DNA from: Lycium barbarum | Lineage: Eukaryota > Streptophyta > Magnoliopsida > Solanales > Solanaceae | Length of the DNA stretch: 64,000 nucleotides | NCBI RefSeq assembly: GCF_019175385.1 | Contig: NC_083346.1 | Coordinates: 54,217,821 to 54,281,820 of the forward strand | Direction of reading: 5' to 3' | Shown: one piece after another, positions 1 through 64,000 of the stretch | How the letters are laid out: every line of letters starts with the position of its first letter | Numbering within the stretch: position 1 is the first letter of the stretch | The notes under the pieces: generated by a model | What the model was told of the DNA's origin: nothing | Databases searched by the model: none | The model's input: only the letters and a program-made list of their open reading frames with translations | Made by a program: the position numbers and the translations under genes

Positions 1-1243
1 CCTATAAATCTAACATCCCCGAGACTTAGCTCGGCTCAAAATACATCAATACAACAGCCCACACATCATCAAACAACACAAGTAATAATCAAACCACTCT
101 AGCTTCAAAGTTCTACTTTGTTACCTAAGTTGGCAACTTTCATTCAAACTTCCAAAACTCCAACTCTATATCTACATAATTGTATTCATTTCCTCATTCA
201 AACTTATACAATCACATCCCAAATACAATCCAAGCCATACACGAAATTGCCCCAAAATCCATTACTTTTCGTAATTCTTCAAAACATCGAAAATTCACGA
301 CGAACATTCTAACTTGCGTCGTTTCATTCCGAATTCATTAATATCAACTATAACTCATATTTAAAGTATTTAGCACCCTAAATATACAATGATATACACA
401 ATTATACCAAAGGTATACACTTTTCGATAATGTCCGAAATCATTTTCCAACGCCAATTTAATTCATCAATCAATCATTTACGACATAAAGATCACAACAA
501 CACATTATACAAACTAAACAAGATCAATTCACACCACTTTCTTCTTCCTAGGCTCATGGCCAACATACAATATAGACACACACCCACGGCTTTCTATATA
601 CACCAAAGTTACGGGATTCTCGTCTATTCTCAATCCTTAACACATTCATATCAATTCTATATCATAAAAGTGTAAGAATTCTCACCTTTTCTTGAAACCC
701 CGCCTTGTCGCAAACGTAGTTCTTGTGCCAAACTAATTATACCCCGTTGAAGAGGGTCTTGAGTACTCCACAACTATGTAGAAATTAAGATTTTTGGACC
801 TCAAACAAAGCTTGGAAAATTTTCTTTTTCTCTATTTCTCCTTCGGCCGAGAGCTCTATTTGCTTGGTGTTCTTGATTTTTTGTTCTTTGTTCTAGATAA
901 TTACCAAGTATACCATGATATATATCCATATATTTGATCATGTGCATAGCACATGATCATTAACAAAGGGGCTTGGGCCATGGATATGGCCGGCTACCTC
1001 TAAACATTGGGCCTCAATTTTTATGTTGTATTTTTCTTGGCCCAATCATAAAACGTCCCGTTTTGCAATTCCCGAAACTAATTTCTGAAATTCCAAATTT
1101 ACCCTCGGCCTTTCCCGATGTCTTAACATTAAAAATTCCATAACCAACATAGTCATATTCACTAAAATCAAATTATGTCCTTATAACACACAAGTCGTAA
1201 TTATTTCTCGATTTCCTATTATACGAAAACACGGGACATAACA
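1..1243 (-). repeat. 3' LTR of element A (partial)
   Basis: Matches 8097-9340 nearly base for base, with one indel in a T run near 836. It ends at ACATAACA, which on the minus strand reads as the LTR start TGTTATGTCCCG. Only the first ~1.24 kb (U3 and part of the transcribed region, minus sense) lies in the window. It holds a donor-like AAAAG|GTGAG at 686/685 (minus) and a 25-bp inverted repeat at 935-959. Confidence 0.93.
935..959. repeat. Perfect inverted repeat in U3 of LTR A
   Basis: Arms TGATCATGTGC and GCACATGATCA separated by ATA, 11 bp each, no mismatch. The other LTR has the same palindrome at 9032-9056. It lies ~285-310 bp from the LTR start, upstream of the presumed transcription start, where the other LTR families in the window carry their own palindromic boxes. 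Confidence 0.8.
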
Positions 1244-1259
1244 TTCTCCCCCCCTTAAG
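1244..1259 (-). other. Polypurine tract of element A
   Basis: The minus strand reads CTTAAGGGGGGGAGAA directly before the 3' LTR start TGTTATG. This is the usual site of plus-strand DNA priming in LTR elements, and the position next to the LTR is diagnostic. The upstream context resembles the ends of B, E, D and FG (an ACATTCG...GAATGTT inverted repeat followed by the G run). Confidence 0.9.
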
Positions 1260-1380
1260 AACATTCGTCCCTGAATGTTAAATAAATCTTATGAAAACTC
1301 ACAAACATAACGGGAAAACCATTTTATATATAATTAGCACACATGGTCCATCCGTTCATTGGTACAACAAATACAAAAGT

Positions 1381-1881
1381 CTAGATTACAAGAGGCGTAG
1401 GGAATAAATGGGGGTATCTCTTCTTCATATCATCCTCCGCCTCCCAAGTCATCTCTTCCCGGTTACTGTTGCGCCACAGAACTTTGACAGAAGGCACCTC
1501 CTTAGTGCGCAATCTCCTCACCTGACGATCCAGAATAGATACAGGCTGCTCATCATAAGACAACTGCTCCGTCACCTGAAGGTCATCTACTGGGAATATC
1601 CTGGAAGGGTCACCAATACACTTCCGCAGCATGGACACATGAAACACCGGGTGCACGGCCTCCAAATCGGATGCCAAGTCTAGCTCGTAGGCGACTGCGC
1701 CTATCCTCCGAACAATCTGGTATGGCCCGATGTACCGCGGGCTCAACTTACCCTTCTTACCAAATCTCATAACGCCCTTCATGGGCGACACCTTCAGGAA
1801 TACCCAGTCACCAATCTGGAACTCTAACGGTCGACGTCGTCTATCAGCATAAGCTTTCTGTCGACTCTGAGCAGCCAATAA
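1381..1881 (-). CDS. Integrase C-terminus with GPY/F module and chromodomain, element A
   Basis: In frame with the upstream segment but separated from it by TGA 1882-1884. It reads LAAQSRQKAYADRRRR, then the GPY/F-type module (KLSPRYIGPYQIVRRIG), then VHPVFHVSMLRKC and a chromodomain (RQVRRLRTKEVPSVKVLWRN, then MTWEAEDDM and YPHLFP). In chromoviruses this domain is thought to direct integration to heterochromatin. Length and end match the same region in B and D, so the stop at 1381-1383 is the true end. Confidence 0.9.
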   Translation of the reverse strand, partial: LLAAQSRQKAYADRRRRPLEFQIGDWVFLKVSPMKGVMRFGKKGKLSPRYIGPYQIVRRIGAVAYELDLASDLEAVHPVFHVSMLRKCIGDPSRIFPVDDLQVTEQLSYDEQPVSILDRQVRRLRTKEVPSVKVLWRNSNREEMTWEAEDDMKKRYPHLFPTPLVI

Positions 1882-4800
1882 TCACTCCCGAATAAGCTTC
1901 ACCTTATCTACAGCTTCCTGGATCACATCTGGCCCAACCAACTTAGTCTCGCCGACGTCAAACCAACCAATAGGAGATCTGCATCTCCTGCCATAAAGGG
2001 CCTCGTATGGAGCCATCTGAATGCTGGAGTGATAACTGTTATTGTAGGCAAACTCTATAAGCGGCAAATGATCATCCCAGCTGCCCCTGAAATCAATAAC
2101 GCAGGCCCGTAACATATCCTCGAGCGTCTGAATAGTGCGCTCGGCCTGCCCGTCGGTCTGAGGATGAAAAGCTGTACTGAGGCTCACCTGAGTCCCTAAT
2201 CCCTCCTGAAATGACCTCCAGAAATTAGCTGTAAACTGGGCACCTCGGTCAGTAATAATAGATACAGGGACCCCGTGAAGTCTGACTATCTCTCTGATGT
2301 ATAATCTGGCATAGTCCTCAGCCGAATAAGTAGTCCGGACCGGAAGAAAATGGGCTGATTTCGTCAGCCTGTCCACAATAACCCAAATTGAGTCGTACCT
2401 GCGTAGAGTACGCGGCAACCCAACAATGAAGTCCATATTAATCATCTCCCATTTCCAGGCTGGAATCTCCATCTCCTGTAACAATCCACCGGGCTTTTGA
2501 TGCTCGATCTTAACTTGCTGGCAGTTCGGGCACTGATTAACAAACTCGGCAATATCTTTCTTCATGCCGTCCCACCAATACAAACACCTGAGATCACGAT
2601 ACATCTTAGTGGAACCAGGATGAACAGAATACCGTGCATTATGTGCCTCGCCCATAATCTGCCGTCGTAAGCCCGCAATGTCCGGTACACAGAATCTGCC
2701 GTCATATAATAATACTCCTTCAGGCGAGATTTCAAACTGAGTCTTTGCTTTATTAAGGGCCACATCTCTGTACTGAATCAGAAGAGGATCCTCAAACTGG
2801 CGCCGCTTTACCTCCTGAATAATAGATGACTCAGCAATTGGGCGAACAGAAATCCCAGAATCTCCAGAATCCACCAAACGAACTCCGAGGCTGGCCAGCT
2901 GATGAATATCACGAACCAAATCTCTCTTATCAGATGGAACATCAGCCAGACTGCCCACGGACTTTTGGCTAAGCGCATCAGCTACTACATTGGCTTTCCC
3001 CGGATGGTACAGAATATCGACGTCGTAATCCTTTAGTAGCTCAAGCAATCTCCGCTGCCGCAAATTTAGCTCCTTCTGCTTAAAAATATACTGGAGACTC
3101 TTATGGTCCGTATAGATATCAACATGGACCCCATATAAATAATGCCGCCAAATCTTCAAAGCATGAATCACCGCGGCCAACTCAAGATCATGAGTGGGAT
3201 AGTTCTTCTCGTGCGGTCTGAGCTGCCGGGAAGCATAGGCTATGACTCGACCGTGCTGCATCAATACACATCCTATCCCAATACCAGAGGCGTCGCAATA
3301 GACAACATACCCGTCAGATCCCTCTGGAAGAGCCAAAACTGGTGTTGTAACCAATCTCTCCTTCAGCATTTGAAAGCTGCGCTCGCAGGCATCTGTCCAC
3401 TGGAATTTTGCTGCTTTCTGGGTAAGCCTCGTCAGTGGTGCTGCAATAGAAGAAAAATCCTCCACGAACCTGCGATAATACCCGGCCAATCCCAGAAAAC
3501 TGCGCACGTCTGTCGGTGTAGTAGGCCTGGGCCAATTCTGCACAGCCTCAATCTTCTGCGTGTCGACCCGAATACCATCTGCGCCGACAATGTGGCCCAA
3601 GAATGCCACAGAAGTCAACCAGAACTCACACTTAGAGAATTTAGCATATAACCTCTGCTGACGAATAATGCCAAGTACCGTCCTCAAATGATCTGAATGC
3701 TCCTTGGCTGATCGCGAATAAATCAGGATGTCATCAATAAACACAATAACAAACATATCCAGAAAAGTCCGAAATACCCAGTTCATCAGATCCATAAATA
3801 CTGCTGGAGCATTAGTCAGCCCGAAAGACATAACTCTGAACTCATAATGCCCGTACCGGGTCCTGAAAGCAGTCTTCGGGATATCTGACTCCCGTACTCT
3901 CACCTGATGATACCCTGAACGCAGATCTATCTTTGAAAAATGTCTAGCACCCTGCAGCTGATCAAACAAGTCATCAATCCGGGGGAGGGGATACTTGTTC
4001 TTAATAGTCACCTTATTAAGCTGCCAGTAATCGATACACATCCGCAATGACCCATCTTTCTTTCTGACAAACAATACCGGCGCTCCCCAGGGTGATGTGC
4101 TGGGTCTGATAAAGCCCTTATCCAATAAATCTTTCAGCTGCTCTTTCAACTCCTTCAGCTCAGCTGGTGCCATCCTGTACGGAGGAATAGATATAGGCTG
4201 CGTATCCGGCATCAGCTCTATAGTGAAATCAATCTCCCGCTCAGGCGGAAGGCCAGGAAGCTCGTCAGGAAATACATCTGGAAACTCACTGACGACCGGA
4301 ACAGACTGAAGGGTAGGTACCTCCGCGGCAGTATCGTGCACACGAACCAAATGATAGATATACCCCTTCTGGATCATCTTCTTAGCCTTGAGGTATGAAA
4401 TAAACTTACCCCTCGGCGATGCTGTAGATCCGAACCACTCTATGACTGGCTCCCCTGGAAACTGAAAATGGACTACCTTTTTCTGGCAGTCGACATTAGC
4501 ATAACAGGAAGACAACCAGTCCATGCCCATAATGACGTCAAACTCAAGCATATCTAACTCTATCAGATCAGCCTTAGTGCTACGATCATAGATGGTCACA
4601 GAACAATCCCTATAGATCTGTCTCGCTACAATAAAATCCCCAACCGGCGTAGCTACCTCAAATGGCTCTATAGGCTCAGACACTATCCCAATCTTACTAG
4701 CAACGAGCGGGGAAATATATGATAAGGTAGAGTCAGGGTCAATCAATGCATATACAGATCTGGAGAAAACCAGTAATGTACCTGTGACGACGTTTGGCGA

Positions 4801-5502
4801 AGCCTCCTGATCCTGGCGGCTGGCCAAAGCATATATGCGGTTCGAGGGACCGCTAGAACCTGAAACGCCCCCGCGGCCTCGACCGCGACCTGCCGGTGCT
4901 GAAATACCTCGCCCTCCAGGGCGTGCAACAGATGGAACAGATGAAGAACCGGCGGCTGACCCTGTCTGCTGAGCAGCACTACCAGAACCGCTAGCCAATG
5001 GACAGTCTCTCATAAAGTGGCCCTGACCACCACAAGAAAAGCAAGCTCCAGTCGCTCGGTAACACTCCCCGGGATGAGACTTCCCGCAATGAGGACAACG
5101 GGGCCTGGGTGGTCTGGCCTGGCTGGGACCCCTGGACACCTGCGAACCTGCCACTCTGGAGCTCTGACCGGCCCCAGACGGTCCCGTACTATAGAATCTC
5201 CGGCTGCCTGACTGAGTACTCCGGCCGGAGGGAGGAAAAGGTCTATCTGACTGCTGCTGCTGAGGCTGTCCGCCTCGGGAATCTCCAGCATAACCTGCGG
5301 ACCTAGCCCTCTTGGGCGGGCTCCTATCTCGATCTCTGCCAGAAGGATCAGACCTGCGACGGTCCTCCATACCCATCGCATAGGCCTGAAGTCGGGCAAT
5401 GTCCATGTCTGCCTGCAATGACACTACCATACAGCTATCAACCAAATACCGGTCCAATCCCATAACATATCTGTGCATCCGATCGGACATATCTGCTACC
5501 AC
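1882..5502 (-). CDS. Gag C-terminus, protease, RT, RNase H and integrase core, element A
   Basis: A long open frame of 1206 codons. In order: end of the gag domain; zinc knuckle [15 protein letters not shown] (about residues 153-167); aspartic protease with the active-site motif reading DPDSTLSY (about 250; the family norm is D-x-G-S/T, so a Gly appears replaced by Asp); RT with FIDDILIYS (about 587) and [13 protein letters not shown]; RNase H with YCDASG (about 733) and TDHKSL; integrase HHCC zinc finger ending CPNCQQ (about 992); and the catalytic D-D-E in MDFIVG, TDRGAQF and QAERTI. An RT residue normally Arg (IDYRQLNK) reads Trp. It stops at TGA 1882, short of the chromodomain. Catalytic residues of RT, RNase H and integrase are otherwise intact. 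Confidence 0.92.
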
Positions 5503-5645
5503 GGCCGGTGCATATCGGGCCAGAGAATCAAACTCAAGGTTATACTCGCGAACACTCCGACCCCTCTACTGTAGACGTAAGAACCGATCAGCCCGCGCCC
5601 GCCGTAACTCTGGGGCAAAAAGTGGCGGGTGAATGTTGTCACAAA

Positions 5646-6212
5646 CTAATCCCAAGTGGCTGGAGGGGCACCCTCTCCTCTAGACAGCTCCCCAGTCTCG
5701 TACCAGTGGGTAGCCACATCTCGAAGCCTGTGCGAAGCCAGCTCAACCAACTCGGTCTCTGAAGCCCTGACCAAGTCCAGTGAGCGTCGCATCCCCCGAA
5801 TAAAATCATGGGGGTCCTCATCGGGCTTAGACCCAAAGAACTCTGGAGGGCCACATAACAGAAACTCCCGAACTCTCAGGCTGTCCCGCCTGTCATCGTC
5901 ATCATCGTCCCTCCGCCCGCGCCTGCGAGCCTGTCCTGCTACCAGTGTAGTCAACAGCTGTACAGCCTCCCTCAGGGTCCGATCCTCCGCCCCTGGCTGA
6001 GGAGCTGGAGTCTCAGGTGCGGGTACACGGACCTCTGGAGCTGCTGAAGGTCCTGCTCCAGGCTGTACCAGTGGGGGTGTAGCAGACCCCTCCGAATGAG
6101 GCACATCCTCAGGCAAATCATAAACACGAGCCCGGGTAGCTCGTTGTGCCTGGCTAGTCTCTCCCATCCTCGCCTTGCCCTTCTGGGCCGCCGTTGCCTT
6201 CTTCGGAGGCAT
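5646..6212 (-). CDS. Gag N-terminal segment, element A
   Basis: About 188 codons from ATG 6212 to a TAG at 5646. The N-terminus is basic (PPKKATAAQKGKARMG), followed by a Pro/Ala-rich stretch, an acidic run (RRDDDDDDRR) and the start of the capsid-like retrotransposon gag domain (REFLLCGPPEFFGSKPDEDP onward, HWYETGEL). Gag forms the particle that packages the element RNA. The stop falls in the middle of the gag domain, where the homologous frames in B and D continue with EFVDAF. This segment alone would be a truncated Gag. Confidence 0.85.
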   Translation of the reverse strand: MPPKKATAAQKGKARMGETSQAQRATRARVYDLPEDVPHSEGSATPPLVQPGAGPSAAPEVRVPAPETPAPQPGAEDRTLREAVQLLTTLVAGQARRRGRRDDDDDDRRDSLRVREFLLCGPPEFFGSKPDEDPHDFIRGMRRSLDLVRASETELVELASHRLRDVATHWYETGELSRGEGAPPATWD

Positions 6213-6399
6213 CACTGCAAACACAATAGCGAGTCAGATCAAAATCATCCAAATAGCACAGCTCTATCGCACGATCTAAGATTCCAAAGAAAGTAACATC
6301 CTAAATGCCCTGTAGCTTCCTGTTTATAGATGTGGTGCACAACACATCGATAAACAAGACTCTACGAGACACGGCCTTTAGACATTCCGAGGACAAACC
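6213..6399 (-). other. 5' leader of element A between primer site and gag
   Basis: Non-coding. It aligns over most of its length with the leaders of B (13245-13438), D (33524-33714) and FG (49890-50041, minus). Shared words include TAGAGTCTTG, GGGCATTTAGGA and ATCGTGCGATAGAGC. It contains the hairpin at 6322-6355. Conservation without coding potential suggests a packaging or dimerisation region. Confidence 0.8.
6322..6355 (-). ncRNA. Leader hairpin with self-complementary loop (dimer-initiation-like), element A
   Basis: The minus strand reads arm GTTTATCGATGTG, loop TTGTGCAC, arm CACATCTATAAAC. Twelve of 13 positions pair. The last six loop bases, GTGCAC, are a palindrome. The same 13-8-13 layout occurs in B, D and FG with different but compensating bases. 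By analogy with retroviral dimer-initiation loops, two genomic RNAs could kiss through this loop; the function is inferred. Confidence 0.7.
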
Positions 6400-6411
6400 G
6401 CTCTGATACCA
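6400..6411 (-). other. Primer binding site of element A (tRNA-iMet)
   Basis: The minus strand reads TGGTATCAGAGC, complementary to the 3' end of plant initiator methionine tRNA. It lies four bases (AAAG) after the LTR end, as in B and D. Confidence 0.92.
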
Positions 6412-6771
6412 CTTTTGTCACGACCCAGCCCCGTGGGCCGCGACTGGCACCCTACCTGGGTGCCCAGACCGAATCACACATTCATTATAAGGTCCAAACT
6501 TATTTCCGAATTTTACGAAATCATATCAAGCATAATTCATGAAAATATGTCTTAAGCGGTCACGCCAAATCAAAATACCATATCAAATACAAACGGAGCG
6601 GCGGAATAGACATCGCCGGTCAAAAGTGTAAACATAAGCATAAGGGCCATTTGGGGCCATCATAACAAACAGACCGCTTTAAGAACAGAAATGAAATCAA
6701 ACCAACATACACAGGACCCTTACCCCACATATATAACTACAGGCCTCTACGAATTCAAAACAAAGACATAT

Positions 6772-6790
6772 GGCGAGACAGGGCCCCGCC
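6772..6790 (-). ncRNA. Conserved LTR stem-loop (loop GCCCTGT), element A
   Basis: The minus strand reads GGCGGG-GCCCTGT-CTCGCC, a 6-bp stem with one G-U pair. Elements B, C and D carry the same loop motif (GTCCTGT or a close variant) on stems of different sequence that still pair, so the base changes are compensatory. Confidence 0.55.
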
Positions 6791-6963
6791 GTACCCAAAT
6801 AGTCAAATGCACAGAATATATACAAAGCAAAAGGAATCTGTACCAGAAGTGGACTCCGGATCAAAGAGGAGTAGTCCGGAATAGCAAAGAGTGAAGCCTA
6901 CTGCGGAGGATCACCAATGTCTGCACCTGCGGGCATAAAACGCAACCCCCGAAGAAAGGGGGT

Positions 6964-6982
6964 CAGTACGAAATATGTACTG
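6964..6982 (-). ncRNA. Conserved LTR inverted repeat CAGTAC-N7-GTACTG, element A
   Basis: Arms CAGTAC and GTACTG around a 7-base spacer, inside the wider conserved context CATACTCAGTAC...GTACTGAC. The same motif lies at 12729 (B), 24401 (E, one arm base changed), 32998 and 40244 (D), 44852 and 50468 (FG). Confidence 0.6.
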
Positions 6983-9340
6983 AGTATGTAAAGCACGGAG
7001 TACAGAAATATGGATCAAAACCGAAAGCAAGTCAACTGTCAAAGTGGAGCACAAATTGGTATGTCAAAATCCGTATCGAAATCATATACGTATACATAAT
7101 GCAAACGAAATCATGCAAACGCTTAGGAACGTGGTCGCCACTCCGACGCTGGCGCCATACACAGCATAACACCAGAAGGTTTCAAATCTCCGTACATCCC
7201 CGAACACAAACATAATCATCGGTGAGCGTATCGCATCACGAGCCATATCGCAGCATAACTCCAAACGGAACCCGGCCCTATGGCGAAGCCTCGGGAACCG
7301 TAACACAGCATACATCCGAATTATCACATGGCGCACGAATCAAAACCGGCCCGGGAACCGGTGAACGAAGTCATAACAAGGCACGAGCGGAGTCGTGAGC
7401 AAACAAATGCAAATCATACTTCAAAATAGTCTTTCAAAACAGAGTAATCCCATAAGTCATTTCATAATACAAAATAATCGGATACTTAGTCGATATAAGG
7501 TTTCGTTTCACAAAACGTTTCCAAAGTAGTACATATAGCTCAAAACGTAACTTAGCGTATCGTAATATTCAAAACATATCCCGTAGAAGGAAGTTCCGAA
7601 ATTGAAAGTATCATTTCGAACTCTATTTCAAAGGACAGCCCAATAAGACAAATAGGGCGTCTCGGGGTTAGCAGGCCCACCTCGAGTCAAATTGAGGTGG
7701 CGAACACATTTTACGAATATTTATATGCCAAAGTTCATACCTAATCATTTCTAAGTTACCCGACCACATTTCGATAGGTTACGGACGAATGGTGGCTTTC
7801 TAGCCAAAATAGAGCCCTTAGGCTTCAATTGAATTGAATGAATAGTAACTCTTCTGTGGATCGGGTCTCGAGGAGCAGAGATGCTCCGGAAGTTCTCATA
7901 TTTGCCTATCATACAAAGATATGCCAAACGAAGGAGTGGGAAGCTTTACATACCTTACAGACGTCGTATGCTCTCCCAAAAGTCAAGTCCCGTTTCGTCT
8001 GAAATCTGCAAATGGTCAAAGTTTCCAATTGAGATTCTTAGGCTTAAAAATGCCTTTAACTTCATTTTTGCCTACCGAAATTTCGGCAGCATTTCCCCTA
8101 TAAATCTAAAATCCCCGAGACTTAGCTCGGCTCAAAATACATCAATACAACAGCCCACACATCATCAAACAACACAAGTAATAATCAAACCACTCTAGCT
8201 TCAAAGTTCTACTTTGTTACCTAAGTTGGCAACTTTCATTCAAACTTCCAAAACTCCAACTCTATATCTACATAATTGTATTCATTTCCTCGTTCAAACT
8301 TATACAATCACATCCCAAATACAATCCAAGCCATACACGAAATTGCCCCAAAATCCATTACTTTCCATAATTCTTCAAAACATCGAAAATTCACGACGAA
8401 CATTCTAACTTGCGTCGTTTCATTCCGAATTCATTAATATCAACTATAACTCATATTTAAAGTATTTAGCACCCTAAATATACAATGATATACACAATTA
8501 TACCAAAGGTATACACTTTCCGATAATGTCCGAAATCATTTTCCAACGCCAATTTAATTCATCAATCAATCATTTACGACATAAAGATCACAACAACACA
8601 TTATACAAACTAAACAAGATCAATTCACACCACTTTCTTCTTCCTAGGCTCACGGCCAACATACAATATACACACACACCCACGGCTTTCTATATACACC
8701 AAAGTTACGGGATTCTCGTCTATTCTCAATCCTTAACACATTCATATCAATTCTATATCATAAAAGTGTAAGAATTCTCACCTTTTCTTGAAACCCCGCC
8801 TTGTCGCAAACGTAGTTCTTGTGCCAAACTAATTATACCCCGTTGAAGAGGGTCTTGAGTACTCCACAACTATGTAGAAATTAAGATTTTTGGACCTCAA
8901 ACAAAGCTTGGAAAATTTTCTTTTTCTCTATTTTCTCCTTCGGCCGAGAGCTCTATTTGCTTGGTGTTCTTGAATTTTTGTTCTTTGTTCTAGATAATTA
9001 CCAAGTATAACATGATATATATCCATATATTTGATCATGTGCATAGCACATGATCATTAACAAAGGGGCTTGGGCCATGGATATGGCCGGCCACCTCTAA
9101 ACATTGGGCCTCAATTTTTATGTTGTATTTTTCTTGGCCCAATCATAAAACGTCCCGTTTTGCAATTCCCGAAACTAATTTCCGAAATTCCAAATTTACC
9201 CTCGGCCTTTCCCGATGTCTTAACATTAAAGATTCCATAACCAACATAGTCATATTCACTAAAATCAAATTATGTCCTTATAACACACAAGTCGTAATTA
9301 TTTCTCGATTTCCAATTGTACGAAAACACGGGACATAACA

Positions 9341-9595
9341 CCACAAACTTACAAGATACATGATACAAGGAAAGTGTATATATTAAACAAATAAACTAAA
9401 TCTCAAGCAATAAACCCAAATTTAAGTAAATCTTAAAAATGGGCTAGAATTGGGCTAGTATTGGGCTAAGTTGGAGATCACTTTAAAATGTGCTATGTTT
9501 GGTTGGGCTGAAATCATCCCAATATAAAATCATCTTGAGCCCAACCCATAAAAGTTTGGGCAGGTTGGGCGGGTCATCACCTTTTGGGCCAAATT
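9341..9595. other. Non-coding spacer between element A and solo LTR C
   Basis: About 255 bp rich in GGGCTAG/GGGCTTG-like words (GGGCTAGAATTGGGCTAGTA, GCCCAACCC), which resemble dispersed non-coding plant repeats. It starts with CCACA, the presumed right half of element A's target duplication, and ends with CAAATT, which recurs after solo LTR C. No ORF of note. Confidence 0.5.
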
Positions 9596-9724
9596 TGACA
9601 CCCCTAGTTATAGTGATCCTTAGATGCTTAATGAAGCATTATACAAGTGCCAATAAGGTTTCATAAGAATTTGAGGCAAAACGGATTGACGAGAACATGT
9701 TTCGGGAAATTATGGATTGTACGG

Positions 9725-9870
9725 TCATTTATACGGACCGTATAATTTATACGGCCCGTATATCTGTCCGTAGAACCCTCCCTCCCAGAGCAGGATGAGA
9801 TTCTGGATGAAATATACGGTCCAATTATATGGACCATATAATTTATACGGTCCGTATAATAAGCCGTAGA
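9725..9870. promoter_or_regulatory. Palindromic box array in U3 of LTR C
   Basis: Repeats of TATACGGACCGTATA-like, nearly self-complementary boxes (ATACGGACCGTAT, ATACGGCCCGTAT, ATATGGACCATAT, ATACGGTCCGTAT) plus half-sites such as TCCGTAG and GCCGTAG. It lies 130-270 bp from the LTR start, upstream of the presumed transcription start. Possibly dimeric transcription-factor sites; inferred. Confidence 0.6.
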
Positions 9871-10984
9871 TCTCGGGTTGAGCGAGATTTTCTTTTTCCA
9901 TATATGTACGACCCTTCTTCTTATTTCTCATTTCCCACATCTTCCACACTCTCAAAAGTCCTAGAACCTTCTTCCAAGTATACCAAGAAAAATCTAAGGT
10001 GAAATCAAAGATCAAACACCAAAAAGTAGTAGAATCAAGTCCAAGAATGCTAGCTAGGGTTGATGGAAGCAAGGAATCTCTTTGGATTTGAAGCTAGGGT
10101 TTTCTTCAAGTGAATCATTTCCATCTAAAACTAATTTCTACATAATCAACGGTAAGTTTTATGATCATTTCATGTTATTTAGAATATTGAGAGGTTGAAA
10201 GACATGGATTATGGAAGAAAATAGAATATGGAGCTCAAATGTGAAAATAATGGTACTCTTGAATAGTTGTTGACATGAATCATGACTCTTGATGTATTAT
10301 GAGTAAAATCATGTGGAAAACGATACAAATGACGTTAAGGAAGTATAATATGAGAACGAATACGGCGTTATGCCATAATATGATCATGAATCATTTTGGG
10401 TAACGAATTGTGGGAATTGAATAACGTTGAACTTGAAGAAGTTATTGATTATCATATTATTTTTGTTAGCTTTAGCTTAAGCTTAAGTACGTTTCCGATT
10501 ATCTAATCTTAGCATGAATTATTTTGAATGTAGAATTGCGAACTTGGAAGGAACCGTTTAGTTGGATAGTTAGAAAGGCGAAAAGGTATGTAAGGCTAGT
10601 CCCTTCTTTTCTAAGGCATGATTCCCGTGACATGACTTCCTTTATCTTTCTGTGACCTTCTTACATTCCGGAAACTTTGAGTCCATATTCATAAAGAGCT
10701 TCTCATGAGATAAAGATAAGAGATATGTTATGAATATGATAATGATAATGATGAGTCTAAGTCTAGAGATTCTAAAGCTCATGACATGATATTGCAAAGA
10801 AGTTAACGATTTGTTACACCTCGGAAAAAATTTCCCGTTGGTACGCAAGTAAATGAACTAATGAGGTGTGCAAGGAGTGCGAGTGTATAATGTTTCATGG
10901 GAAATGTATGTAAAGGGATGTGGATGATTAGAATGAAAAGTCGAGAAATGAGAAAAATTGAAAGTTGGCAAAACTGCCCAGTGG

Positions 10985-11340
10985 TCGTATATTGCAAAAT
11001 ACGGACCGTAAAGTGCAATACGGTCCGTAAACTGGCAGTCGTAAACTGCCATGCAAAAGCTTCAGCTTTCTGCCAGTGGTCGTAAACTGCAAATACGGAC
11101 CGTAAACTGGTATACGGTCCGTAAACTGCCAGGTCATAAACTGGCATACCAAACTTCAACTTTCTGCCAGCTGAGGAAGAGGTATGATACGACCTGGTGG
11201 ACGGACCGTAAAGTGATTTACGGCCCGTAAACCATTGTCGTAAATCACCATGCATGCAGGCCAAAGTTTCTGGTTCTGCTTAAGCTTAAAAACGACCATG
11301 AGGGATGGTCCGTAAACTGAAATACGGACCGTAAACCTCC
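10985..11340. promoter_or_regulatory. Array of TACGGACCGTAAACTG-type boxes in U3 of LTR B
   Basis: About a dozen copies or half-copies of TACGGnCCGTAAA (n = A, T or C), often followed by CTG, separated by runs such as CAGTGGTCGTAAACTGC. The core TACGGACCGTA is almost self-complementary. The 3' LTR has the same array at about 18512-18860. It lies 170-530 bp from the LTR start. Confidence 0.7.
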
Positions 11341-12728
11341 ATGGACAACCACTGTTCACCCAGCACAGATTTTTCAATTCATTAAATATGAGGATCAAGA
11401 CTTGTCTTATTTCATTTACAACATTACACCACTTCTCTCTAGAACTTCCCTCTACATTATTTTATGAGTTTTCAAGGATTATAAGTCATCCATAACATTA
11501 AGACAAGTAAATCAAGGATAAGGGAATCATCAAGGATCATCCAAGTCAAGAAATCCAAATGGAGAAAAACTAGGGTTTTGCTCAAAGAAGAGTATTATCA
11601 ACCAAAGCTTGTTCCTACAACTTCTAAGGTAAGATTCATGCTTTTTACAAGATGCTTGAGGTATTGGAGAATTAAAATACATGGATTGTAGAAAATGTGG
11701 TCAACTAGGTCATGAATGATGAATAGTGACATTTTGAGAAATAGTTTGAATTGAGTTATGAATGTTGTTGTGTTGTGATACGAATGTGTTATAAAAGGTA
11801 TTAAGATCATGAACTAAACACTCTAGACGAATGGACGAAGATGGGTGTTATAATCATGAATGTGGGTGAATTAGATGCAAATTGAGGAATTCTAGATAAT
11901 GTGGATAATGTGAATGACTAATGGCCATTGCTATGATATTAATGAAGGTAAAAACGCTAGCATTGGAAGGGAACGTGCAAGCATAGAATAGTTCGACGGA
12001 AAGGTATGTAAGGCTAACCCTTCTTTCATAAGGCATGGTTCTTGGCCAAATTCCTAAATTCCTCTATATGAGTATGTTGTCTTCACATGGTTGACATTCC
12101 GAGCTCATAAGCTCACGACCCTTGATATGTACTATGCTTATACTACGTTCCTCGTATGACGAGTAAGTCTATAATGTAAATGTAACGATAATGATGAGGA
12201 TAGTAATGATGATGAGAGTAAAATGAGACTAGAGATGCTTACGAGCTACGATATATGTGTATGTGTGCCTATGAAGGGCTATAATAAGACCCCGAGCTTA
12301 TGATTCCGGGTAAGACTATATGTATATGACTATGTATAAAGTATGTATACGATTACGAAACGCGCGCACACCTCTGCAGAGGGTACGGATAACCCTGATG
12401 CCTTGGTAGGGCCAGGTATGTATGACCTTGAGCCTTGGTTGGCCAAGTATGTATAAGACACCAATCCCATGAGGTCGGGTATGCTATGTATATGAAATGA
12501 CTATGTATATAATATGAATATGAATGTGAAAAGACTATGTATTGGAATACGGATAAGGACATGTATACGAATACGAGCACAAGTATGGTACGAGTATTAC
12601 TATGGGATACGAACGACGATGTATGCAAGAAAGCGACATGATGATGATATTACTGCCTCCCCTCTTATGCTATCTTCATATGATATCTATTATGCTCCTA
12701 TATTGATGTTGATCATGCTTTACATACT

Positions 12729-12747
12729 CAGTACATTCTTCGTACTG
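12729..12747 (+). ncRNA. Conserved LTR inverted repeat CAGTAC-ATTCTTC-GTACTG, element B
   Basis: Six-base arms around a 7-base spacer in the context TACATACTCAGTAC...GTACTGACGTCC. It is lost from the 3' LTR of B because it lies within the 543-bp deletion. Shared with the other LTRs of the window. Confidence 0.6.
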
Positions 12748-12903
12748 ACGTCCTTTAGTTTGTGGACGCTGCGTCATGCCCGCAGGTGCGCAGGGAGACA
12801 GATTTGATCCTTTGCTGCCTATTCGAAGATTTCATAGAGAGCTCTATTTCCTTCGGAGCCATATCTTTTGGGTATCATTCTTTTGTGTATATAATTATGG
12901 GCA

Positions 12904-12924
12904 TAACGGGGTCCTGTCCCGCTA
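12904..12924 (+). ncRNA. Conserved LTR stem-loop (loop GTCCTGT), element B 5' LTR
   Basis: TAACGGG-GTCCTGT-CCCGCTA. One position mismatches here (A against C). The 3' LTR copy at 19887-19907 reads TAGCGGG-GTCCTGT-CCCGCTA with all seven positions paired. LTR C at 20916-20934 has GACGGG/CCCGTC with the same loop. Confidence 0.6.
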
Positions 12925-13232
12925 ATGTGATATGTTATACTCTTAGAGGCTCGTAGACGTATGGGTGTGTGGGTAGATGTGTTTGGCCTTGTCGGCCTAT
13001 GTTTTGTATATCCTTTTGTCGGCCACGTTGGCCCATGTACATTGATGTGGCATAAATGCCTATGATGATATAAATGTGCGGTTGTCCATATGGGACTAGT
13101 TGACGAATCAATGGAAATGCATGTATAATTATGTGGCTCACCTAGATGTAAGTATAAGAGTAAGCTATGAGGGTGCTTGGGTGGGTTAGCACCGGGTGCT
13201 CGTCGCGGCCCCGAGTCGGGTCGTGACAAAAG

Positions 13233-13244
13233 TGGTATCAGAGC
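13233..13244 (+). other. Primer binding site of element B (tRNA-iMet)
   Basis: TGGTATCAGAGC four bases (AAAG) after the LTR end, complementary to the 3' end of initiator tRNA-Met. Confidence 0.93.
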
Positions 13245-13290
13245 AGTTCAGTCCTAGGATGTGTCTACGAGCCGTGTCTAGTAGAGTCTT

Positions 13291-13324
13291 GGTTATGGGT
13301 GTGTTGCGCGCCACACTTATAAAC
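13291..13324 (+). ncRNA. Leader hairpin with self-complementary loop (dimer-initiation-like), element B
   Basis: Arm GGTTATGGGTGTG, loop TTGCGCGC, arm CACACTTATAAAC. Twelve of 13 positions pair, counting two G-U pairs. The loop ends in the palindrome GCGCGC. It sits 47 bases after the primer site and about 115 bases before gag. Confidence 0.7.
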
Positions 13325-13438
13325 GAGAAGCTGCGGACATCTTAGGAATATATGACCTTCTTTCTTCATAAGAATCGTGCGATAGAGCTATGATGTAAGA
13401 AATTCTTGTTCTTAAACCGTGTGTTGTGTATTTCAGAG

Positions 13439-13717
13439 ATGCCTAAAAAGAAAAAGGCTACAGCAGCCCAAAAGGGCAAGACGGTGGCAGAAAAGCGGGC
13501 TGAAAGAGCACCGCCACCGGTAGTAGAGGAAGATGAGTCCCAGAATGCGGCTCAATCTCAGTCCTCCCAGACAGTGCCTATTACTGAGGAGCACGTGGGA
13601 GCCTCAGCCCCAGCTCCAGCTCCTCCACCGAATGCTTCAGGCCAAGATGTGAGAGAGGCCATTAATTTGTTGACTCAGTTGGTTGCGGCCCAGACGCAGA
13701 GGCCAAAAGCAGGGTAA
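13439..13717 (+). CDS. Gag N-terminal segment, element B
   Basis: 92 codons from ATG 13439 to TAA 13715. Basic start (MPKKKKATAAQKGK), a Glu/Pro/Ala-rich low-complexity middle and the conserved helix REAINLLTQLVAAQTQR. This is the disordered N-terminus of Gag, before the capsid-like domain. The stop sits where the related frame in D has codons continuing into GDR. Confidence 0.85.
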   Translation: MPKKKKATAAQKGKTVAEKRAERAPPPVVEEDESQNAAQSQSSQTVPITEEHVGASAPAPAPPPNASGQDVREAINLLTQLVAAQTQRPKAG

Positions 13718-13759
13718 GGTGACAGGACTGTTAGTACAAGGGCCTGTGACTTCATTGTT

Positions 13760-14512
13760 TTGAAACCCTCGGAATTCTTTGGGCCGAAACTGGAGGAGGA
13801 TCCCCAGGACTTTATTGATGGTATGCTAAGGACGCTCCGGTTGATACATGCTTCAGACACCGAATCGGTGGAGCTAGCGTCATACAAATTGAGGGATGTC
13901 TCAATCCAGTGGTATACGGTTTGGATGGCTTCGCGGGGAGCCAATGTACCTCCGCCGGTATGGCAAGAGTTTGTCGATGCTTTTCTCCGTCACTACATGC
14001 CTCCAGAAGTTCAGCCACCTAGGGCCGATAAATTCTTGAATCTGAGGCAAGGTAGCATGAGTGCTACAGAGTATAGTCTCCGCTTCAATTCCTTGGCTAG
14101 GTATGCTTCGGCCATGGTAGCGGATATTGGCGATCGGGTGCACCGGTTTGTGAAAGACCTAGGGCCACACTTGATGGATAAATGTTTGACTGCGTCCCTT
14201 CAGGATGGCATGGATATTGCACGCATTCAGGCACATGCTCAGGAATTAGAGGAACACCTACAGCAGCGGAGAAATGAACGTGAGCAGGATAGGGGCCATA
14301 ACAAGAGGGCCAGACCTTCGGGTTCGAGGAGCGAGTCCAGGGGCGGACACATACAGCAGTTTCCCAGCCATTCAGGCTATTCTATGACCAGTACACCTCC
14401 ACAGTTCATGGGGCATAGATTTGACAGATCTACTCGTTCCGAGCCGAGTCAGGGTTATTCGGGGTCTCAGTTTAGAGGTGATTCAGGCCAGCCAAGGCCA
14501 CCCGTACCATGA
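13760..14512 (+). CDS. Gag capsid-like domain, element B
   Basis: In frame with the segment before. Contains KPSEFFGPKLEEDPQDFIDG, the WY motif (IQWYTVW), FVDAFLRHYMPPEV, ADKFLNLRQGSMSATEYSL and a basic tail (NKRARPSGSRSESRGG). These are the marks of the plant retrotransposon gag family (PF03732-like). It ends at TGA 14510, just before the zinc knuckle; the family has Arg (CGA) there. Confidence 0.88.
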   Translation: MKPSEFFGPKLEEDPQDFIDGMLRTLRLIHASDTESVELASYKLRDVSIQWYTVWMASRGANVPPPVWQEFVDAFLRHYMPPEVQPPRADKFLNLRQGSMSATEYSLRFNSLARYASAMVADIGDRVHRFVKDLGPHLMDKCLTASLQDGMDIARIQAHAQELEEHLQQRRNEREQDRGHNKRARPSGSRSESRGGHIQQFPSHSGYSMTSTPPQFMGHRFDRSTRSEPSQGYSGSQFRGDSGQPRPPVP

Positions 14513-14977
14513 TGTTCTCAGTGTGGAAAGTTCCATTGGGGTCAGTGCCGATCAGGTTCAGATGCTTGCTATTCATGTGGTCGGCCAGGCCATATTATGC
14601 GTGATTGCCCCTCAGTACATGGTAGAGGTAGGACCTAGCCATCAGGGTCGGTAGCCGGATCTTCAGCATCTGTACGCCCTACGGGGCCAGGCTCACATGC
14701 GCCAGTCGGCAATGGTAGAGGTAGAGGCAGAGCTCCCAGTACTAGCGGTCCTCAGCACCGTATTTATGCTTTGGCTGGACGCCAAGATCTTGAGTCTTCT
14801 CCTGATGTGGTCACAGGTATATTATCGGTATTCTCTCATGATGTATATGCTTTGATTGATCCGGGCTCCATATTATCATATGTTACTCCATATATTGTGA
14901 TTTGTGATCGTCGTACCATGATTGATTTGCATGAGCTATAAATGGTAGATTTTGACGTTATTATGGGCATGGATTAG
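14513..14977 (+). pseudogene. Zinc knuckle and protease region, element B (broken)
   Basis: In-frame reading shows CYSCGRPGHIMRDCP (14567-14611), a Gly/Arg-rich linker, then HRIYALAGRQ and the protease active site LIDPGSILSY (near 14855-14883). Stops at 14636, 14939 and 14975. Compared with D, about 36 residues between TPYI and ICDR are absent, without shifting frame. The protease is therefore both truncated and interrupted. Confidence 0.82.
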
Positions 14978-15811
14978 TTGGCTTCTTGTTACGCCAACGT
15001 TGATTGCCGAATGAAGATGGTTCATTTCCAGTTTTCGGGAGAACCAGTCTTAGAATGGAAAGGGAATGCGGCATCACCAAAAGGTAGGTTTATTTCCTAT
15101 CAAAAGTCAAGGAAGATGATCACGAAAGGGTGTATTTATCAGCTAGTGCGAGTTCAAGATGTTGAAGATGAGTCACCGACCCTTCAGTCAGTTCCGGTAG
15201 TGAACGAATTTCCGGATGTGTTCCCGGAAGAGCTTCCAGGCCTTCCTCCCGAGCGAGAGATAGATTTTGCGATTGATGTGTTGCCAGACACTAATCCCAT
15301 ATCTATTCCTCCCTATAGGATGGCACCCGCAGAGTTGAAACAGTTGAAGGAGCAATTGAAAGACTTGCTTGAAAAAGGCTTCATTCGGCCTAGTTCATCC
15401 CCGTGGGGAGCACCCGTAATGTTCATCCGGAAGAAGGATGGATCCTTGAGAATGTGCATTGATTATCGACAATTGAATAAAGTGACAATTAAAAACAAGT
15501 ATCCCCTCCCGAGGATTGATGATTTATTTGATCAATTGCAAGGTGCCAAATGGTTTTCAAAGATTGATTTGAGGTCCGGGTATCACCAAGTAAGAGTTAG
15601 GGAGAAAGATATCCCTAAGAATGCTTTCAGAACAAGATATGGCCATTTCGAGTTCCGAGTAATGTCGTTTGGGCTAACTAATGCACCGACAGTGTTTATG
15701 GACTTAATGAACAAAGTATTCAGGCCTTTTCTGGATCGATTCATGATTGTATTCATCGATGACATCCTAGTGTATTCTAGATCCAAGGCAGAATATGTGG
15801 ATCATTTGTGA
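14978..15811 (+). CDS. Reverse transcriptase, element B
   Basis: 278 codons. Starts at the end of the protease, then the protease-RT linker [20 protein letters not shown], then [57 protein letters not shown] and the catalytic FIDDILVYS (15752-15778). It makes DNA from the element RNA using the tRNA primer. Ends at TGA 15809 in place of the Arg codon of the RT thumb (DHLR). Confidence 0.92.
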
Positions 15812-16540
15812 ATTGTCCTTGGAGTTCTTCGAGCTCGAGAGTTATTCACGAAGTTTTCCAAATGCGAGTTTTGGTTGAACTCAGTGGCATTTCTGGGCCA
15901 CATTGTTGCAGCTGACGGTATTCGAGTGGATAGCCAAATGATTGAGGCCGTGAAGACTTGGCCAAGGCCCACGACCCCTACGCAGGTCCGTAGCTTTTTG
16001 GGCTTAGCCGGTTATTACAGAAGATTTGTTGAGGGTTTCTCTTCTATTTCTGCACCGCTCACCAAGTTGACTCAGAAGTCAGCTAAGTTTCAATGGACAG
16101 ATGCTTGCGAGCGTAGTTTCCAAGAGTTGAAGGACCGACTGACTTCAGCCCCAGTCTTGACACTTCCAGAGGGATTGGAAGGATATGTTATTTATTGTGA
16201 TGCTTCAGGCGTCGGGCTAGGCTGTGTATTGATGCAAAATGGTAAGGTGATTGCGTATGCTTCTAGACAATTACGGAAACATGAGCAGAATTATCCTACC
16301 CATGACTTAGAATTGGCCGCGGTGGTCCATGCTTTAAAGATATGGAGACATTACTTATATGGTGTCCACGTGGATATTTATACATATCATAAGAGTCTCC
16401 AGTACATCTTCAAGCAGAAAGAGTTGAATTTGCGGCAACGACGATGGCTAGAGTTGCTAAAAGACTATGACGTCGAAATCCTGTACCACCCCGGAAAGGC
16501 AAATATTGTGGCTGATGCTCTTAGCCGTAGGTCGATGGAA
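15812..16540 (+). CDS. RT thumb/connection and RNase H, element B
   Basis: In frame with RT. Contains [32 protein letters not shown] and RNase H with [15 protein letters not shown] and [19 protein letters not shown]. The motif [10 protein letters not shown] seen in A reads [10 protein letters not shown] here (codon TAT 16384-16386), so a catalytic Asp appears lost. A one-base deletion near 16538 (ATGGAAGTC for ATGGGAAGTC) then shifts the frame into TAA 16544-16546. Confidence 0.88.
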
Positions 16541-16812
16541 GTCTAAGCGATGTATGACCAGAAAAGAAAGAGATGGCCCTTGATCTTCAGCAGTTAGCTA
16601 GCCTAGGAGTCTGAGTGATCGACTCCGGTAGCAGTGGAGCTATTATTCAGAATTCAACAGTTTCATCGTTAGTAGCGGAAGTAAAAGAGCGACAATTTGA
16701 GGATCCCATGCTAATGCAGTACAGAGATACACTCCCTTAGAAGGAGGGGTCATCATTTGACATTTCGGAAGACGGAGTTCTCTGATTTCGAGGCAGGTTA
16801 TGTGTTCCCGAT
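16541..16812 (+). pseudogene. Linker between RNase H and integrase, element B (stop-ridden)
   Basis: In the corrected frame it is recognisable by comparison with A and D (LQQLASLGV, IDSGSSGAIIQNS, LVAEVKERQFEDPML) but holds stops at 16555, 16612, 16738 and 16793. Homologous sites in A or D show Arg or Gln codons at several of these positions, pointing to C-to-T decay. Confidence 0.78.
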
Positions 16813-18048
16813 GTGGCAGGTCTACGCCATCAGATTTTGAGGGAAGCTCATTGTTCCCGTTACTCCGTTCACCCTGGAGCGACGAAAATGTATCGTGATC
16901 TTAAGACTATATATTGGTGGAATGGGATGAAGAAATACGTAGCGGAATTCGTAGCTCAGTGTCCTAATTGCCAACAAGTGAAGATAGAACACCAAAAGCC
17001 GGGTGGCTTATTGCAAGCTATAGAAATCCCAACTTGGAAGTGGGAAGTGATTAATATGGATTTCATTACAGGGTTATCCCGTTCTCGACGTAAATATGAT
17101 TCTATATGGGTGATCGTGGATAGGCTCACAAAGTCAGCGCATTTCTTACCGATCAGAACGACCTATATGGCAGAAGATTATGCCAAGCTTTATCTTAAAG
17201 AGATAGTGAGACTCCATGGCGTTCCGGTATCTATCATCTCCGATAGAGGGACTCAGTTTACAGCCAAGTTTTGGGGGTCTTTCCAAGAAGGTTTAGGGAC
17301 CCAAGTGCGCCTAAGCACGGCGTTTCACCCACAGACCGATGGGCAAGCTGAACGTACTATTCAGACTCTTGAAGATATGTTACGGGCATGTATGATAGAT
17401 TTTGGAGGAAATTGGGATGACCATTTGCCACTCATCGAGTTTGCTTACAATAACAGTTACCATTCTAGCATTCAAATGGCACCGTATGAAGCTCTATATG
17501 GGCGAAAGTGTAGATCCCCAATTGGGTGGTTTGAAACCGGAGAAGCTAAGTTGATAGGGCCAGACTTGGTCCAGCAAGCAATAGAGAAAGTTAAGCTCAT
17601 ACAAGATCGGTTGCTAGCGGCTCAAAGTCGTCAGAAGTCCTATGCGGATAATCGTCGAAGAGACTTAGAGTTCGAAGTGAAAGATTGGGTATTCTTGAAA
17701 GTGTCGCCAATGAAGGGCGTGATGAGATTTTGCAAAAAAGGGAAGCTCAGTCCCCGGTATATTGGGCCATACGAAATTGTGCGCAAAATAGGCAAAGTGT
17801 CCTATGAACTAGATCTACCTCCAGATTTGGAGTCAGTCCATCCAGTATTTCATGTCTCGATGCTTCGGAAGTGTGTTGGAGATCCTACGAGGATCGTCCC
17901 AGTGAATGATATTCAAGTGACAGAAAAGTTAACTTATGATGAAATACCCATTGCCATATTAGATAGGCAAGTACGGAGGCTTAGAAACAAAGAAGTGGCC
18001 TCAATTAAAGTTCTGTGGAGAAATAACAATCGAGAGGAAACGACATAG
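16813..18048 (+). CDS. Integrase, element B
   Basis: 411 codons, the longest open stretch of B. HHCC zinc finger (H...HPGATKMYRDL, ...[16 protein letters not shown]), catalytic core with Asp in MDFITGLS, Asp in SDRGTQFTAKFW and Glu in [13 protein letters not shown], then the GPY/F module (KLSPRYIGPYEIVRKIG), VHPVFHVSMLRKCVGDP and most of the chromodomain (RRLRNKEVASIKVLWRN). It stops at TAG 18046, replacing the conserved chromodomain Trp (family TWEAE). Reading on in frame gives YPHLF and ends at 18130. Core residues are intact. Confidence 0.92.
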   Translation: MAGLRHQILREAHCSRYSVHPGATKMYRDLKTIYWWNGMKKYVAEFVAQCPNCQQVKIEHQKPGGLLQAIEIPTWKWEVINMDFITGLSRSRRKYDSIWVIVDRLTKSAHFLPIRTTYMAEDYAKLYLKEIVRLHGVPVSIISDRGTQFTAKFWGSFQEGLGTQVRLSTAFHPQTDGQAERTIQTLEDMLRACMIDFGGNWDDHLPLIEFAYNNSYHSSIQMAPYEALYGRKCRSPIGWFETGEAKLIGPDLVQQAIEKVKLIQDRLLAAQSRQKSYADNRRRDLEFEVKDWVFLKVSPMKGVMRFCKKGKLSPRYIGPYEIVRKIGKVSYELDLPPDLESVHPVFHVSMLRKCVGDPTRIVPVNDIQVTEKLTYDEIPIAILDRQVRRLRNKEVASIKVLWRNNNREETT

Positions 18049-18324
18049 GAAGCAGAAGAGAATATGCGATCCAAATACCCACATTTATTTCAGCCCTTGG
18101 AAGAAGTCCAAGATGAGACGTCAAAATCATAAGGTATGCATGTTTTCCTTTTATACATTCAGGTCGTGTGCGGCCAAATTTCTAGTGCTGTTGTATTATT
18201 GCCCTGTGAGGCATTGTTATTCTGGGTTGTTGTGACAGGGTGGTAGTGCCACATTACAAAGGAAACTCTGGCAAAAATTTTATAGAATTCCCCAAGCCTT
18301 TAACATTCGAGGACGAATGTTCCT

Positions 18325-18337
18325 AAGGGGGGTAGAA
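18325..18337 (+). other. Polypurine tract of element B
   Basis: AAGGGGGGTAGAA directly before the 3' LTR start TGTTACACC, preceded by CATTCGAGGACGAATGTTCC, an inverted repeat found at the same place in the other elements. Confidence 0.9.
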
Positions 18338-20211
18338 TGTTACACCTCGGAAAAAATTTCCCGTTGGTACGCAAGTAAATGAACTAATGAGGTGTGCGAG
18401 GAGTGCGAGTGTATAATGTTTCATGGGAAATGTATGTAAAGGTATGTGGATGATTAGAATGAAAAGTCGAGAAATGAGAAAAATTGAAAGTTGGCAAAAC
18501 TGCCCAGTGGTCGTATATTGAAAAATACGGACCGTAAAGTACAATACGGTCCGTAAACTGGCAGTCGTAAACTGCCATGCAAAAGCTTCAGCTTTCTGCC
18601 AGTGGTCGTAAAGTGCAAATACGGACCGTAAACTGGTATACGGTCCGTAAACTGCTAGGTCGTAAACTGGCATACCAAACTTCAACTTTCTGCCAGCTGA
18701 GGAAGAGGTATGATGCGACCTGGTGGACGGACCGTAAAGTGATTTACGACCCGTAAACCATGGTCGTAAATCACCAAGCATGCAGGCCAAAGTTTCTGGT
18801 TCTGCTTAAGCTTAAAAACGACCACTAGGGACGGTCCGTAAACTAAAATACGGACCGTAAACCTCCATGGACGACCACTGTTCACCCAGCACAGATTTTT
18901 CAATTCATTAAATATGAGGATCAAGACTTGTATTATTTCATTTACAACATTACACCACTTCTCTCTAGAACTTCCCTCTACATTTATTTTATGAGTTTTC
19001 AAGGATTATAAGTCATCCATAACATTAAGACAAGTAAATCAAGGATAAGGGAATCATCAAGGATCACCCAAGTCAAGAAATCCAAATAGAGAAAAACTAG
19101 GGTTTTGCTCAAATAAGAGTATTATCAACCAAAGCTTGTTCCTACAACTTCTAAGGTAAGATTCATGATTTTTACAAGATGTTTGAGGTATTGGAGAATT
19201 AAAATACATGGATTGTAGAAAATGTGGTCAACTAGGTCATGAATGATGAATAGTGACATTTTGAGAAATAGTTTGAATTGAGTTATGAATGTTGTTGTTT
19301 TGTGATATGAATGTGTTATAAAAGGTATTAAGATCATGAACTAAACACTCTAGACGAATGGACGAAGATGGGTGTTATAATCATGAATGTGGGTGAATTA
19401 GAGGCAAATTGAGGAATTCTAGATAATGTGGATAATGTGAATGACTAATGGCCATTGTTATGATATTAATGAAGGTATAAACGCTAGCATTGGAAGGGAA
19501 CGTGCAAGCATAGAATAGTTCGATGGAAAGGTATGTAAGGCTAACCCTTCTTTCATAAGGCATGGTTCTTGGCCAAATTCCTAAATTCCTCTATATGAGT
19601 ATGTTGTCTTCACATGGTTGACATTCCGAGCTCATAAGCTCACGACCCTTGATATGTACTATTCTTATACTACGTTCCTCGTATGACGAGTAAGTCTATA
19701 ATGTAAATGTAACGATAATGATGAGGATAGTAATGATGATGAGAGAAAAATGAGACTAGAGATGCTTACGAGCTACGATATGTGTGTATGTGTGCCTATG
19801 AAGGGCTATAATAAGACCCCGAGCTTATGATGCCGGGTAAGACTATCTTTTGTGTACTCATTCTTTTGTGTATATAATTATGGGCATAGCGGGGTCCTGT
19901 CCCGCTAATGTGATATGTTATACTCTTAGAGGCTCGTAGACGTATGGGTGTGTGGGTAGATGTGTTTGGCCTTGTCGGCCTATGTTTTGTATATCATTTT
20001 GTCGGCCACGTTGGCCCATGTACATTGATGTGGCATAAATGCCTATGATGATATAAATGTTTGGTTGTCCATATGGGACTAGTTGACGAATCAATGGAAA
20101 TGCATGTATAATTATGTGGCTCACCTAGATGTAAGTATAAGAGTAAGCTAAGAGGGTGCTCGGGTGGGTTAGCACCGGGTGCTCGTCGCGGCCCCGAGTC
20201 GGGTCGTGACA
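18338..20211 (+). repeat. 3' LTR of element B (1874 bp, internal deletion)
   Basis: Matches 10812-13228 from both ends but lacks about 543 bp, equivalent to roughly 12320-12863 of the 5' LTR. The junction is at GACTAT|CTTTTGTG (19846/19847), with TAT at both edges. The lost piece held the CAGTAC hairpin. It keeps the GTCCTGT stem-loop at 19887-19907. Confidence 0.92.
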
Positions 20212-20915
20212 GGATTCTTATATGATTCTTTGATATTGCTCATTGTTGTTACACTCACCTTATAATGCTAGTTCTTTCAAGGTGAGGCATGATGATCATG
20301 GCTTCTCCATAATGGAATCGGGGGTTCTCAACCTTACGTCACCCCGATAGAGTTATAGTTTGTCTTTCTGTTCTTATGCATGCTTTATGATGAGTACATG
20401 AAATTGATATTACAACATGCCTACATGGCCGGGAAGACACTGCTAATTGGCCGGGCAGCATATACACCATGTCGAGAGGGCATGGGCAGACACCACTAGT
20501 GGGCGGCATGAGATGTTTACCCCGGACGCGGGAGGCCTGGACGCGGCCTAATGATGACTACACCGGTCCTATATGGTTGGGCAGCTTATATATGCATACT
20601 TAATATGATGATGTTTATGATGTAAGTTAGCATGCATTACTCCGTCTTAAGTGACATTAAGTTACAAGTTGTTTCCTTGCTTGATGTTCCCTCATCTCTT
20701 TGATATGTTATTGTTGTATATGCCTTATATACTCAGTACAATGTTCATAATGACGTCCTTTCTTTTTAGACGTTGTGTTCATGCCCACAGGTAGACAGGG
20801 AGATGGTGCAGGCCTGTAGGAGCTTATCTTATCAGCGGATTTACAGGAGCACTACACTACTCCGGAGGTGCTACTTATGGTCATATTATTTTGTGTATAT
20901 ATGTATCTTGGGTAT

Positions 20916-20934
20916 GACGGGGTCCTGTCCCGTC
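20916..20934 (+). ncRNA. Conserved LTR stem-loop (loop GTCCTGT), LTR C
   Basis: GACGGG-GTCCTGT-CCCGTC, all six positions Watson-Crick. Compared with B (AGCGGG/CCCGCT), two adjacent pairs changed on both strands of the stem. Confidence 0.6.
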
Positions 20935-21187
20935 CTTATGTCACATTACTCTAGTAGAGGCTCGTAGATACGAATATGTGGGTAGCTGATGTCTTATGGG
21001 TATATCGGTGTATATTGTGTATATCATTTTGGTAGCCATGAGGGCTTATATATATATATATATATATATATGCATATGTTGCCTTTGAGATTCTGTACGT
21101 TCAGGTTAGGTACGATGATTAGCATTATGAGTGGTGCTCGTTAGTCAGCTTCGAGTACCCGTCATGGCCTCTAGTCGGGTCTAGACA

Positions 21188-22493
21188 CAAATTCAGTTCA
21201 AAGATGAGCTACAATATTCTGAAGCTCAAGAGAGGGAAATATATTGGATTGAAGGAGTCAAATTTCGAGATGAACTGATATGTCAAGAATGTGCTAAATA
21301 AAAATAAGAATCGATTAAATGCAGGTATATTATGAGAAATATTTGGAAAGAAGAATAGGTTTCGTCAACGCGATGCGTTGTGTTCCGGGCGATGATTCGA
21401 ATCACTCACACCGGAGAAGTTTTGGTTACAACTAAACATGCAGTAACGTACTCTAAAAGGTAACAAGAGGAGTAAGAAGGGCCTGCAAGCTAACCAGGAA
21501 TAAGTATAAGGGACAATCGGGACTACTAACAAGAACTTGTACACTAGAAGATATGAAAGTTTTAAAAGAGGAATATTTATAGGAATTTCAATAATCCTCA
21601 AAGGAAAGGAAGATAGTGGGCCTATGGATAGCAAGACAACAGTACTGCCTGAGATTAGGGAGTACCTCGTAAGTCGTGAAATTCCAAGCTGCTGGTTATA
21701 TTAATTGTGAGAGTCCATGACATAGAACCATATAAACAATCGCCATGGCGAAATGGCTCAAAGAATGGTGCAAGGACGACGATAAGGAGCCGAAGAAGAG
21801 CAGAGGTTAGTTTAAGTCTCAATTAGTCACCAGTATAAGAGAGCCAAGGACTTAAGAAGAAAGCATACTCGTAGTGAAAGGAAGTTATGATTAAGTAAGA
21901 TTTTATCTTAGTTCCATGTTCATGAGTTTATTTTGCAATTATGCTAAAACTGAGGAGAGTAAATTCTAGGAAAAGTTCAAGTATGAATAGGACAATATTG
22001 TGAGGAATTGAAAAGCCCGATCAAGGAACTAAAAGGAGATGATATGGTGTGTATATGAGGTCAACTAGTACAAAAAGGGATGATCTAAAATAGCACCAAA
22101 AAAGCAAGCAAGGAAAGGTTCCATATCTGAACAAGAGAGTTTGTCCACCAGTAGAGAAATAAGAAGCAAGGAAAAAGGGTACAACAATTAGGAATATCCA
22201 CAAGATCAGCGGAGAGCCATAGCGATCATGAGCCGAGACCACCTTAATAAGAACAGGACGATAGCTGGAAATCAGTTGACCACCGGTTACATACATGAGG
22301 ACATGAGGGTATGAAATTAATGGGTGAGTTTGACAGAGATTTAAGGGAATATGAAAGAATACGAATGAGCCCATAGTATAAAAGCATGGATATCAGCAAC
22401 TAATGGAGGACAACCATTTCAAGAAATTAATGATAGCATCGTAAGTTCACAAGTTACAACATTCGAGGACGAATGTTTCTAAGGGGGGAAGGA
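21188..22493 (+). mobile_element. Internal region remnant upstream of LTR E
   Basis: About 1.3 kb, purine-rich, no ORF I can assign. It is classed as element interior because it ends in ATTCGAGGACGAATGTTTCT and the polypurine tract AAGGGGGGAAGGA (22481-22493) directly before LTR E. The 5' part of this element is not in view; solo LTR C lies inside it. There are short direct tracts only. It could be a much-decayed pol region or a non-autonomous interior. Confidence 0.55.
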
Positions 22494-24857
22494 TGTTACA
22501 CCTCACACTTTCAGAGCATGATCATGCTACACACTACACGTATTAATGGAGTATCGGAGACGCCCCATGATATTTTGGAAGGTACAACCCATGGGAAGTA
22601 CGTAACAATAAAGTAAAGGATGAATTATTATCTTGTAAGTCGTAACCGAGAAGAACAACCTTGGAACCAATTATTAATGACAAATATCATATATGGAGAG
22701 TTTCAGAAGATTCCGGGACCAAGAAAATTGAAGAAAATAAGTTTGTCGAAAATTTAGAAAAACGTTGGCAGAATTTTGGGTCAACTTTGGAGGGGTATAT
22801 CTCTAGGTATATTAGGAGTTTTAAGGTGTTTCAAAATGTTAAAATGAATTTCATAGAGTCTAGTTTCCAACTCAACAAACCGCTCGTCAAAACGACTTCG
22901 GAGTAAGGAGATATAACCATTTTAAGATAACCCATCCAAGCTGTCAAATGGCTTTCGCGGGTCCCACTTGGGAAAGTCGGTGGTATAAAAACCCCCCATC
23001 AACCCCATGTTTTCATCATTATAAACACTCATGAGTCGTAGAAACTTCTTAACACATCCCCCAAACATTTATAGCCCATTAAATCAAGAATATAATAAGA
23101 TTACACCAAACTAGTCCATGAAAGGTGATTGTTCTTGCTTCCTCTTGATGTTGTGGTGAGTTTGGCCTTGAAGAAAGTTGGTGTGGCTAAAGTTCTTCAA
23201 GTATAAGGTATGTTCTTCATCCTATCTATCATGTTGAGTTGATTTGAAGGTTTAGCAAGTCTTAAAAGTGAAAATAGTTATGGAGGAAAGGTCATAAAGT
23301 GTTGTGTTGTAGTTGTAGAGTTTATGGACTGTTTTGAGCATGTTGTGGCTGTGTGGTTGTCTGTTTTCCATGTATACGGATAGTATCTAATGTTGTTGGT
23401 GTGTTGATGAAATTATACTCCTTGATTGGGAAGAAAGGAAGTGTATATTGTTGTTGTATGTTGAAAAACATCGTGTGGGATGTTTTATGGAATATTTTGG
23501 TATTGATGATGATGTTCTTGATATTAGTATTGCTATTGTTGTTATTTTGTTAGTATTCTGATTTCGGGCAAAGGATATAAACAGAGGAGATGTTGCCCGA
23601 ATTTCGACAGATTCTAAAGGGGTTAATTTGAAGGCTTAAGATAAGCATATGACGATAAGCCTAAAAATAATATGAATTCTCTTGAATGTAGATTTACGAG
23701 CTTGGGAGGATAAGCATTAAATAGTTAAGGTTAAGGCGACTGAAACGGTATGTTAAGGCTAGCCCCTTTCTTTCAAAAGGCATGATTCCTATGTTATGAT
23801 TCCATATATGTTTCCGTAACCTCCTTACTTCCAAAAGTTAGAAGTTCATGATTCTTAAAAGCTTCTTATGATAATAAAAGATGAGATGTTTTCTATGATG
23901 AGCATGATGATGATGATTTTAATTCTAGAAATTCCAAAGCTTATGATTTTAATTTTATTATGAGATTATTGAGATTATTTCATGATTTCCTTGATTTTAT
24001 TCATTATTGTTGATCTCACCTCATAATAATTGTTCCTTCAAGGTGAGATATAGAGATGATGATTATTCCATAATATAATCGGATGTTACCGACCTTACAT
24101 AACTCCGATTGAGTTGTAGCTTTTAATTGAGCTCTCATGCATGCTTATTTTTATGTATGATTACACCGGGCCTAATTGGTTGGGCAGACACCACTACGGT
24201 GAGCTTGAGTGATTACCCCGGACACAGGAGGCCCAGACGCGGGCTTATGATTATGTTATATATGTATGAGAATTTTTTTTTTAAAAGAAATCCAAGCATG
24301 CATGGTATCCGCCTTATGAGGCAATCAGATGTACAGGTTATCTTTATCTCATGTTATGTTCTATATTTCTTATTATGTTGTTCTTCATGCCTTACATACT
24401 CAGTATATTATTCGTACTGACGTCCTTTCTTGTGGACGCTACATTCATGCCTGCAGGCAGACAGTTACATGAATCTGACCCGTAGGTGATTTATCAGCGG
24501 ATTCTCAGGAACACTCCACTTACTTCGGAGCTGCAGTCTATTGGTATTAGTCCTTATGGTGACTTTTATTTTATGTAGAGGCTCGTACACATGTGTGTAT
24601 AGTTAGTCATTTCATAACCCTACCGGCTCATATCATTGTATAACCTTTTAGTAGCCATGTCGGCTGGTAATGATGGACATAATTGTTGAAGATTATATAG
24701 AGATATGCCGTTATATTGTGATATATGTCCTTACAGATTATGATATCCAGGAGCTATCTTTATGGTCCACCCAGAAATGTTTATGAGATGTATGTTTAGA
24801 GGTGCTCAGTGTGTTAGCTCCGGGTACTCGTCATGGCCCTCTGGTTGGGTCATGACA
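22494..24857 (+). repeat. LTR E (3' LTR, 2364 bp)
   Basis: TGTTACACCTCAC to GGGTCATGACA. It has a good TATA box (GGTATAAAAACC, 22983-22994), donor-like ATAAG|GTATGT at 23207/23208, a second donor-like GGTATGTTAAGGCTAGCCCC near 23749, and the CAGTAT...GTACTG hairpin at 24401-24419. It is preceded by a polypurine tract, so it is a 3' LTR. The right flank GAAGG (24858-24862) is the expected target duplication. It differs too much from LTR C, especially in U3, to be its partner. Confidence 0.8.
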
Positions 24858-26878
24858 GAAGGCTCGTATGGAGTAGTTCGTGGCTCCTTTTCTATATTCT
24901 AGGTAGGTTACGGCTTACTTTAGTTAGACTTTGATTAGCGAAACGTATATATGTTGTATAGAATTGATGGGAGAAAGCATGATTAGGTCTTCGGACACGG
25001 TGTTTGGTTGGATATTATCTAGGTTGGTATGATTTCTAATTATGTGAACTTGTCTCTATTACTTTATGTACTGAAACTTGAGGTGTATTTGATGTGATAT
25101 GAGAAGGAAGGAGTCAATATGTACTATTCTTGTTGATTGAGACAGTTGCATATCCTTGCTATCGAGTGATTTATCTGAGTCTTGTTATGACTTGTGGCAT
25201 GGTGCCTTGTATTGATTAACCTTGATATTATGGGCTGATCATGTTCCATATGGACTGTTGAATTGGAAATACATCCAGGTTCATATTGTGATCAGCTAAT
25301 AAGATTAGACTTGAATTTGATGAGTACTTGTGATAAGGCAAGAATGCGATCTTGATTATGATTAACAGATGGCAATGATATTATTCAAGATTTGATACAA
25401 CTTATGGTGGGCGTGACCTTCATAGCATATTAGTTTACATTCATTGCATTGGTTTCTCATTCCTGCATTCATACATTCATATATGATGGAAATGGTTCGG
25501 AAATGATTGATGAAAGACTTATGGCAATTATGCAAGACCATGGAACACTTTGGGGATGCTGGACTTAGTTGTGAGGTGTACTTGCTATATGTGGAAGTAA
25601 AGGGTGTCATAGGCCCTTATGTTGATCGAGAGGATTTTTTTAATTCATCCCAGGGTTAAGCTGATTATTCTATGTCCTGATATGGTTATGGCATTGTGAC
25701 TTGCACTTTCATTGGCATTTGATTTCATTGATTGATCACGCTTACTTGAGTTGATGTTTCATCTTGAGGTTCTAGACTTGAACCATATTTTGAATACTCA
25801 TTTTGCATAAAACATATGTATAAAAAGCACATCTGACAGGGGGTGAGGATGTGGCCTATCCTGATATAAGTATATAAGGCACATTTGGTAGGGGGTGATA
25901 ATATGGCTGGTCTGTGAACTCGTGATCCAAGGTCTGTTCCAGAGCGAGGGGTACATGGATTTCGCTCGTCCTCCATGGGTCATGACTATTGGGCAAACAA
26001 TACAATTAGCATGTGTGTACAAGTTTTAAGTATTTGGCCAGTGCATTGCATTGCATGTGTTTACAAGTTTGAGGTATTTGGCCAGTGGATTGCATTGCAC
26101 ATCATTATATTTTATTTTGCATCATCATATGGCTCCTTTTTTTTGACTTGCTATGGTCCTGTTGAACTACTATTGTGGTATAGATCTGATTACAGATTAG
26201 ACAAGATTGTGGATTAGGGACTCTACCTAGGTTCAGTATTGAGAGATGAGATTACTGATCTGGGATTACTGAGACTCGACGGACTTGTTGTGTAGAAGCT
26301 TCATCTAAGGTTGTGATTCAGTTATGGGATATTCTGCGATCCTAAGTTTGAGTATTATGTGTCTATCTGCTTATCTTGTGGATTTTATGCTTGTATGTGT
26401 GAACTAATCTCAGTCGGCCAATGATGCTTATTCAGTATGTGTTTTTTATGATGATGCTACTGCTGTTGTATTCTTCTTTTGAGTGCAGGGTTTGTTAATA
26501 GTTCCAGTTCCATCCTTTAGAGTGATCTAATTCTACTTGACAGAGATTCCAGGGTGAGCTTTTGGGCTAGATCTGCAACCTGGAGACTCTTCTTGTATTT
26601 AACTGTCTACTTAGCATTCTTGAGACAGTATTGATAGTTGAGATTTGTACTTTCTATCAGACTTGTATGTATGTAATAGTGGCTCTTGTACTAGTCCAGA
26701 CCAGATTTTGGGGTTGTTATTACTTCCGCACTTATTATTTAAATTAGTTGAATCTGTTAATTAAATTATTGTCTATTTCCGTATAATTCCTGTAAGTGAT
26801 TAAAATGAGTTGGGAATGGTTCGCCTACCTATGGGAGCAGTGTAGGTGCCATCATGATTCACAAATTGGGTCGTGACA
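24858..26878 (+). repeat. LTR fragment K1 (3' ~2 kb)
   Basis: Related to solo LTR K2 downstream (compare CAGGTAGGTTACGG...TTTGATTAGCGAAACG here with 42521-42560, and GGTTCGCCTACC at both ends). It ends in GGGTCGTGACA at 26878. Its left part is missing because the E element interrupts it. No coding potential; it contains AT-rich and GT-rich stretches only. Confidence 0.65.
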
Positions 26879-26927
26879 GCAGGTAAGGCGCGGGTGCCCG
26901 TCATGGCCTCCAGTTCGGGTCGTGACA
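26879..26927 (+). repeat. 49-bp terminal remnant of a further LTR (L)
   Basis: Reads GTGCCCGTCATGGCCTCCAG then GGGTCGTGACA, the standard 3' end of the Tekay-type LTRs here (compare LTR C at 21150-21187). K1 therefore sits inside another LTR. It is followed by ATTAT, the presumed target duplication in element I's LTR. Confidence 0.6.
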
Positions 26928-27393
26928 ATTATCCTTTAATGAATATGCCCCCGGATGAACTCTGAGCCTTGCTAAAATAAGAACTCGAAGTAACTAATCA
27001 ATAAAAGAACAATTTTGTTTGTTTAAACTGTATAATTTGGATTTCTAAATATAGTAAAAATGGTATTCGATGATCATTACATAGAGCTTCTGGCTTCTTT
27101 TATAGTTGCAATTCTCAGCGTTGAGCTATAGTTTAATTCTAATAATGAGTAATTATAGACAATAAATGCTACTTTAATTCTAAGGCGTAATGTTTGTTGC
27201 GAATCTGGGCTGGTCATGTAACGTCGATCCTCCATAAATGACCCGGGCCTACTAGTCCGAGAGAGTTTCTCCGAGTTTATTCGGGACCTCTCGTTCCGGC
27301 CCAAATTGAAATACAACTCGATGTTTAATTCCAACTGCCATGTGTTCCATTCCCATCATACCTCGTGTTGAGCTATATTTTTTTACTTATACA
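26928..27393 (-). repeat. 3' LTR of element I (partial)
   Basis: 466 bp visible, ending at TTATACA (minus-strand LTR start TGTATAAG). The missing outer part is displaced by the L/K1/E stack. Relative to the right LTR it has about 125 extra bases (around 27220-27345, including CCCGGGCC), so one copy gained or lost that piece. Confidence 0.82.
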
Positions 27394-27411
27394 GATAGTC
27401 CCCCCACTTTT
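27394..27411 (-). other. Polypurine tract of element I
   Basis: The minus strand reads AAAAGTGGGGGGACTATC directly before the LTR start TGTATAAG. Confidence 0.8.
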
Positions 27412-27645
27412 CGGAAGAGAGAAATGAGATCGGGTAGTGGATTTGAAACATCACTAGTAACATCTTTTCTTTATGGCGGGAAAAAAAACATGTCACTATT
27501 TTATTCAAAAACCCAACCTTTTTGTAGGAATTCAATGCTTCCACTGCGAAGCGCCAATAACTCTTCAACTTTGATGAATGACATGAAGCTGCTATCCATG
27601 AAAAGTCGTGCTCCTTGGAATGCAAATCGATTCATCTTCCATAAT

Positions 27646-27667
27646 TGTGTATATATATATATATAAG
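27646..27667 (+). promoter_or_regulatory. TATA-like element upstream of the antisense ORF
   Basis: GTATATATATATATATAAGG lies about 120 bp upstream of ATG 27786, with a pyrimidine-rich possible 5' UTR between. It could drive the antisense ORF of element I. TA runs are common here, so this is only suggestive. Confidence 0.35.
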
Positions 27668-27785
27668 GACAATAGCCAAACCTCAAATCAATCAAATCTT
27701 TTCTTTCCTTGTATACAAAATTCTCTAGGAAACCCTACTAGCATTCGTCTCTTCTTTCATCACCTTCCTTTGAAATAATACCATA

Positions 27786-29874
27786 ATGCCTGCCTCATTA
27801 TCTCATTCTTCTCATGACGATACCTCATCACCTGATCGCTGTTCTGGAAAGGCTGCAGTCGCACCCACGAGTCAAGAAGTTGATCTCTACTCTCACGCCA
27901 CCGACCTTCTCCCTTATGGATTCAAATATCATGAGGATTTTAGTGTCGTCAACCACCACCAATCTGTTGAAAAAATTGACTCTTTCATCACCACCGAAAC
28001 TCTTCCCACAGTCCCTGAAGATTGTAACTTTACCCCATAAATCAATATCGCCACCTTAACCCCAATATCTGGATGAACTATCATGTCGATGGTTTCTCTA
28101 TGGTCTATACCTATCCTTTTCCGATAGGTTTCGAATTCACAATTCCTCAGATTATTGAGGATTTTTACCGCCGTTACCCGGTTTGTATCAGCCAAATCTC
28201 TCCCCAATTCTGGTATTTCATTTATTGTATTCAAATTTTTGCCGGCAAAGCTGGAGTCGTTTTTTGTCTTGATCACCTAATGCATCTATATTCACCCCAA
28301 ATTTTAGAGGAGGATTAATTCACTTACTTCCTCGTGGGAAGCGTACCCTGATCAAACCAGATGATGATTATGACCGGGGATGGATTTTTAGGTTTGTGAT
28401 GATCCAAACCGACTATCATCACCGTTCTACTCCCAGGCCATTCCCCGAGGCTTGGAATAATACTCGCGAGTATCAACTAAGTTTTTTTATTAAATAATAT
28501 AATCGCACCTCCTATTCCATTCATGTCCCTTTCTCCATTTTCATTATCTTTTCAGCCGTTCCTATTGAACTGGAGCTTTTTGTCAGAATATTCAAATGGG
28601 CTGTTGCTTTACTTCGTGCGTCCGCCAATATGACACGTTCTTGGAAAAGCATGGCCTCGGATTGGTGGAGAGGAAAGAGTCACGGTGAGCAGAGTTTTAC
28701 CAACCGCACACAAATTTATGCCTTTTCTCTCCTCTTTACTTATCTTTTCTTTGCATGACTTCCGGTGAGAAAACCTTGTGCCCGGATAATCCCTACCTGA
28801 AAAATTACTTTGTCGAACACAGTCAATGCTGCTTCTTTCAGTCGAACGCATAGACCAAAAGTCATATCCACCTCTCCTCCGACCGGAATTGGTTTTAGAG
28901 TGTGGACCCACCGTAGGCTTATTTAAGCATGTGGCAAAGCTCAACATGTTGCCTAACATAAGGTGGTTAATATTGATGATGATGATGATGAGCAATAGCA
29001 AGCCGGTGGTCCCAGGGATTTACTACTAGTTGCTTCCAGTAAAGCCTCTAGGGAACCTAAGATTTCTTCATCAGAATTCACTCGAGTGACCCCATTGTCC
29101 CCCTTTGTGAACCATCACAAAGGAGTGTTGTTCTAATGGTTGAAGCTGGAACTTCGGGTTCATTCCTTTGCCCCGAATCTTTGGTTACCAGCTTGGAATC
29201 TTCAGTCGCTCACTTGGCCAACTTATTCCTCTAGTTATTCGCTCTACTACCAAGAAAAATTACTTCAAGTCCCCTTCATCTCTTGCTAACTTTTGACTCT
29301 CCTTCCTCAGGGACACGTGGCTGCTACATCTACTGCAGATCTTACACGATCTATTGCCCCTTCTCACGGAGAAGAGAAACTCCAAGAAGATAATGACTGT
29401 CTGAGGGCTGAAGTTGATAGGCTCTAAGCTGAAGTTAGAGACTCTGATTCTCTCCATTCCTCTCTGCGGCCCCATTTAAAAGACGTGACCGATTCCCTGA
29501 GGGATTGGGAGAATTCTCTTCAAATTTTAACTTCATCCTATGTCTGCATTCAAATCAAAGTAGCTAGGTTTGAAGGAGATCTGAACAACGCTCACGGCCA
29601 ACTTGCCAGTATTGAAGTTTCATGGGATCGTCTCCGAGTATAGTGTCTAAAGTTGCGACTCCATCGTGAATTACCCATCTTAGAAACTCGGAGGGACACA
29701 CTCGAGGAGGCAAATGCCGAGGGCTTTGATCTTCCCACATCACTGCTTGAGGAAGAGATTGACTTGGAGGCTGCTGAATTGGCACTTGAGGATATAAAGG
29801 GTCCCGAGGGGAATGGACATGGACGTGAAGATTTTGGCTCCCCTTCTGTTGCTGGAGCTAATCCACGCGTCTAG
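27786..29874 (+). pseudogene. Antisense ORF of element I, Transposase_28-like plant 'putative gypsy type transposon' protein, decayed
   Basis: Pieces on the plus strand, opposite to the element: ATG 27786 (MPASLSHSSHDDTSSPDRCS, 84 codons); a piece at 28073-28318 with VYTYPFPIGFEFTIPQIIED and FWYFIYCIQIF; then PRGKRTLIKPDDDYDRGWIF with FPEAWNN near 28340-28470; and a charged, probably coiled-coil C-terminus (29360-29874; EEKLQEDNDCLRAEVDRL, then EEANAEGFDLPTSLLEEEID) ending at TAG 29872. This layout fits plant proteins annotated as PF04195. Tat elements are known to carry such extra ORFs between pol and the 3' LTR, often in antisense. Several stops and frame changes make it non-functional. Function in the element is unknown. 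Confidence 0.65.
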
Positions 29875-30211
29875 CCCCCGTACTTGCTTTTTAGCTTTTA
29901 TAACAGGATTGCTATTTTAAGCCCCTCCCCTTTTCATTTGAACGATAACTTATTTTTATAATAATTCATGATGTTTTTTAGAATTTAAACCTGGGCGGAA
30001 CATGGGACCGGGCATACCGGTCCCTTTTGCGGGTCTGACTTTTAGACGTACCTTTTGAATAAATGGCATAATCTTGTTTCCTTTAACATAAACATTTTCA
30101 TCCGGCTGGAATTCCCTTAACTCTTAGATTTTTATTTTTCCCCTCTCTCTGTTTTTTCTTTACCTTTGTTGCCTTTAATCCCTCAGGTACTCTATCAAAT
30201 CTTCACACTAA
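29875..30211 (+). other. Non-coding stretch after the antisense ORF
   Basis: AT-rich. It ends in a pyrimidine tract and CCTTTAATCCCTCAG|GTACTC at about 30186, an acceptor-like site just before the ribosomal-protein fragment. It may be intron or 3' UTR sequence; no ORF. Confidence 0.4.
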
Positions 30212-30217
30212 GATACG

Positions 30218-30396
30218 GTGGGAGTTGAAGGAAGTGTTGTTGGGCGGAAGCCAAAGAAGAGAACATTTAAGAAGTTCAGTTACAGAGGAGTAGATCTTGA
30301 TGCTCTTCCTGATATGTCCACTGATGAACTTATTAAGATCTTTCCTTGATCGTCCTCGCAGAAGGTTCCAGAGAGATTTCAAGAAGACGATCATTC
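30218..30396 (+). pseudogene. RPS15: Fragment of cytosolic ribosomal protein S15 (uS19) gene captured in element I
   Basis: Plus-strand reading gives [20 protein letters not shown], then [11 protein letters not shown], the N-terminal third of plant cytosolic 40S ribosomal protein S15 (uS19 family), which lies in the small-subunit head. A one-base shift near 30347 moves to RPRRRFQRDFKK, matching the next family segment (ARRRFQR). After about 60 residues the similarity ends at a stop (TAA 30397). The initiator ATG is not preserved. No intron interrupts the fragment. It lies inside the Tat element between the antisense ORF and the protease fragment, so capture by the element or insertion of a processed copy are both possible. 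It cannot make a ribosomal protein. Confidence 0.82.
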
Positions 30397-31829
30397 TCTA
30401 AAAGACTTCCAATTCTTCTTTATGGAAACTACTAGGTCAAAGCTTTACCTTCCGGTTACTGTCACTGAGATGAGAACAATTGATGCTCTAGATGATGATT
30501 AGTTCGAGGCTAGTAATTTGCTGATACATTTGCAACCCTTCAATCATTTTTTGCTGATCTTATCTTTGTCTTATGTTTTATCTTTGATCTTTCAAAGAAT
30601 GTATTCCTGACTTCGAATCATTTTTCAATTATAGCCCCTATGTCTCCATATTATAAAGTTAGAGTGTTGGCCCAGCTAGGCAGCCTTTAGATTTTTGTTC
30701 TTCCAGTAGCTATTTCTTTGCCTCAATGTAATAACAAAACAATTTGCAATAAATAGAAGAGTTGGTTATGCGAAACTTACTTTATTACCTTGTTTCTGAC
30801 GTTAATGAAGCAACTTCCAGCTTCCTTTAATATTTGAAGTGACTTCCGATCCTCATTCACTCTTAAAACAAGGAATTTTTAAGTCTATAATTTATATATA
30901 CTTAATCCTTTTGAATGAACAACTTTCGGATATTCAATTTGAATAATTTCATCAGGGTCAAGATTTCCCGATCGTATAAGCAGGATTTAAGGATTTTTGT
31001 ATAATGACTTTATTCGGGTTCAGATACTTCCGAATTTTAATATTTGATTTACTGGTCGGAATTATTCTTTCGACTCAATTTTTTATGTATAAGGCCTTAT
31101 AATTATGCTGATGAATTAGACATCTCCAATTTATTTAAGCATTTGTTTCTTTAAGTATAAGCTTATGGTTTGTGTTTTCATTCGAGCATATATATAACTC
31201 TTCAACAAAAAGAAATTGAAGAGAAAAAGTCTATTTGATTGATGTATTCCTCTTTCGTTGATTTGCAACAACATGTATTAAGTTATAGGGAACAATCCGA
31301 CAAAGCTATCCGAATCTTTTAATTGACTGAAGACGAACCTGCCCGACAGTCCCCCGTATTACAGTAGTAATTAATACAAACTCCAGCTTAAAAGCTTTTG
31401 GCTCTGAGATATCTTTTCCATCAGCCATTCAAAGTAACACATTTTATGTTGCTGCCTTATTAAAAAACTTGCTGGAAAAACCCTTTTTTGTTTTCAGGGA
31501 TAAAAACCGGTCGGAGGGAAAAAGAGTGCAGCATTGTTTTTCAAAATCCTCCGAGTAACCCTCTAATCTTGTCGTGCTCCTGACTTCATTTTTCGTCGGA
31601 AACCATTTTTCACTTTTTCCTGCATTTTTAAAAAATTAAAACTTACTTCGAACAATTTGATTTGCAACAGCTCAGTGCAAGTTTCTTCCCTATAACCTTA
31701 TCCGTTTAAGCATTTTCTCGCTCATTTATTCTCTTCACTTCTTGATCCTATTGGTCATTCATCCATCCTCCCTCTTCTTTTTTTTTTCTTTTGCAACTTA
31801 AACAGCCTTGACTTTCTTAATTATGTCGA
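30397..31829. other. Non-coding interior of element I
   Basis: AT-rich, with no ORF I can assign. Contains GCTGCCTTATTAAAAAACTT near 31451, a phrase like the Ala-Leu-Leu-Lys conserved non-coding block of Tat elements. RT, RNase H and integrase would be expected near here in a complete element and are absent. Confidence 0.45.
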
Positions 31830-32340
31830 TGTTCAACATACCATTTGTTAAAACTCTTCCCTAGGATATACTCAACTCCCTCCGGTGTATGAAATTCTAA
31901 CCGTTTAAACAAAGTTGTGATCACAGCCTTTGCATCCTGAATCCAAGGCCTTCCCAACATCCTTGCAATCCATACCACCATTTACTATCTAAAACTTCAT
32001 GTTCTTTTCCACGCTTCCTGTAAGAACTAAAAAATCTACAACCCCCTTAGCAGTTTCTCCAGGCCCAACTATATCTCTGATTGCCTTTATGAATGGTTCT
32101 AGCTCACCCATCATTGCCAACTATTCGATGACTCCCCATTGAATAATGTTCACCACATTTCTTGGAACGATTGCAACACGTATAACTCTCTAATTATTAA
32201 CTATAGTAGAAATTACCAAACCACTGGAAACGGGTGAGATCTCTCCCACTCTTTGATCATCTACTGACAACACATTCTTCTGCTTAGGCTCCAGAGTTCT
32301 CTATCTGTAAACTCCTAGCAACTCATCCTTTTTAACCGAG
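31830..32340 (-). pseudogene. Protease-region fragment of element I Pol
   Basis: Minus-strand reading shows GKAWIQDAKAVITTLFKRLE and FHTPEGVEYILGK, which resemble the segment just after the Tat-type protease (family: RPW-H-MKAVPST-HQ-LKFPT-GV--I-G). Upstream minus-strand text (VDDQRVGEISPVSSGLV) continues toward the protease. Stops are present (for example at NN*RVIRV). It is cut at 32340 by insertion of element D. Confidence 0.6.
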
Positions 32341-33507
32341 TGTTACTCATCGTAGTTTCGAATGATAAGATTTGTCGAATGTTAGTCATTCTAGTCTTGG
32401 ACTGGGATTACCTTTGAGGTTATATGACACTAAGCATGTTCATGTTATCTATGTGAGGGGTTAAGTTTATGTAATGCTAACCCTTCTTTCTTAAGGCAAG
32501 ATTCCTTTGTTGTGAACCTATACATGAAATTCACAATGTCTTCCATAACGACTCCATTCCTAGAAGTGCTAAAGCTCATAGTTCTTGATACTCTTATGAT
32601 ATCATTAATCCCATCCTATGATAGTTTATCCTCTAAGGAAAGATATAGTGATTATGATGATGATGATGTTTCTCTTACTTATGTATTCCTATATATATAG
32701 ATATATATAAAGCTATGTTGTGACACCGAACCTATATGGCCGGGTACGATATCTATCGCGTGCATACCACTATAGTTGGGTACGGAGGACATTGAGCCTT
32801 GTTTTGGCCGGGTATGGATAACACCGAACCTACATAGTCAGGTATGATATCATTATATTTATAAGTATATCTACGGAAAGCTTTCTTTGGAAAAAGGTAA
32901 AGTAAGCATGATGAACGTCTCAAAAGGCATAAATGGCCCTCCTATCTTATGTTATCCTTTATGTTTTTGTCATGTTATTACTCATGCTTTACATACTCAG
33001 TACATTATTCGTATTGACATCCTTTCGTTTGTGGACGCTGCGTTCATGCCCGCAGGTAGACAGGGAGACAGACTCGACCCTTAAGCTACTTCATTAGAGA
33101 TTACCTAGCAGTGCTCCATTTTATCCAGAGCTGCAGTAGTTGGTATTATTCTTTTGTGTACATATATGGGTATGGCGGCATGGCGGGGTCCTGCCCCGTC
33201 TTTATGATATTACATACTCTCCGTTGAGGCTCGTAAACAGATGTATATAGCCAGATATCCTTCAGCCTTGTCGGCTCATATTTTGTACATCATTTTGATA
33301 GCCTTGCTGGCTTATGTATATATATGGGCACTGTTAGTGATGTCTATATAAAGGCGCCTACTTCCTATGAAGATTCGTGCTATTTGGCATATGGAAATTA
33401 TGAGTTAGCCATGTGGCTCACCTAGATTTGATTATAAGGATATGGTAAGAGGTGCTCAGTAGGTTTGCTCCGGGTGCTCGTTATGGCCCGTTGGTTGGGT
33501 CGTGACA
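32341..33507 (+). repeat. 5' LTR of element D (1167 bp, large deletion)
   Basis: Matches the 3' LTR at both ends but lacks about 963 bp: AAGTTTATG joins TAATGCTAACCC at about 32479, with TATGT shared at the two edges of the missing piece (38709 and about 39677 in the 3' LTR). Lost: palindromic boxes, presumed TATA, donor-like site. The CAGTAC...GTATTG hairpin (32998-33016) and the GTCCTGC-loop hairpin (33182-33200) remain. Confidence 0.9.
33182..33200 (+). ncRNA. Conserved LTR stem-loop, element D
   Basis: GGCGGG-GTCCTGC-CCCGTC, six pairs including one G-U. The 3' LTR copy near 40420-40438 is weaker (GGCGGG-GTCATGT-CCCATC). Confidence 0.5.
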
Positions 33508-33511
33508 AAAG

Positions 33512-33523
33512 TGCTATCAGAGC
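33512..33523 (+). other. Primer binding site of element D (one mismatch)
   Basis: TGCTATCAGAGC, one base off the iMet site TGGTATCAGAGC, four bases (AAAG) after the LTR end. Confidence 0.88.
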
Positions 33524-33568
33524 AGTTCGTCCTAGAGTGTGTCTACAAGCTATGTCCAGTAGAGTCTT

Positions 33569-33602
33569 GTTTATGGGTGTGAAGTACACCACACTTATAA
33601 GC
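33569..33602 (+). ncRNA. Leader hairpin (dimer-initiation-like), element D
   Basis: Arm GTTTATGGGTGTG, loop AAGTACAC, arm CACACTTATAAGC. All 13 positions pair if three G-U pairs are allowed. The loop core GTACAC is one step from a six-base palindrome; only GTAC is self-complementary. Position matches A, B and FG. Confidence 0.6.
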
Positions 33603-33830
33603 AAGAGGCTGTGGGCATTTAGGAATGATTAACCTTGTTGTTCATAATAGATCGTGCGATAGAGACATGATATATGAATTTCCCTGTTCCTAACGGTGTG
33701 TTATGTTTTCAGTAATGCCTGTAAAGAGAAAAGCTACAGCAGTCCAGAAGGGCAAGTGAGTGGCAGGAAGGAGAATTGAGAGGGTACCGCTGATAAATAT
33801 ATAGGAGGGTGAGTCTCATAATGAGGTTCC

Positions 33831-34544
33831 ATGTCGGTCCTCTCACTCACTGCCTGTTCTAGAAGGGCATTAAGGAGCCTCAGCTCTAGCTCCAGCACCC
33901 CCAGTTCCTCCACCAGATTCCCAAGCCAAGAGGTGAAAGAGGCCATCCATTTGCTAACTCAGTTAGTCGCCGCTCAGGCCCAGCGGCAAGGTACAGGCCA
34001 TGGTGATAGGGCTGTCAGTGCCAGAGCCTATGATTTTATTAGTTTTAACCCTCCAGAATTCTTTGGCTCAAAATCGAATGAGGACTCGCAGATCTTTATA
34101 GATGGAATATTGAGAACATTGCGGTTAATGCATGCTTCGGATGTTGAGTTGGTGGAGTTGGCCTCCTATAGATTTTGGGATGTTGCGGTTCATTGGTATA
34201 TGGTTTGGATGTCTTCTAACGGAGTCAATGCCCCTCCACCGGTATAGCAAGAGTTTGTGGATGCTTTTATCCGACACTATTTGCAACCAGAGGTTCGACG
34301 GGCCAGAGCTGACAGGTTCTTAAATCTTAGACAGGGGAATATGAGTGCCCTAGAGTATAGACTCCATTTCAATTCGTTGGTTAGGTATGCTTCGGCCATG
34401 GTAGCTGATATGGGAGATCGCGTGTACCGGTTTGTGAATGGGTTAGGGCCGCATTTGATAGATGACTGTTTAACAGCTTCACTGCAGTATGGTATGGATA
34501 TTTCTTGCATTCAGGCCCATGTCCAGAATTTGAAAGAGCGGTAG
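33831..34544 (+). pseudogene. Gag capsid-like domain, element D
   Basis: Two frames (33831-34247 and 34257-34544) separated by a TAG at 34245-34247, in frame. Contains LLTQLVAAQAQRQGTGHGDR, FNPPEFFGSKSNEDS, ELASYRFWDVAVHWY, FVDAFIRHYLQPEV and FLNLRQGNMSALEY. Ends with a TAG at about 34542. Same family as the Gag of A and B. Confidence 0.85.
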
Positions 34545-34781
34545 CAACAGCGGGTAAATGAGCGTGAATACTATAGGGGTTATAGCAAGAAGGCTAGATC
34601 CTCATGTCCTCTTAGTGAGTTTAGAGGAGATCAGAGGCAGCAGTGTTCTAGGCACTCATTCCATACAGTGAATAGCGCACCTCAATGATTTGCGGGCCAG
34701 AGATTTGATCGCCCTATTCGCTCCGGACCGGGTCAGAATTTTAAAGCTTCAGGTTCTCAATACAGGGGTGATTCAGGCCAG

Positions 34782-35414
34782 ATGAGACCACCTTTAGCAC
34801 GATGTACTCTGTGTGAGAAACTACATTGGGGGCAGTACCGATTAGGTTCAGATGTTTGCTATGCTTGCGGTCAGCCAAGCCATATGATGCGTGATTGTCC
34901 ATCGAGAGGTAGTAGAGGTACGGTTCGGCCCACAGGGTCAACAGCTGGTTCTTCATCATCTATACACCCTCCGGGGCAAGGTTAATAGACACCGCCTAGT
35001 CGTGGTAGAGGTAGAGGAGGAGCGCCCAGTTTGAGTAGTCCTCAGCACCGTATTTATGCACTAGCTGGGCGACAGGTTCTTGAGTCCTCCCCCGATGTTG
35101 TCACAGGTATATTATCGATATCTTCTCATGATGTGTATTCATTGATTGATCCAGATTCTACATTGTCATATATTACTCCTTATATTGCTGATCATATTGG
35201 GGTGAAAACTGAGCTAATTAAGCCTTTTGAAGTGTTCACACTGATTGGTGGTCCAGTGATGGCTAGTCGGGTATATAGAAATTATATAGTTGTGATCTGT
35301 GACTGTCGTACTATGGTTGATCTAAATGAGCTAAGAATGATGGATTTTGATTTCATTATGGGTATGGATTGTTTGGCTTCTTGTTATGCCAATGTTGATT
35401 ACAGAACAAAATAG
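34782..35414 (+). pseudogene. Zinc knuckle and protease, element D
   Basis: CYACGQPSHMMRDCP (34857-34901) followed by a Ser/Gly-rich linker and a TAA near 34983. The frame continues from 35031 with HRIYALAGRQ and the protease active site [20 protein letters not shown], with Asp where D-x-G is expected, as in A. It runs to [17 protein letters not shown] and stops at 35412. Unlike B, this copy keeps the full protease length. Confidence 0.83.
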
Positions 35415-35711
35415 TTCATTTTCAATTTTTGGGGAACCAATTTTAGAGTGGAAGGGAAATACAACGTCTCCGAGAGGTAGGTTTATTTCTTATCTCAAGT
35501 CATGGAAGATGATTGCTAAATGTTACATTTATCATTTAGTTCGAGTTTAGGATCTAGAGGCAAAGTCGCCAACTCTTAAATCTGTCCCCGTAGTGAATGA
35601 ATTTCCAGACGTGTTTTCGGACAAGCTTCCAGGCCTTCCACCAGAGCAAGAGATTGATTTTTCTATTGTTGTGCTACCGGATACTAAGCCCACATCTATC
35701 CTCCTTATAGA

Positions 35712-36329
35712 ATGGCTCCTGCAAAGTTGAAAGAGTTGAAGGAGCAATTGAAGGATTTGCTTGAGAAAGGCTTTATTAGGCCTAGTTCGTCGCCGTGGGG
35801 AGCACCTGTATTATTTGTAAGAAAGAAAGATGGCTCCTTGCTAATGTGTATTGATTACAGGCAGCTGAATAAGGTGATGATCAAGAATAAATATCCGCTT
35901 CCAAGTATTGATGATTTATTCGGTCAATTGCAGGATGCTAAATGGTTCTCAAAAATAGATTTAAGATCTGGGTATCATCAGGTGAGAGTTAGGGAGCAGG
36001 ACATTCCAAAGACGGCCTTCACAACAAGATATGGTCATTTCGAGTTTAGGCTAATGTCGTTCGGATTGACTAATGCACCGGCAGTGTTCATGGATTTGAT
36101 GAACAATGTATTCAGGCCTTTCCAAGACTTGTTTGTGATTATATTTATAGACTATATTCTATTATACTCACGATCTGAGGCAGAGCATGCGGATCATCTA
36201 CGCACCGTCTTTAGAGTTCTTCAGGCTCGGGAGCTTTATGCGAAGTGTTCAATATGTGAGTTCTGGTTGAATTTTATGACTTTCCTGGGGCATATTATTT
36301 CAGCTGATGGTATTCGGGTGGATACCTAG
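35712..36329 (+). pseudogene. Reverse transcriptase, element D (catalytic Asp replaced)
   Basis: 205 codons: [55 protein letters not shown]. The active-site box reads FIDYILLYS (36149-36175) where A and B have FIDDILxYS, so the second catalytic Asp is Tyr and polymerase activity should be lost. It ends at TAG 36327 after GIRVDT. Confidence 0.9.
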
Positions 36330-36516
36330 CAGATTGAAGCTGTAAAGACTTGGCCGAGACCTATATCACTTATGGAGTTTCGTAGTTTTCTGGGTTTGGT
36401 TGTTTATTACTGAATATTTGTATAAGGTTTTCTTTCATCTCCGCACCACTAACAAAGTTAACTCAGGAAGCAACTAAATTTCAATGGACAAATGTTTGTG
36501 AACGCAGTTTCAAGAG

Positions 36517-36783
36517 TTGAAGAATAGATTGACTTCGGCCCCGGTTCTGACACTTCTAGAAGGATCGGAAAGTTATGTTGTCTACTGTGATGCTTCAGGC
36601 GTTGGGTTAGGTTGTGTGTTGATGCAGCATGGTAAGGTGATTACTTATGCTTCAAGGCAGTTGAGAAAACTTGAGAAAAACTACCCGACCCATGATCTAG
36701 AGTTGGCTGCGGTGATTCATGCATTGAAAATGTGGAGGCATTATTTGTATGGTGTTCATGTTGATATTTTATACAGTTCATAA
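36517..36783 (+). pseudogene. RNase H fragment, element D
   Basis: [20 protein letters not shown] and [20 protein letters not shown] are intact, then a shift near 36765 (GATATTTTATACAGTTCATAA) breaks the TDHKSLQ motif. The frame resumes at about 36784 with [17 protein letters not shown]. Confidence 0.85.
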
Positions 36784-36838
36784 GAGTCTTCAGTATATTT
36801 TCAAGCAGAAAGAGTTGAATTTACGGCAAAGGCGATGA

Positions 36839-37818
36839 TTGGAGTTGTTGAAAGATTATGATGTTAGCATCCTATATCACCTAGGAAGGGAGAACGTCGT
36901 AGTTGATGCTCTTTGTCGTAGATCTATGGGTAGCTTATGTGATGTTCAGCCAGAGAACAGAGAGTTAGCTCGTGATCTTCAGCATTTAGCTAGCCTAGGA
37001 GTTCGATTAATTGACTCGGGCAATATGAGAGTTACCATTCAGAATTCAGCTGTTTTGTCATTAGTGGTTGAGGTGAAGGAACGCCAGTATGAGGACCCCA
37101 TATTAGTTCATTACAGAAACACACTCCCTCAAAAGAAAAAGCCATCCTTTAAGATTTCTGCAGATGGAGTTATCCAATGTCAAGGCAGATTGTGTGTTCC
37201 TAATGTTACAAGATTACGTCATCGAATTTTGGAGGAAGCCCATTGTTCCTGTTATTACGTTCATCCAGGGGTGAGGAAAATGTATCATGATATTAATATG
37301 GATTTTATTGCAGGCTTGCCCCGTTCTCAGCGAAGGTATGATTCTATTTGAGTAATTATGGATAGACTTATGAAGTCAGCTCATTTTGTACCAGTCAAAA
37401 CTATATACGCAGCTGAGGATTATACCAAGCTTTATATCTAAGAGATAGTACGACTCCATGGTGTTCTAGTATCTAGTATATCCTATAGAGAAACCCAGTT
37501 AACAACTAATTTTTGGAAGTCCTTCCAAGAAGGTTTAGGTACTGGGGGAGTGTTAGCACAACATTTCACCTGCAGACTGATAGACAAGCTGAGCGCACCA
37601 TTCAGACTCTCGAAAATATGCTACGGGCATGTGTGTTGGACTTTAGAGGTAGTTGGGATGATCACTTGCCGCTTATTGAATTCGCTTCTAACAATAGTTA
37701 TCATTCCAGCATCCAAATGGCTCCATATGAGGCTTTATATGGGTGCAAGTGTAGATCACCAGTTGGGTGGTTCGAAGTGGGAGAAACTAAGTTGATAGGG
37801 CCATACTTGATCCAGTAA
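36839..37818 (+). pseudogene. Integrase N-terminus and core, element D (zinc finger deleted)
   Basis: 36839-37351: linker with [12 protein letters not shown], then HCSCYYVHPGVRKMYHD joined straight to INMDFIAGLP. The family has about 50 residues between these, including the CPNCQQ half of the zinc finger, so that half is deleted. Stops and shifts follow (ISYRETQL in place of SDRGTQF). 37513-37818 keeps [19 protein letters not shown] and [20 protein letters not shown]. Confidence 0.85.
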
Positions 37819-37936
37819 GCCATAGAAAAGGTCAAGCTTTTTTTAAGATCGATTATTGGCAGCTCAGAGTCGTTAGAAATCTTATACACATAATCGTCGA
37901 TGAGACTTGTAATTCCAAGTTAATGATTGGGTATTC

Positions 37937-38440
37937 TTGAAGGTGTCACCTATAAAAGGTGTGATGAGATTTGTTAGGAAGGGCAAGCTTAGTTCTCCGT
38001 ATGTTGGACGTTACAGGGTTGCACGCAAGGTAGGCCAGGGGACTTATGAGTTAGATCTACCTTCGGACTTGGAGTCAGTCCACCAAGTTTTTCATGTGTC
38101 AATGCTTCTCAATTGCATTAGATACCCTTCCAGAATCACACCTGTGGACGATGTCCAGGTCACCGAGCAATTGTCCTACGAAGAAGGTCCTATTGCTATT
38201 CTAGATAGACAAGTTCGGAGACTCAGAACCAAAGATGTAGCCTCAGTTAATGTTTTGTGGATAAACAATAATAGAGAGAAAATGACTTGGGAAGCTGAGA
38301 AGGATATGAAATTCAAGTACCCATATTTGTTTCCACCCCAGAGGAGGTTCACACAGAGCCACCATTATATTCAGGTACTTAATGCTTCCTTTTTGCGATT
38401 TCCCGGTCGTGTGTGGCTCTTATTGTTGTGGTTGTTATAG
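37937..38440 (+). pseudogene. Integrase C-terminus with chromodomain, element D
   Basis: GPY/F-type module (KLSSPYVGRYRVARKVG), VHQVFHVSMLLNCIRYPSRI, then chromodomain RQVRRLRTKDVASVNVLWIN, MTWEAEKDMKFKYPYLF. The Trp lost in B is present here. The frame runs on about 33 residues past the usual end. Confidence 0.85.
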
Positions 38441-38565
38441 CCCTGTAAAGCATTGTGTATTTTGGTTTGTTGCGATAGGATGATAGTGGTATAGTTACAG
38501 GGGAAACTCTGGCGAAAATTTTATAGAATTCCTATGAGTGCAAAATTTCGAGGACGAATGTTTCT

Positions 38566-38578
38566 AAAGGGGGAAGGA
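38566..38578 (+). other. Polypurine tract of element D
   Basis: AAAGGGGGAAGGA directly before the LTR start TGTTACACCTCG, after TTTCGAGGACGAATGTTTCT. Confidence 0.88.
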
Positions 38579-39895
38579 TGTTACACCTCGTAGTTTTGAA
38601 TGATAAGATTTGTCGAATGTTAGTCATTCTAGTTTTGGACTCGGATTAACTTTGAGGTTATATGAGACTAAGGATGTTCATATTATTTATGTGAAGGGTT
38701 AAGTTTATGTTTAGTAAGTATTAGAGGGACTAGAGGTTAAAACGAATCAAAGAGAGCAAGATTTTTGGAAGGGCATTTTGACGCCCAATTTGACGGACCA
38801 CAAAATATTTGACGGCCCGTCAAACGGTGGCTCCTCCACAGTGAAATGGTTATTGAGAGGTCTGGTTGGTTGGGCTATTTGACGGTCCGTCAAAGTATGT
38901 CGGCGGGATTTTAAATGAATCTTTGTATTTCGTTTTTCCCCATTTGGATTCATTATTTCCCTCTTTCAGACCCTAGGCTCTCCGAAATCCCCTCCTTAAG
39001 TTTATATGCTAATCAAGGTCACACCCAAGAGGATCAAGATATTCAAGTGCCAGAAAGCCTACTAGGGTTTGTAGAATCAAGAATTCCATTGGTATTGAAG
39101 TTGGAGGTTTCACTCTAGTGGAGTAAATTGATCCAAGGCTTGTTCTCGTGTGCTTAAGGTAAGTTTTTATATCTATTGCATGTAGTTAATGTTGTTTGAT
39201 TTTTATACAACTTGGTTGAAGGAGGAAAATGAAAAGAAAGTTCAAATATGAGTTAAGGATATTTTGAGCTATAAATTAACTTGAGTTGTAATTTTTTGCA
39301 TGTTATGAGTGTAATCTTGATATGAGTGGTAATAATGATGATGATGAAGTGTTGTATACAAGTGTATATGGAGTAGTGTTGAAATTATTGTATGGGTTGA
39401 TTACGAAAAGGAGTTTTAGGGATTGAATTGAGCATAACTTGAATGAAATCTCTTAATTATGGTATTGTGGATGATATCATTGTTGATTAGGAGTTTTTTT
39501 GGAATTTGGAAGACGTAAATGAAATAGGGGAAATGCTGCCCAATTTTCGCTAGCTCTCAAATTATACTAGTTTAACCTAAGAGTGTCTTTGAGGCCTAAT
39601 CTTGGTATGAACCCTCTTGAATGTAGATTTTTTGGGATTTGGAGGAGAACGTTAAGTAGTTAAGAAGACATAAAGGTATGTATGGCTAACCCTTCTTTTC
39701 TAAGGCATGATTCCATTATTTTGAACCTATACATGAAATTCGTAATGTCTTCCATGATGACTCCATTCCTAGAAGTGCTAAAGCTCATTGTTCTTGATAC
39801 TTTTATAATATCATTAATCCCATCCTATGATAGTTGATCCTCTAAGGAAACATATAGTGATGATGATGATGATGTTGCTCTTACTTATGTATTCC

Positions 39896-39955
<60 letters not shown>

Positions 39956-40708
39956 AAGCTATGTTGTGACACCGAGCCTATATGGTCGGGTACGATATCT
40001 ATTGCGTGTACACCACTGCAGTTGGGTACGGACAACATCGAGCCTTTTCATGGCCGGGTATGGATAACACCGAACCTACATGGTCGGGTATGATATCATT
40101 ATATGTATACGTATATGTACGGAAAGCTTTCTTTAGAAAAAGGTTAAGTAAGCATGATGAACGTCTCAAGAGGTATAAATGGCCCTCCTATCTTATGTTA
40201 TCCTTTATGCTTTTATCATGTTATTACTCACGCTTTACATACTCAGTACATTATCCGTACTGACGTCCTTTTGTTTGTGGACGCTGCGTTCATGCCCGCA
40301 GGTAGATAGGGAGATAGACTCGACCCTTAAGCTGTTTTATCAGAGATTGCATAGCAGTGCTCCATTTGATCCGGAGCTACAGTAGTTGGTATTATTGTTT
40401 TGTGTACATACATGGGCATGGCGGGGTCATGTCCCATCTTTATGATATTACATAATCTCCGTAGAGGCTCGTAGACATATATGTATAGCTAGATATCTCT
40501 TAGCCTTGTCGGCTCATATTTTGTACATCATTTTGATAGCCTTTCTGGCTTGTGTATATATATATGGGCACTGTTAGTGATGTTTATATAGCACCTACTT
40601 CCGATGAAGATTCGTGGCTCACCTAGATGTGATTATGAGGGTATGTTAAGAGGTGCTCGGTAGGTTAGCTCCGGGTGCCCGTTATGGCCCTCTGGTTGGG
40701 TCGTGACA
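38579..40708 (+). repeat. 3' LTR of element D (2130 bp)
   Basis: TGTTACACCTCGTAG to GGGTCGTGACA. Palindromic boxes TTGACGGCCCGTCAAA and TTGACGGTCCGTCAAA (about 38780-38897), donor-like TTAAG|GTAAGT at 39158/39159, second donor-like GGTATGTATGGCTAACCC near 39674, a (TA)n run at 39904-39950 and the CAGTAC hairpin at 40244-40262. Confidence 0.92.
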
Positions 40709-41178
40709 CCGGGTGAATTGCCTCAGTTTTCATAGGCTCGTGAATTATCATATTAATCACATGAAGTGGTTTGGCCTGAACCTCTTGCTTGACTAAGTCC
40801 CGATTTATTCCATAGTTAACCTTGGCCCTGTCATCCAAGAATTCCCTTAAGTGACTGTCCTTTAACAACCGTGCAACCTCGTCCCTGAGGTGTCGACATT
40901 CAGCGGTCCGATTATCGCAAAATAGGCTCAAATCCCTCTAGCTGGATCCAACCTCATTGGTCTGGGTGTTTCGCGCCATCAATCTTACTTATTACTGTGA
41001 CCAACTCTACTAAATCAACTTTGAAATTATATTCCAAAAACCTCGAATTTTTAATATTCTTTGTAAATAAATCAAATGTTGCAGATTTGGACTGCAACCC
41101 TAGTCTACTTTGACCCGAATCAAACTTTTTGTCAGAATTTGGCCTCTCATATTGATTATTTTGATTTCATTCTGGTTT
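40709..41178 (-). pseudogene. Gag C-terminal / zinc-finger fragment of element I
   Basis: The minus-strand ORF up to 40931 reads FCDNRTAECRHLRDEVARLL, then LKDSHLREFLDDRAK, like the conserved gag C-terminus of Tat/Athila elements (C--H---GH-T--C--L---I--LI--G-L-EFL). Typical wording is altered and stops are present upstream (about 40990-41100). It lies between insertions D and K2 and continues the element I reading order. Confidence 0.65.
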
Positions 41179-41689
41179 TATAACGACCCGCTTGGTCGTT
41201 ATAGTATTTTCGATACTTTTGACCCCTTCTCTGAGCTTGTTTAATTCACAGTTGACCCGAAAGGACCGTTAACACGCTTCCTGAGGTATTTGGATAGGAT
41301 TTGGGAGACTTTTTGGGAAATTTGGGCATAAAGCGGAAAAGAGTAGACCCAAAATTGACTTTTAGGTAAACAGACCTTTTTTGGAAATCCGTCGATTTCG
41401 AGAGGTCCGGATGGTCTTTTAGAACTGGTGTGTATATTCCGTTCGGTTCCCAATGCACTCGAGTCCATTTTGGGACTTGGGCTGGGAAGTTGATTTTGAG
41501 GTATCGGGGGTTGACTCGGTCAACGAGACCTCTATTAGGAATTTTGAGGCCACGAGTGCATTAGTAGCTTGTTTTTATGTGTGTCTGTGTATGTGGTATG
41601 TGAGCAGATGTCCTCGGGTGATAGTCTAGATTTTTGGTTGTGATTGTGATTATTTTGGGGAATTTCTAGTTCTTCTGCACACTATAGCG

Positions 41690-41835
41690 GCACTAGTACC
41701 GCATGAGCGGCACCGCTATAGTGGTGGACTTGCTGCCACAGCAGCCTAGTGCTATGTTGGCTGACCGCCGTAGCGGTCTGAGTGGGCGTCGAAGCGGGAC
41801 CGCCGTCGCGGTCCCGTTGTCGCAATAGCGGTATC
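41690..41835. promoter_or_regulatory. Palindromic GC-rich boxes in U3 of K2
   Basis: Repeated self-complementary words: CCGCTATAGTGG, ATAGCGGCACTAGTACCGC, GACCGCCGTAGCGGTC, GGGACCGCCGTCGCGGTCCC. Same relative place as the boxes of B, C and D but a different sequence. Confidence 0.6.
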
Positions 41836-43700
41836 GGGTAGATAATTTCATTAACTAACTATTAAAGGCCCTAAGTCCCTCATCCTTTATTATTTTGACT
41901 TTAGAGTTTTTGAGAGATTTTCAGGGTGATTCTTCGGGGAAACTCATTGTGGTAAGTTCTTCTATCTCCTTTGCTATTCCATTTTCCATAATCACCTTAG
42001 TATTCCTTTATCATGATAGTTCATTAAGAGTTTGATGATTTAAAAGAGGGTTCAATGAGTTCTTCTTTCTAGGCTTCTAAATCTTGCTTTATTCATTAGG
42101 CTAGCTTCATTAAGCATGGAATTGATGATTAGAACCTATTATTACATGATTCCTTCCTAATTAGTGGACAAATTATAGATTTGGAGTTAGGGTTTATACC
42201 CAAATTTGGGGATTTTTCCTAGAATCCAAATTTGAGTAAATTGTTGGTTCTTCTAGCTTGATATTGATGGAAATTGATCACCTAGAGCTTTAATTTCATG
42301 TTGAGACCTATAGATTCCTAATTTCACCTTTCTAGTTCATAAACCCTATGCCATATGTTGGGAATTTGAGTCTTGAATAGAAGTAGGGTTTGAATGATTT
42401 TCTTCTTGATTCTAATTCGATGATTCGGATATGTTAGAATTTCACTATCTCGAGGCTCAAAGGAAAGAAAAGACTAAGGTGTGATTGTTGGAGACTTTGT
42501 TGTTCGGCTTTTCAGGTAGGTTATGGTTTATCCTATGGTGATACTTTGATTAGCGAAGCATATAAGTAGACGATATTGTCAGAGAATCATGTAACCCTTT
42601 GAGTATGAAGTTGGGTTGGATATTGCCTTAGGTTGGGCCTTGTTGTATGATTTGGGGCTAGCCACCCTGTTGTGTTGTGACTTATCTTGTTCTATTTGCT
42701 ATTGGCTCATTGCCGCGTGGAGATAGTAGATATTGGTGACTAGTGATATGACTTTCATGATGATATTGTGGCATCTTACTTGTTACTATTTTGAGACAAG
42801 GATTATGATTCTATTGCGGCTTATTGTGTAGCCTTTTTATTGATATTGTTGGCGTGCCTATGTGTGGTGCTGTTGGGATTGATTTGATTATTGACATTGA
42901 ACTCATACATTGCACGCATTCCCATGCTTCATGTTATACTATTAATACATTGATGATATACAAGGAAACACTGTTATGAGCTAGGTTCAGTTGGTTGAGA
43001 GTGACGTGAGGACCGATGCCCGATGTTTTTCTCGGAATCGAGGTATGAGTGCTAGTAGCGATTGCCGAGGTCTTTGTCGGAATTGTGAGGATTGGTACAT
43101 GGACTTCGCGGGTTCCCCATGGGTTGTGCTGCCGAGATATGATGTTCCATCATCGGAGTACGTGTGTATCGGTGCATATGCATTGCATCCATATTTCATA
43201 CATTATTGCATTGCATTGTACCTTTGGCTTCTTCTGATATTCGTGTGATATAGTTGTGATATACGGATTCGGATTGGATGTATTGAGACTTGGCACAGTT
43301 GGGTTTAGATGCTATAACATAGGTGATGACTTGTACTTCGTTACTGGCTCGTGTTGACTTATACCTTGTTGATTTACCTGTTTATCTTACTTTATTGTCT
43401 CTGTATATGTTAGCTAATCTTAGTTGGCCTGTGATACCTACCAATACATGTTTTTTGTATTGACCTACACTTGCTACATTCTTTTATGAATGCAGAGTAT
43501 CAAGTGAGATCAACGTCTACCCCTCGTGGCTGAGAGTTCGAGGCTGCTGATTTGAGTCTGTTGGGGTGAGCATGTGGACGTTTCGCTGCCTGAAGACTCT
43601 TCTATCTATTATGTCTTTATTTCCGTTCTAAAACATGATTTTGAGACTATTGATGTATTATTATCATTCAGACTTGTAGTATTTAGTTAGATGCTCTTGT

Positions 43701-43906
43701 ATGACCAGACCAGTTACTAGAGTGTATTTCTTACTTTCGCATTTTCTTATATTATTATCGTAAGACTTACATTATTCTATCTTCTTCCGCTTTACTTATG
43801 TTTATGACTAGAGCAGTTACTGGGGTGTATTTCTTACTTTCGCATTTTCTTATATTATTATCGTAAGACTTACATTATTCTATCTTCTTCCGCTTTACTT
43901 ATGTTT
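43701..43906 (+). repeat. Tandem duplication of 103 bp in K2
   Basis: The block starting ATGACCAGACCAGTTACT recurs at 43804 as ATGACTAGAGCAGTTACT, and the rest (TGTATTTCTTACTTTCGCAT and onward) is nearly identical. Period 103 bp, two copies. Confidence 0.9.
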
Positions 43907-43980
43907 ATGATTGTTAGGTTAAGGGTTCGCCTACCGAGGTGTGAGACGTAGGTATCCGCATGACTTAGTGAAATTAGGTC

Positions 43981-44434
43981 GGTTTTGAACGAGACCTTTC
44001 CTCTTGACCATATGGTTAATATCTTTCTTTTCCAAATCTGGAATTAGAATCAGCATTCCTTCTAGACCTGTCATGGTTCCGACTCCGACCAGTTGACCCA
44101 GCCAGTAACCCGAACTAGTCATCTTTCACTCGAATTTTTTAGTCATACTTATTATGAATATCCGCCTATGTTGTAGCGGGAAACTCCAATAGGTTTTCTT
44201 TCAATTTCAATGAGGCACTTGAACTTTTAGGATTCAATCTCTTCGTGAATGCCTCTACTGCCCATACGTCCCGGACAGCTGCCAACAACATCCGTTCATT
44301 CTGGAACTTTATAGCAAATTCACGGAGCAACTCCGCATCGCCTTGAGCAATCTTCAAGATATCCGCTTTTCTCGCTGACACCTTCTGTGCTCCAGCATGT
44401 GCTTTGATAAAAGCATCTGCGAGCATTTCAAAAG
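43981..44434 (-). pseudogene. Gag middle fragment of element I
   Basis: Minus-strand reading gives EMLADAFIKAHAGAQKVSAR, AELLREFAIKFQNERMLL, WAVEAFTKRLNPKSSSASLK and LKENLLEFP, the retrotransposon gag domain of Tat/Athila-type elements. The 5' side is interrupted at 44434 by FG; across the AAAAG duplication the frame continues with the fragment at 53462. The 3' side runs to K2 at 43981. Confidence 0.85.
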
Positions 44435-47400
44435 TGTCACACCCCGACCTTACTAGGGTGTGATGGGCACCCGACCCCATATCTGGAGCCGAGCGAACCC
44501 GCTGACTCTTATTACATAAATAAACTCTGGAATCAATTCAGAGTAAAATGCATAGTAAGCTCTCAAAATTTTTTTTTTTTTTGGAGAGTGTATCATCATA
44601 TGGAACGCGTGACATGAAACGTAATAACATATTGACAGGCGAAGCCGTCTACAAAGCTGACGCTCTATACCCACGACTCTGTCTGCAAATTCTCTAACTG
44701 CAATCGGAAACCATGGCACATATACACTGACTCGGCTACACTCCCGGGCTAACTGGAGCTCGCCAACTTCGCTGGAACATCTTCTATAAGGGCCTCAACT
44801 CATCTGGGTGTACCTGCGCGGCATGAAACGCAGCCCCCGAAGAAGAGGGGTCAGTACGAGCAATGTACTGAGTATGTAAGGCATGAACGACAATACAAGG
44901 AGAGGTACCAGTGGAGATAATCACAAAGGAATCATATGGCATCTCATATGGAACATATCATGTCATACCATATCGTGTCATATCATATCATGTCATATCA
45001 TGTTATATCGTATCATATCATGTCATATCATAGCATATCATGTCGTATCATATCATATCATGTCATATCATATCATATCGTATCCTGTCGTATCATATCA
45101 TATCATGTCATATCATATCATATCATAGGGAGTCATATAGCGTATCATAGGCTGATTGAGATACCTGTACATATGAATGCCACTTAGGGAAGAAACCATG
45201 CATGCTTATCGGGTCATATCATATCATAGCACCGAACAAGTCGGCTCACCCACATTGCGTCGAAATATGTCAGCTCGCCCATATATCCCGCGTCCGGGCA
45301 TCCCGCGTCCGGGATGATAATGCCAGCTGACCAGGTGGCGATGAAATATGTGTCCCTTCCCCATATCCCCATATACATGTATCCCTTCCCCCCTCCCATA
45401 TACATATATAGCATGCATGAGAGCCCAAGGAAAGTCATGTGTCTATCGGAGTGACGTAAGGTCGGTAACCTCCGATTGTATTATGGAATCATCATAGTCG
45501 TCATGTCACGCCTTGAAGGAACAATTATAAGGCGAGACTATCACTGAAGAACATTATCTCGGGAAAACATAAAATAGGATCATAACATATTACTTCATAT
45601 ACTTTAAAACCTTAAAATAGTCATTATCCAAAAGTAGCTTAACATTTCATATCGTCGTATTCATGGTAAGAACATATCCTTGGCATATTCGTCATAGACA
45701 CATTCTCATGTCTGGCTTCATTATTGTCATCATAACTCCGTAGTCGTTGTTTTAGTTATAAAAACATTCAAAAACGTAAAACTTGGATTTTGGAGAAAAA
45801 TGTATATTTTGGAAAACATTTATAACTTTTGGAAAGGAAATCATGGTTTGAATTCATAACTTCTAGCTTTTGAAAACAAGGACGTTATGGTGAACATTTA
45901 TAAGACTACATCATAGGATTCATGCCATAGAAAGAAAAGGGCTTAGCCTTAACATACCTGCGCCGCGCCTTACTAGCTACGCTTATTCGTCCAACTTGTT
46001 AATCTACATTCAAAGGAGTTCACACATTCGTTAGATCCTTTGTCATATACTTGCCTTAACCTTTCAAACACATTCATTTATATTCTGCCGAAATTTCGGC
46101 AGCATCTCCCTTGTAAATACACCACCCCCGAGATTCTAACTCGGCCAAATTTAACAACAACAATCCGAGAATGGAACTCGGCCAAACCAACAACAATATT
46201 AGCAATGCATTCTAGCAACATTCCAACATTTAATTCAATTCAATTCACATAATCTTTCAACGACTCAATCCACATATTACTTTGCCCGAAACCGTCCAAT
46301 TCAACAACAACCATGCATGTCATCATCATTCATGTATGCTAACTTCAACAACGACCTCCATTCTTCATCACATAATCCATAACAACGACAACTAGAATGT
46401 CAAATAACATCAATTTACCTTAGCTTACCAAAACGCCTATTATTTGACCATAACCACTTCCTACATATTTTCATGCATTTTCATCCATCTTTTCTATATA
46501 TTACAACAACAAACAACATACTTCATATAATTAATCCAATCCTCTCACACAACACAACACATATACATGGCCAACACTACTCCATACGGCTTCCATTCCA
46601 ACATATTATATTCATGGTTTTTCATTCATTTTACATTATGGATTTCACCATACAACAATTAAACTTCTAAATAAAATCATTTCATCTTGTCTACACAATA
46701 CTACACATATTCGGCCATACAACAACATTATACACATCTTTATGAATTTCACCCATTTCTTGACATTACAATCACAACCAACATACTAAATACTCTTAAT
46801 CCATTATTCCTACACAACACACCACATGCACCACACGACCACATCTCTATATGCATGTTTTCATGTTTTTCATCCCTTTTACATTATAGAATTCATAACA
46901 CAACAATCAAATTACTAAATAATATTAATTCATCATTTCAGTCCAACACCACATATATTCGGCCAACATACAACTCACCACAACTTCATTAACTTCCTTC
47001 ATCTACACACTCCACAACATATACAATCATCTATAACATATGAAAATAAGGTTTAAACCTTACCTTAGCACTAGTTCCTTTTCCAGGCTAGAACCTCATT
47101 TTTGCGAAACGAATGATTCACTTGTTCCAACGAATACTCCACGTTGTAGAGAACCTTCCACTTAGTATAAAAGCTTGAAAGAAATAATTTTTCTTGATCA
47201 AATCTCCCATGGCCATGCTTGGCCATACCTTGGCCGAACCCTCTCTCTTTCTTTCCCTTTTTTTTTTTGTTGTTCTTTCTTTCTCTCTAATTTAATTATG
47301 AAGACCTCTTATGTATATATATATATAGGTCTTCCATCACTTATCCATATTTGCAATTTAGTCCCCCAATTATGGTCACATGCCCCATTTCTTTCTTTTC

Positions 47401-47838
47401 TTGAATTCTCTCCCTTTTTCTTGATGTTTCTTTTCTTTTCTTGATTTTTCCTCACTTGGTCAAAGAAGACCAAGTGTCTTCTTTCATACACTTTAGTCCA
47501 TCTATATTTACACTTTGCCCCCTTCACATATAAAATGGCCACATGCTCCTTTCTTTACTTACTTACTTATTTATTTATTTATTTTTATTTTTTCTAGAAT
47601 TTTCTTGAACTTTGTGAAATTACCATTTTACCCCTAGCCTTCCATAATATCACCATGGTTCTATTTTGCGAATTTCCTTTTTCGCCCTCAACCTTTCTTA
47701 ATATTTCCATAATACTAATGTTGTGAATAATATTTATAACCCACTTGTTCATTGAAATACATTTGGAAGATGGACATTCCCTTAACTTCGTTACGACTGC
47801 CTTGGAATATCCGAACGTATAAAATACGGGATATAACA
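44435..47838 (-). repeat. 3' LTR of element FG (3404 bp)
   Basis: TGTCACACCCCGACC at 44435 (minus-strand end) to GGGATATAACA at 47838 (minus-strand start). Holds a donor-like GCTAAG|GTAAGG at 47064/47063 (minus), a second donor-like CAGGTATGTTAAGGCTAAG near 45945-45960, the CAGTAC hairpin 44852-44870 and a CATAT/CATGT satellite. The GC-rich repeat CCCGCGTCCGGG occurs twice near 45287-45313. Confidence 0.93.
44944..45127. repeat. Degenerate TCATA/TCATG pentamer satellite in LTR
   Basis: About 180 bp of ATCATATCATGTC-type repeats, period 5 with a loose 10-base higher order. It recurs at 50560-50743 in the other LTR with few changes. The His/Ile/Ser-rich open frames over it are artefacts of the repeat. 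Confidence 0.9.
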
Positions 47839-47853
47839 TCCTCCCCCCCTTTA
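47839..47853 (-). other. Polypurine tract of element FG
   Basis: The minus strand reads AAAGGGGGGGAGGA directly before the 3' LTR start TGTTATATCCCG, after CATTCGAGGACGAATGTTCT (minus). Confidence 0.88.
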
Positions 47854-49889
47854 GAACATTCGTCCTCGAATGTTCAACCGATCTTATGGGGTGTCATAAT
47901 ACTTCGGGAGGATCTCTTTTGTGGTCGTCCTTTCCTTCATGCTCACTCGTTATCCTTTACCTTATTTCTTTTATAATCGTACTTCTCGGTTTTTTTTTTT
48001 TTTACATGAATCTTCTTCCCGTGTCATGGGTTTTCTAATTTGTTGAGCCAACGTATTATCCTTGTCTTTCTCCGATCGTCTCTTTTCTGTTACTGTTTCG
48101 TGACCATATCTTAACAAAAGCCACACCTTTAGATTCTTACTACAACTCTTCTTTAGTCTCTTTTCGTGTCTCTCGATACAGGTATACTTGTCTTTGACTT
48201 CATGTGGTGGTGCTCATTTCGTTCATCGTTATTCCTTGTAAGCCTAATATGGCCTCCCCCCCCCCCCCCCCTTTAAGGGGTCCCTTATATGCCAATAGGC
48301 CTTTCACTTGCTTAGCTCTCTTGCTCGTAATTCTTCCTTGACTACGTGTTCGTATTGTAGCTGTGCATCCATATTTCTTAAGCGTTCTGCTACTTTTTCT
48401 CTCAGCACAGAACCCTTACAACTTTCACTCTCCCTATCCTTTTCTATCCAACCTCTAGGCATATTACTATAGCTACATACTTGTCTTTTTTTTTTTTTTT
48501 TTTCTTTTTTTTTTTTTTTTACAGATCTTTCACCTCAACACCATCACCATCCTGAGCATTCTTTCCCTTACTTCACATTCCTCTACCCTGGTCACTATTC
48601 TCTTAGACCTACTTGTTGAAATCAACTCTCAACCTCCACACATTTCTCCTTGTTTCCTTTTACCTCACTCTATCTCCTCTCACATGCCTACTTGAATTTT
48701 CATCCTAATGGTCTCGTACTTTTACCATCAATTTCTCGCGGGGGTTTCACCCACTAAGGTTTTCTTAACTTTCACTTTTTCCAATATTTAAGCTTTCTAT
48801 CTTTCATTTACTCACTCTCTTTCTTTTTTCCGAGTATCGTTATACTAGAATTTCCAACCTCAACCTATAGTAAAATAATAACAGCTCACTCGCAGCACTT
48901 GTACCATTTACTCTCGCTATTACTCGGGATTCGATTTCCTTTACTATATTAACGCCTTTTATACCGTAGCTTCGGTTGCTGGAAATCACATGCCCACCGA
49001 TACAATCATATATGGGACACGCTACACCTTTATACTTATATATATATATTTTTACTATCAACTAGCCCACAACTTACTTCCAAACGCTGTTCAAGCCTAG
49101 CCTAATTCCAGGGCTATGATGCATTTTCTGTCTCTTTACCGAGCTAGTCTGCCTCGTCCTACGCGTCTTCCTATGGTCTCCACCCATCCCGTATATCCTA
49201 GTTTTCCTTAGACTACCCTAGCTTTTCATTTGTCCCTTATGTCTCAATTTATAGAATTTCTTGCCAACTTCCCAGGGGGTCACCCATCATGAAATTGCTC
49301 CCACCTGAGCACGCTTAACCCAAAAGCTTCACTGAAATTCGGTGCCTTAATGCCGATATTTTCGCGTCCGCTTCTTCACATGACCTTTATTACATGTTTT
49401 GGAGCGAGTCGAGGTTTCACAGGCTTCAAGGCACTTTCATAACGCGTCCTTCTTTCACAATTACGGTTTTACCCTTTTGGTTCCCGATGTTCATCTTCCG
49501 CCTGTGTGTATGGCTACCTCCTGTCCTGGACTTCCAGATTCCCGATGATAGCGACCCCACCTTTGTCGCCACGTCCAAATCCATAACCTTTCTGAACCAA
49601 CACATTTCACTTATTGCCTATTTACAGTATTTCCTTTCCATGCTTCCTCCTGTGGGGCGTACCCGTCCTGGCCGAACCTCCTTTACCGTTCCTACTATTC
49701 AAAATCTGTATGCGGCCAATGTCATCAATGCCTCATAAAACGTACGACTACATGGCACATCCCCGCCATCCAGTACTTCCAGTTCAGGTAACAGAACAAT
49801 TATGTCAGGACTTACCTCTATAAGCTTCCACAGCCTCTTTGGCTTCCTTTCGTTGTACGTATAGCTCGTATGGGGAAATCTTATTCCTT
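47854..49889. other. Non-coding interior of element FG
   Basis: About 2 kb, pyrimidine-rich on the plus strand, with a C run at 48257-48271 and T runs at 48487-48520. No gag or pol motif in either direction. It contains one 5S rRNA-like block (49264-49320). Small ORFs such as 49394-49738 show no family marks. Confidence 0.7.
49264..49320 (-). ncRNA. 5S rRNA-derived block (3' half, including box C) in FG interior
   Basis: The minus strand contains GTTAAGCGTGCTCAGG, then GATGGGTGACCCCCTGGGAA. Plant 5S rRNA has GTTAAGCGTGCTTGGG and GATGGGTGACCTCCTGGGAA at the same spacing. The middle (GTGGGAGCAATTTCAT) is diverged. It covers roughly 5S positions 57-110, the internal control region. The 5' third is not seen, so it is not a 5S gene. 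Confidence 0.65.
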
Positions 49890-49960
49890 ATGACTTAGCT
49901 CTATCGCACGATTTAAGATTGAAAGAAGGTCAACAATTCCTAAATGCCCCGCAGCCTCCT

Positions 49961-49994
49961 GTTTAAAAATGTGGCCGGCTTCACACTCATAAAC
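49961..49994 (-). ncRNA. Leader hairpin with self-complementary loop (dimer-initiation-like), element FG
   Basis: Minus strand: arm GTTTATGAGTGTG, loop AAGCCGGC, arm CACATTTTTAAAC. Twelve of 13 positions pair with G-U allowed. The loop ends in the palindrome GCCGGC. It lies inside a leader (49890-50041) that aligns with those of A, B and D. Confidence 0.7.
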
Positions 49995-50041
49995 ATGACT
50001 CTACTGGCCACGACTTTGCAGACAACCCCTTAGACCGACCT

Positions 50042-50053
50042 GCTCTGATACCA
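50042..50053 (-). other. Primer binding site of element FG (tRNA-iMet)
   Basis: The minus strand reads TGGTATCAGAGC, three bases after the LTR end. Same primer as A and B. Confidence 0.92.
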
Positions 50054-50056
50054 CTT

Positions 50057-53000
50057 TGTCACACCCCGACCTTACTAGGGTGTGATGGGCACCCGACACC
50101 ATATCTGGAGCCGAGCGAACCCGCTGACTCTTATTACATAAATAAACTCTGGAATCAATTCAGAGTAAAATGCATAGTAAGCTCTCAATTTTTTTTTTGG
50201 AGAGTGTATCATCATATGGAACGCGTGACATGAAACGTAATAACATATTGACAGGCGAAGCCATCTACAAAGCTGACGCTCTATACCCACGACTCTGTCT
50301 GCAAAGTCTCTAACTGCAATCGGAAACCATGGCACATATACACTGACCCGGCTACACTCCCGGGCTAACTGGAGCTCGCCAACTTCGCTGGAACATCTTC
50401 TATAAGGGCCTCTGCTCATCTGGGTGTACCTGCGCGGCATGAAACGCAGCCCCCGAAGAAGAGGGGTCAGTACGAGCAATGTACTGAGTATGTAAGGCAT
50501 GAACGACAATACAAGGAGAGGTACCAGTGGAGATAATCACAAAGGAATCATATGGCATCTCATATGGAACATATCATGTCATACCATATCGTGTCATATC
50601 ATATCATGTCATATCATGTCATATCGTATCATATCATGTCATATCATAGCATATCATGTCGTATCATATCATATCATGTCATATCATATCATATCGTATC
50701 CTGTCGTATCATATCATATCATGTCATATCATATCATATCATAGGGAGTCATATAGCGTATCATAGGCTGATTGAGATACCTGTACATATGAATGCCACT
50801 TAGGGCAGAAACCATGCATGCTTATCGGGTCATATCATATCATAGCACCGAACAAGTCGGCTCACCCACATTGCGCCGAAATATGTCGGCTCGCCCATAT
50901 ATCCCGCGTCCGGGCATCCCGCGTCCGGGATGATAATGCCAGCTGACCAGGTGGCGATGAAACATGTGTCCCTTCCCCATATCCCCATATACATGTATCC
51001 CTTCCCCCCTCCCATATACATATATAGCATGCATGAGAGCCCAAGGAAAGTCATGTGTCTATCGGAGTGACGTAAGGTCGGTAACCTCCGATTGTATTAT
51101 GGAATCATCATAGTCGTCATGTCACGCCTTGAAGGAACAATTATAAGGCGAGACTATCACTGAAGAACATTATCTCGGGAAAACATAAAACAGGATCATA
51201 ACATATTACTTCATATACTTTAAAACCTTCAAAATAGTCATTATCCAAAAGTAGCTTAACATTTCATATCGTCGTATTCATGGTAAGAAGATATCCTTGG
51301 CATATTCATCATAGACACTTTCTCATGTCTGGCTTTATTATTGTCATCATAACTCCGTAGTCGTTGTTTTAGTTATAAAAACATTCAAAAACGTAAAACT
51401 TGGATTTTGGAGAAAAATGTATATTTTGGAAAACATTTATAACTTTTGGAAAGGAAATCATGGTTTGAATTCATAACTTCTATCTTTTGAAAACAAGGAC
51501 GTTATGGGGAACATTTATAAGACTACATCATAGGATTCATGCCATAGAAAGAAAAGGGCTTAGCCTTAACATACCTGCGCCGCGCCTTACTAGCTACGCT
51601 TATTCGTCCAACTTGTTAATCTACATTCAAAGGAGTTCACACATTCGTTAGATCCTTTGTCATATACTTGCCTTAACCTTTCAAACACATTCATTTATAT
51701 TCTGCCGAAATTTCGGCAGCATCTCCCCTGTAAATACACCACCCCCGAGATTCTAACTCGGCCAAATTTAACAACAACAATCCGAGAATGGAACTCGGCC
51801 AAACCAACAACAATATTAGCAATGCATTCTAGCAACATTCCAACATTTAATTCAATTCAATTCACATAATCTTTCAACGACTCAATCCACATATTACTTT
51901 GCCCGAAACCGTCCAATTCAACAACAACCATGCATGTCATCATCATTCATGTATGCTAACTTCAACAATGACCTCCATTCTTCATCACATAATCCATAAC
52001 AACGACAACTAGAATGTCAAATAACATCAATTTACCTTAGCTTACCAAAACGCCTATTATTTGACCATAACCACTTCCTACATATTTTCATGCATTTTCA
52101 TCCATCTTTTCTATATATTACAACAACAAACAACATACTTCATATAATTATTCCAATCCTCTCACACAACACAACACATATACATGGCCAACACTACTCC
52201 ATACGGCTACCATTCCAACATATTATATTCATGGTTTTTCATTCATTTTACATTATGGATTTCACCATACAACAATTAAACTTCTAAATAAAATCATTTC
52301 ATCATGTCTACACAATACTACACATATTCGGCCATACAACAACATTATACACATCTTTATGAATTTCACCCATTTCTTGACATTACAATCACAACCAACA
52401 TACTAAATACTCTTAATCCATTCTTCCTACACAACACACCACATGCACCACACGGCCACATCTCTATATGCATGTTTTCATGTTTTTCATCCCTTTTACG
52501 TTATAGAATTCATAACACAACAATCAAATTACTAAATAATATTAATTCATCATTTCAGTCCAACACCACATATATTCGGCCAACATACAACTCACCACAA
52601 CTTCATGAACTTCCTTCATCTACACACTCCACAATATACACAATCATCTATAACATATGAAAATAAGGTTTAAACCTTACCTTAGCACTAGTTCCTTTTC
52701 CCGGCTAGAACCTCATTTTTGCGAAACGAATGATTCACTTGTTCCAACGAATACTCCACGTTGTAGAGAACCTTCCACTTAGTATAGAAGCTTGAAAGAA
52801 ATAATTTTTCTTGATCAAATCTCCCATGGCCATGCTTGGCCATACCTTGGCCGAACCCTCTCTCTTTCTTTCCCTTTTTTTTTTTTGTTGTTCTTTCTTT
52901 CTCTCTAATTTAATTATGAAGACCTCTTATGTATATATATATATATATAGGTCTTCCATCACTTATCCATATTTGCAATTTAGTCCCCCAATTATGGTCA

Positions 53001-53461
53001 CATGCCCCATTTCTTTCTTTTCTAGAATTCTCTCCCTTTTTCTTGATGTTTCTTTTCTTTTCTTGATTTTTCCTCACTTTGTCAAAGAAGACCAAGTGTC
53101 TTCTTTCATACACTTTAATCCATCTATATTTACACTTTGCCCCCTTCACATATAAAATGGCCACATGCTCCTTTCTTTACTTACTTACTTATTTTTTTTA
53201 TTTATTTTTATTTTTTCTAGAATTTTCTTGAACTTTGTGAAATTACCATTTTACCCCTAGCCTTCCATAATATCACCATGGTTCTATTTTGCGAATTTCC
53301 TTTTTCGCCCTCAACCTTTCTTAATATTTCCATAATACTAATGTTGTGAATAATATTTATAACCCACTTGTTCATTGAAATACATTTGGAAGATGGTCAT
53401 TCCCTTAACTTTGTTACGACTGCTTTGGAATATCCGAACGTATAAAATACGGGATATAACA
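50057..53461 (-). repeat. 5' LTR of element FG (3405 bp)
   Basis: Nearly identical to 44435-47838, differing in a few substitutions and small T-run or TA-run lengths. On the minus strand: TATA-rich TATATATATATATACATAAG (about 52930-52950), donor-like GCTAAG|GTAAGG at 52681/52680, a second donor-like CAGGTATGTTAAGGCTAAG near 51562-51577 and the CAGTAC hairpin 50468-50486. Confidence 0.93.
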
Positions 53462-54240
53462 AAAAGAATGAATCGAAAGCTCCAGAAGCAGTGAATACCA
53501 AGTGATTACCCCTTTGGACAATGTTCTCCAAACTTCTTGAGTAAAATAGACCAAATCTCGTCCGGCTGCATATCATTCCCTCTAACAACACATGTGTATG
53601 AGGTCACATGCTCTTGAGGATCTGTGGTCCCATTATATTTCGGTAGGTCCGGCATTTTAAACCTTTTCGGGATCAATTTAGGCTCTGCGAGTTGGCGGAA
53701 ATGGTAACTGAACATATCTTTTTGAATCTGATCCCTTCAGTACTGGTAGGGTCCCTGGAATCTGGTCTATCTGGGAGTTAAATGTCTTAAATTCTTTGTC
53801 GTTCCGATCCAGTCGACTGTTTAATTCTTTGTCATTCTTCTTTAGCCGACTGGAAAGGGCCTCCAAGTATTGCATAACGTCGGGTGTCGTTCTGCCATCT
53901 CGACCATCACCCCTTCGTGCTCTGCGTCCGTATTTGATAGATTTTCACCAGCGTTATTTCTCCCCGCTTGTAAATCAGTAATAGCTTTTTGCTGCTTTTC
54001 CAACAAGTCAAGGATCTTCGCTAGCCCTAGATCTACAACCCTTCTTCATGGTCATCATTAGGAGTCAAATCATTTTCCGTGTGCTTGGATCCACGAAGGG
54101 AAATCAGGGCTTGATCATTCCTCGCCCTGACTTCTCCTGTTGCCAGATCTCTCTCTAGTGCATTGACATTATTCAATGCCCTATTAGCTTGATTTCCAGT
54201 GTTTGTCCTGATTCCAAATTAACTGGTGACAAATATTTGA
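53462..54240 (-). pseudogene. Gag N-terminal fragment of element I
   Basis: Minus-strand pieces: a charged, coiled-coil-like N-terminus (LEALSSRLKKNDKELNSRLD, 53678-53875) and PKRFKMPDLPKYNGTTDPQE, HVTSYTCVVRGNDMQPDEIW (53506-53715), the start of the Tat/Athila gag domain. Frame changes lie between the pieces. It ends at the FG insertion at 53462. Confidence 0.82.
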
Positions 54241-54292
54241 AAGTGATAAGTAAGGTAATTAAAGCAACAAATCAATACCACTATTATCCTTA

Positions 54293-54313
54293 GCCCCGTG
54301 GTGGCCGCCAAAC
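54293..54313 (-). other. Probable primer binding site of element I
   Basis: The minus strand reads TTTGGCGGCCACCACGGGGC just inside the 5' LTR. It resembles the TTGGCGCC-type primer sites usual in Tat elements, with mismatches. The exact LTR end is uncertain by a few bases. Confidence 0.55.
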
Positions 54314-54835
54314 TATTTACCCTAAAAAGAGTACAATTAAATTTGTTTCTGGTTTAAAGATATGTGAATTGATTTGTTATAAATATGTAATGAATATCAA
54401 ACAACAAGTAGAAAAATTCATGTAAATATGAAATTATAAAGTAGTAAATAAGCCTGGGCCGGAGCAGTCTCGGAGATTATCCTTTAATGAATATCTCCCT
54501 GGAGGAACTCTGAGCCTTATTGAAATAAGAAGTCGAAGTAACTAATCAATAAAAGAACAATTATGTTTGTTTAAATTGTATAAGCTGAATTTCTAAATGT
54601 AGTAAAAAGGATATTCGATGATCATTACATAGAGCTCTTGGCTCCTTTTATAGTTGCAATTCTCAGCAATGAGCTGTAGTTTAATTCTAATAATGAGTAA
54701 TAATAGACAACAAATGCTACTTTAATTCTAAGGCATAATGTTTGCTTCTAATCTGGGCTGGTCATGTAAACTATACCTGCCACGAGTTCCATTTCCATCA
54801 TGCCTCATGTTGAGCTATATTTTGCTATGTATACA
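54314..54835 (-). repeat. 5' LTR of element I (~522 bp)
   Basis: Shares a long stretch with 26928-27393 (from ATTATCCTTTAATGAATAT through CTTTTATAGTTGCAATTCTC to GAGCTATATTTT) and ends GTATACA at 54835. The expected right target duplication is AAATA (54836-54840). It lacks about 125 bp present in the left copy. Confidence 0.8.
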
Positions 54836-55105
54836 AAATATAGAAAGAAAGACATGTGAGATTTTCTTATTGGTCTCGGGCTTGGCCATTGTTGGTGACC
54901 GACTATTGGTGGAGAGAAAAGAAAAAAAAGAGGAACAAGGAAAATGTTGAGAATTTATGTGGTTTAATGGGTAGTAAGATTCTTATGAAAACTACAGCAC
55001 TTCGATATGATGACTATTCTTTGATCCGATGGTTAATAAATTAGTTGAAGGGAAACTATTGATAGGGATAGTTAAAGTATTTCTATATTTGAAATACAAG
55101 ACTAT
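54836..55105. other. Unassigned sequence right of element I
   Basis: About 270 bp, the first sequence outside element I on this side. Small ORFs (for example 54738-54950) have no recognisable domain. Confidence 0.4.
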
Positions 55106-55614
55106 TCCTCCGTCCACTTTTGCTTGTTTATTATTTTTACTAAAGATATATGTATAATTTTACTTATCTAGTTTGAAAAATCAAAACATAATTTATCACT
55201 TAGTTCCAATTTATCTTTATTATTAACTATAATCATTTCACAATGCATTTCTCAAAGCAGAATTTATTATATTCAAAAGGTGATATAGTAAACTTACCAT
55301 TTTTTTATTCCCTCTGTTCCAATTTATTTGTCTTATTTTTCCCTTTTAGTCCGTTTAAAAAATAATTCTTTCACATTTTGACAAATTTTTAATTTTAACT
55401 TTTCAAGTGACATGTTTAAGACTACAAGATTAAAATCCATTTTGGTGTATTCTACAATATCTTTAATTTAAGACCACAAGACTCAAAAGTCTTATGTATT
55501 GTCTTGTGCTTTGTGTCAATTCAAAACCAGACAAATAATTGAAAATGAAGAAGTAATTACTTCTTAAGGGGTATGCCAAATCAAACATAAACAACTAAAA
55601 ATGGACGGAGGGAG
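55106..55614. mobile_element. Stowaway-like MITE (outer)
   Basis: Ends TTCCTCCGTCCACTTTTGC (55106) and the reverse complement of CTCCCTCCGTCCATTTTTAG (55614), flanked by TA. These are the CTCC(C/G)TCCG(T)CC termini typical of Stowaway/mariner-type MITEs. AT-rich, no ORF. It holds a second MITE. Confidence 0.7.
55308..55553. mobile_element. Stowaway-like MITE (inner, nested)
   Basis: Starts TTCCCTCTGTTCCAATTTAT and ends near ...CAGACAAATAATTGAAAATG, roughly the reverse complement of the start (CAATTTATTTGTCT). About 245 bp inside the outer MITE. Confidence 0.6.
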
Positions 55615-56051
55615 TAATATTAGACGAGACTTTCATCTCCATTGGAAATCACTCCATCAGTTAATAATTTAAATATCCCTTATGTACGACAAAATTTAAG
55701 TATGTTGTCTTTTGAAATTATTGCACACCTATTAAGAAAATTGGTGTTAATAATATAAATTATATTTGACTATGTTATTCTTTACATGTCTTCAATTATC
55801 TTTTAACTCTCTTCAAACATTCTAGATCATGAGGATAAAAAAAAATTATTAGCCTTTTGGTTCCTAACTAAAATAAAGTTGCAGTCTTTGAATGTAAAGT
55901 TCAAATATTTTCCAAAAGGCATGGTCAAAGTTAAATGTCTATTTCGCTTATTTTTAGTAATTTTTGAGGGTTAAAATTTTTAAGGTATTAGTTGGAACAA
56001 GAATTGTGATTTCAAGTGTTTCTTTGTATTTGCAAACTAGGATAGAATTAA

Positions 56052-56139
<88 letters not shown>

Positions 56140-56435
56140 AGATTTGTGGTCTAAATTAAGGCATAGACATTTGATTTGTGCATCTTTTCGTGACCAATCA
56201 GGCTTAAGCGAGGCACCACTAGGGTGGGACCTGTTGGCATGAAGCACGCTGGAACATGGGGCGGGCATGGTAAAACAAAAATTCATAAATCATAGGAATA
56301 TATAAAATGGGAAGTTTAGAATTAATTTTTTTTTTATCGAAAAGGTGTTATGAAATATTTTTGTGGGATAAAAAAGGTGTGTGTATATATATATATATAT
56401 AATTAGGAAAAAATAATGGTTACAATTGTACCCAA
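55615..56435. other. AT-rich non-coding stretch with (TA)n
   Basis: No gene seen. Contains a pure TA run at about 56054-56137 and a shorter one at 56384-56402. Near 56305 begins sequence shared with the RNase III-like repeats (GGGAAGTTTAGAATTAA). Confidence 0.6.
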
Positions 56436-56720
56436 TCAATAGAAAATTGATTTTCTCAAGATCGGCTACATATACCTACATACTCCAATCTCTCGTACTA
56501 TCTGTAGTTTTCTTGGAACAAACAATGAGTGAAAGCTTGATGTAATAGTCAATGTTCTAGAATTTGCATGATATTATTTCCTCTACTTTCTCCACATGAA
56601 ACCCTTGTGTTTGGTTTATTTCTTCTGTTAAATGAAAGTTTTGTAGGAGTGGAATACAAAGAGAGACAAGGTTTTCTTCTACCTTTTTTTCTTCCTTGAC
56701 TATATATCATACATCAAGTT
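56436..56720 (-). pseudogene. RNase III-domain gene fragment, copy 1
   Basis: Minus-strand reading: FHVEKVEEII, then after a stop and a one-base shift LHQAFTHC, then YERLEYVG. This is the start of an RNase III domain (family signature: YxFKN--LL-QAFTH-S, YERLE(Y/F)xGD). RNase III enzymes cut double-stranded RNA; the plant RTL group fits best, though that is an inference. At least one in-frame stop and one frameshift. It shares about 80% identity by eye with copies 2 and 3. Confidence 0.7.
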
Positions 56721-57077
56721 ATAAGGAGCTTGAATTGAGGTATTTTACTTTAGAGTGGGTATAAATTTCTTTTTAATGTATTAACAAAATAGGACAAAAT
56801 CTTTGCTCGATGAGGAGGAAAAAATAGGACAAAATCTTTGTTCGATGAGGAGGCCATCGAAGAGCAAAGAAAAACATACACTAAGGGTAGAAAAAAATCT
56901 TTTCACAGAGAACAAGAGAAGACGAAAGTCTTTTCTCAGAGAACAAGAGTCAAAAACATTCAAGGAAATCAATGATTCATAAACAGTATTCTGCAAATCA
57001 ATTTATCCAGATTCTCTTAACAAGAACATCAGAGAAAAGAAAGAAACGAAAGGAGGGAACTGGACACAAAAACTTGG
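56721..57077. other. Spacer with short direct repeat
   Basis: AATAGGACAAAATCTTTG(C/T)T and following CGATGAGGA occur twice in tandem (about 56787-56850). There is purine-rich GAGAACAAGAG in two copies (56917, 56938). No gene seen. Confidence 0.5.
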
Positions 57078-58216
57078 AATACTCACATGTTAGAGACACT
57101 CTTCTCCGTGGATGAGATAGACTGCATTAAGCGAATTCCGCAGGGATTTACTCTACGGGATGATCAATGGATGTGAAAACTTGATAGGCAAGGATGCAAC
57201 ACCATCAAGAGTGGTTATTCAATGCTGCATAATGCTACTGCACCAGTCCTGAAAGGTCAATTTTGGCGAAAACTTTGGAAATTGAAGATGCCTCCTAAGG
57301 TGTTGAATTTGGTTGGGAGAGTTTTGAATGGTGTCCTTCCAACCGGCAATAATTTGATGAGTAAGAAGATTCTTCAATCTTGCTTATGTCCTGCATGCCA
57401 CCAAGGGACAGAAACAATATTGTACTGCCTAGTTGACCTTGATGCGGCGAAACAAGTATGGCTTAAATCATCTTTGGGTTTGCGGCAATTTGGTCCATCG
57501 CTTTTGGATTGGCTTAATTCGTTGATGGAAATTGTGACTCTCGATCAATTACATGAAGCCATTATCATTATTTGGGAACTTTAGAATGCTAGAAATAGTC
57601 TTGTGTCGTAGGGAAAATCTCTGCGACCCGAAGTTGTCATCCAAAAGTCAACCCGATTTTGACAGGATTGGACTAAGGCAAGAATGACTACTTCCAATCA
57701 TATAGGGAGGGGAATTTAATTTTCAATTAAATGGTTTCCACCTGATGAGAATATTCTTGAATGCAACATTGATGCTTCTTTTGATCTTGCTTCGTGAGTA
57801 GCAGGAGTCGGTATGCTAGTGTGTGATTTTCATGGAAACTTCATAAGAGGTCTCTCTAGTCGGTTAGATAGGCCACATGACTCACTTATGGCCGAGGCTT
57901 TGGGTGTTCAAGAAGCACTAAGATGGCTAAAGAATCACTTTACATCAACACCTATTACTGTGGAGATTGACAACCTTTTGGTTAAACAAGCATTGGAGAA
58001 ATTTTGTGGCAACAACTCTTATTTTGATATTATTATTCATGATTGTAAATCACTCATGTGTGACTTTACTTCTATTTCTTTGTCTTCTGTCAAAAAATCA
58101 GCGAACCAGTGTGCCCATCTGTTAGCTCGGGCATCAGGTTCTATGTTTGGTGCTATACGGTGGATACTAGATCCCCCAACAAATCCTTCTATTCTATGTG
58201 AAAGTAAAATTGTAAT
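57078..58216 (+). pseudogene. L1-type LINE 3' end: zinc-binding RT tail plus RNase H, decayed
   Basis: Plus-strand text: LFSVDEIDCIKRIPQG and IKSGYSMLHN, then the reverse-transcriptase zinc-binding domain (FWRKLWKLKMPPKVLNLVGR, LCPACHQGTETILYCLVDL; 57222-57584), then after several stops the plant-type RNase H (NIDASF, VCDFHGNFIRGLSSRLD, MAEALGVQEALRWL, ITVEIDNLLVKQAL, ANQCAHLLARAS; 57760-58150). RNase H Asp/Glu/Asp positions are visible. A TGA at about 57796 and others break it. The main RT domain is missing, so the copy is 5'-truncated, as usual for LINEs. No clear poly(A) tail. Confidence 0.85.
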
Positions 58217-58232
58217 TATTATATTTTCAATT

Positions 58233-58600
58233 GAAGGTGAACCGTTTCTATTTTGGAAGTTTAGAATTAAATTCAAAAATCATAATGGGTTCTATTGGAC
58301 CCGACCAATAGAAAATTGATTTGCTCAAGATCCGCTACTTAACTACATAATCCAATCTCTAGTATGACCCTTAGTTTTCTTGGATGGACAATGAGTCAAA
58401 GCTTGACATAACCATCCGATGTTCGTGGATTTGCATGCTATTATTTCCTCTACTTTCTCCACATGAAATGCTTGTGTTTGGTTTATTTCTTCTGTTAAAT
58501 GAAGGTTTTGTAAGAGTGGAATACAAAGAGAGGAAAGATTTTCTTCTACCTTTTTTTCTTTCATGACTATAAATTATATATCAAGTTATAAAGAGTTTGA
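58233..58600 (-). pseudogene. RNase III-domain gene fragment, copy 2
   Basis: The minus-strand ORF at 58343-58564 reads MKEKKVEENLSSLCIPLLQN, then FHVEKVEEIIACKSTNIGWL, LCQALTHC. The match to the RNase III N-terminus is weaker in the middle (CKSTNIGWL for YKFKNIDLL). The repeat extends leftward to 58233 (GAAGGTGAACCGTTTCTATT), shared with copy 3. Confidence 0.65.
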
Positions 58601-58929
58601 ATGAGCTCTTTTTACTTAGAGTGGAATTATATAAAATTTTATCTGCAAAGATAATAACAGAAAACAAGTGGGGACGACCACAGAAGGACTTTTAAAATTT
58701 CTTTTTATTGTGTTAATAAAATAGGGAAAAATCAGATAAGAAAGTGATAGCATGTGAAACGCGTGCGATGTGCGTGTGCGTGGTGTGCGTGAGGGCATCT
58801 GCCCAATGTTTATTTGGAAGACAATGACACGTGAAAATACAAGATTACCAAAGGTAAGTAGAAAGCTCTTTGTAAGGTAGCAACAAATCCTTATGTTCCA
58901 TAATTATAATTGCAATTATTATTTTTCCA
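58601..58929. other. Spacer between RNase III-like copies
   Basis: Starts like the right flank of copy 1 (TTTCTTTTTATTGTGTTAAT, compare 56768). Contains a GTGTGCGTG-rich patch near 58770-58792. No gene seen. Confidence 0.5.
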
Positions 58930-59220
58930 ACTGGAGGTGAACCGTTTCTATTTGGGAAGTTTAGAACTAAATTCATAAATCATATCGTTGAAAATTTACT
59001 TGCTCAAGATTCGCTACTTATCTACATACTTCAAAATCTCATAGGATCCGTTGTTTTCTTGGACCGAACAATTAACGAAAGCTTGATGTAACAAGTCGAT
59101 GTTCTTGAATTTGTATGCTATTATTTTCTCTATTTTCTCCACATGAAATTCTTGTTTGTGGATTATTTTTTTTTTGTTAAATGACGGTTTTGTAGGAGTG
59201 GAGAACAAAGAGAGACAAGG
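58930..59220 (-). pseudogene. RNase III-domain gene fragment, copy 3
   Basis: The best-preserved copy. The minus-strand ORF 59014-59208 reads EFHVEKIEKIIAYKFKNIDL, LHQAFVNCSVQENNGSYEIL, KYVDK. This is the RNase III N-terminal helix pair and the signature region, with YEILKYVDK where active family members have YERLEYVGD, so the catalytic box is changed. It stops straight after. Probably a first exon or exon fragment. Confidence 0.72.
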
Positions 59221-59225
59221 TTTTT

Positions 59226-60230
59226 GTCACGTCCCAAACTCAACCCTGGCACAACAGGCATCCAATGCTAAGAAATCACACCGGAAGCACTTTACAAAGT
59301 AAATATACAACGAACTGTTCCAATTTCATATTTAACAACGCATTTAAAGTTTAAATAAATTAAGAAAATTATAAGTGGAAAGTCAAAATAATATAAATAA
59401 TCATAAGTCTAAACTTCCACTAAGCATGGCCAAACGTCTGACAAGTCAAACTGTGACTTCAACAACTATCAATAATACCGATGTCTATCTATGGAGCTTT
59501 TAAGAGGAGTAATAAATAATCTAACTTTGGGACTCAATCCGGAAACTGAAAACAATAAAATCTAAGATAGATGGGATCCCACGAACAAGCATGTGCGCTC
59601 ACCAATAAACCAGGAAAGCAGCAAGTTCACCTACTCCGTATGATCGTCACGAACCTGCTTTTCTTCGTGACCTAACATACCACCAAAAATAACAATAGTA
59701 TGCCTGAGTATTAGGTACTCAATGACTGTCTAAGGGGAAATAGTTAATATAACAAAATAATACAATTCATATATATAATTGAAAACAATTTTAAGAAACA
59801 ATTCAAATAAGTAATCCAGTTCAGTGTAACTCAATAAAGAAACAAATGTGTCAATTACAATTTGTTAGGCCATTTGTCATACAAATCCTTTCTGTTTCAA
59901 AAATCAATATCATCCATATGCTAACTCACGAAAGCGCAAACAATAGATACACCGAGGCTATGAACGCATGGAGGTCAACCGTCCTCTGAACTGACATATC
60001 AAAGCTGGGAAAGCCACTTTAGGATCCCATTACTCATAGATGCACTAGGGCTACATACACGGCCCAATTCTCTTTTATAATGTTCATGTTGACTAGTAGA
60101 ATGTTACTCGACAGTGCGGGGAAGCTCAGATGGGTAGTTTTGACCCTTATGGATAAATCATTGTATATGCAAATGTATTAAAGATAGACGATAAGCACAA
60201 AAATGTGAAAGATATCATCGGGGAGGTTCT
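59226..60230 (-). repeat. Probable LTR fragment M
   Basis: TGTCACGTCCCAAACTCAAC at 59226 reads on the minus strand as an LTR end GTTGGGACGTGACA. Inside, near 59699-59722, TATGCCTGAGTATTAGGTAC is a degenerate form of the TACTGAGTATG block of the other LTRs. The right end was not found. No coding potential. Confidence 0.45.
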
Positions 60231-61899
60231 GCAGATTATGTGGTTATCAAACAAGTAAAGAAATAATATATGACTAAAAAATAAGGCTAGTTAGAATATG
60301 GGAATTCGAGAATCAAGGATGTTTTGTTGAAATTACTCCGAAGGAGATGAGAAGTGGAATGTTGCGAAAGGTTGGTACGAAACCAAATAGAGCAATATGA
60401 GTGAATGGGGAAGACTATTAAGGGACGTAAGTTGAAGTATAGAAGTAAAATAAGATTCGTAGGCAAGTGAGCTTTGAGGTTATAAAGCAGTATGGGCCAC
60501 GTTTTCATTAAAAGTGGATTAATAATTTTAACGAGGATTATCCGAAGGTCAATTTAACCATATAACTGCGAGATGCCGATATAGAAGGATGACTTAGGAT
60601 GAACTAGAAGTAAGGTACCGATTAAAGATTCAAAGGGATCTCACACTAACTAGCATCGCAGTGATAGAATGAGAAGAAGGAGGAAGAGGATTAGTCAGAA
60701 AAGAACCCTAAAAGAAATTTGTAAAGATCTCCTTAACAGGCCATGTGAAAAAAGGTTAAACATGTCAAGGGAAGGCATGCCAGCAAGAAGGTATGACTCT
60801 CAAATTATATGGACCCCTATAAATCGTCTCAAAGGAGAAAAGGTTACCCCTAGGTCAATTGTAAGCTACCAGTAATACGGACCTACAGAAGGAAAAAAGA
60901 CAAGTAGGATTTCAAGCGTGAAACATTGAACTATTTCCCTAAGGGGAAGACAAGGTGGTAAAGCACTAAGTCGAGAGCACATTTTGTTTAACAACGAAAA
61001 GATGGGAGGATTGGGAAGAAAAGGGTTAGAAGCAACTTTTAAGTAACGCATGAGTACAAACGATATGGAAAAGAGACGATATTTGTTTACAAATTAACGA
61101 CAAGCGTAGTCAAACAATTGTACATAGGAAAGTTAACCTAAAGAACGAGTTGAAGTTGGCAGATATGAATCCAAAAAAAACATTATTGAGGCTGAGATAT
61201 GAAGGTAGATCAATCGAAATATTTAACAAAGGACTAGCGAAGGATCTAGTTATGATTACACATGAGGATAAAAGACAAGCCTTGATAACATCCAAATGGC
61301 ATAGTCGCTCCAAATTAGTTTTACTGCTACAGAGTTGACCCCTTGAGAAAAGGCATAGATGGCAACAACGACAAGGAGCTAGTACAACATTTTAAGACAA
61401 GTTTAGAAGGGAGAAAACATAAAGTTAGAAAGATGAAGTCAGTATTGAAGGTAAGCTTTGGGAGATACCGACAAATGAGTGAAGGACGGGGAATAGTAAA
61501 AATTCATGTAAAGGTGAATTGTTTAATAGCTCTAGCTTCTTTTAGGTTATGAGTACAACCGATAAAGGAATACGTTCAGAATTTATCGTTTACCATGTAG
61601 GATGACACGAGGATGGGAATTAAGAATGAGAGAATACGTGTGTGTATATATATATATATAGAAAGGGATTCAGAATGTGTGGGAATTAGATCAGAGTTGC
61701 AAATAAGGAGTATCAGAATAATCCTAAATAACAAACCGTTGACAACTAGTGGCAGTGAGGAAAATAAGGAGGAATGGAGAACCATAATGGGTTACATGTT
61801 TCATATAAGATGGCTTAGAACTAGAATAAAAAGGGCAGAATCAATATTGTAATGAATGCGTTTAGTCGTAAGTCACGGGTGGTTTGATAAATGAGCAAG
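60231..61899 (+). other. Unassigned purine-rich sequence, probably decayed retroelement interior
   Basis: No domain recognised in any frame. Base composition (A/G-rich plus strand) resembles the pol remnant that follows and the interior at 21188-22493. Small TA run at 61645-61660. Confidence 0.35.
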
Positions 61900-63130
61900 C
61901 TCAAAAGGAAAAAGTGTTGACAAGAGGTCTTCACCAATTAGCAGGTTCAGAATCCGCTTGGCAGACTCCGATAATGAAGGTATAATTGCTCGAACTATGG
62001 TAGAGTCACCTCTTATAGATAAGGAGGAAAGTATGCCGACACGAAGATTTTCATTTTAGGGAAAGTCAAAAGAGGTATTCGGCAAGAGAAAACTACACCT
62101 TTTGAGTCTATTGAAGAAGGGATCTTTAATATCAGGGCAGATTCCATATTAGGACATAGGTCCATTATTCACACTATTCTATTCATCCCAAAACGTCGAA
62201 GATATACCATGATATCAAAGGATTACGTTGGTAGAACGATATGAAGGAAACCATTGTAGGGTTCATGGCTTAATATTCCTATTGCTAACCATACAAAATA
62301 GAACATCAGGAACCCAATGAGTTAACACAAAATAAAGTAACCCAATATGGAAATGAGAAGCGATTAGCATAAGATTCATTACAGATATAGCAAGTTTGAT
62401 TCCACATGGATGACTGCGGTTAGTTTGACAAAAACCAGTTTACTTTTACCGGACAGGCTACCAAAGGTTATGTAAAATGGAAGGGTGTAGGAGGTAGCTC
62501 AGAAACATAATGCTTCCGCCTCTGTTATGGCTAATAGAGGTGCTTAGTTACAGATAACTTCTAAAAGTCCTCTCAAAGAAACTTGGGTACATAAGATAAT
62601 TCTAGCACAAGTGAAGCGTACAATTCAGATGCTCAAAGATGTGTTACAAGCTAAGATGCCAAATTTTATGGAAGGATGGAATAATCAGTCACCGACTATT
62701 GAATTTGTATAATTATCATAGTGAGGGTTATGAGAATACTTAAGCTTGACGGGATAGTCCTTATGAAGCACGTTACGGAAAGAAATATAGATATCCCACA
62801 AGATATTGAGGGGCAGAATTGTTCGCACCTGATATAGTGTATCAGCCTATAAAAAAGTCAACCGCGTTCAAGGGTTTTTTACCGAGAAATGTCAAAAATT
62901 ATCTTCAGTTACACAACGAACAGCTTTTCTAAGAAACCTCGGCCATGAAGAACGTAACGACATGGTAGGATAAGTTAACTAAGATATGTAAAGAAATACA
63001 GAGGAGATTTGGCCAAATGGCTTGTGAGTAGGAGCTTCCATCAGATTAAAACATGTGCACAAGCATCTGTGTATTTATATTGAAGGAATGCATTAGAAAT
63101 CCCCCGCAGGTAGTGCCAATTGATGATGTA
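61900..63130 (+). pseudogene. Decayed Ty3/gypsy pol 3' region (RNase H end to integrase)
   Basis: Recognised in scattered frames: the RNase H-integrase linker (LHQLA, VDS-DNEG-like text near 61935-61990), integrase zinc-finger region (IYHDIKGLRWWNDMKETIVG, then KIEHQEPN near 62195-62320), core (RTIQMLKDVLQAKMPNFMEG near 62610-62685, then PYEARYGKK-like text near 62758) and VVPIDDV at 63110-63130. Stops and shifts are frequent. Much older than A, B or D, and of another Ty3 family. Confidence 0.65.
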
Positions 63131-64000
63131 TGTAACACCCCGTACCTTTAACTTCAGGTTTGACCATGATTCTAGACTTAGAAAACCAGATAGAGAATGT
63201 GGGAATTAAAAATTTCTCTTTAGTTGGTCGATAGGGATTTTCGCCCAGAATATGGGCTGTATTTCAGTTTATGGCCCATATTTCAAATCATAATTTGTCA
63301 TCTAAATCGTTGAGCATTCTGGAATTTGGCTTGGGGGATATACATTGTCAAATACATATCGTATTTTAAAATACGCCCAGTATTTAACAATTTTGATTAG
63401 AATTTGGGAAAACTTCCTTGATAAAAGTTGTAGAGCTATGAAATACCTTTCCAACAGTATATTATGGGGGTCAAACAGAAATCTGTGCAAAGAGTTATGG
63501 CCATTTTACGGAAGAGTCGCAGAGCAGTCCAAACAAAATACGAACTGAAATACGGCCCGTCTTTCAAAATACGGCCAGTATTTTGTTGGGCATAAACTTT
63601 AGTGTTTCAGAACAGTATATATTCGTCCATATCAGTCCAAACCATTATTTTTCATTCCTTCAAGCCCTAGAACGACCTCCTACCCTCTCCCATCATCAAG
63701 AATGCTAAGGTGAGCCTATTCTAATCATTCCAAGTCAATTCTAATATATATCCTTGTAATCTAAACAAGAAATAATCATTCCTAACCTAGGGTTTTCCAG
63801 AAAACCCATCTCAAGGTTCAAGATTCAAGATTTTTGAAATCTTCTTAAAAGTTCAAGTCTTTAATCCAAGTTTTGGAGCATTACCAAGTATGTAGATTTT
63901 CTATCCACGTGTGGGAACATCTTTGTTCTTCCTCACGCCATGTTCTTCCATGATCATACAGGTTACACCAAAACTAGGGTTTTATCCATATTCATGATAA
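63131..64000 (+). repeat. LTR N (5' part, runs off the window)
   Basis: TGTAACACCCCGTACC at 63131 is a Tekay-type LTR start. It has ATACGGCCCGT-type boxes (63245-63590), TATA-like AGTATATATTC (63614), and donor-like CTAAG|GTGAGC at 63709/63710. No polypurine tract precedes it, so it is either a 5' LTR, a solo LTR, or an insertion next to the decayed pol. Confidence 0.65.

Follow-up and report, generated by a model that had tools for sequence, protein, structure and literature searches.

In HIV-1, the dimer-initiation site (DIS) is located between the primer-binding site (PBS) and gag. Its palindrome, of which GCGCGC and GTGCAC are known forms, sits in a 9-nt loop with flanking purines on both sides, and one unpaired purine lies 3' of it. 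Passages of PMC5874298 and PMC8096270 describe the retroviral DIS in general as a hairpin whose apical loop contains a six-base palindrome that varies in its letters between viruses. For HIV-1 SL1, the same passages describe flanking purines and an internal loop under the palindrome that binds Gag/NC.

Both the mechanism of dimerisation and the idea of a pairing code are already known in kind, from the retroviral DIS and from the yeast elements Ty3 and Ty1. Ty3 dimerises in vitro via the palindrome PAL6 (nt 391-396), for which a kissing interaction has been proposed (available part of PMC11381356). For Ty1, loop-loop pairing of SL1a and SL3a has been proposed to start dimerisation, and the divergence of these loops between Ty1 and Ty2 has been proposed to hinder co-packaging (excerpts of PMC5454406); therefore, the idea that loops govern co-packaging is not new. 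In plants, the barley element BARE2 is unable to make Gag, keeps its dimerisation and packaging signals, and enters BARE1 particles (passages of PMC3735527).

The window, i.e., the whole 64,000-nt stretch of DNA analysed here, contains four LTR elements with a recognisable leader, A and FG on the minus strand and B and D on the plus strand; a fifth leader was not found in the window. The hairpin in these leaders resembles HIV-1 SL1/DIS, as portrayed in the passages cited above, in its palindromic apical loop, the internal loop below it, and its leader position between PBS and gag. In contrast to HIV-1, the loop has 8 nt, with none unpaired 3' of the palindrome and two unpaired 5' of it, which are UU in A and B and AA in D and FG; the unpaired purines that flank the palindrome on both sides on a strict definition of HIV-1 SL1 are thus not found. 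The host is a plant, the element class is another one, and dimerisation is here predicted. The likeness to Ty3 PAL6 lies in the Ty3/gypsy class and in a GC-rich six-base palindrome that caps a short hairpin close to the 5' end; however, from its order among three palindromes in the available part of PMC11381356, PAL6 is counted in the GAG ORF and not in the leader. Ty1, as far as the excerpts describe it, differs in using two distinct loops with 7-nt complementary motifs and no single self-complementary loop. BARE2 is, in the cited passages, a plant retrotransposon depending on a helper, as is proposed for FG below, whereas BARE1 and BARE2 belong to the Copia superfamily.

Four elements, one without detectable coding capacity

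A and B show the RT-RNase H-integrase order, the gag and the PBS at the LTR that characterise Ty3/gypsy elements. Pfam domains of the A ORF are zinc knuckle, protease, RT, RNase H and integrase zinc-binding, and those of the B ORF are gag, RT, RNase H and integrase zinc-binding; the integrase core model stays below its curated cut-off in both. D encodes Ty3/gypsy proteins by tblastn. The elements can be placed only tentatively in the Tekay/Del chromovirus lineage, in which a chromodomain follows integrase. A Pfam chromodomain was absent from the A and B ORFs at E up to 1, both ORFs stopping before the full region is covered. Among the best 120 of 7959 scored relatives of the RT of A, PF00385 occurs in three (P0026, P0046, P0107), the top identity is 88% (including a Lycium barbarum entry), and the named proteins are from plants except one with a bacterial label. 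The latter, P0061, is a plant-type retrotransposon protein 87% identical to A that is filed under a Corynebacterium assembly, and is probably plant DNA contamination. The identities listed make a host of the nightshade family likely.

Distances between paired LTRs, over the stretches compared, are 0.011 for A, 0.011 for FG, 0.021 for B and 0.099 for D, whose LTRs are 83.4% identical by blastn. By LTR distance, D is an old copy and A, B and FG are young copies. The primer-binding sites are as follows.

6400-6411, minus strand: PBS of A
13233-13244, plus strand: PBS of B, TGGTATCAGAGC, an exact match just after the LTR end TGACA at 13228
33512-33523, plus strand: PBS of D, with one mismatch relative to the other three
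50042-50053, minus strand: PBS of FG

The site in B is presumably of the initiator-Met tRNA type. Several other features accompany the elements. A fragment at 23581-24549 is 71-76% similar to parts of the LTRs of FG and D and to sequence flanking B; it has no leader of its own and is perhaps a solo LTR or remnant. The LTRs of B (10998-11231, 18524-18757) contain three hairpins each around inverted repeats resembling TACGGTCCGTA/TACGGACCGTA. Directly 5' of the polypurine tract of B, a short hairpin (ACATTCG-AGGA-CGAATGT, 18303-18320) is present, and the same sequence occurs at the 3' internal end of FG and nearly the same at that of A. Finally, TTTCAG or TTGCAG, resembling a 3' splice site, stands 2 bases 5' of the gag ATG in A, B and D (13430-13441 in B) and is not present in FG. 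If it were used, the gag mRNA could drop the hairpin described below and the genomic RNA could retain it.

44435-53461, minus strand: non-autonomous element FG (LTRs 44435-47838 and 50057-53461; 5-bp duplication AAAAG)

FG has LTRs that are 98.5% identical, a perfect AAAAG target duplication, a PBS and a purine tract. Its internal part (47839-50056) gave no tblastn match to five gag-pol protein pieces of A and B, and its open stretches reach at most 80 aa on the sense strand and 139 aa on the antisense strand. Judged against these five protein pieces, FG is a non-autonomous LTR element of the LARD type. Between its LTRs, FG aligns to A, B and D in the leader only (blastn, E 1e-20, >150 nt), with 76-77% identity over 173-192 nt. 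Thus an element with no detectable proteins retains the PBS, a hairpin with its own intact palindrome, and the box ATCGTGCGATAGAG; such retention is what would be expected of signals read in trans by the Gag of another element.

The box is identical in all four leaders and lies 46-49 nt 3' of the apical hairpin.

6262-6275, minus strand: invariant box ATCGTGCGATAGAG of A
13374-13387, plus strand: invariant box ATCGTGCGATAGAG of B
33651-33664, plus strand: invariant box ATCGTGCGATAGAG of D
49899-49912, minus strand: invariant box ATCGTGCGATAGAG of FG

Its 10-mer core is self-complementary in all four, with two central U.G pairs. The box is a candidate second cis signal, acting either as a second dimer contact or as a Gag site; because its sequence never varies, the core is uninformative on dimerisation.

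The leader hairpin and its loop palindrome

A hairpin with an 8-base loop, claimed for the four leaders in a preliminary description of this DNA, was recovered at all four places. It lies in the transcript-sense 5' leader between PBS and gag (at the equivalent position in FG, which has no gag), and its apical part starts 44-47 nt 3' of the PBS match. In the following list, paired positions are standard pairs, G-U included.

6322-6355, minus strand: apical hairpin of A (13+8+13; 12 of 13 positions paired)
13291-13324, plus strand: apical hairpin of B (13+8+13; 12 of 13 paired; -11.3 kcal/mol)
33569-33602, plus strand: apical hairpin of D (13+8+13; 13 of 13 positions paired)
49961-49994, minus strand: apical hairpin of FG (13+8+13; 12 of 13 positions paired)
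6312-6365, minus strand: complete hairpin of A
13281-13334, plus strand: complete hairpin of B (4 bp, 2x2 purine internal loop, 17 stem positions, 8-nt loop)
33559-33612, plus strand: complete hairpin of D, the old copy
49951-50004, minus strand: complete hairpin of FG

The stem was said to be of exactly 13 positions; these do pair as listed, but the stem continues beyond them. The full structure has 17 stem positions, then a 2x2 internal loop made of purines only (AG opposite AG or GG), and then four more pairs, all 16 cells of which are paired across the four leaders. For A, B and FG, the predicted 121-nt fold includes this lower stem. In the 121-nt fold of D the lower arms are paired otherwise, and the isolated 54-mer of D folds with three of the four lowest pairs. 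The complete hairpin of B scores 78.3 bits with model R1, for which B is a training sequence.

Relative to 200 dinucleotide shuffles, the folding z of the 34-mer is -4.0 in A, -2.0 in B, -4.5 in D and -3.0 in FG, with 0, 7, 0 and 0 shuffles, respectively, at least as good; the 34-mer of B is thus only modestly stable. For 121 nt, z is -3.7, -2.3 and -4.1 in A, B and D (0, 6 and 0 of 200 shuffles as good), and the leader of FG is unremarkable (z -0.97; 35 of 200). Within leaders of 209-218 nt, the formable stem pairs have probabilities of 0.81-1.00, one pair of B having 0.38. The sense strand folds better than the antisense strand in all four, though two elements lie on each strand: -23.2 versus -19.3 kcal/mol in A, -22.7 versus -9.8 in B, -25.0 versus -14.1 in D, and -18.0 versus -8.3 in FG.

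It had further been claimed that stem bases change in pairs. Paired changes do occur, at two of the 13 positions between some two sequences, but the covariation score of the apical stem is reached by 134 of 500 shuffles. Therefore, stem covariation is weak evidence and no independent proof. A separate stem is present at the 3' end of the LTR, just 5' of the PBS (13202-13227 in B, with equivalents in A, D and FG); it has 39 of 40 cells paired and two double changes. A set of 31 pairs that includes this LTR-end stem is 96.0% formed, falling to 35.5-53.7% when partners are slid by 1-3 columns, and its covariation score is reached by 14 of 500 shuffles. Much of this covariation is due to the LTR-end stem: of three pairs that have changed on both sides, it holds two.

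The loop is better evidence than the stem covariation. The 8-base loops are TTGTGCAC in A, TTGCGCGC in B, AAGTACAC in D and AAGCCGGC in FG, and, as previously described, their last six bases are self-complementary in three of the four, with differing sequences.

6335-6340, minus strand: loop palindrome GTGCAC of A
13306-13311, plus strand: loop palindrome GCGCGC of B
33584-33589, plus strand: loop hexamer GTACAC of D, not self-complementary
49974-49979, minus strand: loop palindrome GCCGGC of FG

Among 178 gap-free six-base windows of the leader alignment, the loop is the sole hexamer that is palindromic in at least three of the four leaders, and it has four different letter strings in them. 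No other window has as many Watson-Crick self-pairs (11 of 12 in the loop; the runner-up has 10 of 12 and no paired change), and of the three nested pairs of the loop, two have changed on both sides. The paired percentage and the covariation score are reached by 19 of 500 shuffles; two of the five measures of the loop are not unusual, namely the number of pairs changed on both sides (102 of 500) and further pair types (358 of 500). Among background hairpins with this geometry (11 or more of 13 pairs; AT microsatellites excluded), 1 of 62 carries a palindrome in that register and 4 of 62 carry one in any register, against 3 of 4 leaders. At other cut-offs, the frequency in that register is 1 of 13 (12 pairs), 2 of 186 (10 pairs) and 9 of 403 (9 pairs).

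When neutral drift from an ancestral palindrome was simulated on a star tree (eight settings of divergence, 2,000,000 trials for each), at least three different palindromes arose with a probability of 2.0e-5 to 7.4e-4, or around 2e-3 when corrected arithmetically for three registers; the palindrome, register and loop size were noticed post hoc, and the simulation was run after the data had been seen. The palindrome is perfect in the young copies A, B and FG (LTR distance 0.011-0.021) and broken in the old copy D (0.099). Across these four elements the link to age is suggestive, palindrome and PBS being intact in the young copies and both altered in D, and it is plausible that D lost its palindrome through decay.

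Probable loop-to-loop pairing and the alternatives

Perfect full-length complements of the loops were searched for in a transcript region of about 1.7 kb that begins 200 nt upstream of the PBS and ends 1.5 kb downstream of the PBS start. For A, B and FG, no perfect complement other than the loop itself was found in this range, and the loop of D has one perfect partner, at nt 911 from the PBS start. A full-length intramolecular partner within about 1.7 kb is thus unlikely for A, B and FG, as far as their sequences tell, which leaves a second molecule as the partner.

The preliminary description proposed that these elements dimerise their genomic RNA by a kissing loop. The PBS-proximal place, the sense-strand stem, the changing palindromes, the lack of another partner and the retention in FG argue for this proposal, whereas the stem covariation, which is not significant, adds little to it. 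Judging from the four sequences, the hairpin is probably the element with which this plant Ty3/gypsy group initiates dimerisation of its genomic RNA. In that RNA, the long stem between the primer site and gag would display the six-base loop palindrome, and two RNAs of the same family would pair loop to loop. After this contact, the stems would probably exchange strands to give a longer duplex, and the paired RNAs would be packaged together. The purine internal loop and the box ATCGTGCGATAGAG are candidate sites for Gag/nucleocapsid, to which Gag may bind.

An explanation in which the conserved stem acts by itself, as a Gag-binding packaging signal or as an export or translation element with a palindrome that is a coincidence or side effect, is unlikely but deserves serious weight. 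Invariant columns make up 70% and 58% of the stem arms (columns 96-122 and 131-156) and 25% of the loop, so conservation of the stem far exceeds that of the loop; the purine internal loop is conserved as well; and dimerisation does not follow from the stem pairs by themselves. However, a loop that was free to vary should lose its palindromy as its letters change. Pairing of the loop elsewhere in the same RNA, as a pseudoknot or long-range contact, has a precedent among retroelement leaders in the Ty1 pseudoknot (excerpts of PMC5454406), yet it is very improbable here, the loops of A, B and FG being their own sole perfect complements over the range searched.

Still slighter is the chance of a feature of the DNA, i.e., a cruciform or protein site rather than an RNA element. 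A perfect palindrome in RNA is a palindrome in DNA too, but G-U pairs, which form in the transcript strand only, account for 1 (A), 4 (B), 5 (D) and 3 (FG) of the 21 pairs, and this reading is weakened as well by the better folding of the sense strand in all four elements. There is equally little to be said for a neutral relic, in which an ancestral hairpin drifts and three palindromes arise by luck. The leaders are indeed related (mean column identity of 77% over 280 columns of the four-way alignment), but simulated drift gives a probability of at most 7.4e-4, and the hairpin is kept in FG, which has no detectable coding capacity.

If the hairpin is a dimer-initiation element, its loop type could, as the preliminary description suggested, set which families are co-packaged. 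Hexamer self-duplexes are predicted at -7.9 (A), -10.9 (B), -11.7 (FG) and -5.0 kcal/mol (D, partial), and mixed duplexes at -6.6 (A-B), -5.0 (A-D), -2.8 (B-FG), -2.2 (A-FG), -0.6 (B-D) and +0.6 kcal/mol (D-FG). These energies set FG well apart but hardly separate A from B. That the loop is a fast-changing pairing code, in which families, including a non-autonomous one, switch between self-complementary six-mers by paired changes, is put forward as a tentative and rather doubtful extension. If true, each family would mainly dimerise with itself, and the extent to which neighbours in the genome recombine with it or parasitise it would be limited.

Relatives and meaning for plant Ty3/gypsy elements

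No Rfam family reached its gathering threshold in the window. In viral_contigs, ATCGTGCGATAGAG occurs in 100 stretches, none of which has the leader of A, B, D and FG; its sole PBS-like neighbour there is a chance match with one mismatch. A pattern of PBS plus GTAGAGTC had no match in viral_contigs and seven in genome_contigs, all bacterial and with no hairpin by eye. AAGTGGTATCAGAGC is found in 62 stretches of viral_contigs. The 169 pattern-matched stretches contain no relative of the five A and B protein pieces (tblastn, E 1e-3), and the sole survivor of a loose leader filter, L160, is by eye not the leader of A, B, D and FG. The 1206-aa ORF of A has no relative in viral_contigs, and the RT region of B has no match in plasmids or phages. 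The letters CGTGCGATAGAG were not found in the open-access literature searched, and that literature, which excludes most subscription papers, yielded no account of a hairpin of this type in the leaders of plant Ty3/gypsy elements.

According to the abstract of PMC12786077, the share of LTR retrotransposons reaches 90% in some plant genomes. The main text of this 2025 review of the life cycle of plant LTR retrotransposons, in the part available, does not contain 'dimeri', 'palindrom' or 'packaging signal', and how RNA pairs of these elements are selected is hardly known. The reading favoured here, dimer initiation by the hairpin, would mean that the leader of a plant Ty3/gypsy group contains a dimer signal like that of retroviruses. 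The hairpin is small and its palindrome readable, so it would then offer a cis marker for scoring many copies in a genome. Such a marker would link non-autonomous elements to their helpers, and would make co-packaging and recombination between families predictable and testable.
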